Origin: an uncultured Acetobacteraceae bacterium
Lineage (GTDB): Bacteria; Pseudomonadota; Alphaproteobacteria; Acetobacterales; Acetobacteraceae
Length of the DNA stretch: 38,656 nt
Direction of reading: 5' to 3'
NCBI GenBank assembly: GCA_903847525.1
Contig: CAINEA010000533.1
Location: 1 to 38,656, forward strand
Part shown: in pieces, positions 1-38,656 of the stretch
Position numbering within the stretch: the stretch's first letter is position 1
Layout: the number at the start of each line of letters is the position of its first letter
Notes under the pieces: model-generated
What the model was told of the DNA's origin: nothing
The model's input: only the letters and a program-made list of their open reading frames with translations
Database searches by the model: none
Position numbers and translations under genes: made by a program

Positions 1-155
1 ACAATGCTATTGGGTGTGAAAATAAGGCGTTCGCGCGAAATAATGACGGCGACAATATCATCGCTGGCGGCCCGCAAGAATTTGTAATTGTGTGTGTTGG
101 GGTAGTTCGTAGTTGTGGCGATTTGTGTGACGTGTGTCGCGATTTTATGCAATAA
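1..155. other. Noncoding or decayed left edge, TG-rich
   Basis: No convincing gene is seen here. The stretch is poorer in GC than the rest of the window and has a TG-rich low-complexity part at about 88-140. Plus frame 3 stays open from base 3 to the TAA at 153-155, but the implied peptide shows no recognisable motif, and its upstream end lies outside the window. A 10-bp palindrome (TTCGCGCGAA) sits at 30-39. It may be a promoter region or the relic of a lost gene. Confidence 0.3.
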
Positions 156-359
156 AACAGTGTTTCGCGCGTATTTAAAGGCTCCAATACCGAGCGCAAT
201 CGCGCCAAGCAGGCGAAGGCTGAAGCAAAAGCACGTGAGCGTGAAGAACAGGTGGCAAGGCGCAAGGCCGGCCTGCCTGATCTTGAGCCCACACCGGAAG
301 AACCGGAAGACGCCTCAGCCGACGAACCGGTTTCGGGTGAAACGCCGACCCCGACTTGA
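156..359 (+). pseudogene. Start-less Lys/Glu/Pro-rich ORF, probable gene remnant
   Basis: An open frame runs from just after the TAA at 153-155 to the TGA at 357-359. It encodes a strongly biased peptide: a basic, Ala/Lys/Glu-rich helical stretch (NRAKQAKAEAKAREREEQ) followed by an acidic, Pro-rich tail (LEPTPEEPEDAS). The codon bias and composition look like real coding sequence, but no ATG, GTG or TTG lies in frame between the upstream stop and the helical part. I infer a gene that lost its 5' end, or a frameshift from the frame that precedes it. The next gene, a small conserved-looking hypothetical, follows 36 bases later in the same direction, so the two may once have been an operon. No function is assigned. 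Confidence 0.35.
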
Positions 360-395
360 AAATCGGCACCCTCTACCTTTGATCGGAATTATCTG

Positions 396-620
396 ATGGC
401 GCCCAAGCGCAAGATCGAATCCAGCTTCGTTATGTTCGACGTGCTGTATGTCGATGGCAGCCGTACGTCCAACCGCAAGGTTCCGAGCCTGGCATTGACC
501 ACGCTGGATGGCGACGAACCCGCGAAAACGATCATCGAGGGGCAGGATCGCGAGATCGGCCTGGCTTCGGGCCGGCCCCGCCCGGATATCCGTTCCGTCG
601 AACGTTCCGCCGCGAAGTAA
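396..620 (+). CDS. Small hypothetical protein, 74 aa
   Basis: A 74-residue basic protein beginning MAPKRKIESSFVMFDVLY. It has no signal peptide and no membrane segment. The central part (TSNRKVPSLALTTLDGDEP) has the codon use and regular hydrophobic pattern of a real small soluble protein rather than a chance frame. A weak GGA lies about nine bases before the ATG, so the start is only moderately supported. It converges on the ABC ATPase gene on the other strand, with a gap of about 50 bases. I do not recognise a named family from memory strongly enough to give a function. Confidence 0.5.
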   Translation: MAPKRKIESSFVMFDVLYVDGSRTSNRKVPSLALTTLDGDEPAKTIIEGQDREIGLASGRPRPDIRSVERSAAK

Positions 621-671
621 TCCATTCCGCCGGCTGGCTGTTGCAGGTGCAATGGCCACCCGCCTTCCGGA

Positions 672-1415
672 TCATAGGTCCGGTTCCTCCAGATTAAGCG
701 TAAGTGCGCGAAGATCCGCGGTGTGCGGATGTTTCGTTCGGCCCGCACGCAAATCCTCCGCCGATAGCTCCTCCACCAATTCGCCCCCCTGCATGACGCC
801 GACCCGGCCGCAGAGATGCGTGACCACGGCCAGATTGTGCGTGACCATCACATATGTCAGCGCCCGCGCCTGCTGCAGGTCCGCCAGCAAATTCAAAACC
901 TCGGCCTGCACGGACACATCCAGCGCGCTGGTCGGTTCATCCAACAGCAGCACTTCTGGTTCGGCCATCAGCGCGCGGGCAATGGCAACGCGCTGACGCT
1001 GCCCGCCCGATAGCTGGTGCGGATAGCGAAACCGTACCGCTTGCGGCAGCGCGACCTCCGCCAGCGCGCGCAGGATGCGCGGCTGCGCGTCGGCGATGCC
1101 GTGCACCAGCAAAGGTTCGGATAAGGCCCGGTCCACCGTCTGGCGTGGATGCAGCGAACCGTAAGGGTCCTGGAACACCATCTGCACCCGACGGAAGAAA
1201 CTCTTGTCGCGCTTCGGGCGCAACTTCTCGCCATCCAGCGTCATCTGCCCGGTCCACGCAGGATTGAGGCCGGAGAATGCCCGTAGGATGGTGGATTTGC
1301 CCGATCCGCTTTCGCCGACCAGCCCGAAGCTGGCGCCGCGAGGGACGGAAAAGGAAACGCCCTTCACCACCTCATTCTGACCGAACCGGACACGCAGGTC
1401 CGCAACGTGGATCAT
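672..1415 (-). CDS. Oligopeptide/dipeptide-type ABC transporter ATP-binding protein (second ATPase, DppF/OppF position)
   Basis: One of two nucleotide-binding subunits of a family-5 (Opp/Dpp/Nik) importer; it hydrolyses ATP at the inner face of the membrane. Visible motifs: Walker A GESGSGKST at about 34-42, Q-loop FQDPYGSL, signature LSGGQRQR at 135-142, Walker B VLLLDEP at 155-161 and switch His at 193. The start chosen (MIHVADLRV, at 1415) gives 247 aa and a 4-base ATGA overlap with the preceding ATPase gene. The frame stays open about 29 codons further upstream, but that part lies inside the neighbour and has no homology. It is short for OppF: the C-terminal oligopeptide/HPY extension with its cysteine cluster is absent. 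It is the last gene of the operon 6035-to-672. The substrate is unknown. Confidence 0.9.
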   Translation of the reverse strand: MIHVADLRVRFGQNEVVKGVSFSVPRGASFGLVGESGSGKSTILRAFSGLNPAWTGQMTLDGEKLRPKRDKSFFRRVQMVFQDPYGSLHPRQTVDRALSEPLLVHGIADAQPRILRALAEVALPQAVRFRYPHQLSGGQRQRVAIARALMAEPEVLLLDEPTSALDVSVQAEVLNLLADLQQARALTYVMVTHNLAVVTHLCGRVGVMQGGELVEELSAEDLRAGRTKHPHTADLRALTLNLEEPDL

Positions 1416-2269
1416 CCCCTGGCTCCGATCGGATCGAGCCAGGCGGGATCGCGGTTCAGCACCTGAAGGCGCTTTTGCGGATGGATCAGGCTCGGCAGGC
1501 ATTCCAGCAATCCTCGCGTGTAGCCATGCCTCGCATGGCGCAGATCGTGCGCCGGCAATTCCTCCACCACCTGGCCGGCATACATCACCGCCACTCGGTC
1601 GCAGACATGCGAAACCAGCGGCAAGTCGTGGCTGATCAGGATCAGCCCCATACCGCGGCTTGAGACCAGATCCTCGACCAGCCGCAGGATTTCAGCCTGC
1701 ACGGTGGCGTCCAGCGCACTGGTTGGCTCATCCGCGATCAGCAGGTCGGGGGACGGCGCCAGCATCATGGCGATCATCACCCGCTGCCCCATTCCGCCGG
1801 ACAATTCATGCGGATAGGCGCCGGCGACGCGGTCGGGATCGCGGATCTGCACCTGCGCCAACAGGTCCACCGCCGCCTCCGCCGCTTCTTTCCTGCCGGC
1901 CCTCGCGTTGGCAGGCCGGTGCGCCCGCCATGCCTCGGCGATCTGGCTGCCGGCGGTCATCACCGGGTTCAGCGCATATTTCGGATCCTGCAGGATCAGC
2001 CCCGCACGCCGGCCCCGGATGGCGCGCATATCCGCCTCGCTGGCCGCCAGCACGTCCGTGCCATCGAACGCCAGCCGGTCCGCGCTGATCCGCGCGTTGC
2101 CGGGCAACAGCTTCAAGATGGATCGCGCCGTCAGCGACTTGCCGGAACCAGACTCGCCGACGATACCCAGCTTCTCCTGCCCGAGCGACAACGAAACGCC
2201 GCGCACCGCCTCGCTCTCGCCCTGCGGCGTGGGAAAGCGGATCGACAGGTTCTTGATCTCGACCAGCAT
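1412..2269 (-). CDS. Oligopeptide/dipeptide-type ABC transporter ATP-binding protein (first ATPase, DppD/OppD position)
   Basis: Partner ATPase of the importer. Motifs: Walker A GESGSGKSL at about 38-46, Q-loop LQDPKYALNP (the OppD/DppD style), signature LSGGMGQR at 156-163, Walker B LLIADEP at 176-182 and switch His at 214. The start MLVEIKNLS at 2269 was chosen because its ATG shares one base with the TGA of the upstream permease (TGATG), a common sign of translational coupling; an earlier in-frame start would run into the permease gene. The length is 285 aa, shorter than typical OppD. It ends soon after the YTRGLLECLPSL segment and has no cysteine-rich C-terminal domain, unlike the ATPases at 30702 and 31664 in this window. 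Confidence 0.9.
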   Translation of the reverse strand: MLVEIKNLSIRFPTPQGESEAVRGVSLSLGQEKLGIVGESGSGKSLTARSILKLLPGNARISADRLAFDGTDVLAASEADMRAIRGRRAGLILQDPKYALNPVMTAGSQIAEAWRAHRPANARAGRKEAAEAAVDLLAQVQIRDPDRVAGAYPHELSGGMGQRVMIAMMLAPSPDLLIADEPTSALDATVQAEILRLVEDLVSSRGMGLILISHDLPLVSHVCDRVAVMYAGQVVEELPAHDLRHARHGYTRGLLECLPSLIHPQKRLQVLNRDPAWLDPIGARG

Positions 2270-3177
2270 CAGCTCTGTTTCGGATCGAGCACGTCGCGTA
2301 AGCCATCGCCCAGCAGGTTGAACGCCAGCGACACAACGAAAATGGCCAGGCCGGGGATCGTCGGCACCCACCATTCATCCAGCAGGAAGCGCCGGGCGGA
2401 CGCGATCATGGCCCCCCATTCCGGCGACGGCGGCTGCGCGCCCATGCCCAAAAACCCAAGACCGGCAGCGGTCAGCACGATGCTACTCATATCCAACGTC
2501 ACGCGCACGATCAGGCTGGACAGACACAACGGCGCGATGTGGCGCAGCACGATGCGCGACGCGCTGGCGCCCGTCAGCCGGACGGCGGCGACGAAATCGG
2601 TGTTGCGGAACGTCAGCGTCTCCGCCCGTGCCAGCCGCGCATAGGGCGGCCAGGCGGTCAGGGCGATGGCGAACACCGCGCTCTCCACGCCCGGCTTCAT
2701 CGCCGCGACAAAGGCCAGCGCCAGCACCAGCCGGGGAAAGGCCAGGAAGATGTCGGTGACCCGCATCAGCACCTTGTCGGCGATGCCCCCGGCATAACCC
2801 GCCACACATCCCACCGCCAGGCCGAACGGTGCCACCAACACCACCACCGCCAGCACCATGCCCAGCGTGATCCGCCCGCCATACACCAGTCGGGAAAACA
2901 GATCCCGCCCCAACTCGTCGGTGCCCAGCCAATGCGCCGCCGACGGCGGTGCCAGCCGGGCCGCCAGATCCTGCGCCCCCGGGTTCTGCGTCGCCAGCAC
3001 CGGCGCCAACGCCGATACGACCACGACGAAAACGATCACGCAAAGCCCGGCCATTGCCAGGCCATGCCGACGGAACTGCAGCCACAGCCTGTAGCGCCGC
3101 CCCCAGGCGGCCTGGCTGCGAGAGGCCGGGCTGTCGCTGAGCAGCCAGTCGCGCGTGATCCCGCTCACCACCGGCAC
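2269..3177 (-). CDS. Opp/Dpp-type ABC transporter permease (DppC-like)
   Basis: Inner-membrane subunit of about 302 aa. The N-terminal cytoplasmic stretch and first membrane helix (GLAMAGLCVIVFVVVVSA) are followed by the family hallmark HWLGTDELGRDLFSRLVYGG, then five further hydrophobic segments. The EAA-type loop that contacts the ATPase is at AAVRLTGASASRIVLRH. The end, NLLGDGLRDVLDPK, is the classic C-terminus of the DppC/OppC branch. The start is GTG at 3175-3177, one base after the TGA of the DppB-like gene, so the two are surely co-translated. The family is certain; the transported solute is not. Confidence 0.92.
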   Translation of the reverse strand: MPVVSGITRDWLLSDSPASRSQAAWGRRYRLWLQFRRHGLAMAGLCVIVFVVVVSALAPVLATQNPGAQDLAARLAPPSAAHWLGTDELGRDLFSRLVYGGRITLGMVLAVVVLVAPFGLAVGCVAGYAGGIADKVLMRVTDIFLAFPRLVLALAFVAAMKPGVESAVFAIALTAWPPYARLARAETLTFRNTDFVAAVRLTGASASRIVLRHIAPLCLSSLIVRVTLDMSSIVLTAAGLGFLGMGAQPPSPEWGAMIASARRFLLDEWWVPTIPGLAIFVVSLAFNLLGDGLRDVLDPKQS

Positions 3178-3178
3178 C

Positions 3179-4192
3179 TCATCGTACCCGTGGATCCAGC
3201 ATGCGGTAGATCATGTCCGCCAACAGGTTCAGCACGACATAGACCAGCCCAACCACCAAGGTGGCGCCCAGCACCGCATTCATATCCGCGTTCAGCAGCG
3301 ACACGGTCAGATACTGACCAAGACCCGGCCAGCTGAACACCGTCTCGGTGATTACCGCCCCCTCCAGCAGGCCGGCGTAGGTCAGCGCCAGCACCGTCAC
3401 CAGCCGCACCGCGATGTTGCCGAACGCATGCCGCCAGATAATGCGCGCCGCCGACAGGCCCTTCGCGCGCGCGGTGATGATGTACTCGCCCGACAGCGCA
3501 TCCAGCATGAACGCCCGCGTCATCCGCGCGATATAGGCGATGCTGAACCACGCCAGCACGCCGGCCGGCTGTGCCAGATGCGCCAGAGCATCCCGGAAAC
3601 TATCCCAGTCGCCCGCGATCATGCTGTCCACCGTCAGCAGGCCGGTATTTTCTGGAACCATGTCCTGAAACACCACGTCCGCCCGCCCGGTGCCCGGCGC
3701 CCAGCCCAGCCTGGCGTAGAACACCAGCAACGACAGCATCGCCAGCACGAACACCGGCACCGACTGTCCGGTCAGGCAGAACACCCGCACCACATTGTCC
3801 AGCCGCGATCCCTGCCGCACCGCCGCGAAAACACCCAACGGAATACCGATCAGCATGGCGATCAACATCGCGGTCGTCGCCAGTTCGATCGTGGCGGGAA
3901 AGAAATGCGCGATGTCCTCGGTCACCGGATGGGACGTCATCACCGAATTGCCGAGATCGCCATGCATCAACTGGGTGATGTAGCGAAAGAACTGGATAGG
4001 CAGAGGCCGATCCAGCCCCATCTCGATCCGCGTCCGCGCAATCACCTCCTCCGGCGCCCGATCCCCCAGAATCGCCAGCACCGGATCGATCGGCATCACC
4101 CGGCCGATCAGGAAAGTCACCAACGCCAACCCCAACAAGGTAATCGGCACCGTAACCACCGCCCCCGCCAACGCCCGAACGGACGCCCTCAT
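3179..4192 (-). CDS. Opp/Dpp-type ABC transporter permease (DppB-like)
   Basis: Inner-membrane permease of 337 aa, first of the four tightly packed transporter genes. It has an N-terminal membrane helix (VTVPITLLGLALVTFLIGR), the family segment RIEMGLDRPLPIQF, a periplasmic loop longer than in the homologue at 28947, an EAA-type loop near ARAKGLSAARIIWRHAFGN, and the ending NLLADMIYRMLDPRVR. The start MRASVRALAG at 4192 was chosen because the extra upstream residues in the same frame would come from the hairpin repeat at 4224-4420 and look nothing like the family. The inverted repeat lies between this gene and the binding-protein gene. Confidence 0.92.
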   Translation of the reverse strand: MRASVRALAGAVVTVPITLLGLALVTFLIGRVMPIDPVLAILGDRAPEEVIARTRIEMGLDRPLPIQFFRYITQLMHGDLGNSVMTSHPVTEDIAHFFPATIELATTAMLIAMLIGIPLGVFAAVRQGSRLDNVVRVFCLTGQSVPVFVLAMLSLLVFYARLGWAPGTGRADVVFQDMVPENTGLLTVDSMIAGDWDSFRDALAHLAQPAGVLAWFSIAYIARMTRAFMLDALSGEYIITARAKGLSAARIIWRHAFGNIAVRLVTVLALTYAGLLEGAVITETVFSWPGLGQYLTVSLLNADMNAVLGATLVVGLVYVVLNLLADMIYRMLDPRVR

Positions 4193-4223
4193 GCGGGGCG
4201 AAAGGCGGCTGCTGGAAAGAACC

Positions 4224-4420
4224 AGCAAGGCCAGGGGCTCTGCCCCTGCACCCCGCCAAAGGGCTGGGCCCTTTGGATACCCATGACATTTCTTAAGGAT
4301 TGGACGGGCAATACGGAGCTGCAACCACCACCGATGCCCGCCCAATCCTTAAGAAATAACCAGGAGTCCAGAGGCTCGCCTCTGGCGGGGGTCCAGGGGG
4401 CAGCGCCCCCTGGCCTTGCT
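4224..4420. repeat. Large inverted repeat built of two copies of a two-hairpin module
   Basis: Arms 4224-4310 and 4335-4420 are near-complementary over about 86 bases around a 24-base centre. Each arm also folds on itself twice. Left arm: CAGGGGC/GCCCCTG (4232-4248) and CCAAAGGGC/GCCCTTTGG (4256-4276). Right arm: CCAGAGGC/GCCTCTGG (4368-4385) and CCAGGGGGC/GCCCCCTGG (4393-4413). The stems differ in sequence between the arms but stay paired, so changes are compensatory. Both arms share the block TTTCTTAAGGATTGG, which flanks the centre. It resembles REP/BIME-like intergenic elements seen in Acetobacteraceae genomes. Lying between the binding-protein gene and its permeases, it may act as a partial terminator or as an mRNA 3' stabiliser, as the malE-malF REP does. 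No U-tract follows. Confidence 0.85.
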
Positions 4421-4448
4421 TGCCTTATCAGGCTCCAGTCTCCCCGCA

Positions 4449-6035
4449 TCAGGTCTTGAGGATGGGGGCGTAGTCGGTGAGGTCGGACATGGGGCCGACT
4501 TTGAAGCCGGAGACGCCTTTGCCCATGGTCGCGACTTCCTGCTGTTGCAGGATGAACGCGAACGGACTGCGATCCTGGTGGAGTTGCTGCATCTTCTCGT
4601 AGACGGCGATGCGCTTCTTGGTATCCAGTTCCTTGACGTTGGCGGCGACCATCTTGGTGAGTTCGGCATCCTGCCAGGAACTGCGCCAGGCCAGGGTCTT
4701 AAGCTTCGGGCTGTCGCCGTTATCCGGATTGTAGCAGAACGCCTGCGCGTTGGAGTTGGGGTCGAAGTAATCCGAGCCCCAGACCAGCAGCGCCAGCTGG
4801 TGCTGGCGGCCGCGGGTCTTGGTGATGACCTGCTTCTGCTCGCCCGCGAGCAGGGTGGCCTTGATGCCGATGGCGGCAAGGTTGGCCTGCACGGCCTGGG
4901 CGATATCGGCGTACGGCGCGGTGGAGATGTAGTCCAGCGTCACCTCAAACCCGTTGGGCAGGCCGGCCTGCAGCAGCAGGGTCTTCGCCTTGCCGATGGT
5001 CTTCTCGAACGGCTGGTCGGTCAGGGCGGCAGGCAGGCCCTTGGGCAGGAAGGCCTGGGATACCAGCCAGGTGTTCGGCACGATGTTCTTCTGGATGGCC
5101 GCATAATCGATCGCGTATTTGATCGCCTGGCGCACTTCCGGCTTGGCCAGGGCGGGATGGGTCTGGTTCATCGCCAGATACATCGAGGACGCCTTGGCGG
5201 AAGCCACCGGGGTGAATTCCTTCTTGCCGGCGATCGACTTCAGCTGCTCGGTCTCCAGGTTGCGCGCTATATCGATATCGCCCTTTTCCAGCGACAGCAG
5301 CTGCGCCGAAGGATCGGGGATGTGGCGGATGATCAGCCGCTTGGCGTGCGGCTTGACGGTAGAGTTGGGATTCGCCTCCAACGAGACGGCCTCGCTCGCC
5401 TTCCAGGATTTCACCTGGAACGGTCCGGACCCGGCGCTGTTGGTCTTCAACCAGCCGTTGCCCATGTCGCCGTCCTTGGCATTCGCCATGGCGAGCTTCT
5501 TTTCCACCACGCCGCCGATATTGGCCGACAGGCAGTACAGCACGAAGCTTGGAGCCTGGCTTTCCGGCAGGGTCATGACCACCTTGCCGCCCTCGTTGCG
5601 GATCAGCTTTTCGACATTGTCCTTGGTGTAGCCGAACTGGGTGATGATGAAGCCCGGCGTCTTGTTCAGGATCACCGCGCGCTGCAGCGAAAACACCACG
5701 TCGTCGGCCGTGACCGGCGCGCCGGAGGCGAATTTGGGGCCTGTTTTCAGCGTGAAGGTGAAGGTCAGTCCGTCCGGCGAGATGTCCCATTTCTGCGCCA
5801 GGTCGCCGGCGAGTTTGTCGGGGTTGGCGACCTCCGGCCGGACGAGGCGCTGATACACATTGCCGCCGATCTCATTGCCCGAGAACTCGAAGCTCTCCTG
5901 CGGATCGAGGCTGATGATGTCGTCGATCTGCTTGGCCATCACCACCACGTCTTTTGGCGTAGCGGCAAAGCCGGCGTTGACAGGGGCGGCGGCGATGGCG
6001 GCGGTGGTCGCCAACAGGGTGCGGCGGGTCAGCAT
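4449..6035 (-). CDS. Extracellular solute-binding protein, family 5 (DppA/OppA/NikA-like)
   Basis: Periplasmic receptor of the family-5 ABC importer encoded just downstream. The 528-aa precursor starts MLTRRTLLATTAAIAAAP. It has a twin-arginine-like TRRTLL followed by a hydrophobic stretch and a likely cleavage near NAGFA, so export by Tat is possible. Family features include the early LDPQESFEF segment, NVYQRLVRPE, WDISPDGLTFTFTLK, GAPVTADDVVFSLQRA and the later AIDYAAIQKNI region. A strong GGGAGA lies upstream of the ATG. It heads the set 6035-to-672. The ligand (dipeptide, oligopeptide, nickel chelate, glutathione or other) cannot be told from sequence alone. Confidence 0.92.
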   Translation of the reverse strand: MLTRRTLLATTAAIAAAPVNAGFAATPKDVVVMAKQIDDIISLDPQESFEFSGNEIGGNVYQRLVRPEVANPDKLAGDLAQKWDISPDGLTFTFTLKTGPKFASGAPVTADDVVFSLQRAVILNKTPGFIITQFGYTKDNVEKLIRNEGGKVVMTLPESQAPSFVLYCLSANIGGVVEKKLAMANAKDGDMGNGWLKTNSAGSGPFQVKSWKASEAVSLEANPNSTVKPHAKRLIIRHIPDPSAQLLSLEKGDIDIARNLETEQLKSIAGKKEFTPVASAKASSMYLAMNQTHPALAKPEVRQAIKYAIDYAAIQKNIVPNTWLVSQAFLPKGLPAALTDQPFEKTIGKAKTLLLQAGLPNGFEVTLDYISTAPYADIAQAVQANLAAIGIKATLLAGEQKQVITKTRGRQHQLALLVWGSDYFDPNSNAQAFCYNPDNGDSPKLKTLAWRSSWQDAELTKMVAANVKELDTKKRIAVYEKMQQLHQDRSPFAFILQQQEVATMGKGVSGFKVGPMSDLTDYAPILKT

Positions 6036-6113
6036 GGCTCTTGTCTCCCGGATTCGGTCGCGGGAGCATACGCATGGCAGGGCCGCTTCGGAAAGTCCGA
6101 TCGAGGCGAACGC

Positions 6114-7415
6114 CTATTCGAGCTCCTCCAGGCTAAACTGCTCGGCCTCCTCGTCATAGCTATAGAGTTCGGCGTAGCGGCCCCATGCGATCGCGGTGCG
6201 CAGGGTTTCGTCGGCGTAGTCCGCGGACATATGGTCTTCCAGCTCATCGCGGAAGCGCACGGCGGAAGCCCGGTGATTGCCGCGGTCATCCAGCACCTGG
6301 CGGATCATCGCCACCAGCGGCACGTGCGCGCGCAAGGCCGCGGCAAACTGGGTCTTGCGGTCGTCGGTGTCGGCGCCGACGAAGGCCAAGCCGGCATCGG
6401 TCAGGCGGATGTCGCCCTCTTCCAGCACCGCAAACCCTAGCATTTGCAGCGCTTCGCCGAGGGGAAACAGATCGTCCAATTCCAATTGGAGGGCGCCTGC
6501 GACCGCAGGCAGGTCAGCGCGGCCGTTATAGGGTGGGGCGGCCAGTGTCTCCAGCAGGCCGGCCATCAGGTTGGTGGAAACCGGATGGATCGGTGTCGCC
6601 AGTGCGGCTTCCTTGGATGGTGCATGCGTGGGCGCGGGGCGGCGCGTCATCAGGGCGTAGATATCGTCCACCATCTGGCGAAAAGCCGGGTCCAGCCGAT
6701 TGCGCGGATGGGGGAACGGCACCGTCAGTTCACTCGCGACGCGGCCGGGGTTGGACGAGAACACCAGGATGCGGTCGCACATCAGCACCGCTTCCTCGAT
6801 GTTGTGGGTGACCATCAGCACCGATTTCAGCGGCAGCTTGCCTTCGGACCACAGGTCTATGAGGTCGGTGCGCAGCGTTTCGGCGGTTAGCACGTCAAGG
6901 GCGGAAAACGGCTCGTCCATCAGCAGCAGGTCCGGATGCACCACCAGCGCACGGGCCAGGCCGACACGTTGACGCATGCCGCCGGACAGTTCCTTCGGAT
7001 AGGCGCTCTCGTAACCGCCGAGGCCGATCAGGTCGATTGCCTCCTCCGCCCGCCGCTCGCGCTCGGCGCGAGGAACGCCCTGCGCCTCCAGGCCGATTTC
7101 GACGTTTTCCTGCACCGTAAGCCAGGGGAACAGGGCAAAGCTCTGGAACACCATGGCAACGCCGTCGGCGGGGCCGGTGAGTTTCTTGCCCTGCCACAGC
7201 ACGGTGCCGGCGGTAGGCAACAGCAGACCGGCGACAATGCGCAGGAGGGTTGATTTACCGGACCCGGAACGGCCCAACAACGCGACCATCTCGCCACTGC
7301 GGATCGAGACGTTCACGTCGTCCAGCACCACGAGATCGGCGTTAGACTCCTTATAATAGGCCTGCCGGCACCCCCGCACTTCGACGAGGTTGGTGGTTTC
7401 GACGCGCACGTCCAT
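6114..7415 (-). CDS. Nitrate/sulfonate-type ABC transporter ATP-binding protein with AAA-associated C-terminal domain
   Basis: ATPase of the nitrate/taurine/bicarbonate importer group. The ABC domain (about 1-250) has Walker A GRSGSGKST at 48-56, FQSFALFPWLT with the Q-loop, signature LSGGMRQR at 143-150, Walker B LLLMDEPFSALD and switch His in VTHNIEEA. After about residue 280 follows a second region of about 140 residues (LMAGLLETLA to YDEEAEQFSLEELE) that matches the AAA-associated C-terminal domain found on such ATPases when they pair with a duplicated permease. The start at 7415 is backed by AGAGGG seven bases upstream; an earlier in-frame start at 7448 is less likely. It follows the fused permease by 54 bases. 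No binding protein of the matching type is nearby. Confidence 0.88.
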   Translation of the reverse strand: MDVRVETTNLVEVRGCRQAYYKESNADLVVLDDVNVSIRSGEMVALLGRSGSGKSTLLRIVAGLLLPTAGTVLWQGKKLTGPADGVAMVFQSFALFPWLTVQENVEIGLEAQGVPRAERERRAEEAIDLIGLGGYESAYPKELSGGMRQRVGLARALVVHPDLLLMDEPFSALDVLTAETLRTDLIDLWSEGKLPLKSVLMVTHNIEEAVLMCDRILVFSSNPGRVASELTVPFPHPRNRLDPAFRQMVDDIYALMTRRPAPTHAPSKEAALATPIHPVSTNLMAGLLETLAAPPYNGRADLPAVAGALQLELDDLFPLGEALQMLGFAVLEEGDIRLTDAGLAFVGADTDDRKTQFAAALRAHVPLVAMIRQVLDDRGNHRASAVRFRDELEDHMSADYADETLRTAIAWGRYAELYSYDEEAEQFSLEELE

Positions 7416-7469
7416 TGCGAACCCTCTGTTATTCGGAGCGGAAACCACAGCTGTTCAGTCGATCCAACC

Positions 7470-9194
7470 CTACATCGCCAGGCGGCGGCTGGAGTATTCA
7501 TAGAGCGGCCGCCAGACGACCCGGTTGAACAGCAGCACGAAGCCGGACATCACGACCACGCCAAGCACCACGCGGGCCATGTCGCCCTTGTCGGTCGCCG
7601 CCGCGATATACGCTCCCAGGCCGTGCGCGGCGAGCTTGGTGTCACCCCAGGATGCGACTTCGGCGACGATGGCGGCGTTCCAGGAGCCGCCGGACGCGGT
7701 GATCGCGCCGGTGACGTAGTACGGCAGAACGCCGGGGATCATCACCCGCCGCCACCAGAGCCAGCCGCCGATACGGAAATTCGCCGCGGCTTCCTGCAGG
7801 TCGCCCGGGAACACCGCGGCACCGGCGATGACGTTGAACAGGATGTACCACTGCGTGCCCATGACCATCAGCGGCGTCAGCCAGATATCCACATTGGCGT
7901 GGAAATAGACGATCGCGACGACGACGGGAGGGAACAGCAGATTGGCCGGGAAGGCCGCCAGGAACTGGGCGATCGGCTGTGCCCGGCGGGCCCAGTTCGG
8001 CCGCAGGCCGAGCCAGACGCCGATCGGCACCCAAACCAGGGTCGCCAGGATCATCATCACGATCACCCGCAGCATGGTGATCAGGCCGAGCCCGACCACT
8101 TCCGGCACATCGTTCCAGGCCAGTTCTTCGGCGCAAAAGGTGATGATCTTCCAGATCGCAAAGGCGACGATCGCAGCCAAAACAAGCAGCCAGACGGCGT
8201 CGACGCCGCGCGATGGGACCGCAGCCGCGCGAACCGCCCGGGCCGGAAGCAGTCGCAAACGCATGCCGCCGATGCTACTCAACACGAAGCCGAACGCGTC
8301 ACCTAAGGCGCCCAGCAGGCGAGTGCGGCGCATCAGCTTCAGCACCCATGGGTCGTCGCCGGTAGCGCCGGCGGTGGTTTCAAACCGGAATTTCGCCGAC
8401 CAGGCGACCAACGGGCGGAACAGCAATTGGTCGTACAGCAGAATCACCACCAACATGGCCAGGATCGCCCAACCCACCGCCCAGATGTCCCGCGCTTCCA
8501 GGGCCGCGGCGACATAGGAGCCGATACCCGGCAGCTTCCAGGTGTTGTCGCCGACCGAGATCGCTTCGGATGCCACTACGAAGAACCAACCGCCGGACAT
8601 CGACATCATGGTGTTCCAGACCAGCCCGGGAATGGCGAACGGCACTTCCAGCCGCCAGAAACGCTGCCAGCCGCTGAGTTGAAAGCTGTAAGTGGCTTCC
8701 TTGAGGTCGTTCGGGACAGTTTTCAGCGACTGGTACATCGAAAACGCCATGTTCCAGGCCTGGCTGGTAAAAATGGCGAAGATCGCGGCCAGTTCCAGCC
8801 CCAGCACCCGGCCGGGGAACAGGTTCATGAAGAACACGACGGTGAAGGTCAGAAAGCCCAGGATCGGCACGGACTGCAGAATGTCGAGGATCGGCACCAT
8901 CAGCATCCCGGCGCGTCGGCTTTTCGCTGCGGCGGTGGCAAACGTGAAAGTGAAGAACAACGAAGCCGCGAGCGCCGCGAACATGCGGAGCGTGGTCCGC
9001 GCGGCATAGTTCGGCAGGTTGATGGGATCCAGGCTGATCGCCACGGCATTCGGTGCGTCCAGCGGCACCATTGTGCCGCGTGCGACATGCGCGATACCCA
9101 CCAGGCCCGCGACAACGCACAGGATAGCGACGATGTCCCAGACATTCGGCAGGCGCCTGCCAAGCAGCAGGGCCGAGGAAGTAGTACTGGACAT
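7470..9194 (-). CDS. ABC transporter permease, tandem fusion of two permease domains
   Basis: A 574-aa inner-membrane protein containing two complete binding-protein-dependent permease domains in one chain. The first half carries an EAA loop at EATYSFQLSGWQRFWRLEVP and the second at EAAANFRIGGWLWWRRVMIP; both are followed by the usual membrane helices. A non-conserved linker of about 60 residues (FETTAGATGDDPWVLK onward) lies between them. One gene can therefore supply the dimer that is normally formed by two subunits. The ATPase gene is immediately downstream. This duplicated type belongs to the nitrate/sulfonate/anion group. No clear Shine-Dalgarno precedes the ATG, so the exact start is less certain than the family. 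Confidence 0.9.
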   Translation of the reverse strand: MSSTTSSALLLGRRLPNVWDIVAILCVVAGLVGIAHVARGTMVPLDAPNAVAISLDPINLPNYAARTTLRMFAALAASLFFTFTFATAAAKSRRAGMLMVPILDILQSVPILGFLTFTVVFFMNLFPGRVLGLELAAIFAIFTSQAWNMAFSMYQSLKTVPNDLKEATYSFQLSGWQRFWRLEVPFAIPGLVWNTMMSMSGGWFFVVASEAISVGDNTWKLPGIGSYVAAALEARDIWAVGWAILAMLVVILLYDQLLFRPLVAWSAKFRFETTAGATGDDPWVLKLMRRTRLLGALGDAFGFVLSSIGGMRLRLLPARAVRAAAVPSRGVDAVWLLVLAAIVAFAIWKIITFCAEELAWNDVPEVVGLGLITMLRVIVMMILATLVWVPIGVWLGLRPNWARRAQPIAQFLAAFPANLLFPPVVVAIVYFHANVDIWLTPLMVMGTQWYILFNVIAGAAVFPGDLQEAAANFRIGGWLWWRRVMIPGVLPYYVTGAITASGGSWNAAIVAEVASWGDTKLAAHGLGAYIAAATDKGDMARVVLGVVVMSGFVLLFNRVVWRPLYEYSSRRLAM

Positions 9195-9291
9195 GCGGAC
9201 AACTACCCAAGGGAGATTAAAGACTTGTTAGACCAGCCCCGCCGGTAAAGTCACTCCCGATCCCCGTGTCAGTTTGATGACAGATGGCTGG

Positions 9292-9777
9292 TCAAACCGC
9301 CGTTCCCGTGCTGCCGAAGCCGCCGGCTCCTCTGGCTGTTTCGGTAGTGAAATCCTCGACGATCCGGAACACCGGCCGCACGACGGGAACGAACACCATC
9401 TGCGCGAAGCGCTCCCCCGGCTCGATCCGCACCGGAGGCGTGCCCGGCGCCGACCGGTTCCAGGCACTGACCAGGATGGGTCCGGTATAGTCGGGGTCGA
9501 TCAGCCCCACGAGATTGCCGAGCACCAACCCCTTCTTATGGCCCAGTCCGGACCGCGGCAGCACCAGGGCCGCGAGGTTGGGATCGGCCATGTGCAGCGC
9601 GATGCCGGCGGAAACGAGTTGCGGCGCATCGCCGGGCGCGATCTCGATCGCCGTGTCCAGGCAGGCATGGAGGTCGATGGCCGCAGCCATGTCGCTTTGG
9701 TAGCGCGGCAGCCCCCAGCCATGCAGGCGTGGATCCAGGATCTTGATCTCCATCGGGATAGCGGTCGCGGGCGGCAT
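9292..9777 (-). CDS. dut: dUTP diphosphatase
   Basis: Trimeric dUTPase, hydrolysing dUTP to dUMP and pyrophosphate, which keeps uracil out of DNA and feeds dTMP synthesis. The 161-aa protein shows all five signature motifs in order: motif 1 AAAIDLHA (31-38), motif 2 [10 protein letters not shown] (74-83), motif 3 GLIDPDYTG (91-99, with the catalytic Asp), motif 4 [10 protein letters not shown] (123-132) and the C-terminal lid [10 protein letters not shown] (149-158). The start at 9777 is supported by AGGAG eight bases upstream; a second Met eight codons later is possible. It is on the minus strand, upstream of the ABC permease gene and divergent from the Lin0512 operon. In many alphaproteobacteria dut lies beside coaBC, which is not seen here. 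Confidence 0.95.
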
Positions 9778-9909
9778 GCGGACTCCTTTGCGGGTCTGGG
9801 TGGGGTGACCATACGGACGGCGACCCCGCCCGGCCAGGGCGTCATGCTGCCCGCATTGCGGGTTCCGGGAGCGGGGACAATACTGCCCATGTAAGCAGGG
9901 AGAACGAAC
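9778..9909. promoter_or_regulatory. Divergent control region between dut and the Lin0512 operon
   Basis: A 132-base gap between two divergent genes must hold both promoters. It contains a near-perfect palindrome CCCGCA-T-TGCGGG at 9850-9862, a candidate operator or short hairpin, and the ribosome site GGGAGA just before the ATG at 9910. No clear -35/-10 pair can be named with confidence. Confidence 0.35.
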
Positions 9910-10266
9910 ATGGCCATGAAGCGCATGGTGCTGGAAATCGGCATGGGCACGGATATCCGCGGCGCCGACTATACCAAGGCGGCCGTGCGCGCGCTGCGCG
10001 ACGCGCTCTGGCATAATTCGTTGAACGTGGCCGCGGCGCTGAACATGGACACCGACGCGATGGTGGTGGACGTGCGGATCGGCGTTCCCAAACCCGAACT
10101 GGTCGACAAGGCGCAGGTTCTGGCGGTGCTGCCGCACGGCACCGGCACGGTCACCTGCGTGGAGGGCGGGCTGGAGATCTTCAACGATTCCGGCACCGGA
10201 TCCACGGTCCTGGCCCACGCCGCGGCGATCGTTCGCCTCGATATCGCCAACGCCGAGAAAGCCTGA
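9910..10266 (+). CDS. Lin0512 family protein, first tandem copy
   Basis: A 118-aa soluble protein of the Lin0512 family of unknown function, recognised from its opening ([20 protein letters not shown]), the central [11 protein letters not shown] segment, LPHGTGTVT and the closing [12 protein letters not shown]. The start has GGGAGA followed by ACGAAC and the ATG. A paralogue follows 13 bases downstream with nearly the same leader (GGGAGAACGACC) and roughly half its residues identical. The pair probably arose by duplication and may form a hetero-oligomer. It heads an operon with two dehydrogenases, which hints at a role in a catabolic pathway, but no reaction is known to me for the family. Confidence 0.88.
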
Positions 10267-10279
10267 AGGGAGAACGACC

Positions 10280-10621
10280 ATGGCATTGAAACGGGTCATC
10301 CTGGAGATGGGTGCGGGCAACGATCTGCATGGCGGCGACTACACCAAGGCGGCGCTGCGGGCCGTGCAGGACGCGCTGCATCATTCGTCGCTGAGCCTGA
10401 TCCGCTCGCTCGGGCTGGATTCGAAGACGATGCAGGTGGAGGTGACGATCGGCGTGCAGGAACCGTCCAAGGTGGACGCCGCCGCCGTGAAGGCCTCGCT
10501 GCCGCATGGCCAGGTGACCGTGAAAGTGGTGAAGGGCGGGCTGGATGTGCCGGACGATTCGGGCACGGACACAGCGGTCATTGCCAGTGCCGCCGTGGCG
10601 GTTCGTTTCGATCTCCCCTGA
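10280..10621 (+). CDS. Lin0512 family protein, second tandem copy
   Basis: A 113-aa paralogue of the preceding gene, with the same order of blocks: [41 protein letters not shown] and [12 protein letters not shown]. The conserved positions shared by both copies are Gly/Asp-rich loops (GxDY-TKAA, IGV, LPHG, DSGT), which are likely the functional surface. The copies differ mainly in the last 20 residues and around residues 38-50. The ribosome site GGGAGA is well placed. It is co-transcribed with the 6PGDH-like gene, which begins 22 bases after its stop. Confidence 0.87.
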
Positions 10622-10643
10622 ACCAGCAACGGAGCACCCCGCC

Positions 10644-11489
10644 ATGCCCCCCACGATCGCCGTCATTGCTGCCGGTATGATGGGCAGCGGAGTGGCCGGT
10701 CGCCTGACGCAACATCGCGTCCCTGTGCTCACCTCGCTTGCCGGACGCAGCGCCGAAAGCGCGGCGCGTGCCGAGGCGGCCGGCATGCAGGACGCGTCCG
10801 ACGCCGATATCGCCAATGCCGATATCATCCTGTCGATCGTGCCGCCGGGTGACGCACTGGCCCTGGCCGAGCGGTTGTCTCCCCATCTGGCGGCGGTGAA
10901 CCGCAAGCCGGTCTACGCCGACTGCAATGCCGTGAACCCGGAGACCGTCGGGCGCATTGCCGCGGTGATCGAGGCAACCGGGGCACGCTTCGTCGATGGC
11001 GGCATCATCGGCGGGCCACCGGCGCCGGGCACGACCGGCACTTCCATCTATGTCTCCGGCCCGCATGCCGCCGAGATGGCGGCACTGGCCGACTATGGGC
11101 TGGAAATCCGCGTGCTGGAGGCCCCGGTGGGGGCCGCCTCGGCGCTGAAGATGTCCTATGCCGGCATCACCAAGGGCTTCACGGCGCTCGGCGCGGCGAT
11201 GATGCTGGCGGCCTCGCGCGGCGGCGCGGCGGACGATCTGCGCCGGGAACTGGCCGCGTCGCAGCCGGCACTGTTCGGCTGGTTGAACCGGCAGATGCCG
11301 AAGATGTATTCCAAGGCCTATCGCTGGGTGGCCGAGATGGAGGAAATCGCCGGGTTCACCGGCGAGGACCGGGCAGCCGGTAAAATCTTCGGGGGCGCCG
11401 CAGAATTCTATCAACGGATTGCCGAGGATTTCGCTGGCGACCGGCACGAAACCGACCGGATCGAGGATTTCCTGAAACCGCGGAACTGA
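10644..11489 (+). CDS. NAD(P)-dependent oxidoreductase, 6-phosphogluconate-dehydrogenase/DUF1932-like
   Basis: A 281-aa enzyme of the beta-hydroxyacid dehydrogenase superfamily. The N-terminal Rossmann fold shows IAAGMMGSGVAG with Ala in place of the first Gly, ADIILSIVPPGDAL and the substrate loop DGGIIGGPPAPGTTGTS. The C-terminal helical half begins near LKMSYAGITKGFTALG, whose Lys is the usual catalytic residue. It resembles the DUF1932-containing branch rather than true Gnd. The predicted reaction is NAD(P)-linked oxidation of a small hydroxy acid. The start MPPTIAVIAAG at 10644 follows GGAG; earlier in-frame residues come from the preceding gene in another frame. It is third in the Lin0512 operon. 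Confidence 0.85.
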   Translation: MPPTIAVIAAGMMGSGVAGRLTQHRVPVLTSLAGRSAESAARAEAAGMQDASDADIANADIILSIVPPGDALALAERLSPHLAAVNRKPVYADCNAVNPETVGRIAAVIEATGARFVDGGIIGGPPAPGTTGTSIYVSGPHAAEMAALADYGLEIRVLEAPVGAASALKMSYAGITKGFTALGAAMMLAASRGGAADDLRRELAASQPALFGWLNRQMPKMYSKAYRWVAEMEEIAGFTGEDRAAGKIFGGAAEFYQRIAEDFAGDRHETDRIEDFLKPRN

Positions 11490-11533
11490 CATACAAGCCG
11501 CTTTCAAAAGCGATTGTTCAGGGAGAACCGGCT

Positions 11534-12709
11534 TTGCAAAAAGGCATTTTTCGCTATCCACATTTGGAGCGGGTGATTTACGGCGTTCCCTTTGCCGAGG
11601 CGCTCGCTCAGGAAATCGACCTCGTCGGTGCCCGGGCGGTTTACGTGCTGGCCTCCGGCACGCTCGCACGGGAAACCGACGCGATGGACCAGGTGCGCAA
11701 GGTGCTCGGCACCCGATTTGCCGGCCTTGCCCCCAAAATCGCGGCCCATACGCCGCGCAACGATGTGGTGGCCGCCGCTAACGGCGCGCGCGCTGCCAAT
11801 GCCGATCTGCTGCTCACCCTTGGCGGCGGTTCGGTAACCGATGCGGCGAAGATGGTCGGCCTATGTCTTGGCAACGACATTGACGATGTGGATGGCCTCG
11901 ACGCGCTGCGCGCCATCACGCATCCGGACGGCACCACGACCCGGCCCGTGACCCTTCCGCCGACGATCCGCACGGTTACGATCCCGACCACGCTGTCTGC
12001 CGGGGAATTCTCCGCCCTGGCCGGCTGCACCGACACCCGCGGCCCTCGCCATGCCAAGGAGAGCTTCACCCACCCCGACGCCATTCCGCGCGCCGTGATC
12101 CTCGACCCCGCGCTGACGGTCCACACGCCGGAATGGCTGTTCCTGTCCACCGGCATCCGCGCCGTTGACCATGCGGCGGAAGCGCTTTGCTCCATCGCGC
12201 CGCAGCCATTTCCCGATGCGGCCGCCACGCATGCGCTCGGGTTGCTGGCCTCCGGCCTACGCGGGGTAAAGGAAAACCCGAAGAACCTGGCGGCGCGGCT
12301 GGATTGCCAGATCGGCGCCTGGCTATCGATGACCGGTGTCGCCGCCGGCGTGCCGCTGGGTGCCAGCCACGGCATCGGCCACGTGCTGGGCGGTACCGCC
12401 GGCATTCCGCATGGCTACACGTCCTGCGTGATGCTGCCGCACGTCATGCGCTACAACCATGCCACCAATGCGGCCCGCCAGACCTTGGTGGCGGACGCCC
12501 TGGGACAGATCCATTCGCCTGCCGCGGACCAGTTGGCTAAGCTCATCGCCGATCTTGGCCTGCCCGGCACATTGCGCGCCGCTGGCATGAAGGCCGAGTT
12601 GATGGATGCGGTGGCAGAGCGTTCCATGCACGACCGCTGGGTACGGACCAATCCCAGTCCGATCGACGGTCCCGCCACGGTTCGCAAACTGCTCGACGCC
12701 GCCTGGTAG
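11534..12709 (+). CDS. Iron-containing alcohol dehydrogenase family, maleylacetate-reductase-like
   Basis: A 391-aa enzyme with the group III alcohol dehydrogenase fold. It has the NAD-binding GGGSVTDAAK at about 97-106, TIPTTLSAGEFSALAG, then GIRAVDHAAEAL, the His pair in SHGIGHVLGG and IPHGYTSC. In metal-dependent members an Asp sits four residues before the first His; here that place is Arg, as far as can be aligned by eye. Maleylacetate reductases also lack that Asp, so they are the best guess. Initiation is at TTG (11534-11536) with GGGAGA seven bases upstream; no in-frame ATG lies near. It is last in the Lin0512 operon, so the operon pairs two NAD(P)-dependent oxidoreductases. Confidence 0.85.
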   Translation: MQKGIFRYPHLERVIYGVPFAEALAQEIDLVGARAVYVLASGTLARETDAMDQVRKVLGTRFAGLAPKIAAHTPRNDVVAAANGARAANADLLLTLGGGSVTDAAKMVGLCLGNDIDDVDGLDALRAITHPDGTTTRPVTLPPTIRTVTIPTTLSAGEFSALAGCTDTRGPRHAKESFTHPDAIPRAVILDPALTVHTPEWLFLSTGIRAVDHAAEALCSIAPQPFPDAAATHALGLLASGLRGVKENPKNLAARLDCQIGAWLSMTGVAAGVPLGASHGIGHVLGGTAGIPHGYTSCVMLPHVMRYNHATNAARQTLVADALGQIHSPAADQLAKLIADLGLPGTLRAAGMKAELMDAVAERSMHDRWVRTNPSPIDGPATVRKLLDAAW

Positions 12710-13097
12710 CCAAAGGTACCGGCATGGCAGGACATATTCATCGCAATCCCATTTCCGGGCCGGACGGCGGAACAACGCTCGCCAATACAGGACGAGGACC
12801 GGACGATCAATTCAGTCAGGGTTTATGAAACATACAAAATACAACCGCTTCACGAGCCTCTTGGACACACCAATCGATTTCATTTTATAGTAGGATGCTG
12901 AATTTGGTAGTTACTTATAGAAGTTATTAAAAAAGCCTTCTTATCGAGGGGGATTTTTAGCATCCGTCTTCCCGAGGTCGCAATCGGACCCGAAGTCAAT
13001 TAGCCGACTGACCCGGTTGTACGACCGTCCACGTCAACATTTTTTCGACAAATTTCGACATTGGGTACGCTATATCTGTGCTCTATTGTTACCCGAA
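12710..13097. other. Intergenic region with AT-rich island
   Basis: This gap of almost 400 bases has no convincing gene. A 34-codon frame at 12724-12828 (starting MAGHIHRNP) exists but has no ribosome site or family. From about 12826 to 12960 the DNA is clearly AT-rich (for example AGTTATTAAAAAAG), unlike its neighbours; this may mark a promoter region or an acquired segment. Two spaced copies of TTTCGACA lie near 13044-13062 and could be a regulator site upstream of the small membrane-protein gene. Confidence 0.4.
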
Positions 13098-13149
13098 CGC
13101 GGCATTAACCGCGCCTTTACCAAGTGCCGTGATACTCGGCACTGGAGGG
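13098..13149 (+). promoter_or_regulatory. Two-hairpin mRNA leader ending at the Shine-Dalgarno site
   Basis: Two consecutive stem-loops lie just before the gene at 13153. The first is CGCGG/CCGCG with loop CATTAA (13098-13113). The second is AGTGCCG/CGGCACT with a 7-base loop (13123-13143). The second stem ends on the base before GGAGGG (13144-13149), the ribosome site, and could extend into its first two G bases by pairing with the upstream CC across one bulged A. This layout would let the fold control ribosome access. It matches no riboswitch class that I recognise. Confidence 0.45.
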
Positions 13150-13152
13150 ATC

Positions 13153-13398
13153 ATGGGTCACCGAAATTGGACAATGCCAGCAAGTGGGCGGGTTACCGCA
13201 CCCGCAGCACACTGGCAAAGCGCCGGACCATATTCGGGTAAGCCGCTGCACAAGGTCGGAAGCGGAAAATCGACCTTCAACAAGGAAGTCCGAGGCGCCT
13301 GGTATTTAGCAACCCCATTGATTTTGCTGCTCTCAATTGGCTTGTGGGCCATGATGGCGGGCGGCATCGCCTGGGTCGTGCAGATCCTTTCACCCTGA
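13153..13398 (+). CDS. Small single-pass membrane protein, hypothetical
   Basis: An 81-aa protein with a basic, Gly/Ser/Lys-rich N-terminal half and one C-terminal membrane helix at about 50-77 (AWYLATPLILLLSIGLWAMM and onward). The N-terminus should face the cytosol because of its positive charge. The start at 13153 is chosen for the strong GGAGGG five bases upstream; the frame itself is open 25 codons further back but would cover the hairpin leader. A GSGKST string at 37-42 looks like a P-loop but stands alone and is probably chance. A strong hairpin follows at 13406-13436, so it appears to be a single-gene transcript. Function unknown. Confidence 0.55.
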   Translation: MGHRNWTMPASGRVTAPAAHWQSAGPYSGKPLHKVGSGKSTFNKEVRGAWYLATPLILLLSIGLWAMMAGGIAWVVQILSP

Positions 13399-13405
13399 TT
13401 GCCGA

Positions 13406-13436
13406 GCCAACGCGATTCCGCTCTGGAAGCGTTGGC
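13406..13436. terminator. Hairpin terminator between convergent genes
   Basis: An 8-bp perfect outer stem GCCAACGC/GCGTTGGC (13406-13413 and 13429-13436) encloses a TTCC/GGAA inner stem with a 5-base loop and a two-base bulge on one side. It lies between the ends of the small membrane-protein gene and the opposite-strand binding-protein gene, so it may stop both. No long T-run follows on either strand. Confidence 0.55.
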
Positions 13437-13463
13437 AAGCGGCGATCCTGCCCCACAAGCGGC

Positions 13464-15026
13464 CTATCTCCCGGGCAGAAAGTTTGACGGCCGGATTCCT
13501 TCGGTCATACGGGCGTGGAATGGCACTCCCTTACGGATAGCGTAGACGTTCACCTGGTGGTGAATCGGAATATAGGCCACGTTATCTGCGCCGATTTTGG
13601 TCGCTTCACGGTACAGGCTTTCCCGCGCCGCTTCGTCCAGCGTGGCGATCGCACGTTCGATTACCTCATCGGCCTTCGGGTTGGCATAATGGGACGGGCG
13701 CAACACCGCGCCGCGGCCCTTGGCGGGGTTGGATGACGCCACAATCTGGATCAGATTGCTGGACGCCTCGCCGGTATCGCTTGACCATCCGGTCAGATCG
13801 ATTCCCAACTCATCGCGCGACGCCGCGGCAAAGAACATGCTGGCCGGCTTGGTATCGACGGTAACCTTGAGCCCTGCCCGGGTCCACATTTGCGCGATCG
13901 CCTCAACGATCGCGCGATCGTTGACATAGCGGTCGTTCGGACCCTGCAGGGTGATCGCGAAGCCATGCGGGTAACCCGCCTCCGCCAGCAGCTTCTTCGC
14001 ACCCTCCACATCATACGGATCCGGCTTGATCGACGGATCGTGGCCGCTGGCACCTTCCGGCATCAGCTGGCCGGTGGGGGCCGAAAACCCATCCATGATC
14101 CGGTCGCGGATGCCGTTGCGGTTGATCGCGATGGACAGCGCGCGGCGCACACGCACATCCCGCATCGGGTTGGGGATCGGTTTGCCGTCCATATCGGTGA
14201 TGCCAGGCGATTGGTCCCGGTAGTCCACATACAAATAGATCAGGCGCTGGCCGGGGGCGGCCAGGATCTCAAGCTTCGGATTGCCGCGCAAACTGGCCAC
14301 GTCACGGGTGGGCACCTGATCGATCACGTCGACGTCGCCGGCCTGCAGCGCAGCGCTACGCGACGCGTCGCTCGGGATCATGCGATAGGTCATGGCCTCA
14401 TAGGGGGCCTTGCCGTCCCACCAATTGTCATACCGCTTGAAAGTAACGCGATCGCCGAGTGCTGCGGAAACCAGCTTGTAGGGGCCGGTGCCGATGGCGG
14501 CCTTGCCGGAATTGTAGTCGGCGGTGGTGGCTCCCTCGCCGTTCTTGCGGGAGACGATCATTGGCGCGGTGACGATTAGCGGGAACAGCGGTGCGGGCTC
14601 GGCGGTGGTCATGCGAATGGTGTGCGGGTCGGGAATATCGAACTTGCCCACCGGCTTGGTGGCGAAGGCGAAGCTGGAAGGGCTGTTCAGCACCTGGGGA
14701 ATGCGCCCGAAGGTGAACACGACATCATCCGCGGTGAACGGTGTGCCGTCATGGAATTTCGCGTTCGGCTGCAGTTTGAATTCCCAGGTGGTGGCATCGA
14801 CTGCCCGCCACGACGCCGCAAGGCCGGGCACGGGCCGGGACTGGGCATCGAACTTCACCAGCGGCTCGAACACATAGTTGGCGATCGAGTTGTTCGGCCC
14901 GAGGTTGTGATAATGCGGGTCGATCGAGGTGAAAGCGCCGCCGGTGGCGACGGTCAAGCTGTCTTGCGCCGCCGCCGGCGTGGCGAGAGCCAAGAGAGTT
15001 ACCAGGGTAGCAAAGGCGCTGCGCAT
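13464..15026 (-). CDS. Extracellular solute-binding protein, family 5, lone copy
   Basis: A 520-aa periplasmic receptor. The Sec signal peptide MRSAFATLVTLLALATPAAA is followed by a cleavage before QDSLTVATGG. Family marks are IDPHYHNLGPNNSIANYVFE, GTPFTADDVVFTFGRI, the IGTGPYKLV turn, the RRALSIAINRNGIRD helix and the LLAEAGYPHGF segment. The ending RMTEGIRPSNFLPGR is intact. No permease or ATPase gene adjoins it; the nearest complete family-5 transporters are at 672-4192 and 28947-32620. It follows a Nudix gene on the same strand with a 39-base gap, so the two are probably co-transcribed. It may share one of the transporters in trans. Confidence 0.9.
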   Translation of the reverse strand: MRSAFATLVTLLALATPAAAQDSLTVATGGAFTSIDPHYHNLGPNNSIANYVFEPLVKFDAQSRPVPGLAASWRAVDATTWEFKLQPNAKFHDGTPFTADDVVFTFGRIPQVLNSPSSFAFATKPVGKFDIPDPHTIRMTTAEPAPLFPLIVTAPMIVSRKNGEGATTADYNSGKAAIGTGPYKLVSAALGDRVTFKRYDNWWDGKAPYEAMTYRMIPSDASRSAALQAGDVDVIDQVPTRDVASLRGNPKLEILAAPGQRLIYLYVDYRDQSPGITDMDGKPIPNPMRDVRVRRALSIAINRNGIRDRIMDGFSAPTGQLMPEGASGHDPSIKPDPYDVEGAKKLLAEAGYPHGFAITLQGPNDRYVNDRAIVEAIAQMWTRAGLKVTVDTKPASMFFAAASRDELGIDLTGWSSDTGEASSNLIQIVASSNPAKGRGAVLRPSHYANPKADEVIERAIATLDEAARESLYREATKIGADNVAYIPIHHQVNVYAIRKGVPFHARMTEGIRPSNFLPGR

Positions 15027-15065
15027 GCGAATGGGTCCCTTACAGCTCGAAACCGCAGGATAGGA

Positions 15066-15803
15066 TCAGGCCGGCAATAAACCCAAGCGTTTCATGAACT
15101 CCCGTGCCGGCGGCACGATTTCATCGCCCAGCCCTGCAACAAAGTCAGGCAGTTCGGCCTCCGGCACAACCAGCAGCGGATCGTATTCCGAATTGCCCGC
15201 CGCGCGATGCGCGGCCAGCACCGCCTCGGCATCGAGCGCCGTATGCAGCGCCAGGCCGAGGTCGCACACATGGCTGCCGGGATGCTCCACGACACAGAGC
15301 GGGCGCGGGGCGTCCACCGCGTCCGCGGGCAGGCCGAGTTCCTCCGTCAGTTCCGCCAGAAGGGCGGCATGGATATCGATCCTGCCGTCGGGGCGCAGCG
15401 CCGATCCGTCCACGCTGCCGGCCGGGGGAAGCTGCCACAGTCCCGGCTGGTAGACGGCATCGCGATGGCGGCGGCCGATCAACAGGCCGCCCTGGCAAAG
15501 CAGCACGCCACAGACCGCGAACTGGCGCAGGCCCAGGGCCGAAAACATCGCGGGGTCGTGCATCTGTGCGACCACCCGGCGAAATTCGGTCATATGGCCG
15601 GTGATCTCGTGCGCGGCAAAGCGATCGGCACTGAAAACCAAGCCGTTGAACAGCCGGCCGGCCCCGCCCGCCTCGGCCCGGGCGCAGGCGGCGCGCCAGA
15701 GGCGTTCGACGGCGGCGTCCAGTTCCGGCGACAGCTCCGCCATGCCTCCCGTGGCCCGCACCGCCAGATCGGCGGCTACATCGTGCACCCTGAATCCGTC
15801 CAT
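15066..15803 (-). CDS. Nudix hydrolase-like protein with degenerate Nudix box
   Basis: A 245-aa protein. The N-terminal half (about 1-90, AELSPELDAAVERLWRAAC) is helical and is shared with larger Nudix proteins that carry a pre-domain. The Nudix fold follows: CGVLLCQGGLLIGRR, then the box with Gly at about 129 and LLAELTEELGL at 148-158. The catalytic E151, E154 and E155 are present, but the Arg of the REUxEE motif is Ala, and the spacing before it is longer than in the textbook box. It may hydrolyse a nucleoside-diphosphate derivative or NDP-sugar weakly, or have another activity. The start MDGFRVHDVA at 15803 was preferred to an earlier in-frame Met because of its shared N-terminus; support from the ribosome site is weak. 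Confidence 0.75.
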   Translation of the reverse strand: MDGFRVHDVAADLAVRATGGMAELSPELDAAVERLWRAACARAEAGGAGRLFNGLVFSADRFAAHEITGHMTEFRRVVAQMHDPAMFSALGLRQFAVCGVLLCQGGLLIGRRHRDAVYQPGLWQLPPAGSVDGSALRPDGRIDIHAALLAELTEELGLPADAVDAPRPLCVVEHPGSHVCDLGLALHTALDAEAVLAAHRAAGNSEYDPLLVVPEAELPDFVAGLGDEIVPPAREFMKRLGLLPA

Positions 15804-15937
15804 CGTCCCGCCGTCGCACTGCCTGTTCGAGGTGTGCCACGGCCGCGGCGCGCATGGCACCCTGGATCTGCCATGCTGGCGGGGAAAGCCAAGCGGGACT
15901 ATTCTCCGATCTCAGCATTCCTGGCGGAGAGACAGTT

Positions 15938-16483
15938 ATGAGCCATTCGCACGGTCCGGACGACCACCACGATCACGACCATAGCCATGATGACCACCAC
16001 CACGACGGGCCGCCGGCGCCGGGCACGGTGGACTGGCGCCATAACGGTGTGCGCGTGATCAAGGCGGACCAGCTCGACACCAACACGGCGCAGACACCGG
16101 GTATGAACCGCGCGGCGGCCATCAACCTGGCCCGCGTCGGCGCGCAGAAGATCTGGGCCGGCACGGTGAACATTCACGCCAATGCCAAGACCGGCGTGCA
16201 CCATCACGGCGCTCTGGAAAGCGTGATCTATGTCCTGCGTGGCAAAGCGCGGATGCGCTGGGGCGAGCGGCTGGAATACGTGGCCGAGGCAGAAGCCGGC
16301 GATTTCATCTTCGTGCCGCCCTACGTGCCGCACCAGGAGATCAACGCCAGCACCGACGAGACGCTGGAATGCGTGCTGGTGCGCAGCGACAACGAGGCGG
16401 TTGTCGTCAACCTGCCCGATATCGACCCGGTGGAGAAGCCGGAGACGGTGGCCTGGATCGATCCGATCCACAAGGCACCGTAG
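15938..16483 (+). CDS. Cupin-domain protein with His/Asp-rich N-terminus
   Basis: A 181-aa small cupin. Residues 3-23 contain ten His and seven Asp (SHSHGPDDHHDHDHSHDDHH), a likely metal-holding tail. The cupin core has motif 1 GVHHHGALESVIYVLRG, with its two His and Glu, and motif 2 AGDFIFVPPYVPHQEIN, with the third His, so a mononuclear metal site is intact. A GGAGA lies upstream of the ATG. It diverges from the Nudix gene and converges on the methyltransferase gene only five bases away. Cupins with such tails are often Mn, Ni or Fe binding, but whether this is an enzyme or a sensor is not shown. Confidence 0.85.
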   Translation: MSHSHGPDDHHDHDHSHDDHHHDGPPAPGTVDWRHNGVRVIKADQLDTNTAQTPGMNRAAAINLARVGAQKIWAGTVNIHANAKTGVHHHGALESVIYVLRGKARMRWGERLEYVAEAEAGDFIFVPPYVPHQEINASTDETLECVLVRSDNEAVVVNLPDIDPVEKPETVAWIDPIHKAP

Positions 16484-16488
16484 GCGGC

Positions 16489-17322
16489 TCAGTCCCGCCG
16501 CAGTACTGCGTTCAGGATACCGGTTCGGCCTTCCCGCTGATTGCGCAGCGAGTTGGCCAACTTGGTGCCCATGTCTTCGATCACCAGATGCAGCCCGAGC
16601 GGCGGACGCGGCGCGGGATTGGCCGCCAGGCGGGCACGCTCGGTATCGGCCTCGATGATCGCCGCCGCGGTCTTGTCTTCCCACGCCAGGACCGCAAAGC
16701 CGGCAGCCTCGAGCAAGGCTCGGGTTTCCTCCGGCGTGTGCAAGAAGGAGATGGAAGGCTCGTTCGCCCACGGCACCGGATAATGCGGGTTCCCGGCCGG
16801 GCCGAGGGTGATGTCCTGGATCGCCAGGCGCCCGCCGGGCTTCAGCACACGGTGCAGTTCCGCGTACATCCGCGCACGGTCCTGGATATTCATGACCACG
16901 TTCTGCGACCAGACAAGGTCGAACCCCGAATCGGCGAAAGGCAGTGCCAGCGCCGATCCCTGGCGGAAATCCACATGGTCGGAGAGGCCCATACGCCGTG
17001 CAAGCTCGGTGGCGGTTTCCACGAATTCGGCCGTAAGGTCCACGCCGCTCACCCTGCAACCACAGACGCTGGCCAGATAGCGGGCAGGACCGCCCAGGCC
17101 GGAGCCGACGTCCAGCAGCGTGTCGCCGGGTCGCGGCACCAGCATCGCGGCGAGTTCCTCGGTGGCCAAACGCCGGCGGGAGTGGAACTCGTCGACAGCG
17201 GCGAGGTCGTCGGGCGTCAGCCGCTCGGTGTCCTTCCCCGCCGCCTGTAACGCCGCGAGGATCCGGTCGATCAGTCCGCCGCGGCCATAATGGCGCTCGA
17301 CGTCTTCGGCGTGATCGGACAT
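16489..17322 (-). CDS. SAM-dependent class I methyltransferase
   Basis: A 277-aa soluble enzyme that moves a methyl group from S-adenosylmethionine to an unknown acceptor. SAM motif I is LLDVGSGLGGPARYLA (about 69-84), followed by the acidic residue in VSGVDLTAEF, DVWSQ-like motif VWSQNVVMNIQD and the motif of strand 5 RLAIQDITLGPAGNP. Its N-terminal pattern VERHYGRGGLIDRIL and HYPVPWANEPSISF resemble the sarcosine/dimethylglycine and small-molecule methyltransferases, but the match is only by eye. The start MSDHAEDVERHY at 17322 is supported by AGGAG; the earlier in-frame residues are not family-like. It converges on the cupin gene. Confidence 0.85.
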   Translation of the reverse strand: MSDHAEDVERHYGRGGLIDRILAALQAAGKDTERLTPDDLAAVDEFHSRRRLATEELAAMLVPRPGDTLLDVGSGLGGPARYLASVCGCRVSGVDLTAEFVETATELARRMGLSDHVDFRQGSALALPFADSGFDLVWSQNVVMNIQDRARMYAELHRVLKPGGRLAIQDITLGPAGNPHYPVPWANEPSISFLHTPEETRALLEAAGFAVLAWEDKTAAAIIEADTERARLAANPAPRPPLGLHLVIEDMGTKLANSLRNQREGRTGILNAVLRRD

Positions 17323-17466
17323 TGGGAATGCTCCTGATTTCTGGTGCCACGGGTGCATCCGGTGCCGAACCAGCGCCGCAGGTGAACCTAAGCGACAACT
17401 CGGTATCACAACCCGCACCTGCACGGAACTGGCCCGGCGGAGGAACCTCAGGGCAAAGGAGGGTTA

Positions 17467-17507
17467 CATAAATTGGGTAAATTAAGGGTTAAATACCGTA
17501 ATTTATG
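17467..17507. promoter_or_regulatory. AT-rich inverted repeat upstream of the PEP-CTERM pair
   Basis: CATAAATT at 17467-17474 and AATTTATG at 17500-17507 are exact reverse complements with 25 bases between them. Inside are two imperfect direct repeats, GGGTAAATTA and GGGTTAAATA. It lies about 55 bases before the first ATG of the PEP-CTERM pseudogene in a locally AT-rich stretch. It is a fair candidate for a promoter with an operator; no sigma-factor boxes can be fixed. Confidence 0.35.
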
Positions 17508-17561
17508 CGCGAACGACCCTTACACGGCAACCCGGTGCAACGCCTTGTCAATTAATCATTC

Positions 17562-18425
17562 ATGGCTCGCTTAGCAATGACAATCGTCCATTGCATTTTC
17601 TGCCTTTCACTCGTGTTTTCGTCTGCTCTCACAACCGTCGCTGCCAGGGCCGATGGCTTTGTCGTGACCTACTGGGCGCGGGGGTCGAGAGCGCGGGTAC
17701 GGTGTCGCCGTGCGCCGGCACGACCGTTTGTATCGTAGGCCAGCAGAAGTTCTCCGGATCGTTTAACGGACAGACCGAGTACGGCACGTCCGGCGCCATT
17801 ACCGGGGCCTATACGGGCGATTATGGCGTGGGCGCCGCCAACCGATATGGTGGCGCACAGGGCACTGAGAGTTATCTCGCGACCTGTTCAAGCACCGGCT
17901 ACACGATCACCCTGACCCATTCAGCGAGCCTGCCGGGGATCAATTATTTCGGCTTCTGGCTATCGGCACCCGATAGAGGCAACCAATTGGAAGTGTTGCG
18001 CGGCGGAACCGTCGTCGATACCTGCGCACGGCGGTCGGCTCGCATCCCGCCTATTTCGGTAACCCGGACGGAGCTCTTGCCGGCCAGGACGTCCAGGAAC
18101 CGTTCGCGTTCGTGAACTTCTTCGACCTCACCGGCTACTTCGATCAGATGAAGATTTTCGAAGCCCCGCTGATCGGTGGATATGAGTCTGACAACCACAC
18201 GGTTGGCCACCTCGATCCCATCCAGGTCTCCGGCAACGCCATTCCCGAACCGGCCCCCTCGCCCTGTTCGGCTTCGGTCTGCTGGGTTGCATCCTTGACC
18301 GCCGGCAATCGGAGAGCGCCAGATCGATGTCGCGCTCATACACGACCGATCGATCCGACCGCCCCGGATGGACCAGAGACCCACCCACCACCCAACAAAA
18401 CGTACTAATAAGATTCTTTTTCTGA
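17562..18425 (+). pseudogene. Decayed PEP-CTERM secreted protein, first tandem copy
   Basis: Close relative of the intact gene at 18464. It opens with an ATG and signal peptide (MARLAMTIVHCIFCLSLVFS), then continues in three different frames. The frame shifts once near 17675-17690 between FVVTYW and GVESAG. It shifts again near 18030, where about 16 bases are missing relative to the other copy. It shifts a third time near 18258, between the IPEPAPS motif and the membrane anchor LFGFGLLGCILDRR. All three changes have the same sign (one base lost, or 16). Blocks that still match the second copy are PGINYFGFWLSAPD, FAFVNFFDL, YFDQMKIFEAP and IGGYESDNHTVG. The 16-base gap speaks for real decay rather than only sequencing error. 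No functional product is expected. The true 3' end is uncertain. Confidence 0.82.
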
Positions 18426-18463
18426 CAATTTAGACGTTGACGTTTATCCTCAGCGAGGTCTAG

Positions 18464-19273
18464 TTGGGCAAGGTTAATTTTCAAACCTTTGTGGGTTCAC
18501 TCGTGTCGCCCGTTCCGCTTTTCCGCAACTCTGCCATGGCTCTTGCCCTGCTGACCGGGACCGCCGCGGCCGACAGCTTCAGCGTGACCTATGAGAAGCC
18601 GGGGGTCGAAAGCGCGAATGCGGCCTCGGTTTGCGCCGGCACGTCCACCTGCCTGCTGGCTGAGGAGAATTTCAACGGCTCGTTTTCCGGTACCACCGAT
18701 TACGGTCTTAGCGGCATAATCCAAGGCAAAATTGACGGCAGCTATTCTCTGTTAGCCCCCGACCAGTACGGCGCCGCTCACGGCCAGGGCGACTATATCG
18801 CCACCTTTTCCAATGCCGGATATACGATCGATCTGTCGCATTCGGCGGCAATTCCGGGGATCAACTATTTTGGTTTCTGGCTGTCGGCGCTCGACTCCGG
18901 TAATGAACTCGAAATCCTGCGTGACGGCATTGTCCTGTTCACCTATTCCGCCGCCGACTTTCGTGCAGGAGTCGCTGGCAATCTCGCCTATTTCAGCAAT
19001 CCGGACGGAGCCTTCCAAGGCGACAACCCGGTCGAGCCCTATGCCTTCGTTAATTTTGTCGATCTCGACAGCTATTTCGATGAGATCAAGATATGGGAGC
19101 TGCCCAATATCGGAGGCTATGAATCGGACAACCATACGGTCGGCTACATTGCGCAGTCTGCCATCGAACCGAGCCTCTCCTCGATCAGCCCCATTCCGGA
19201 ACCCACCGCGCTGAGCCTGTTGGGATTTGGATTGGCCATCGGATGGGTTGCCTGCCGGCGCCGGCCTTCCTGA
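18464..19273 (+). CDS. PEP-CTERM sorting domain protein, intact copy
   Basis: A 269-aa exported protein. It has an N-terminal signal (about 20-38, AMALALLTGTAAADS), a beta-rich middle with SFSVTYEKPGVESAN, HSAAIPGINYFGFWLSALDS and GGYESDNHTVGY, and a C-terminal sorting tag. The tag starts with IPEPTALSLLGFGLAIGWVA and ends in the basic CRRRPS, the PEP-CTERM layout. Such proteins are cut and anchored by an exosortase and often sit in extracellular matrix or exopolysaccharide. No exosortase gene is in the window. The start TTG at 18464 follows GAGG; an internal ATG at 18536 has no ribosome site. The ancestor was duplicated here: the upstream copy is broken. Confidence 0.85.
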   Translation: MGKVNFQTFVGSLVSPVPLFRNSAMALALLTGTAAADSFSVTYEKPGVESANAASVCAGTSTCLLAEENFNGSFSGTTDYGLSGIIQGKIDGSYSLLAPDQYGAAHGQGDYIATFSNAGYTIDLSHSAAIPGINYFGFWLSALDSGNELEILRDGIVLFTYSAADFRAGVAGNLAYFSNPDGAFQGDNPVEPYAFVNFVDLDSYFDEIKIWELPNIGGYESDNHTVGYIAQSAIEPSLSSISPIPEPTALSLLGFGLAIGWVACRRRPS

Positions 19274-19325
19274 GGACCTGAACAGCCTTGGTTTGGGCTC
19301 CATCAAATATCCGCTGCCGCCAAGC

Positions 19326-20027
19326 CTAAGCCGCATCGTGGAAGATAATTCCGAGGGTCTGCCGGATACAGGCCTGCCTCGTTCCGGGGCGTACGGTGCT
19401 CACGCCGTGCCGCATCGTCGCCCTGTAGGCGCCGCGGGCCCCTTGCACCGGGCGATGGCGGACCGGAAAGATCACTGCCTCGCCCTGGGCCAACGCGATC
19501 GCCTCGCCGCGTGATTGCCGGCGCGGACGCTGTTCGACCAGCAGGAATTCGCCACCGGTGAAATCGGTGCCTGGCTCACTGAGCAGGATCGTCAGTTGCA
19601 GCGGGAAGACGAACTCGCCGTACAGGTCCTGGTGCAGGCAGTTGTAGTCTCCGTTGCCGTAGCGCAGCAGAAGCGGCGTCGGCCGGGTCTGGCCAGCCTC
19701 GTGACATTGGCGCAGATAATCCTGGAGTTCATCTGGAAAACGGCGGGTTTCGCCTAGTCGCTCCGCCCATTCATTGGCGATGGCTGCCAATGGCGGATAG
19801 AGCAGAACGCGCAGTCTGCCGACAGTATCGGGCAGCGGATAGGATAAATATTTGTATTCCCCGCTGCCGTAGCCGTGTCTCTGCATGACGACGCGGGACC
19901 GGAATCCCGTCGGCTGATCGTACAGCGCCGCAAGTTCGCGGCAGGTGACGGCATCGAGGAAGGCCAGCCTGGCAAAGCCATTGGCGGCAACATCGGCGGC
20001 GAGAGCTGAAAGCCGGATAGGTTCCAT
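19326..20027 (-). CDS. 2OG-Fe(II) oxygenase family protein
   Basis: A 233-aa enzyme of the 2-oxoglutarate/Fe(II) dioxygenase superfamily (prolyl-4-hydroxylase-like fold). The iron ligands are visible as H132 and D134 in CLHQDLYGE and H207 in MRHGVSTV, with R213 for the 2-oxoglutarate carboxylate. The segment FVFPLQLTILLSEPGTDFTG is typical of the jelly-roll core. It couples 2-oxoglutarate decarboxylation to hydroxylation of an unknown substrate. The start is ATG at 20027; a GTG two codons earlier (20033) is also possible. It converges on the PEP-CTERM gene and lies downstream of the helicase gene on the same strand. Confidence 0.88.
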   Translation of the reverse strand: MEPIRLSALAADVAANGFARLAFLDAVTCRELAALYDQPTGFRSRVVMQRHGYGSGEYKYLSYPLPDTVGRLRVLLYPPLAAIANEWAERLGETRRFPDELQDYLRQCHEAGQTRPTPLLLRYGNGDYNCLHQDLYGEFVFPLQLTILLSEPGTDFTGGEFLLVEQRPRRQSRGEAIALAQGEAVIFPVRHRPVQGARGAYRATMRHGVSTVRPGTRQACIRQTLGIIFHDAA

Positions 20028-20114
20028 CGCCACAACCTAGCAGGTCAGGCGGACAGAAATCTCCCGGTCCTTGCGGTGAGCCGTAGCGGTGGTTCGCTCG
20101 GCGTGGACAGGCGA

Positions 20115-20134
20115 CCGAGGGCGCGAGCCCTCGG
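20115..20134 (-). terminator. GNRA-type hairpin after the helicase gene
   Basis: A perfect 8-bp stem CCGAGGGC/GCCCTCGG (20115-20122, 20127-20134). The four-base loop reads GCGA on the plus strand and TCGC on the minus strand. It begins 10 bases past the helicase stop and should end the helicase transcript. There is no T-run, so it may act with Rho or as a stabiliser. Confidence 0.5.
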
Positions 20135-20144
20135 CCGTACTTGT

Positions 20145-21302
20145 TCAGGCTGCGCGGGCAGGGGCCTGCATCACCGGCACGCGCGTGCGGATCAGCTTCT
20201 CGATATCGCGCAGGAAGACCCGCTCCTGCGCATCGCAGAAGCTGATGGCGATGCCCGTGCAGCCGGCGCGCGCGGTGCGGCCGATGCGATGGACATAGCT
20301 TTCCGGCACGTTCGGCAGATCGAAGTTGATCACGTGGGTCACGCCGTCCACATCGATGCCGCGGGCGGCGATGTCGGTGGCGACCAGCACCTTCACCTGG
20401 CCGGAGCGGAACGCGGCCAGGGCTCGTTCGCGTTGCGGCTGGCTCTTGTTGCCGTGGATCGCGTCGGCCTGCACGCCGACCTGCTCCAGATGTTTTACAA
20501 CTTTATCCGCGCCATGTTTCGTGCGCGTGAACACCAAAGTGCGGCCCATGTCGCCGGCGTTGGCGCGGTCGTTGCGCAGGATGTCGGTCAGCAGGTTCCG
20601 CTTGCCGGCGCCGTCGACGAAGATCACGCCCTGCTCCACCCGTTCCACCGTGGTGGCGACAGGCGCAACCGCGACATGCACGGGGTTGTGCAGCAGCTGG
20701 TTGGCCAGCGTGGCGATGTCCTTCGGCATGGTGGCGGAGAAGAACAGCGTCTGGCGCTTGGTCGGCAGCATTGCGGCGATCTTGCGGATCGGCACGATGA
20801 AGCCGAGGTCGAGCATGTGATCGGCCTCGTCCAGCACCAGGATCTCGGTCTGGTCCAGGCGCACGGCGCGATCGTTCAGATGATCGAGCAGGCGGCCGGG
20901 GGTCGCTACCAGCACGTCGACGCCGCTGGCGATGGCACGCGCCTGGCGCGGCTTCGGCACGCCGCCGAACATCACGGTAACGCGCAGCTTGGTGTTCTTG
21001 CCGTAGGCGCGGAAGCTGTCGGCGATCTGGCTGGCCAGTTCACGCGTCGGCGCCAGCACCAGAACTCGGCAGGAGCGGGGGGCGGGGCCTTTGTTCTGCG
21101 CCATCAGGCGATGCAGGATCGGCAGCGCGAAGGCGGCGGTCTTGCCGGTTCCGGTCTGGGCAATGCCCTGCAGATCGTGCCCAGCCATCACATGAGGGAT
21201 TGCCTGCACCTGGATGGGGGTTGGGGTCGTATAGCCCTCGGACACCAGCGCCGCCTGCAAAGGCTGGGCGAGGCCGAGGGATTCGAAAGAAATCGTCGTC
21301 AT
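20145..21302 (-). CDS. DEAD-box RNA helicase (RhlE-like)
   Basis: A 385-aa ATP-dependent RNA helicase. All motifs are present in order: Q-motif near FESLGLAQPLQAALVSEGY, Walker A AQTGTGKT (49-56), Ia PTRELA, the GG loop, TPGRL, DEAD box at 158-161, SAT, then the second RecA domain with TRTKHGADKV, ATDIAARGIDV and HRIGRTARAG. The length is near the catalytic core only; no long basic C-terminal tail is present. Likely jobs are ribosome assembly and RNA decay, often induced by cold. The start MTTISFES at 21302 follows GGAAAGA; the open frame upstream is a poor-quality extension. It is followed by a hairpin. Confidence 0.93.
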   Translation of the reverse strand: MTTISFESLGLAQPLQAALVSEGYTTPTPIQVQAIPHVMAGHDLQGIAQTGTGKTAAFALPILHRLMAQNKGPAPRSCRVLVLAPTRELASQIADSFRAYGKNTKLRVTVMFGGVPKPRQARAIASGVDVLVATPGRLLDHLNDRAVRLDQTEILVLDEADHMLDLGFIVPIRKIAAMLPTKRQTLFFSATMPKDIATLANQLLHNPVHVAVAPVATTVERVEQGVIFVDGAGKRNLLTDILRNDRANAGDMGRTLVFTRTKHGADKVVKHLEQVGVQADAIHGNKSQPQRERALAAFRSGQVKVLVATDIAARGIDVDGVTHVINFDLPNVPESYVHRIGRTARAGCTGIAISFCDAQERVFLRDIEKLIRTRVPVMQAPARAA

Positions 21303-21638
21303 GAATATTTGGTCTTTCCGTATGACAAAAGGCGCGGCCCCGCCCCCTCCGAAGAAGGCGTATGGACGCGTGTCGAACGCGGTCAACAGGACCACGAACC
21401 GGCGCATATTGCTGAGTGAAATGGGCTACCTGGGAAGCGTGTTCATCTGCGGTATATTTGTCCGCGGACTGGCAGCGCACAGAACCACATCAAGGGGCGC
21501 AGGCGGTGTGTAATTGCGCGGTGCAGCAAAGTCAAGGAATTCCGTGTCCTGCCGATTTTCGCACGGATTTCCTGATCGGCGGATTTGCCCAATACTGTTG
21601 CCCAAGCGGTCCCGTCGAGGACCCGGCAGAGGGATGAA
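21303..21638. other. Divergent intergenic region, helicase and monooxygenase promoters
   Basis: This 336-base gap separates divergent genes and so must hold two promoters. Seen features are a TATA-rich patch GGTATATTTG near 21455 that, read on the minus strand, could be the -10 region of the helicase gene, and a 6-bp stem GCCGAT/ATCGGC (21551-21556, 21575-21580). The long minus-strand leader of the helicase gene fits cold-shock-type leaders but shows no named element. No further gene is supported. Confidence 0.4.
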
Positions 21639-22988
21639 ATGATGCGCCAGATCGTGATGGTTGGCTTCCTGCAGGCCCAGAATTGCACAAATCTAGTCAG
21701 TTCCTGGCGCCATCCGGCGTCGCGGACCGACAGCTATTCGCCGGACTATTACCGTCATATCGGCCGCGTGCTGGAGGCCGGCAAATTCCATCTGGGATTC
21801 TTCGACGACCGGTTGGCCATGCCGGACCGATTCGGCGGCGATCATGCCCATACCGTGCAATACGGCATACGCTGCGTGAAGATGGACCCGGTGGCGGTGC
21901 TGATGACCATGGGCATGGCAACCGAGCGGCTCGGACTGGGCGCGACCTGTTCCACCACCTATTACGAGCCGTTCCATGTGGCCCGGATGTTCCAGACCGT
22001 GGACCTGATGACCAATGGCAGGGCGGCCTGGAATGTCGTGACCTCGATGAACGACGGCGAGGCGCTGAACATGGGCGCCGACGTGCACGACAACCATGAT
22101 GGGCGCTACGACCGGGCGGACGAGTTCATGGAAGTCGTGCTGGGCCATTGGGACAGCTGGGAAGACGACGCCATCGTCTGCGACAAGGCGACCGGCCTGT
22201 ACGCGCATCCGGAGAAGGTGCACCGGCTCGACCATCGCGGCACGCATTTCAAATCCCGCGGTCCGTTCACCGTGCCGCGTTCGCCGCAGGGGCATCCGGT
22301 GGTGATCCAGGCCGGGCAGAGCGGCCGGGGCAAGAAATTCTCGGCACGCTGGGGCGAGGTGGTGTTCGTTTCCACCTATCATTCGCTGGAAGCTGGGGTG
22401 AAATCCTATGCCGAGGCGAAGGCGGAAATCGCCGCGGTCGGGCGCGACCCGGCCAGCGTGGCGATCTGCCCGTCGCTCTATACCGTGGTGGCCGAAACCC
22501 GCGCGGAGGCGGAGGACAAGATGGCGCTGAACGACCGGCTGTACGAGGAGGTCGATGCGCTGTCTCTGTTGTCGGAAGCGATGAATTTCGATTTCGCCAG
22601 CAAGGGCCTGGATGAACCGTTCACAGATGAGGAACTGGCCGGGATTTCCGGAACACAATCTATGCGAGACCGTGTTCTGGAAGCCAGCGGCATCAAGAAC
22701 CCGACGGTGCGCGACTTCATCCAATTCAGCAGCCGGGCACGCCCGCGCAACCCGTTCGTGGGCAGCGGCAAGGACGTGGCGGATCAGATGGAGGAATGGT
22801 TCACCGCGCCGTGCTGCGACGGTTTCGTTCTGGCGGCCGACAACATTCCCGGCAGCTACGAGGATTTCGTGAAATTCGTGGTGCCCGAATTGCAACGGCG
22901 CGGGCTGTATCACAAGGACTATAGGGGGGCGACGTTGCGGGAGAATCTGGGCCTTCCCATGCCGACACGCGGAGACTGGAAACTTTAA
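21639..22988 (+). CDS. LLM-class flavin-dependent monooxygenase (NtaA/DszA-type)
   Basis: A 449-aa flavin-dependent oxygenase of the luciferase-like family, which uses reduced flavin from a partner reductase. Marks are the opening MRQIVMVGFLQAQN, HLGFFDDRLAMPD, MTMGMATERLGLGATCSTTY, VDLMTNGRAAWNVVTS and GHPVVIQAGQSGRG, all typical of the NtaA/SnaA/DszA branch. These act on nitrilotriacetate, dibenzothiophene sulfone and related ring or amine substrates. The start is one of two adjacent Met codons, 21639 or 21642, after AGAGGGA. An extradiol-type dioxygenase follows 31 bases later and an NfsA-like reductase lies further down. The pairing suggests ring hydroxylation or C-S/C-N cleavage before ring opening. 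Confidence 0.9.
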   Translation: MMRQIVMVGFLQAQNCTNLVSSWRHPASRTDSYSPDYYRHIGRVLEAGKFHLGFFDDRLAMPDRFGGDHAHTVQYGIRCVKMDPVAVLMTMGMATERLGLGATCSTTYYEPFHVARMFQTVDLMTNGRAAWNVVTSMNDGEALNMGADVHDNHDGRYDRADEFMEVVLGHWDSWEDDAIVCDKATGLYAHPEKVHRLDHRGTHFKSRGPFTVPRSPQGHPVVIQAGQSGRGKKFSARWGEVVFVSTYHSLEAGVKSYAEAKAEIAAVGRDPASVAICPSLYTVVAETRAEAEDKMALNDRLYEEVDALSLLSEAMNFDFASKGLDEPFTDEELAGISGTQSMRDRVLEASGIKNPTVRDFIQFSSRARPRNPFVGSGKDVADQMEEWFTAPCCDGFVLAADNIPGSYEDFVKFVVPELQRRGLYHKDYRGATLRENLGLPMPTRGDWKL

Positions 22989-23019
22989 AGCCGACCGAAA
23001 ACAACACAGGGAGACGGCC

Positions 23020-24027
23020 ATGGACGTGCAGACCTTGGGCTATGTCGGGTTGCGGGCGACGTCACTGGAGGATTGGGCCAGCTTCGGCACCGGTCTGCTC
23101 GGGCTGCAACTGGCAGAACGATCCGGCGCGCAACTGGTGTTCCGGATGGATGATCGCCGTCAGCGCATCTTGGTGGCCGGGGATGTCTCCGACGGTTTGG
23201 GGTTCTATGGCTGGGAGGTCGCCGACGCGGCGGCGCTGGACGCCATGGCGTCCCGGCTGGAAGCGCACGGCATTCCCGTCACCCACGGCGATGCGGCATT
23301 GGCGGATCGCCGGCGCGTGACGGCATTGATTTCCTGCGCCGATCCGGCCGGCAACCGCATGGAATTCTTCCATGGCGCCGAGGTGGCGGATGCTCCGTTC
23401 CAGCCCGGACGCTGCATCTCCGGCTTTCGCACCGGGCCGCTCGGCATGGGGCATGTGGTGTTGACGGTGGAGAACCTGGATGCCGTGCTGCCGTTCTATC
23501 GCGACATCCTGGGTTTCGGACTGAGCAACTGGCTGGAGCGGCCGTTCCGCGCGCAGTTCCTGCACGTCAATCCGCGTCATCACAGCTTCGCCATGATTGA
23601 AACCGGCAAGGCCGGGCTGCATCACCTGATGCTGGAACTGTTCAGCTTCGATGACGTCGGCCAGGGCTACGACATCGCGCAGGGCGAAAGAGACTGCGTG
23701 GCGACCACGCTGGGCCGGCACCCGAATGATTGCGTCACCTCGTTCTATGCCCGCACTCCGGGCGATCTGATGGTGGAATATGGCTGGGGAGGCCGCGCGA
23801 TCGACCCCGCAACCTGGCAGCCCTTCGAAGGCCAGCACGGGCCGTCGCTGTGGGGGCATGACAGGGTATGGCTCTCGCCCGAGCAGCGCGAGGAGGCACG
23901 TCTGATTCGGCTGCGCGCGGCGCAGGCTGGTCAGCGCTCGCCGGTGCAGGTGCTTGCCGGTAATTTCGAACAGGCGGCGGATGTCTGCCCGTGGTGGAAC
24001 AGCGCGCAAAAGCTCGCGGCGGAGTAA
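23020..24027 (+). CDS. VOC-family extradiol ring-cleavage dioxygenase (BphC-like)
   Basis: A 335-aa two-domain vicinal-oxygen-chelate protein. It resembles 2,3-dihydroxybiphenyl or 2,3-dihydroxy-type extradiol dioxygenases, which open catechol rings next to the two hydroxyl groups. The iron ligands fit H145 (GMGHVVL), H202 (HHLMLE) and E253 (MVEYGWGG); catalytic neighbours such as HHSFAMIE are also in place. The N-terminal repeat (about 1-130) is the inactive VOC half, as usual. The start has GGGAGA, and the gene sits in a row with the monooxygenase and the metallo-beta-lactamase-like gene. Its true substrate is unknown. Confidence 0.88.
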   Translation: MDVQTLGYVGLRATSLEDWASFGTGLLGLQLAERSGAQLVFRMDDRRQRILVAGDVSDGLGFYGWEVADAAALDAMASRLEAHGIPVTHGDAALADRRRVTALISCADPAGNRMEFFHGAEVADAPFQPGRCISGFRTGPLGMGHVVLTVENLDAVLPFYRDILGFGLSNWLERPFRAQFLHVNPRHHSFAMIETGKAGLHHLMLELFSFDDVGQGYDIAQGERDCVATTLGRHPNDCVTSFYARTPGDLMVEYGWGGRAIDPATWQPFEGQHGPSLWGHDRVWLSPEQREEARLIRLRAAQAGQRSPVQVLAGNFEQAADVCPWWNSAQKLAAE

Positions 24028-24115
24028 CCCGCCAGCCCGCGCATGGCGCCTTCGTTGCCAGCCCCGCCCTGCCCGCCTAACCTGGGTTCAACGAATTTCC
24101 ACGGGAGCGGCCTGC

Positions 24116-24994
24116 ATGAACAGCACTTTCACCATCGGTGACCTGACAATCCACCGGCTGATCGAGGACGAGAAGCCGTTCTTCGATCCGCTGACCTTCT
24201 TCCCCGATGCGACGCCGGAACTGATCGCGGAGAACCGGTCCTGGATGGTGGACAGCGGTGCGCTCGATGCCGCAACCGGGCAGATCGTGCTGTGCATCCA
24301 GTCCTATATCGTGCGCACCCCGCACCACACCATCCTGATCGACACCTGCGTCGGCAACAACAAGCCGCGCGCCAGCCGGCCGTTCTGGGATAGGATGAAG
24401 GGCACCGCCTATATGGACGGGCTGGCGAAGCACGGCCTGAAGGTGGAGGACATCGACTATGTGATGTGCACCCATCTGCATGTCGATCATGTCGGCTGGA
24501 ACACGCGGCTGATCGGCGGCAAATGGGTCCCGACCTTCCCCAACGCCCGCTACATCTTCGCCCAGAAGGAGTTCGACTACTGGGCGGCCGAGAACGCCAA
24601 GGAGGAAGTCGGCCCGATCGCCGACAGCGTGCTGCCGATCGTGGAAGCGAAGATGGCGGATCTGGTTTCCTCCGATTTCCAGTTGAACGATCATGTCCGC
24701 CTGTCCTCCACGCCCGGCCACACGCCCGACCATTTCGCCGTGCTGCTGGGCAAATCCGGCAAGGATGCGGTGGTCAGCGGCGACCTGATCCACTCACCGC
24801 TGCAGGCCCGCTATCCGGAACTGGGCATGCGTGCCGATTACGACCAGAAGCAGGGCTCGGTGACCCGGCGGAAGTTCCTGGAATGCTATTGCGAGACCAG
24901 CACGCTTGTGTGCACCGGGCATTTCCCCTCTCCCTCCACGGGCAAGATCACGCGCTGGGATAATGGCTTTCGCTTTACGGCGTCGGCGAAATAG
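24116..24994 (+). CDS. MBL-fold metallo-hydrolase
   Basis: A 292-aa hydrolase with a complete two-metal site: THLHVDH (119-125), His in TPGHTPDH (about 202), Asp in VSGDLIHS (223) and a final His in CTGHFPSP. The N-terminal part TIHRLIEDEKPFF and YIVRTPHHTILIDTC is typical of the lactonase/quorum-quencher-like group but not diagnostic. It may open a lactone or hydrolyse an ester made by the upstream enzymes. The start at 24116 follows GGGAG; the open frame further upstream overlaps the preceding gene and is not family-like. It is third of the plus-strand catabolic set. Confidence 0.88.
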   Translation: MNSTFTIGDLTIHRLIEDEKPFFDPLTFFPDATPELIAENRSWMVDSGALDAATGQIVLCIQSYIVRTPHHTILIDTCVGNNKPRASRPFWDRMKGTAYMDGLAKHGLKVEDIDYVMCTHLHVDHVGWNTRLIGGKWVPTFPNARYIFAQKEFDYWAAENAKEEVGPIADSVLPIVEAKMADLVSSDFQLNDHVRLSSTPGHTPDHFAVLLGKSGKDAVVSGDLIHSPLQARYPELGMRADYDQKQGSVTRRKFLECYCETSTLVCTGHFPSPSTGKITRWDNGFRFTASAK

Positions 24995-25117
24995 GCCATC
25001 CGGCGGCGCTTCGGAGGCGTTCCTCCTAGCCCTTCTTGTTCGTTTGAATACGGCTGGGTAAGTTTTCACCCTCTTCCGGGCGCGTTTCCGCTCGCCTCTC
25101 AATCTGGGATCACATTC

Positions 25118-25957
25118 ATGGACGTTGCTCACCCGATTTCACTTTCCAAGGCAGACGCGCTCGCCCTGCGCTACGGCCATGACGCCATTCCGGCTGCCGG
25201 CCCCTGGAACGACACCATCGCTCTGCTGCTGTCACATCGCTCGGTTCGCGGCTACCGGCCGGACGCGCTGCCGGAAGGCACGCTGGAAACCCTGGTCGCC
25301 GCCGCGCAGTCCGCCGCCACCAGTTCGAACCTGCAGACCTGGTCGGTGGTGGCGGTAACGGACCCGGCCACCAAAGCCGAGTTGGCAAAGGTCGCCAACA
25401 ACCAGAAGCATATCGAGCAGTGCCCGCTGTTCCTGGTGTGGCTGGCGGATATCTCGCGCAACCAGCGCCTGGGCGCCGAAGAGGGCGTGGAACTGGAGGT
25501 CATGCCGTATCTGGAAACCTTCCTGGTTGCCGCGATCGATGCGGCGCTGGCGGCCCAGAACGCCGTTACCGCGGCGGAGTCCTTCGGCTTGTCGAATGTC
25601 TATATCGGCGCACTGCGCAACAACCCGCAGCGCGTGGCCGAACTGCTCGGCCTGCCGCAGGGCGTGATGGGCGTGTTCGGCCTTTGCATCGGCTACGCCG
25701 CGCCGGAGGTGACCAACGAAGTGAAGCCCCGTCTGTCCCAGCCGGCGATCCTTTACCATGGGAAATACGGCAATCCGAACGAGCCTGCCCTGCGCGCGAC
25801 CTATGACGCGGAGATGGCGAAATTCTCCCACCGCCACGAAATGACCGCGGACACCTGGACAAAGCGGGTCATCAACCGCATGGGCAAGCTTTCGGCCATG
25901 AGCGGACGCGACAAGCTGGTCAGCATCCTGAATGCGATGGGCTTCCAACTGCGCTAA
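25118..25957 (+). CDS. NADPH-dependent nitroreductase/flavin reductase, NfsA-like
   Basis: A 279-aa FMN enzyme of the nitroreductase superfamily. It begins with LLLSHRSVRGYRPDALPE and SAATSSNLQTWSVVAVTD, the usual FMN and NADPH-binding blocks of the NfsA/FRP group, and ends in a basic region (KLSAMSGRDKLVSIL). It lies about 120 bases after the MBL-fold gene. In this place it may supply reduced flavin to the LLM monooxygenase at 21639, which needs FMNH2 or FADH2. It could equally be a stand-alone quinone or nitro reductase. A weak ribosome site makes the start moderately certain. Confidence 0.85.
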   Translation: MDVAHPISLSKADALALRYGHDAIPAAGPWNDTIALLLSHRSVRGYRPDALPEGTLETLVAAAQSAATSSNLQTWSVVAVTDPATKAELAKVANNQKHIEQCPLFLVWLADISRNQRLGAEEGVELEVMPYLETFLVAAIDAALAAQNAVTAAESFGLSNVYIGALRNNPQRVAELLGLPQGVMGVFGLCIGYAAPEVTNEVKPRLSQPAILYHGKYGNPNEPALRATYDAEMAKFSHRHEMTADTWTKRVINRMGKLSAMSGRDKLVSILNAMGFQLR

Positions 25958-25964
25958 GCTTGGC

Positions 25965-26002
25965 GATCAGGTCTCTCCGCGTCCTGGTGGAGAGACCTGA
26001 TC
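25965..26002. terminator. Perfect 14-bp hairpin between convergent genes
   Basis: GATCAGGTCTCTCC (25965-25978) pairs exactly with GGAGAGACCTGATC (25989-26002) across a 10-base loop. It lies eight bases past the nitroreductase stop and eight bases before the stop of the minus-strand AtuA-related gene, so it can end both transcripts. No T-run follows on either strand. Confidence 0.7.
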
Positions 26003-26009
26003 AAAACCG

Positions 26010-26345
26010 TTACGACGCCGGCCTGCCCTCGTTGTGGCCCGGCAAATCGATCGTCAGCATCAACGCACTCAGGCTCTTGCCATGCGGGTCGATCGCCAGG
26101 GAGCGGGTGACACCGCCGCCCAGGGCATTCTCGATCACAAAGTTTAGCGCCCGCAACTGCGGCAATTCATAGCGACGTACCGGACCCGGGGTCAGATGGC
26201 GGAAATGCGCCAGCACCCGTTCCGGTGTCAGCTCGCGCTGCAAAACCTGCCAGCCCTCATCGTTATAGGCGGTGACGGAGATATTGGAGGTGTTGCCCTT
26301 GTCGCCGGCGCGGGCATGGCCGACGTCGTACACGCGCAGGCTCAT
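26010..26345 (-). CDS. AtuA C-terminal-domain-like small protein
   Basis: An 111-aa protein matching the small ferredoxin-fold-like domain that is often fused to the C-terminus of AtuA/DUF1446 proteins. It opens MSLRVYDVGHARAGDKGNTS and contains ELPQLRALNFVIENALGGG and LAIDPHGKSLSALML. The start overlaps the AtuA-like stop by four bases (ATGA), so the two are translationally coupled and surely form one complex. In many bacteria the two parts are one chain of about 590 residues; here they are separate. No independent catalytic motif is seen. Confidence 0.83.
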   Translation of the reverse strand: MSLRVYDVGHARAGDKGNTSNISVTAYNDEGWQVLQRELTPERVLAHFRHLTPGPVRRYELPQLRALNFVIENALGGGVTRSLAIDPHGKSLSALMLTIDLPGHNEGRPAS

Positions 26346-27694
26346 TGGGCCCGCTCCATGACGATCTCCGGTTTCACCCAATCACGCGGAATCAGCACCG
26401 ATTTCACTGCCAGTATCTGCCTCGCGCCGAAATTGACGCCGCCGCCGGCGCCGGTCGGGCCCTGCATGTGCAGGCTGCGGACCTCGGCGCCGACCGCCTC
26501 CGCGGCCTTCTTGTCGGGCGTCCGCGCGGCGATGCGCAGGCGCACCTCATAGGGTTCCGGGCACAGGCCGGCATCGTTGCCGTGCAGCGAGTTCATGCCG
26601 ATCAGGTCGACGCGCATTTCCTCATAGGTCAGGCCACGGCGGCGCAGGCGTTCCTTCACCACCTCGATACCGAGCTTGGCCCGCGCCAGCGCGTTGATCC
26701 CGGCGAAGCCCATCTCACCCGATCCCATATAGCCATCGAAATAGCCGACCACGACCTTGTAGGTGGCGGTGCGTGGCTTGCCGCGCGCGCCGTCCAGCGC
26801 CACCCGGTCCTTCTCCAGCTGGCGGAAAGTCACGCCGGAGGCATCCAGCACGCAGTCCGGCGTGATGTAGGCGCTGGGGTCGTGCATTTCGTACAGCAAT
26901 TGTTCGGTGCAGGTGGCGACATCCAACCGCCCGCCGGAGCCGGGGGTTTTCGACACCTCCACCCGCCCGTCCGCCCACACATCGGCCAGCGGATAGCCGA
27001 GGCCGGCGAGGTCCTCGACTTCCTTGCGGCCGGGATCGGCGAAACAGCCGCCGGTGAGCTGGCCGGAACATTCGAGCAGATGGCCGGCCAGCGTGCCGTT
27101 GGCGAGTTTCGGGTAGTCGTCGTACGACCAGCCGAAGGCATGCAGCATCGGGCCGAGGAACAACGCCGGGTCGGCAACGCGGCCGGTGATCACCAGTTCC
27201 GCGCCGGTGGCAAAGCCCTGTGCCACAATGTCCGCCCCGAGATAGGCGTTGGCCGAGGCCATGCGCGGCAACAGAGATTCCAATGGCGCGCCATCCTCCA
27301 TCAGCGGAAGCTCGGGATGCGCACGCATGATGTCGGTCACCTCGTCACCCCGCACCACGGCGCAGGTATAGTCCGGGCAGCCCCAGCCGGGCGCGTGCTG
27401 GCGCAGGACGCGCGCCGCCCCCATCGGGTTGGCCGCGCCCATGTTGGTGACAATCTTGACGCCGCGCCGCAACGCCGGCGGCATGATCGCCTCCATGCGT
27501 TCCAGCAGCACCGGCGTGTAGCCCTTGGACGGGTCCTTCGCGCGGTCGAGCGTTTCGCGGGCGATGGTGCGTTCGGCCAGGCACTCCATCGCCAGATAAT
27601 CCAGTTCGCCGCGCTCGACGATTTCAACGCCGGGCGGGATGCGGTCGTCGGAAAATCCGGCGCCGCAGCCGATCCTGATCCTGTCGCGTGCCAT
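26342..27694 (-). CDS. AtuA family protein (DUF1446)
   Basis: A 450-aa protein of the acyclic-terpene-utilisation AtuA/DUF1446 family. Marks: RIRIGCGAGFSDDRIPPGVE at the start, GELDYLAMECLAERTIA, VKIVTNMGAANPMGAARVL, ITGRVADPALFLGPM, and the Gly-rich GPTGAGGGVNFGARQIL near the end. AtuA itself is tied to citronellol/geraniol breakdown in pseudomonads, but the wider family appears in many catabolic operons and its reaction is not settled. It is encoded with the small AtuA C-terminal protein and the enolase-superfamily gene (one base between stop and start), so a three-gene pathway unit is likely. No other atu genes, such as the carboxylase pair, are near. Confidence 0.86.
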   Translation of the reverse strand: MARDRIRIGCGAGFSDDRIPPGVEIVERGELDYLAMECLAERTIARETLDRAKDPSKGYTPVLLERMEAIMPPALRRGVKIVTNMGAANPMGAARVLRQHAPGWGCPDYTCAVVRGDEVTDIMRAHPELPLMEDGAPLESLLPRMASANAYLGADIVAQGFATGAELVITGRVADPALFLGPMLHAFGWSYDDYPKLANGTLAGHLLECSGQLTGGCFADPGRKEVEDLAGLGYPLADVWADGRVEVSKTPGSGGRLDVATCTEQLLYEMHDPSAYITPDCVLDASGVTFRQLEKDRVALDGARGKPRTATYKVVVGYFDGYMGSGEMGFAGINALARAKLGIEVVKERLRRRGLTYEEMRVDLIGMNSLHGNDAGLCPEPYEVRLRIAARTPDKKAAEAVGAEVRSLHMQGPTGAGGGVNFGARQILAVKSVLIPRDWVKPEIVMERAQ

Positions 27695-27695
27695 T

Positions 27696-28814
27696 TTATT
27701 GGCCGCGCGTGACGGTGGGCTCGTTCAGGGCATAGCGGCGCAGCACCTCCATGTCCGGATCCCGCCCAAGGCCGGCGCCGTCGGGCATTTTCACCCGCCC
27801 ATCGGTCGCCAGCACCAGTTCGTGATACGGATGGGCCTCCAGGTCCACGAAGAGCCGCTCATAGGGCACGGCTGGTGCCAGGGCTGAATTCACGTGGAGC
27901 GAGGCCAGGCTGCCCGGGCCGAAATAGGCGTTATGCGGCACCAGGCGCACGGCGAACGCCTTGGCCAGGGCGGCGATCTCCACCATCGCCGATATGCCGC
28001 CGATCTTCGTCACGCTGGGCTGGGCGTTGTCCAGCGCGCCGGCCTCGAACATCTTGCGGAATTCCCACAGGCCGCCGGAATTCTCGCCGGCGGAGATGCG
28101 GATGCCGCCTTCGCGGCGAACGCGCGCCAGCCCGTCCATGTCCTCGGGCGGCCAGACCGGCTCCTCCAGCCATTCCAGATCGCTGCTGTGGAATTCGCGA
28201 GCCATCTGGATGGCCTGGGCAACGGTCCAGGGGCAGTTCACATCGACCATCAACTTGGCGTCCGGTCCCATGGCGCGCCGGGCGGCCTGCACGCCGGGCG
28301 TGTCGATCTCGTGCAGCTTGACGTCGCGGTAGCCACGGCCGAGCGCGCGCTCGCAGGCGGCCGCCACCAGATCCGGTGAACCGTAGCGCAGCAGACTGGC
28401 ATAGGCCTGCATGTCGGCGGCTGGCGTGCCGCCGAGCAGGCGCCAGATCGGCAGGCCGGCGGCCTTCCCGGCGATGTCCCACAACGCGATATCGATCGCC
28501 GACAGGCCGTAGATATGCGGGCCGTTGCGGCCGAACAGGTGATGCGTCTGCGTCAGCCGCTGCCGTATTCCCGAGATGTCGCGGGCATCCTGGCCGATCA
28601 GCATCGGGGCCAGCTGGGTGTCGATCACCGCCCGCGTGGCGGGGCAGCAGGCGTGGCCGAAGCCCTCGCCCCAGCCTTCCAGGCCCTGATCGGTAACGAC
28701 ACGAACCCATAGCGTGTTCATGAACTGCCAGCCGACGCCGCCGAAGCTGACGGGCTTGGCGCCCATATCGAATGGGATGCGGGTGTGCCAGGTTTCGACC
28801 GCAACGATCTTCAT
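27696..28814 (-). CDS. Mandelate racemase/muconate lactonizing enzyme family protein (enolase superfamily)
   Basis: A 372-aa enzyme that should abstract a proton alpha to a carboxylate with Mg2+ help. The metal ligands fit D191 (VDVNC), E217/E218 (LEEPV) and E244 (AGENSGG). The first acid/base site reads K166-x-H168 (VKLHE) rather than the usual K-x-K. The second half has H294 in VPHNAYFG, but the usual Asp of QPD before it is Ser (QPSVTK). The capping domain and LFGRNGPHIYGLSAIDIALW are normal. The start MKIVAVETWH at 28814 has GGGGAAA upstream; the frame is open far further but only by chance. It may be an acid-sugar dehydratase, cycloisomerase or racemase; it is operonic with the AtuA-like gene. 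Confidence 0.85.
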   Translation of the reverse strand: MKIVAVETWHTRIPFDMGAKPVSFGGVGWQFMNTLWVRVVTDQGLEGWGEGFGHACCPATRAVIDTQLAPMLIGQDARDISGIRQRLTQTHHLFGRNGPHIYGLSAIDIALWDIAGKAAGLPIWRLLGGTPAADMQAYASLLRYGSPDLVAAACERALGRGYRDVKLHEIDTPGVQAARRAMGPDAKLMVDVNCPWTVAQAIQMAREFHSSDLEWLEEPVWPPEDMDGLARVRREGGIRISAGENSGGLWEFRKMFEAGALDNAQPSVTKIGGISAMVEIAALAKAFAVRLVPHNAYFGPGSLASLHVNSALAPAVPYERLFVDLEAHPYHELVLATDGRVKMPDGAGLGRDPDMEVLRRYALNEPTVTRGQ

Positions 28815-28946
28815 CGGATGTTTCCCCTTTTTGTCCCCCGCATCCTGGGCAGTGGCGGCGTAAATGGGAAGTGGCCGCCCCCGGCCCGACACCTTCGCGG
28901 TTGCAGCACTTGCCGCAGCCGGCTTTCCCCACCTACAGTGAATGCA

Positions 28947-29864
28947 ATGCTGATATTTGTTTTCCGCCGGGCTGTGCTTGCGCTGTTGGTTTGCCTGACG
29001 GTGCTCGTCGTCAGCTTCGCCCTGACCCGGCTGTCCGGCGATCTGGCCGCGTCCATCGCCGGGCCGAACGCCACGGCCGACGATGTCGCGATCATCCGCA
29101 AGAACTATGGCCTGGACCGTCCGTTGACACAGCAATTCGTCGATTGGGCCGCGGCGGCCGCGTCCGGCGATCTGGGCCGTTCCTATCTCTATCATGCGCC
29201 GGTATCGGGGCTGATCCGGGTTCGCCTGCCGGTGACGCTGACGCTGGGATTGTCCGGCCTCGCGATCGCGCTGGTCGTGGCGATCCCGCTGGGCATTCTC
29301 GCGGCGATGCGGGAGGGCTCGGCCGCGGATCGCGCCATCATGCTGGTGGCGCTGCTGGGGCAGGCGATGCCGAGCTTCTGGCTGTCGCTGACCCTGATCA
29401 TCTGGTTCGGCCTGAACCTGCAATGGCTGCCGATTTCCGGCATCGAGAGCTGGCAGGGCTACATTCTGCCCGCCACTGTGCTGGCCTTTTCCGCCATTCC
29501 CGCGCTGATGCGCCTGACCCGTGCCGGGATGGTGGACGCGCTGTCGGCCGACTACATCCGCACCGCGCGGGCAAAGGGCCTGAGCCGGAGCAAGATCGTT
29601 CTGAAGCACGCCTTGCGCAACGCTGCGATGCCCGTGGTGTCGATCGCAGCGGTGCAGCTTGGTTTCATGCTCGGCGGATCGATCGTGATCGAGACGGTGT
29701 TCGCGCTTCCAGGCATCGGCTATCTGGCCTGGGAATCGATCAGCAAGAACGATTTTCCGGTGGTGCAGGCCGTCGTGATGATCCTGGCGCTGCTTTATAT
29801 CGGGCTGACGCTGCTGGCGGATCTGATGAACGCGGTACTTGATCCCAGATTACGCGCGTCATGA
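28947..29864 (+). CDS. Opp/Dpp-type ABC transporter permease (DppB-like), second system
   Basis: A 305-aa inner-membrane permease. The N-terminal helix (FVFRRAVLALLVCLTVLVVS), the KNYGLDRPLTQQF segment, LPVTLTLGLSGLAIALVVAI, an EAA-type loop at ARAKGLSRSKIVLKHALRN and the ending LLADLMNAVLDPRLR mark the DppB/OppB branch. The ATG at 28947 is preferred; a GTG three codons earlier is possible. It heads a four-gene transporter operon divergent from the AtuA/enolase unit, with 132 bases between them. That layout suggests uptake of the compound that those enzymes process. The matching binding protein is probably the gene at 32630. Confidence 0.92.
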   Translation: MLIFVFRRAVLALLVCLTVLVVSFALTRLSGDLAASIAGPNATADDVAIIRKNYGLDRPLTQQFVDWAAAAASGDLGRSYLYHAPVSGLIRVRLPVTLTLGLSGLAIALVVAIPLGILAAMREGSAADRAIMLVALLGQAMPSFWLSLTLIIWFGLNLQWLPISGIESWQGYILPATVLAFSAIPALMRLTRAGMVDALSADYIRTARAKGLSRSKIVLKHALRNAAMPVVSIAAVQLGFMLGGSIVIETVFALPGIGYLAWESISKNDFPVVQAVVMILALLYIGLTLLADLMNAVLDPRLRAS

Positions 29865-29877
29865 GGTTTCGGGCATC

Positions 29878-30705
29878 TTGAAGCTTCGTCATCTCGCGAC
29901 CGCGCTGGGCGGGGTCATCGTCGCTTTCGTTCTGCTGGTCGGAATCTTCGCGCCGCTGCTGGCGCCGCATGATCCGTTCGCGCAGGATCTGATGCGCCGC
30001 ATGGTGCCGCCGGAATGGATGGAAGGCGGCAGCACGGCCAACTGGCTCGGCACCGACCAGCTGGGTCGGGACTATCTGTCTCGGCTGATCTATGGCGCGC
30101 GGATCTCGATGTTGATCGGCATCCTGACGGTGGTTACATCCGGGACGATCGGCATCACGCTGGGGGTGCTCGGCGGCTTCTTCGGCGGACGGGTGGATGA
30201 TGTGGTGATGTTCGCCATCACCTGCCGGCTGTCGATCCCGCTCATTCTCGTGGCGCTGACGGTCGTGGCCCTGCTCGGCAGTTCACTCACGCTGGTCATT
30301 CTAACACTGGGGCTATTGCTGTGGGACCGGTTCGCCGTGGTGGCGCGCACCACGACGATGCAGGTGCGAAATCTCGACTACATCGCCGCCGCCCGCGCCG
30401 CCGGCGCGTCGCTGGCGCATATCCTGCTGCGCGAGGTGCTGCCGAACATCCTGTCGCATCTGCTGGTGGTCGCGACCCTGGAGATGGCGCTGGCGATCCT
30501 GCTGGAGGCCACGCTGTCCTTCCTCGGGCTTGGCGTGCCGTCGCCGCTGCCGTCCTGGGGGCTGATGATCGCGGAAGGCAAGGACTACATGTTCTTCAGC
30601 CCCTGGGTGATCATGGTGCCCGGCGTGACTTTGTTCGTTCTGGTGATGGGCATCAACCTGCTGGGCGACGGACTGCGAGACCTGTTACGCGCGGAGCGTG
30701 TATGA
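29878..30705 (+). CDS. Opp/Dpp-type ABC transporter permease (DppC-like), second system
   Basis: A permease of about 275 aa that pairs with the preceding gene. Marks: NWLGTDQLGRDYLSRLIYGA, a helix-rich middle, the EAA loop at AAARAAGASLAHILLREVLP and the ending [17 protein letters not shown]. No ATG is available near the expected start. TTG at 29878, 13 bases after the end of the first permease gene and with GAGG upstream, gives KLRHLATALGG as the N-terminus. A TTG at 29839 inside the first gene is the alternative. Its stop overlaps the ATPase gene by four bases (ATGA). Confidence 0.88.
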   Translation: MKLRHLATALGGVIVAFVLLVGIFAPLLAPHDPFAQDLMRRMVPPEWMEGGSTANWLGTDQLGRDYLSRLIYGARISMLIGILTVVTSGTIGITLGVLGGFFGGRVDDVVMFAITCRLSIPLILVALTVVALLGSSLTLVILTLGLLLWDRFAVVARTTTMQVRNLDYIAAARAAGASLAHILLREVLPNILSHLLVVATLEMALAILLEATLSFLGLGVPSPLPSWGLMIAEGKDYMFFSPWVIMVPGVTLFVLVMGINLLGDGLRDLLRAERV

Positions 30706-31667
30706 GCCCCGTTCTCGAAGTCGCAAACCTCCGCGTCGATTTCAGCGGCCGGACCGCCGCCGTACGCGGTGTGTCGCTAAAGGTTCAGCGCGGAGAAACC
30801 CATTGCCTGGTCGGTGAATCAGGCTGCGGCAAATCCGTCTCCGCCCTGGCGGTGATGGGCCTGCTGGCGCGTGGCGCGGTGCGTGATGCCGACGTTCTCC
30901 GTTTCCAGGACACCGACCTGACCCGATTGAGCGAGCGCGGCATGGCGCGGCTGCGCGGCGACAAGATGGCGATGATCTTCCAGGAACCGATGACCAGCCT
31001 GAACCCGGCCTACACCATCGGTTCGCAGATGGCGGAAGTCTACGAACGTCATCGCGGCGCAGGACGGCGCGCGGCGCTGGACCGGGCGGCGGAACTGCTC
31101 GGGCGCGTCGGCATCACCGCGCCCGGCATGCGGCTGGCGCAGTTTCCGCATCAGCTTTCCGGCGGGCTGCGCCAGCGTGTGATGATCGCGATGGCGCTGA
31201 TGTGCGATCCGGAACTGCTGATCGCCGACGAACCCACCACGGCGCTGGATGTGACCGTGCAGGCGCAGATCCTGAGGCTTCTGCAAACCTTGCAGCGCGA
31301 GCTTGGACTTTCCCTGCTGCTGATCACCCATGATCTCGGCATCGTCGCGCGCATGGCGAACCAGGTGTCGGTCATGTACGCCGGGGAGCTCGTGGAAAGT
31401 GCGACCGCCGAGGCGCTGTTTGCCGCCCCGACCCATCCCTATACGCGCGGCCTGTTGGCCTGCATTCCGATCCCCGGCACGGTGCGGCGCGATGAACCGC
31501 TCGGCAGCATTCCCGGTACCGTTCCACGGATCTCCCCGGGCTTTGCCGGATGCGGATTTCGCGATCGTTGCACACACGCGCTGCCGGCCTGCGCGCAGAC
31601 GGTCGCGTTGCGAAGTGCCGCCCCTGGCCACGCCTATCGCTGTGTCCTGCCGGCCGAATGGACATGA
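30702..31667 (+). CDS. Opp/Dpp-type ABC transporter ATP-binding protein (DppD-like), second system
   Basis: A 321-aa ATPase. Motifs: Walker [11 protein letters not shown]-loop [15 protein letters not shown], signature LSGGLRQRV, Walker [13 protein letters not shown] and switch His in ITHDLGIVA. The C-terminal oligopeptide/HPY domain is present, with HPYTRGLL and the cysteine cluster [15 protein letters not shown], which often carries an iron-sulfur site in DppD/OppD. The start overlaps the permease stop (ATGA), and its own stop overlaps the next ATPase start (ATGA), so the four genes are one coupled operon. Confidence 0.94.
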
Positions 31668-32620
31668 ACTCATCCCCGGCCGCCATCGAGGTCATGAATA
31701 TCCGCCGTGAATTTCGCACCGGCCGCGGCATGTTCGCGTCCGCACGGCCGGTGCGTGCGGTGGACGGCGTGTCGTTCGCGCTGCCGGCCGGACAGGTGCT
31801 CGGCATCGTCGGTGAGTCCGGCTGCGGCAAGTCCACCCTCGCACGCATGATCCTCGGCCTGCTGCCGGCGAGTTCCGGCGAGGTGCGCGTCGACGGCAGG
31901 CGCCTCGACAGCATGGACCGGCGCGAACGGGCGCGGCTGATCCAGCCGGTGTTCCAGGACCCGTTCTCCTCGCTCAATCCACGCCGCACGGTGGAAGAAA
32001 TCGTTTCGTTGCCACTCGCCGCACAGGGCGACGTGCCGCGCGCGCAGATGCGCGAGAGGGTGATGGAGATGCTCGCACGCGTCGGTCTGTCGGCGGAGAT
32101 GGCGGGGCGCCAGCCGGCGCAACTGTCCGGCGGGCAACGCCAGCGCGTGGCGATCGCCCGTGCCCTGGTGCTGCGTCCGCGCATCGTGGTGTGCGACGAG
32201 CCAACCAGCGCGCTGGATGTATCGGTGCAGGCGCAGATCCTGAATCTGCTGGCAGAACTGCGCCGGGAGCTCGGCCTGACCTACCTGTTCATCAGCCACA
32301 ACCTCGCGGTGGTCGAGCACATCGCCACGGAGGTCGCGGTGATGTATCTCGGCCGCATCGTCGAACAGGCGGAAACCGATACGCTGTTCCGCGGCCCGAG
32401 CCACCCCTACACGCGGGCCTTGCTGGCTTCCGTGCTGACGCCGGAACCCGGCAAGGGCATCCCGGATGTCGGCCTGGGCGAGAGCTATCCCGATCCCGCC
32501 AACATCCCGCCCGGCTGCCGCTTCCACCCGCGCTGCCCGATGGCGGAAAACCGCTGCCAGTCAGAATCGCCAGAGGGGCTGGTCCGCGGTGGGCGGCTGG
32601 TCGAGTGCCTGCTGGCTTAG
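31664..32620 (+). CDS. Opp/Dpp-type ABC transporter ATP-binding protein (DppF-like), second system
   Basis: A 318-aa second ATPase. Walker [11 protein letters not shown]-loop FQDPFSSLNP, signature LSGGQRQRVA, Walker B VVCDEPTSALD and switch His in ISHNLAVVEH are all present. The tail has HPYTRALLASVL and a cysteine-bearing GCRFHPRCPMAENRC, the HPY/OppF domain. The ATG at 31664 ([10 protein letters not shown]) overlaps the previous TGA. It is the final gene of the operon; the next gene is on the opposite strand and ends nine bases away. Confidence 0.94.
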   Translation: MNSSPAAIEVMNIRREFRTGRGMFASARPVRAVDGVSFALPAGQVLGIVGESGCGKSTLARMILGLLPASSGEVRVDGRRLDSMDRRERARLIQPVFQDPFSSLNPRRTVEEIVSLPLAAQGDVPRAQMRERVMEMLARVGLSAEMAGRQPAQLSGGQRQRVAIARALVLRPRIVVCDEPTSALDVSVQAQILNLLAELRRELGLTYLFISHNLAVVEHIATEVAVMYLGRIVEQAETDTLFRGPSHPYTRALLASVLTPEPGKGIPDVGLGESYPDPANIPPGCRFHPRCPMAENRCQSESPEGLVRGGRLVECLLA

Positions 32621-32629
32621 GGCTGTCGC

Positions 32630-34153
32630 CTATTTCCAGCTGGACAGGTAGAACCGCGGCAGTTCGTCGGGGAACGGCTTGAAGTTCAGCTGTTTCGACA
32701 GGCCATAGGTAATGGTATGGGTGAACATCGGCACCCAATAGGCCTTCGAGGTGATCAACTGGATGGCCTCGCTGTAGTTCTTCCGTCGCTGGTCCGGATC
32801 TGTGGTGCTGCCGCCGGCCTCGACCAGGCGCTTCACGTCCGGATCGCGCGTCTGGTCGGACGGACCGCCGGTGAAATATTGCGGCAGGATGGCGGACACG
32901 TCGTTGATCGAATAGCTGCCCCAGTTGCCCTCATCGATGGGCGCCTTGCCTTCCTGGACCCGCTGGATCTGGGCACCGACCTGCAGGTTGGTGATCTTCG
33001 CGTTGATCCCCACGACCTTCAGGTAGGCCTGGATCGCGCCTGACCATTGCGACAACTCGTAGCTCACGATCTCGGTGTCGAACCCGTTCGGGAAACCGGC
33101 TTCCGCCAGGAGCGCCTTGGCTGCCACCGGATCATACGGGTAATGCACCGCGGCGGTCGCGTCGCAGCCGAACTGGGTCGGATAGCATGGCGCGTCCAGC
33201 GCGCGGCTGTCGCCCTGTATCAGTTGCTTCGCCATCGTCGGGCGATCGATCGCCATGATGAAGGCCTTGCGGACCTTTTCATTCGTCAGCGGGTTGGGGC
33301 CGGTTCGCCCCGCCGCGTCCGGTCCGAGATACGAGATCCGCATCGACTCAGCGCGGATCGCCTGAAGGTTCGGCATCCGGGCGACCGCGTCGAACTGGTC
33401 GGCGCTGAACTTCCAAATCCAGTCCGCCCGGCCGCCCAGCAACTCGGCCATCTCGGTAGAGGCGTCAGGCACCTCGTGGATGATGATGGTCTTGATCGCC
33501 GGCATGCCTTTCGGGCTATCGGCGTAATAGCCGTCATAGCGTTCCAGATCGATCTCGGTGGTGCCGTCCACCTTGGTGATCTTGTAGGGCCCTGCGCCGA
33601 CCGGATGCTTGGCATATTCGTCGGCTCCGACACGTTCGCGATAGGCTTTCGGCCAGATCGGCAGCGTCATCGACATGTATTCCAGCGCGGCAGGGAAAAT
33701 CCGCGCCAGCTTCACCCGCACATGCAGGTCGTCGATCTTCTCCGCCCCGGCGAGGTACAAATAGTTGCTGGGAACCGAAACCTGCTTGTCCTTGATCACC
33801 GTGTTGATGGTGTAGACCACGTCATCGGCGCTGAATTTGTCGCCGTTATGGAAGGTGACATTCGGCCGCAGCGCAAATTCCAGCGTCGTGTCGTCCACCC
33901 ATTTGAACGATTCAGCCAGCAGCGGCTTGATCCGGAACGTCTCGGGATCGCGGTAGACCAGATAATCGAAGGCTTGATGGGCCAGCACGATCCCGGTTCG
34001 AAGTTGGTTGTAATACGGATCGACATTCGGGATCGCGTCCCGCCAGGCGATGCGCAGCGTATCGGCGGATTTCTGCGCCAACGCGGGGGTGGCCGATGGA
34101 ACAGCCAGGGCGGTCGCCAGAAGAACGCCACTCAGCCAAGAACGCATGCGCAT
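32630..34153 (-). CDS. Extracellular solute-binding protein, family 5, next to the second transporter
   Basis: A 507-aa periplasmic receptor. The signal peptide MRMRSWLSGVLLATALAV ends near ATPALA, followed by QKSADTLRIAWRD. Family marks are NVDPYYNQLRTGIVLAHQAF, FHNGDKFSADDVVYTINTV, VGAGPYKITKVDG, KAFIMAIDRPTMAKQLI and LLAEAGFPNGF. AGGAG five bases before the ATG at 34153 fixes the start. It is encoded on the strand opposite to the four transporter genes and runs head-on to them, so it has its own promoter. This is unusual for a family-5 system but leaves it as the likely receptor. Confidence 0.9.
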   Translation of the reverse strand: MRMRSWLSGVLLATALAVPSATPALAQKSADTLRIAWRDAIPNVDPYYNQLRTGIVLAHQAFDYLVYRDPETFRIKPLLAESFKWVDDTTLEFALRPNVTFHNGDKFSADDVVYTINTVIKDKQVSVPSNYLYLAGAEKIDDLHVRVKLARIFPAALEYMSMTLPIWPKAYRERVGADEYAKHPVGAGPYKITKVDGTTEIDLERYDGYYADSPKGMPAIKTIIIHEVPDASTEMAELLGGRADWIWKFSADQFDAVARMPNLQAIRAESMRISYLGPDAAGRTGPNPLTNEKVRKAFIMAIDRPTMAKQLIQGDSRALDAPCYPTQFGCDATAAVHYPYDPVAAKALLAEAGFPNGFDTEIVSYELSQWSGAIQAYLKVVGINAKITNLQVGAQIQRVQEGKAPIDEGNWGSYSINDVSAILPQYFTGGPSDQTRDPDVKRLVEAGGSTTDPDQRRKNYSEAIQLITSKAYWVPMFTHTITYGLSKQLNFKPFPDELPRFYLSSWK

Positions 34154-34268
34154 CGCCACTCCTACGGTTCGGTCCATTTCAGTCCTAACCGTAGAAGCAG
34201 GCAGTGCAGTGCAGCAAGCAAAGAGTGAGCGGTTTCAGCCGCTAATCGAGCATCGCGCCCATAGGCCG

Positions 34269-35051
34269 CTAGCCCATCGTCGAGTTGAAGCTGCCACCAT
34301 CGAGCAGCAGGTTCTGGCCGACAATGAAGCCCGAGGACGCGGCGCAGAGGAAGGCGCAGGCCTCGCCGAATTCTTCGGGCCGGCCGACGCGTCCGGCCGG
34401 GTTGCTGGCGGAGCGCTCGGCGATGATCTCGTCCACCGGGCGGTTGCTGCGCCGTGCGGCTTCCTCGAACCCGCTGCGCAGCCGGTCGGTCAGGAACGGG
34501 CCGGGCAGCAGGCCGTTGATGGTCACGTTGTGGCGCGCCACTTGGCGCGCCAGGCCGCCGACGAAGCCGGTCAGGCCCGCCCGGGCGCCGTTGCTCATGC
34601 CGAGTTCGGGGATCGGCGACTTCACCGAGCCGGAGGTGATGTTGACGATGCGGCCGAACTTGCGCGCGATCATGCCGTCCACCACCGCCTTGATCAGGAA
34701 GATCGGTGTCAGCATGTTGCCGTCGACGGCCTTGATCCAGTCGTCGCGGTTCCAGTCGCGGAAATCGCCGCGCGGTGGGCCGCCGGCGTGGTTGACCCGG
34801 ATATCCGGCTCGGGACAGGCGGCGAGCGCCGCGGCGCGGCCTTCATCGGTGGTGATGTCCCCGGCCACGGCCGTGACCTTGGCACCGGTGGCGGCGCGGA
34901 TCTCGGCCGCCGTGGCTTCCAGCGTCTCCCGCGTGCGGGCGGTGATCACCAGTTCCACGCCTTCCCGCGCCAGCGACATGGCGCAGGCCTTGCCGAGGCC
35001 CTTGCTGGCCGCGCAGACGATCGCCTTCTTGCCTTTGATCCCGAGATCCAT
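34269..35051 (-). CDS. Atypical short-chain dehydrogenase/reductase without the Tyr-Lys pair
   Basis: A 260-aa SDR-fold protein close to FabG-type enzymes. The cofactor site is present but altered: CAASKGLGKA in place of TGxxxGIG, DITTDEG, VNHAGGPPRG for the NNAG motif and the ITSGS strand with Ser140. The active-site Tyr-x3-Lys is replaced by Ser153-x3-Arg157 (GMSNGARAGLTGFVGG). The C-terminal region VGRPEEFGEACAFLCAASS is canonical. Homologues of this atypical subgroup do exist, so it need not be a decayed gene, but normal carbonyl reduction through the standard mechanism is unlikely. It is 40 bases downstream of the thioesterase gene on the same strand, suggesting a shared role in acyl-CoA-like chemistry. 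Confidence 0.85.
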   Translation of the reverse strand: MDLGIKGKKAIVCAASKGLGKACAMSLAREGVELVITARTRETLEATAAEIRAATGAKVTAVAGDITTDEGRAAALAACPEPDIRVNHAGGPPRGDFRDWNRDDWIKAVDGNMLTPIFLIKAVVDGMIARKFGRIVNITSGSVKSPIPELGMSNGARAGLTGFVGGLARQVARHNVTINGLLPGPFLTDRLRSGFEEAARRSNRPVDEIIAERSASNPAGRVGRPEEFGEACAFLCAASSGFIVGQNLLLDGGSFNSTMG

Positions 35052-35090
35052 GGTTTTGTTTCCTCTGAACGTTGTTGGTTTATGGGCGGT

Positions 35091-35540
35091 TCAGGCCGCT
35101 GCCGCCGGTGCTGCAAACGATGCGAGCATGACGCGCAATTCGGCCGGGATGGGAACCGGGCGCTGGCCGGGCATGGCGACCATCACGCGAACGAACCGGC
35201 CTTCGGCGGCAGCGATGTCCTCGTCCTCCCGGAACACCGCCAGATCGTAGCTGAACGAGCTGTTGCCCAGATGCGCGACGCGCAGGCCCACGGTCAGGAC
35301 GTCGGGGAAGGATACCGACGTGTGGTAGCGGCAGCTCGTCTCCGCCATCACGCACCGGATGGACCCGTTGATCAGGTCGATCCCGGCATGCTTCATCTCG
35401 AACACCGTCAACGCCGTGTCGAAGAACGACAGGTATTCGACGTTGTTCACGTGCCCGAACAGGTCGTTGTCCTTCCAACGGGTCGTGACGGTCTGGAAAT
35501 AGCGATAGTCGGCGCGGCGGCCCGGTGGTTTACGGCTCAT
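35091..35540 (-). CDS. Hotdog-fold acyl-CoA thioesterase (4-hydroxybenzoyl-CoA thioesterase-like)
   Basis: A protein of about 149 aa with the hotdog fold. The segment RWKDNDLFGHVNNVEYLSFF contains the D-x-x-x-H-x-N-N pattern of the 4HBT group, with the catalytic Asp, followed by LRVAHLGNSSFSYDLAVFR in the long central helix/strand region. It should cleave an acyl-CoA or aryl-CoA thioester. The start MSRKPPGRRA at 35540 is chosen; Met codons at 35549 and 35594 are possible and the ribosome site does not decide. It is in line with the SDR gene and divergent from copC. Confidence 0.82.
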   Translation of the reverse strand: MSRKPPGRRADYRYFQTVTTRWKDNDLFGHVNNVEYLSFFDTALTVFEMKHAGIDLINGSIRCVMAETSCRYHTSVSFPDVLTVGLRVAHLGNSSFSYDLAVFREDEDIAAAEGRFVRVMVAMPGQRPVPIPAELRVMLASFAAPAAAA

Positions 35541-35663
35541 GCGATCCATACGAAGCGGTTGCTGGGAAGCAGGACTACAGCTTGTTTGCGCCATCCCGTC
35601 TATGGCGGGTCCCGCCTGCGGGACGTGCCTGGATGTTGGACAGGATACCCCCCCTCGCGCTAG

Positions 35664-36092
35664 ATGCCCCGCGCTTTCCCGCCTCCGGAGCTGTCCTTGT
35701 CCCTTCCTCGTCTGCCACGCCGGTCCGTCCTACCGGGGCTGACCGCGCTCTGCCTGGGCGCCATCTGTGCGTTTCCCGCCACCGCCGAGGCGCACGCCAT
35801 CCTGCTGGCAAGCGTGCCGCCAGCCGGCGGCAATGTGCCGGCCGGCGCCGGGACGCTGCAGTTGCGCTTCAACAGCCGCATCGACCATGCCCGCTCTCGC
35901 CTGACCCTGGTCCGGCCGGACCATCCTGAGACCCGGCTGGCGATCGACCCCGGCACCAATGACGAAGTGCTGGAAGCCCATCTGGACCTGCCGTCCGGCC
36001 CTTGCACGGTGCGCTGGCAGGTGTTGGCGGTGGACGGCCATATTACCCGCGGCGATGTCGCTTTCACCGTGCTGCCCGCGACCGGACGCTGA
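35664..36092 (+). CDS. copC: Copper resistance protein CopC (CopC domain)
   Basis: A 142-aa periplasmic copper-binding protein. The long leader has RRSVLPGLTALCLGAICAF and ends near AEAHA; the mature chain begins at the conserved AHAILLASVPPAG, whose N-terminal His is a Cu(II) ligand. The end LAVDGHITRGDVAFTV carries the second His/Asp ligand set of CopC/YobA. No Met-rich Cu(I) site is evident, so it is a Cu(II)-only type. A Tat-like RR pair precedes the hydrophobic stretch. The copD gene follows after four bases. Confidence 0.9.
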   Translation: MPRAFPPPELSLSLPRLPRRSVLPGLTALCLGAICAFPATAEAHAILLASVPPAGGNVPAGAGTLQLRFNSRIDHARSRLTLVRPDHPETRLAIDPGTNDEVLEAHLDLPSGPCTVRWQVLAVDGHITRGDVAFTVLPATGR

Positions 36093-36096
36093 CCTC

Positions 36097-37761
36097 ATGT
36101 CTCTGCTGATCGATCTGTTCGGCTATCTGTCCATCGTGCTGCATGGACTGACCATCACCGCGCAGTCGGCGATGCTGGGCGGATTGCTGTTCCTGGTCTT
36201 CCTGGCCCGCCCCCTCGGCGCCAGCCTCGGCATGGCCGGTGGCTCCGTCCAGGCAGGAACCGCCCGGATTGCCGCATGGAGCGCGGTCGCGCTGATCCTG
36301 TGCGAGGGAATATCGCTGGCGATGCAGACCGCGGTGCTGGTCGGCACCGTTGATCTCACGGTCGCGCAGGTGGCGGGGGCGAGCTTCTTCACCGCCGGCT
36401 TCGTGAAGATCGCTGCATCCCTGGCCATCGCCATCGCGCTGTTCGCGCGCGGCACACGCGCGCCGCCGACGGTCCCGAACGCGGCCCTGCTGGGACTGGC
36501 CCTGCTGGAACTCGCTGCCGCGACCCTGACAACCCATGCCGCCGCACGCCTCGATGGCCGCGAGCCGCTGCTGCTGGTGGCCGGGCTGCACCAGCTAGGC
36601 GCGGCGCTTTGGATCGGCGGCATCCCCAGCTTCCTATATGCGCTGTCGCTGGTGAACGACGGCCGGTCGTTCCACACGATCGGCGCCCGGTTCTCGCGCA
36701 TGTCGATGGCCGGCGTGGCCTGTATCCTGGTCAGCGGCGTCACCATGAGCCTGATGTATATCGGCGACTGGCAAGGTTTGTACGGCACCGCCTACGGCGT
36801 GATGGTCGGCGCCAAGATCGCGATGTTCGCCGGTCTGCTGGCGTTGGGGTTGGGCAACTACCGGCTGATCGAACGTCTCGGCCGCGACCCGGCAACGCCG
36901 GTCAACCGCCTGAAGCGATTTGCCGAGGCCGAGATCGGCATCGGTCTGGCGATTTTCTTCGCCGCGGCCTCGCTGACCTCCGTGCCCCCCGCCGTGGACC
37001 TGACGCAGGACCGGGTGACGATCGCCGAGATCGTCGACCGTAATACTCCGGTTATACCCCGCCTTACCTCACCGGATTTCAAAAGCCTGGCCCTGGCGCA
37101 ATTGCAGGCGCGATTGGACCAGGAGGCTGCCGCCCAGCGGGCCGCGCCGACCCCGGCGTCGGTCCCCGGCTCCGGCATCTTCCAGCCGCGCAACGCCGCG
37201 GATGTCGCCTGGTCCGAATACAACCATCATTGGTCCGGACTGTTCGTGCTGGCCATCGGCGTGTTGGCCCTGCTCAATCAGGCCGGCGTGCGGATCGCCC
37301 GGCATTGGCCGCTTATTTTCCTGGGATTGGCCGCCTTCCTGTTCGTCCGGTCCGACCCGGAGGCATGGCCGATGGGGTCCATCGGCTTCTTCGAGAGCTT
37401 TCGCGATGTGGAGGTGCTCCAGCACCGGCTGGTCGTGCCGCTGATCATCGCCTTCGCGTGGTTCGAGTGGCGGGTTCGCGCCTGCGGCTGGGACAACAAA
37501 TCGGCGGCGCTGGTATTCCCGATCATCTGCGTCGCCGGCGGCATCCTGCTGCTGACCCACAGCCACGCGATCGCCAACGTCAAGGAACAACTCCTGATCG
37601 AACTAACCCACACGCCGCTCGCCCTGGCGGCCCTCGGCGCGGGGATCGCACGCTGGCTGGAACTGCGGCTGGACCCGCCCGGCAACCGGATCGCCGGCTG
37701 GATCTGGCCGATCTGCTTCCTGCTGGTGGGCCTGTTGCTGCTGTTATACCGCGAGGCCTGA
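36097..37761 (+). CDS. copD: Copper resistance protein CopD, extended membrane form
   Basis: A 554-aa multi-pass inner-membrane protein thought to move copper delivered by CopC into the cytoplasm. The first part (about 1-300) is the CopD domain: FLARPLGASLG, LHQLGAALWIGGIPSFLY, FSRMSMAGVACILVSG and GAKIAMFAGLLALGLGNYR. A soluble periplasmic linker of about 90 residues (TSVPPAVDLTQDRVTIAEIV onward) follows, and then a second block of membrane helices with His-rich loops (SEYNHHWSG, LLTHSHAIANVKE, LTHTPLALA). Standard CopD is about 300 residues; this longer form with the second membrane block is known in proteobacteria. The two genes are tightly coupled (TGACCTCATG). Confidence 0.88.
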   Translation: MSLLIDLFGYLSIVLHGLTITAQSAMLGGLLFLVFLARPLGASLGMAGGSVQAGTARIAAWSAVALILCEGISLAMQTAVLVGTVDLTVAQVAGASFFTAGFVKIAASLAIAIALFARGTRAPPTVPNAALLGLALLELAAATLTTHAAARLDGREPLLLVAGLHQLGAALWIGGIPSFLYALSLVNDGRSFHTIGARFSRMSMAGVACILVSGVTMSLMYIGDWQGLYGTAYGVMVGAKIAMFAGLLALGLGNYRLIERLGRDPATPVNRLKRFAEAEIGIGLAIFFAAASLTSVPPAVDLTQDRVTIAEIVDRNTPVIPRLTSPDFKSLALAQLQARLDQEAAAQRAAPTPASVPGSGIFQPRNAADVAWSEYNHHWSGLFVLAIGVLALLNQAGVRIARHWPLIFLGLAAFLFVRSDPEAWPMGSIGFFESFRDVEVLQHRLVVPLIIAFAWFEWRVRACGWDNKSAALVFPIICVAGGILLLTHSHAIANVKEQLLIELTHTPLALAALGAGIARWLELRLDPPGNRIAGWIWPICFLLVGLLLLLYREA

Positions 37762-37831
37762 CCGCTTTGCGCCGGCTGCCCGGACCGGTAAGGTCTGGCA
37801 ACCACTTCCTTCAACGCAGGATTTCGCCGCC

Positions 37832-38518
37832 ATGACCGACTATGTGATTGCACCGCCCGCCATCGTCTCCGTGCCTGTCGTCGGCGGCGGCGCATTCCCT
37901 GTCCGCCGGGTTTTCTGCGTCGGGCGCAACTACGCCGAACACGCCCGCGAGATGGGCGGCGATCCGAACCGCGAGCCGCCGTTCTTCTTCATGAAGCCGG
38001 CCGACGCCCTGCTGACCGGCAATGCCGACATGCCGTATCCCCCCGCCTCCGAGGACATGCATCACGAGATGGAGATGGTGGTCGCGATCGGCACCGGTGG
38101 CGTCGATATCGCCGAGGAAGACGCGTTGAAGCATGTCTGGGGCTATGCGGTTGGCCTGGATATGACCCGGCGCGACGTGCAGAACGTCGCCCGCAAGGCC
38201 GGCCGCCCCTGGGACATGGGCAAGGGCTTCGATCACTCCGCGCCGATCAGCGGCATCGTGCCGGCCTCCAAGATCGGCCACCCCGACAAGGGGCTGATCG
38301 AACTGAAGGTCAACGGAACTGTGCGCCAGTCGTCCGACCTGTCGAAGATGATCTGGAACATCCCGGAGACCATCGCCTACCTGTCGCGCCTGGTGCGTCT
38401 GGCGCCGGGCGACCTGATCTATACCGGCACGCCCGAGGGCGTCGCGGCGGTGGTGCGCGGGGACGTGATGGAAGGGATAGTCGAAGGCGTGGGAAGCATC
38501 CGCACCAAGATCGTTTGA
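37832..38518 (+). CDS. Fumarylacetoacetate hydrolase family protein (acylpyruvate/fumarylpyruvate hydrolase-like)
   Basis: A 228-aa enzyme of the FAH superfamily, which cleaves C-C bonds in acylpyruvates, fumarylpyruvate or similar ring-cleavage products. Metal ligands fit E-x-E in MHHEMEMVVAIG and the Asp in AVGLDMTRRD. Other marks are FCVGRNYAEHAREMG, FFFMKPADALL, PWDMGKGFDHSAP and IYTGTPEGVAAV. The length and motif order resemble fumarylpyruvate hydrolase and YcgM-like enzymes. It lies alone after copCD. As the last step of a gentisate-like or catechol route it could serve the ring-cleavage set at 21639-25957, but the two are 12 kb apart. Confidence 0.88.
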   Translation: MTDYVIAPPAIVSVPVVGGGAFPVRRVFCVGRNYAEHAREMGGDPNREPPFFFMKPADALLTGNADMPYPPASEDMHHEMEMVVAIGTGGVDIAEEDALKHVWGYAVGLDMTRRDVQNVARKAGRPWDMGKGFDHSAPISGIVPASKIGHPDKGLIELKVNGTVRQSSDLSKMIWNIPETIAYLSRLVRLAPGDLIYTGTPEGVAAVVRGDVMEGIVEGVGSIRTKIV

Positions 38519-38576
38519 TTTGATGGCCTGGTGGATTTTTCAAGCTAACCCAGAGACTTATGATGTCGTTGGGTAA

Positions 38577-38593
38577 CCGGGGCAAAACCCCGG
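38577..38593. terminator. Short GC hairpin near the right edge
   Basis: CCGGGG (38577-38582) pairs with CCCCGG (38588-38593) around CAAAA. It lies between the end of the FAH-family gene and the stop of the next gene on the minus strand, so it may end either transcript. No T-run follows. Confidence 0.4.
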
Positions 38594-38605
38594 GCGGTCG
38601 CGTAA

Positions 38606-38656
38606 TCAGGCAGGCTGCGCGCGCACTCGAACCAGCTCGCCGAGCGGTAGGATGGC
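38606..38656 (-). CDS. C-terminal fragment of a further minus-strand gene, cut by the window edge
   Basis: Read on the minus strand, the last 51 bases give AILPLGELVRVRAQPA and a TGA at 38606-38608. The codon pattern and a hairpin just past the stop support a genuine gene end. Too little is visible to name a family. Confidence 0.4.
   Translation of the reverse strand, partial: AILPLGELVRVRAQPA

Follow-up and report, generated by a model that had tools for sequence, protein, structure and literature searches.

A Dispersed Palindromic Repeat Family at Gene Ends in Acetobacteraceae, with Hairpins Followed by Mirrored Strands

Introduction

Within an ABC transporter locus of an Acetobacteraceae draft genome (6.28 Mb in 1081 contigs), a large palindrome separates the gene of a solute-binding protein from that of a permease. 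This raises the question of whether the palindrome is peculiar to this locus or belongs to a wider family, and of what its fold may do, either for the neighboring genes or for the persistence of the element itself. The window, i.e. the whole stretch of DNA analyzed here, is contig C533 of this genome with its 38,656 nucleotides. An earlier note, made from its letters alone, had described the palindrome as two inverted copies of a two-hairpin module, possibly of a mobile or REP-like kind.

Results

The Palindrome and Its Fold

The element occupies positions 4224–4420 (ends AGCAAGGCC ... GGCCTTGCT), as delimited by arm complementarity, repeat matches and fold, and its borders agree with near-identical copies in another genome, G121 (AAGGCC...GCCTTGCT). 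It lies 35 nt past the stop codon of the gene for a family-5 solute-binding protein (4449–6035, minus strand), which is upstream in the transcript, and 39 nt ahead of the start of the downstream ABC permease gene (3179–4192, minus strand). Profile matches to PF00496 (SBP_bac_5) and PF00528 (BPD_transp_1), respectively, bear out the gene context given in the earlier note. The closest match of the binding protein was found in an Acetobacteraceae MAG (79% identity), the genome of which belongs to the same genus (G001 = G174).

The pairing between the arms that had been claimed is borne out by complementarity at 14/14 positions of the outer arms (4224–4237 with 4407–4420) and at 22/23 positions of the inner arms (4288–4310 with 4335–4357). 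A segment of 216 nt including the whole element folds with −132 and −143 kcal/mol on the two strands (z −10.1 and −10.8), and none of the shuffled sequences folded as well on either strand, confirming that a fold with z about −10 on both strands is not due to chance. The two local hairpins per arm were likewise located. The left arm contains outer hairpin A (4232–4248, plus strand, CAGGGGC/GCCCCTG) and hairpin B (4256–4276, plus strand, CCAAAGGGC/GCCCTTTGG), while the right arm contains, on the minus strand, hairpin B (4368–4385, CCAGAGG/CCTCTGG) and outer hairpin A (4393–4413, CCAGGGGGC/GCCCCCTGG). These form the 2 pairs of adjacent hairpins observed in the window, as compared with 0.3 per shuffled window. 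Between the arms, inner stem C has a locus-specific sequence (left strand 4288–4310, right strand 4335–4357, plus strand, the latter assigned by arm complementarity) and encloses an apical loop at 4311–4334, deduced from the fold.

A Repeat Family of Acetobacteraceae

A blastn search of the source genome with the element returned 102 matching pieces. The covariance model suggested earlier was then built on one arm (R1; threshold E ≤ 0.01) and gave 97 arm matches in the same genome, mostly in inward-facing pairs about 140 bp apart and with many at contig ends, so that the elements probably break short-read assemblies and the copy counts are lower bounds. In the window the model recovers the right arm at 4363–4419 (minus strand, E 4.8e-25). 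The palindrome is therefore one member of a repeat family of about 200 bases.

Matches were present in 101 of 150 genomes of Acetobacteraceae (family f1) and in 6 of 289 genomes of a class-wide sample, the source genome counted among these 6; apart from the source genome, only family f35 exceeded a single match in that sample. Arm counts reach 101 in Roseomonas rosea DSM 14916, 58 in Falsiroseomonas stagni, 56 in F. algicola, 43 in Pararoseomonas baculiformis, 42 in R. aerilata, 22 in R. mucosa and 116 in G001. Genome G121 has 148 arm matches, including numerous 194-bp copies next to the ends of many genes that hardly differ from one another (0.91 identity on average between pairs, with some fully identical). 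No family members were found in the genomes of Bosea, Ancylobacter, Rhizobium, Azospirillum and Rahnella that were searched. A plasmid or phage origin was rejected, since the element has no match in plasmid and phage collections. Membership in a known RNA family was rejected too, for no Rfam family reaches its gathering score with the element and the weak matches to long-hairpin families (e.g. MIR856, 38.8 bits against a cut-off of 297) are due to chance.

Each half of the element runs from the end (GGAAGCAAGG) through hairpin A, a short C-rich stretch, hairpin B and another short stretch to the inner stem, and the other half mirrors this order. The conserved parts of the family are the ends AGCAAGG/CCTTGCT and the two outer hairpins of each arm; more precisely, it is the ends together with hairpin A that stay constant; hairpin B is variable and the inner stem differs in almost every copy of the source genome, its left strands being about 60% alike between copies while the stem within each copy is nearly fully paired. 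The earlier proposal of a fully conserved inner block acting as a recognition end does not survive this comparison: the inner stem is the most divergent part of the element, and the 15-base block (TTTCTTAAGGATTGG) occurs in the whole genome only within this copy, once per strand, which rules it out as a recognition end. The observation that equivalent stems differ in sequence and remain paired, on the other hand, is correct within the element and extends to different copies, in which both sides have changed at 14 of 45 consensus pairs (14 aligned copies of the source genome). Some arms carry an extra hairpin module (L042, L059 and L213). In four G121 copies (L289, L294, L298 and L305), the loop of a hairpin is the exact site of another foldable sequence (TCTCCCTCCGGAGCCATTCCAGCG...GCTGGAACC... 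in hairpin A, CCCCGCGGGCAAGATGCCCGCTACC...CGCGCGCCGGGC in hairpin B), as though such loops received insertions of small palindromes.

Dispersal, architecture and location at gene ends are shown by these data: the family consists of dispersed palindromes of Acetobacteraceae with many intergenic copies (97 arms in the source genome), most likely of a REP/BIME-like type. It is a new family of an already known kind, the small bacterial repeat, with a structural rule that is unusually clear.

A Third-Strand Rule

Behind each outer hairpin comes a short strand that mirrors, in register, the purine strand of that hairpin. Read on the opposite strand, the rule is that of a purine-motif antiparallel third strand, with A or T over A and G over G. 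Representative stems and followers are CCAGAGG..CCTCTGG-ACTCC, CCAAAGGGC..GCCCTTTGG-ATACCC, CTAAGGG..CCCTTAG-AACCC and CCGGGGATCG..CGATCCCCGG-GCCCCT, as well as AAGGA-AACCT and AAGGGA-AACCCT. All four hairpins of the window follow the rule in full: ACCCC (4250–4254, plus strand) stands over AGGGG of left hairpin A, ATACCC (4277–4282, plus strand) over AAAGGG of left hairpin B, ACTCC (4363–4367, minus strand) over AGAGG of right hairpin B and ACCCCC (4387–4392, minus strand) over AGGGGG of right hairpin A.

In fixed register, the match per stem type is 0.84 for hairpin A (24 types) and 0.72 for hairpin B (32 types), values that exceed the maxima of 0.76 and 0.66 obtained in 2000 trials with followers permuted among types, with the proviso that the types share descent and their counts are thus not fully independent. 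With the order of the follower reversed, the same register gives 0.56 and 0.52, and we consequently rejected Watson–Crick pairing of the spacer with the purine strand (direct order; 0.52–0.56 vs 0.72–0.84 for the mirror). Register-free longest-match scores do not separate mirror from direct order (117 against 113), because runs of C dominate them. Leaving out the first position, A or T is found at 178/230 A positions and G at 744/873 G positions. The match amounts to 0.87 in the arms of the source genome, vs 0.32 in other hairpins of the same loci and 0.38 in control hairpins from 80 loci of other genomes; overall, the controls comply at 31–38% of positions and the family arms at 87%.

The result proper is this correlation between stem and following strand, from which we infer that a triplex may form. 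The arms do present a hairpin and a third strand in the register of intrastrand triplexes (the 30-nt candidate sequence being GGGGGT-CCAGGGGGCAGCGCCCCCTGG), with stems shorter than most catalogued motifs. According to Holder et al. (2015, PMC4666352), RNA does not form triplexes of the purine motif; the rule, if real as a structure, would therefore point to DNA rather than mRNA. A recurrent insertion of about 20 nt (CCCATGCTTC...GTTTGGG) separates hairpin A from its third strand in L016, L033 and L037 of the source genome and in L250.

Gain, Loss and Flanking Inverted Repeats

Presence and absence of the element differ between close relatives. The junction orthologous to that of the window carries a single arm in a MAG of the same genus (L076) and no element in more distant relatives (e.g. 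L079–L082 and L084–L096), most of which have the permease start soon past the stop codon. Two other element sites of the source genome are without an element in G001. Three sites of G121 have elements also in its sister G470, and none was seen at these sites in the other members of the genus that were examined. Site S297 has paired flanks in both of these close relatives, and the element there points one way in G121 and the other way in G470.

The flanks of a given copy pair with each other, thus forming locus-specific inverted repeats. In the window these are CCTCATGCGGGG at 4187–4198, overlapping the permease start, and CCCCGCATCAGG at 4442–4453, overlapping the stop codon of the binding-protein gene; their score of 18 was reached by 1/2000 shuffles. 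Flank pairing in a mixed set of copies averages 7.2 vs 5.8 after permutation, with scores of at least 9 in 10/46 copies vs 1.0 expected. The signal is strongest in G121 (gaps allowed; mean 27.0 vs 11.4, permuted maximum 14.5), and in the source genome the mean is 15.2 vs 8.5, largely due to copy L012 (score 61), a near-perfect palindrome across both arms plus at least 11 nt of flank. Matches that place the right-hand repeat inside a gene are partly spurious, because a high GC content brings many open frames with it. At locus L291 of G121, the end VANLDV of a conserved gene and that of its convergent neighbor, HADLDM, are inverted repeats, as if one C-terminus had been copied from the other.

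Site S297 is informative on the origin of such flanks: relatives lacking the element conserve the 3′ end of the left gene, an inverted copy of which lies in the right flank of both G121 and G470. Insertion into pre-existing terminators was also considered as the source of the repeats, but at S297 an old left gene end with an inverted copy on the right fits copying better; elsewhere, empty sites gave no alignment in the intergenic part. The simplest reading is template switching, in which a new strand would fold into the hairpin of the element and be extended along the flank, and such footprints support intracellular folding of the element at the DNA level. Where palindromes are imperfect, template switching is known to produce compensatory changes in single events (PMC8794818, PMC7202029), and compensatory change alone is therefore no proof of selection. 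Accordingly, the earlier claim that such change means a fold kept in place of the sequence holds for the maintenance of pairing and is an overstatement where selection on the fold is concerned. The third-strand rule is left unexplained by template switching, which does not make mirror order.

Mobility

The family is not spread by a RAYT. The sole Y1_Tnp gene of the source genome is flanked by a REP of a different type, and Y1_Tnp is absent from the copy-rich genomes G001, G006, G016, G020, G025 and G029; moreover, no GTAG-type tetranucleotide was found at the hairpin foot, where copies have AAGG-CC. Hence, the repetitive nature, size, palindromy and intergenic place of the element agree with the REP-like character first attributed to it, while the recognition-end block and the RAYT partner have to be abandoned. 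This one RAYT-like Y1_Tnp gene of the source genome is located in L075 (1420–1980), with inverted REPs of its own alongside (GATAAGCGTAGCGCAATCCGCC / GGCGGATTGCGCTTCGCTTATC).

It is conceivable, if not favored, that the element is a MITE, i.e. a nonautonomous transposon moved by a transposase encoded elsewhere. Its terminal inverted repeats (AGCAAGG/CCTTGCT plus the outer hairpins), alike in all copies, would suit such a mode of spread, as would near-identical dispersed copies and the differences in occupancy between close relatives. However, direct repeats at target sites score 4.35 vs 4.39 after permutation (exact borders vary), the listed arm pairs of the source genome, G121 and G034 include neither an autonomous relative nor a longer copy whose arms enclose a gene, and RAYT is ruled out in several copy-rich genomes.

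Position Relative to Genes

Both neighbors could be called for 44 of the 53 full copies, giving 29 tandem, 14 convergent and 1 divergent pairs, vs 154, 26 and 28 in the loci of relatives, a background drawn from regions near one ABC operon that may be rich in tandem pairs. Between the stop codon and hairpin A the median distance is 14 nt (n = 61), as against 54 nt on the start side, and in convergent pairs hairpin A often lies about 10 nt from both stop codons. This place behind stop codons could merely reflect tolerated insertion.

Discussion

We lean slightly toward considering the element a REP/BIME-like unit of gene 3′ ends that works as a two-way barrier at mRNA ends, protecting or ending transcripts and here setting the level of the binding protein above that of the permease, as its place and stability suggest. 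The element would settle directly behind stop codons; in the binding-protein transcript, its stack of very stable hairpins would block 3′ exonucleases and let only part of the transcripts continue into the permease genes, leaving the binding protein in excess. REPs between malE and malF of Escherichia coli form the same kind of partial barrier, with an excess of the upstream binding protein. Our preference is no stronger than this because, according to Holder et al. (2015, PMC4666352), who cite Maher, the E. coli BoxC/PIT elements acted neither as terminators nor as promoters in vivo. The hairpins of the present element may also fold at the replication fork, where the DNA is single-stranded, perhaps with short intrastrand triplexes as caps, and prime template switching; this would keep stems paired and copy DNA of one flank, inverted, to the other.

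The element might act instead as a bidirectional intrinsic terminator, with the outer hairpin and the pyrimidine-rich CCTTGCTTCCTTC after it ending transcription from both sides. Convergent gene pairs, which are overrepresented and in which each end of the element lies about 10 nt from a stop codon, would fit this, and many copies have a GC-rich hairpin followed by TTGCTTCCTT. Nevertheless, we consider it doubtful, for a proper U-tract is lacking, the pattern scan gives just a weak unrelated match at the border and the window copy resides inside an apparent operon. A consensus scan detected no strong T-tract terminator at the element, and the hairpin followed by a UUGCUUCCUU-like tract in many copies falls below the scan threshold. 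Rather improbable, in our judgment, is a passive palindrome with no cellular role, the arms of which are perfected and enlarged outward by template switching while gene ends merely tolerate it. The flank repeats reaching into gene ends, the palindromic flanks of L012 and the single-event compensatory changes documented for template switching (PMC8794818, PMC7202029) all speak for such a history, yet template switching gives inverted or direct repeats rather than a third strand matched in register, and it explains neither dispersal to many loci nor the tight spacing to stop codons on both sides.

The third-strand rule invites the tentative suggestion that hairpin and third strand constitute a functional intrastrand triplex, which would stall replication or shape nucleoid DNA in a manner akin to BoxC/PIT/TM-ECO. 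Compliance with the purine motif across many stem types, and in full by all four window hairpins, is what one would expect of such an element, and TM-ECO likewise occurs in unlike inverted pairs (PMC4666352); against it, 5–6 triplets per hairpin are few for a stable triplex and the type-level counts are partly dependent through shared descent. With equal reserve, the intrastrand triplexes may be regarded as kept by selection, stem and third strand changing together across genera, so that a three-stranded DNA fold would be the conserved functional object at gene ends of the whole family.

Compared with known systems, the family resembles REP/BIME with RAYT in being made of short dispersed extragenic palindromes within operons and at gene 3′ ends, often as inverted pairs, but differs by having no GTAG-footed REP, several copy-rich genomes without RAYT, a length of about 200 bp and a long inner stem. 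Palindromes of the MITE type, such as NEMIS/Correia, ERIC, RIME and YPAL, are similarly foldable, intergenic and dispersed, with sizes of about 100–200 bp; in contrast to them, the present family shows no signal of target-site duplication and has a nested design of hairpins and third strands, besides showing no sequence relation to them within the scope of the searches, in which none of the Rfam families reached the gathering score. The closest parallel in design is BoxC/PIT/TM-ECO (Hoyne and Maher; Holder et al. 2015, PMC4666352), which also combines a GC-rich hairpin with an adjoining third strand, is intergenic and present in many copies, often in unlike inverted pairs, and has no known mobile partner. 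However, TM-ECO has 9-nt stems of nearly fixed sequence at no fixed distance from genes, whereas our family has 5–6 triplets, abuts stop codons and displays many different stem sequences, the third strand varying in concert with them, and a long inner stem flanked by two hairpins in each arm; read directly, the family hairpins do not match the TM-ECO consensus (CCCTCNCCC...GGGNGAGGG...GGGNGAGGG). Finally, as in quasi-palindromic hotspots of template switching (Ripley; Lovett; PMC7202029, PMC8794818), the palindromes are imperfect and would be perfected by copying one arm from the other, but here an inverted copy of flanking gene DNA is found as well, beyond a dispersed element.

Whether intrastrand triplexes have any meaning in living bacteria has been debatable ever since the discovery of PIT elements, as the known motifs hardly vary in sequence. 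The many stem types that covary with the following strand make this question accessible to comparison and to simple work with oligonucleotides and reporters. Natural footprints of template switching directed by hairpins are available in this family as well, among them a gene end copied in inverted form next to an element. Its copies may also be the reason for broken assemblies in Acetobacteraceae. Many contigs of G000, G016 and G082 terminate within or beside an arm.
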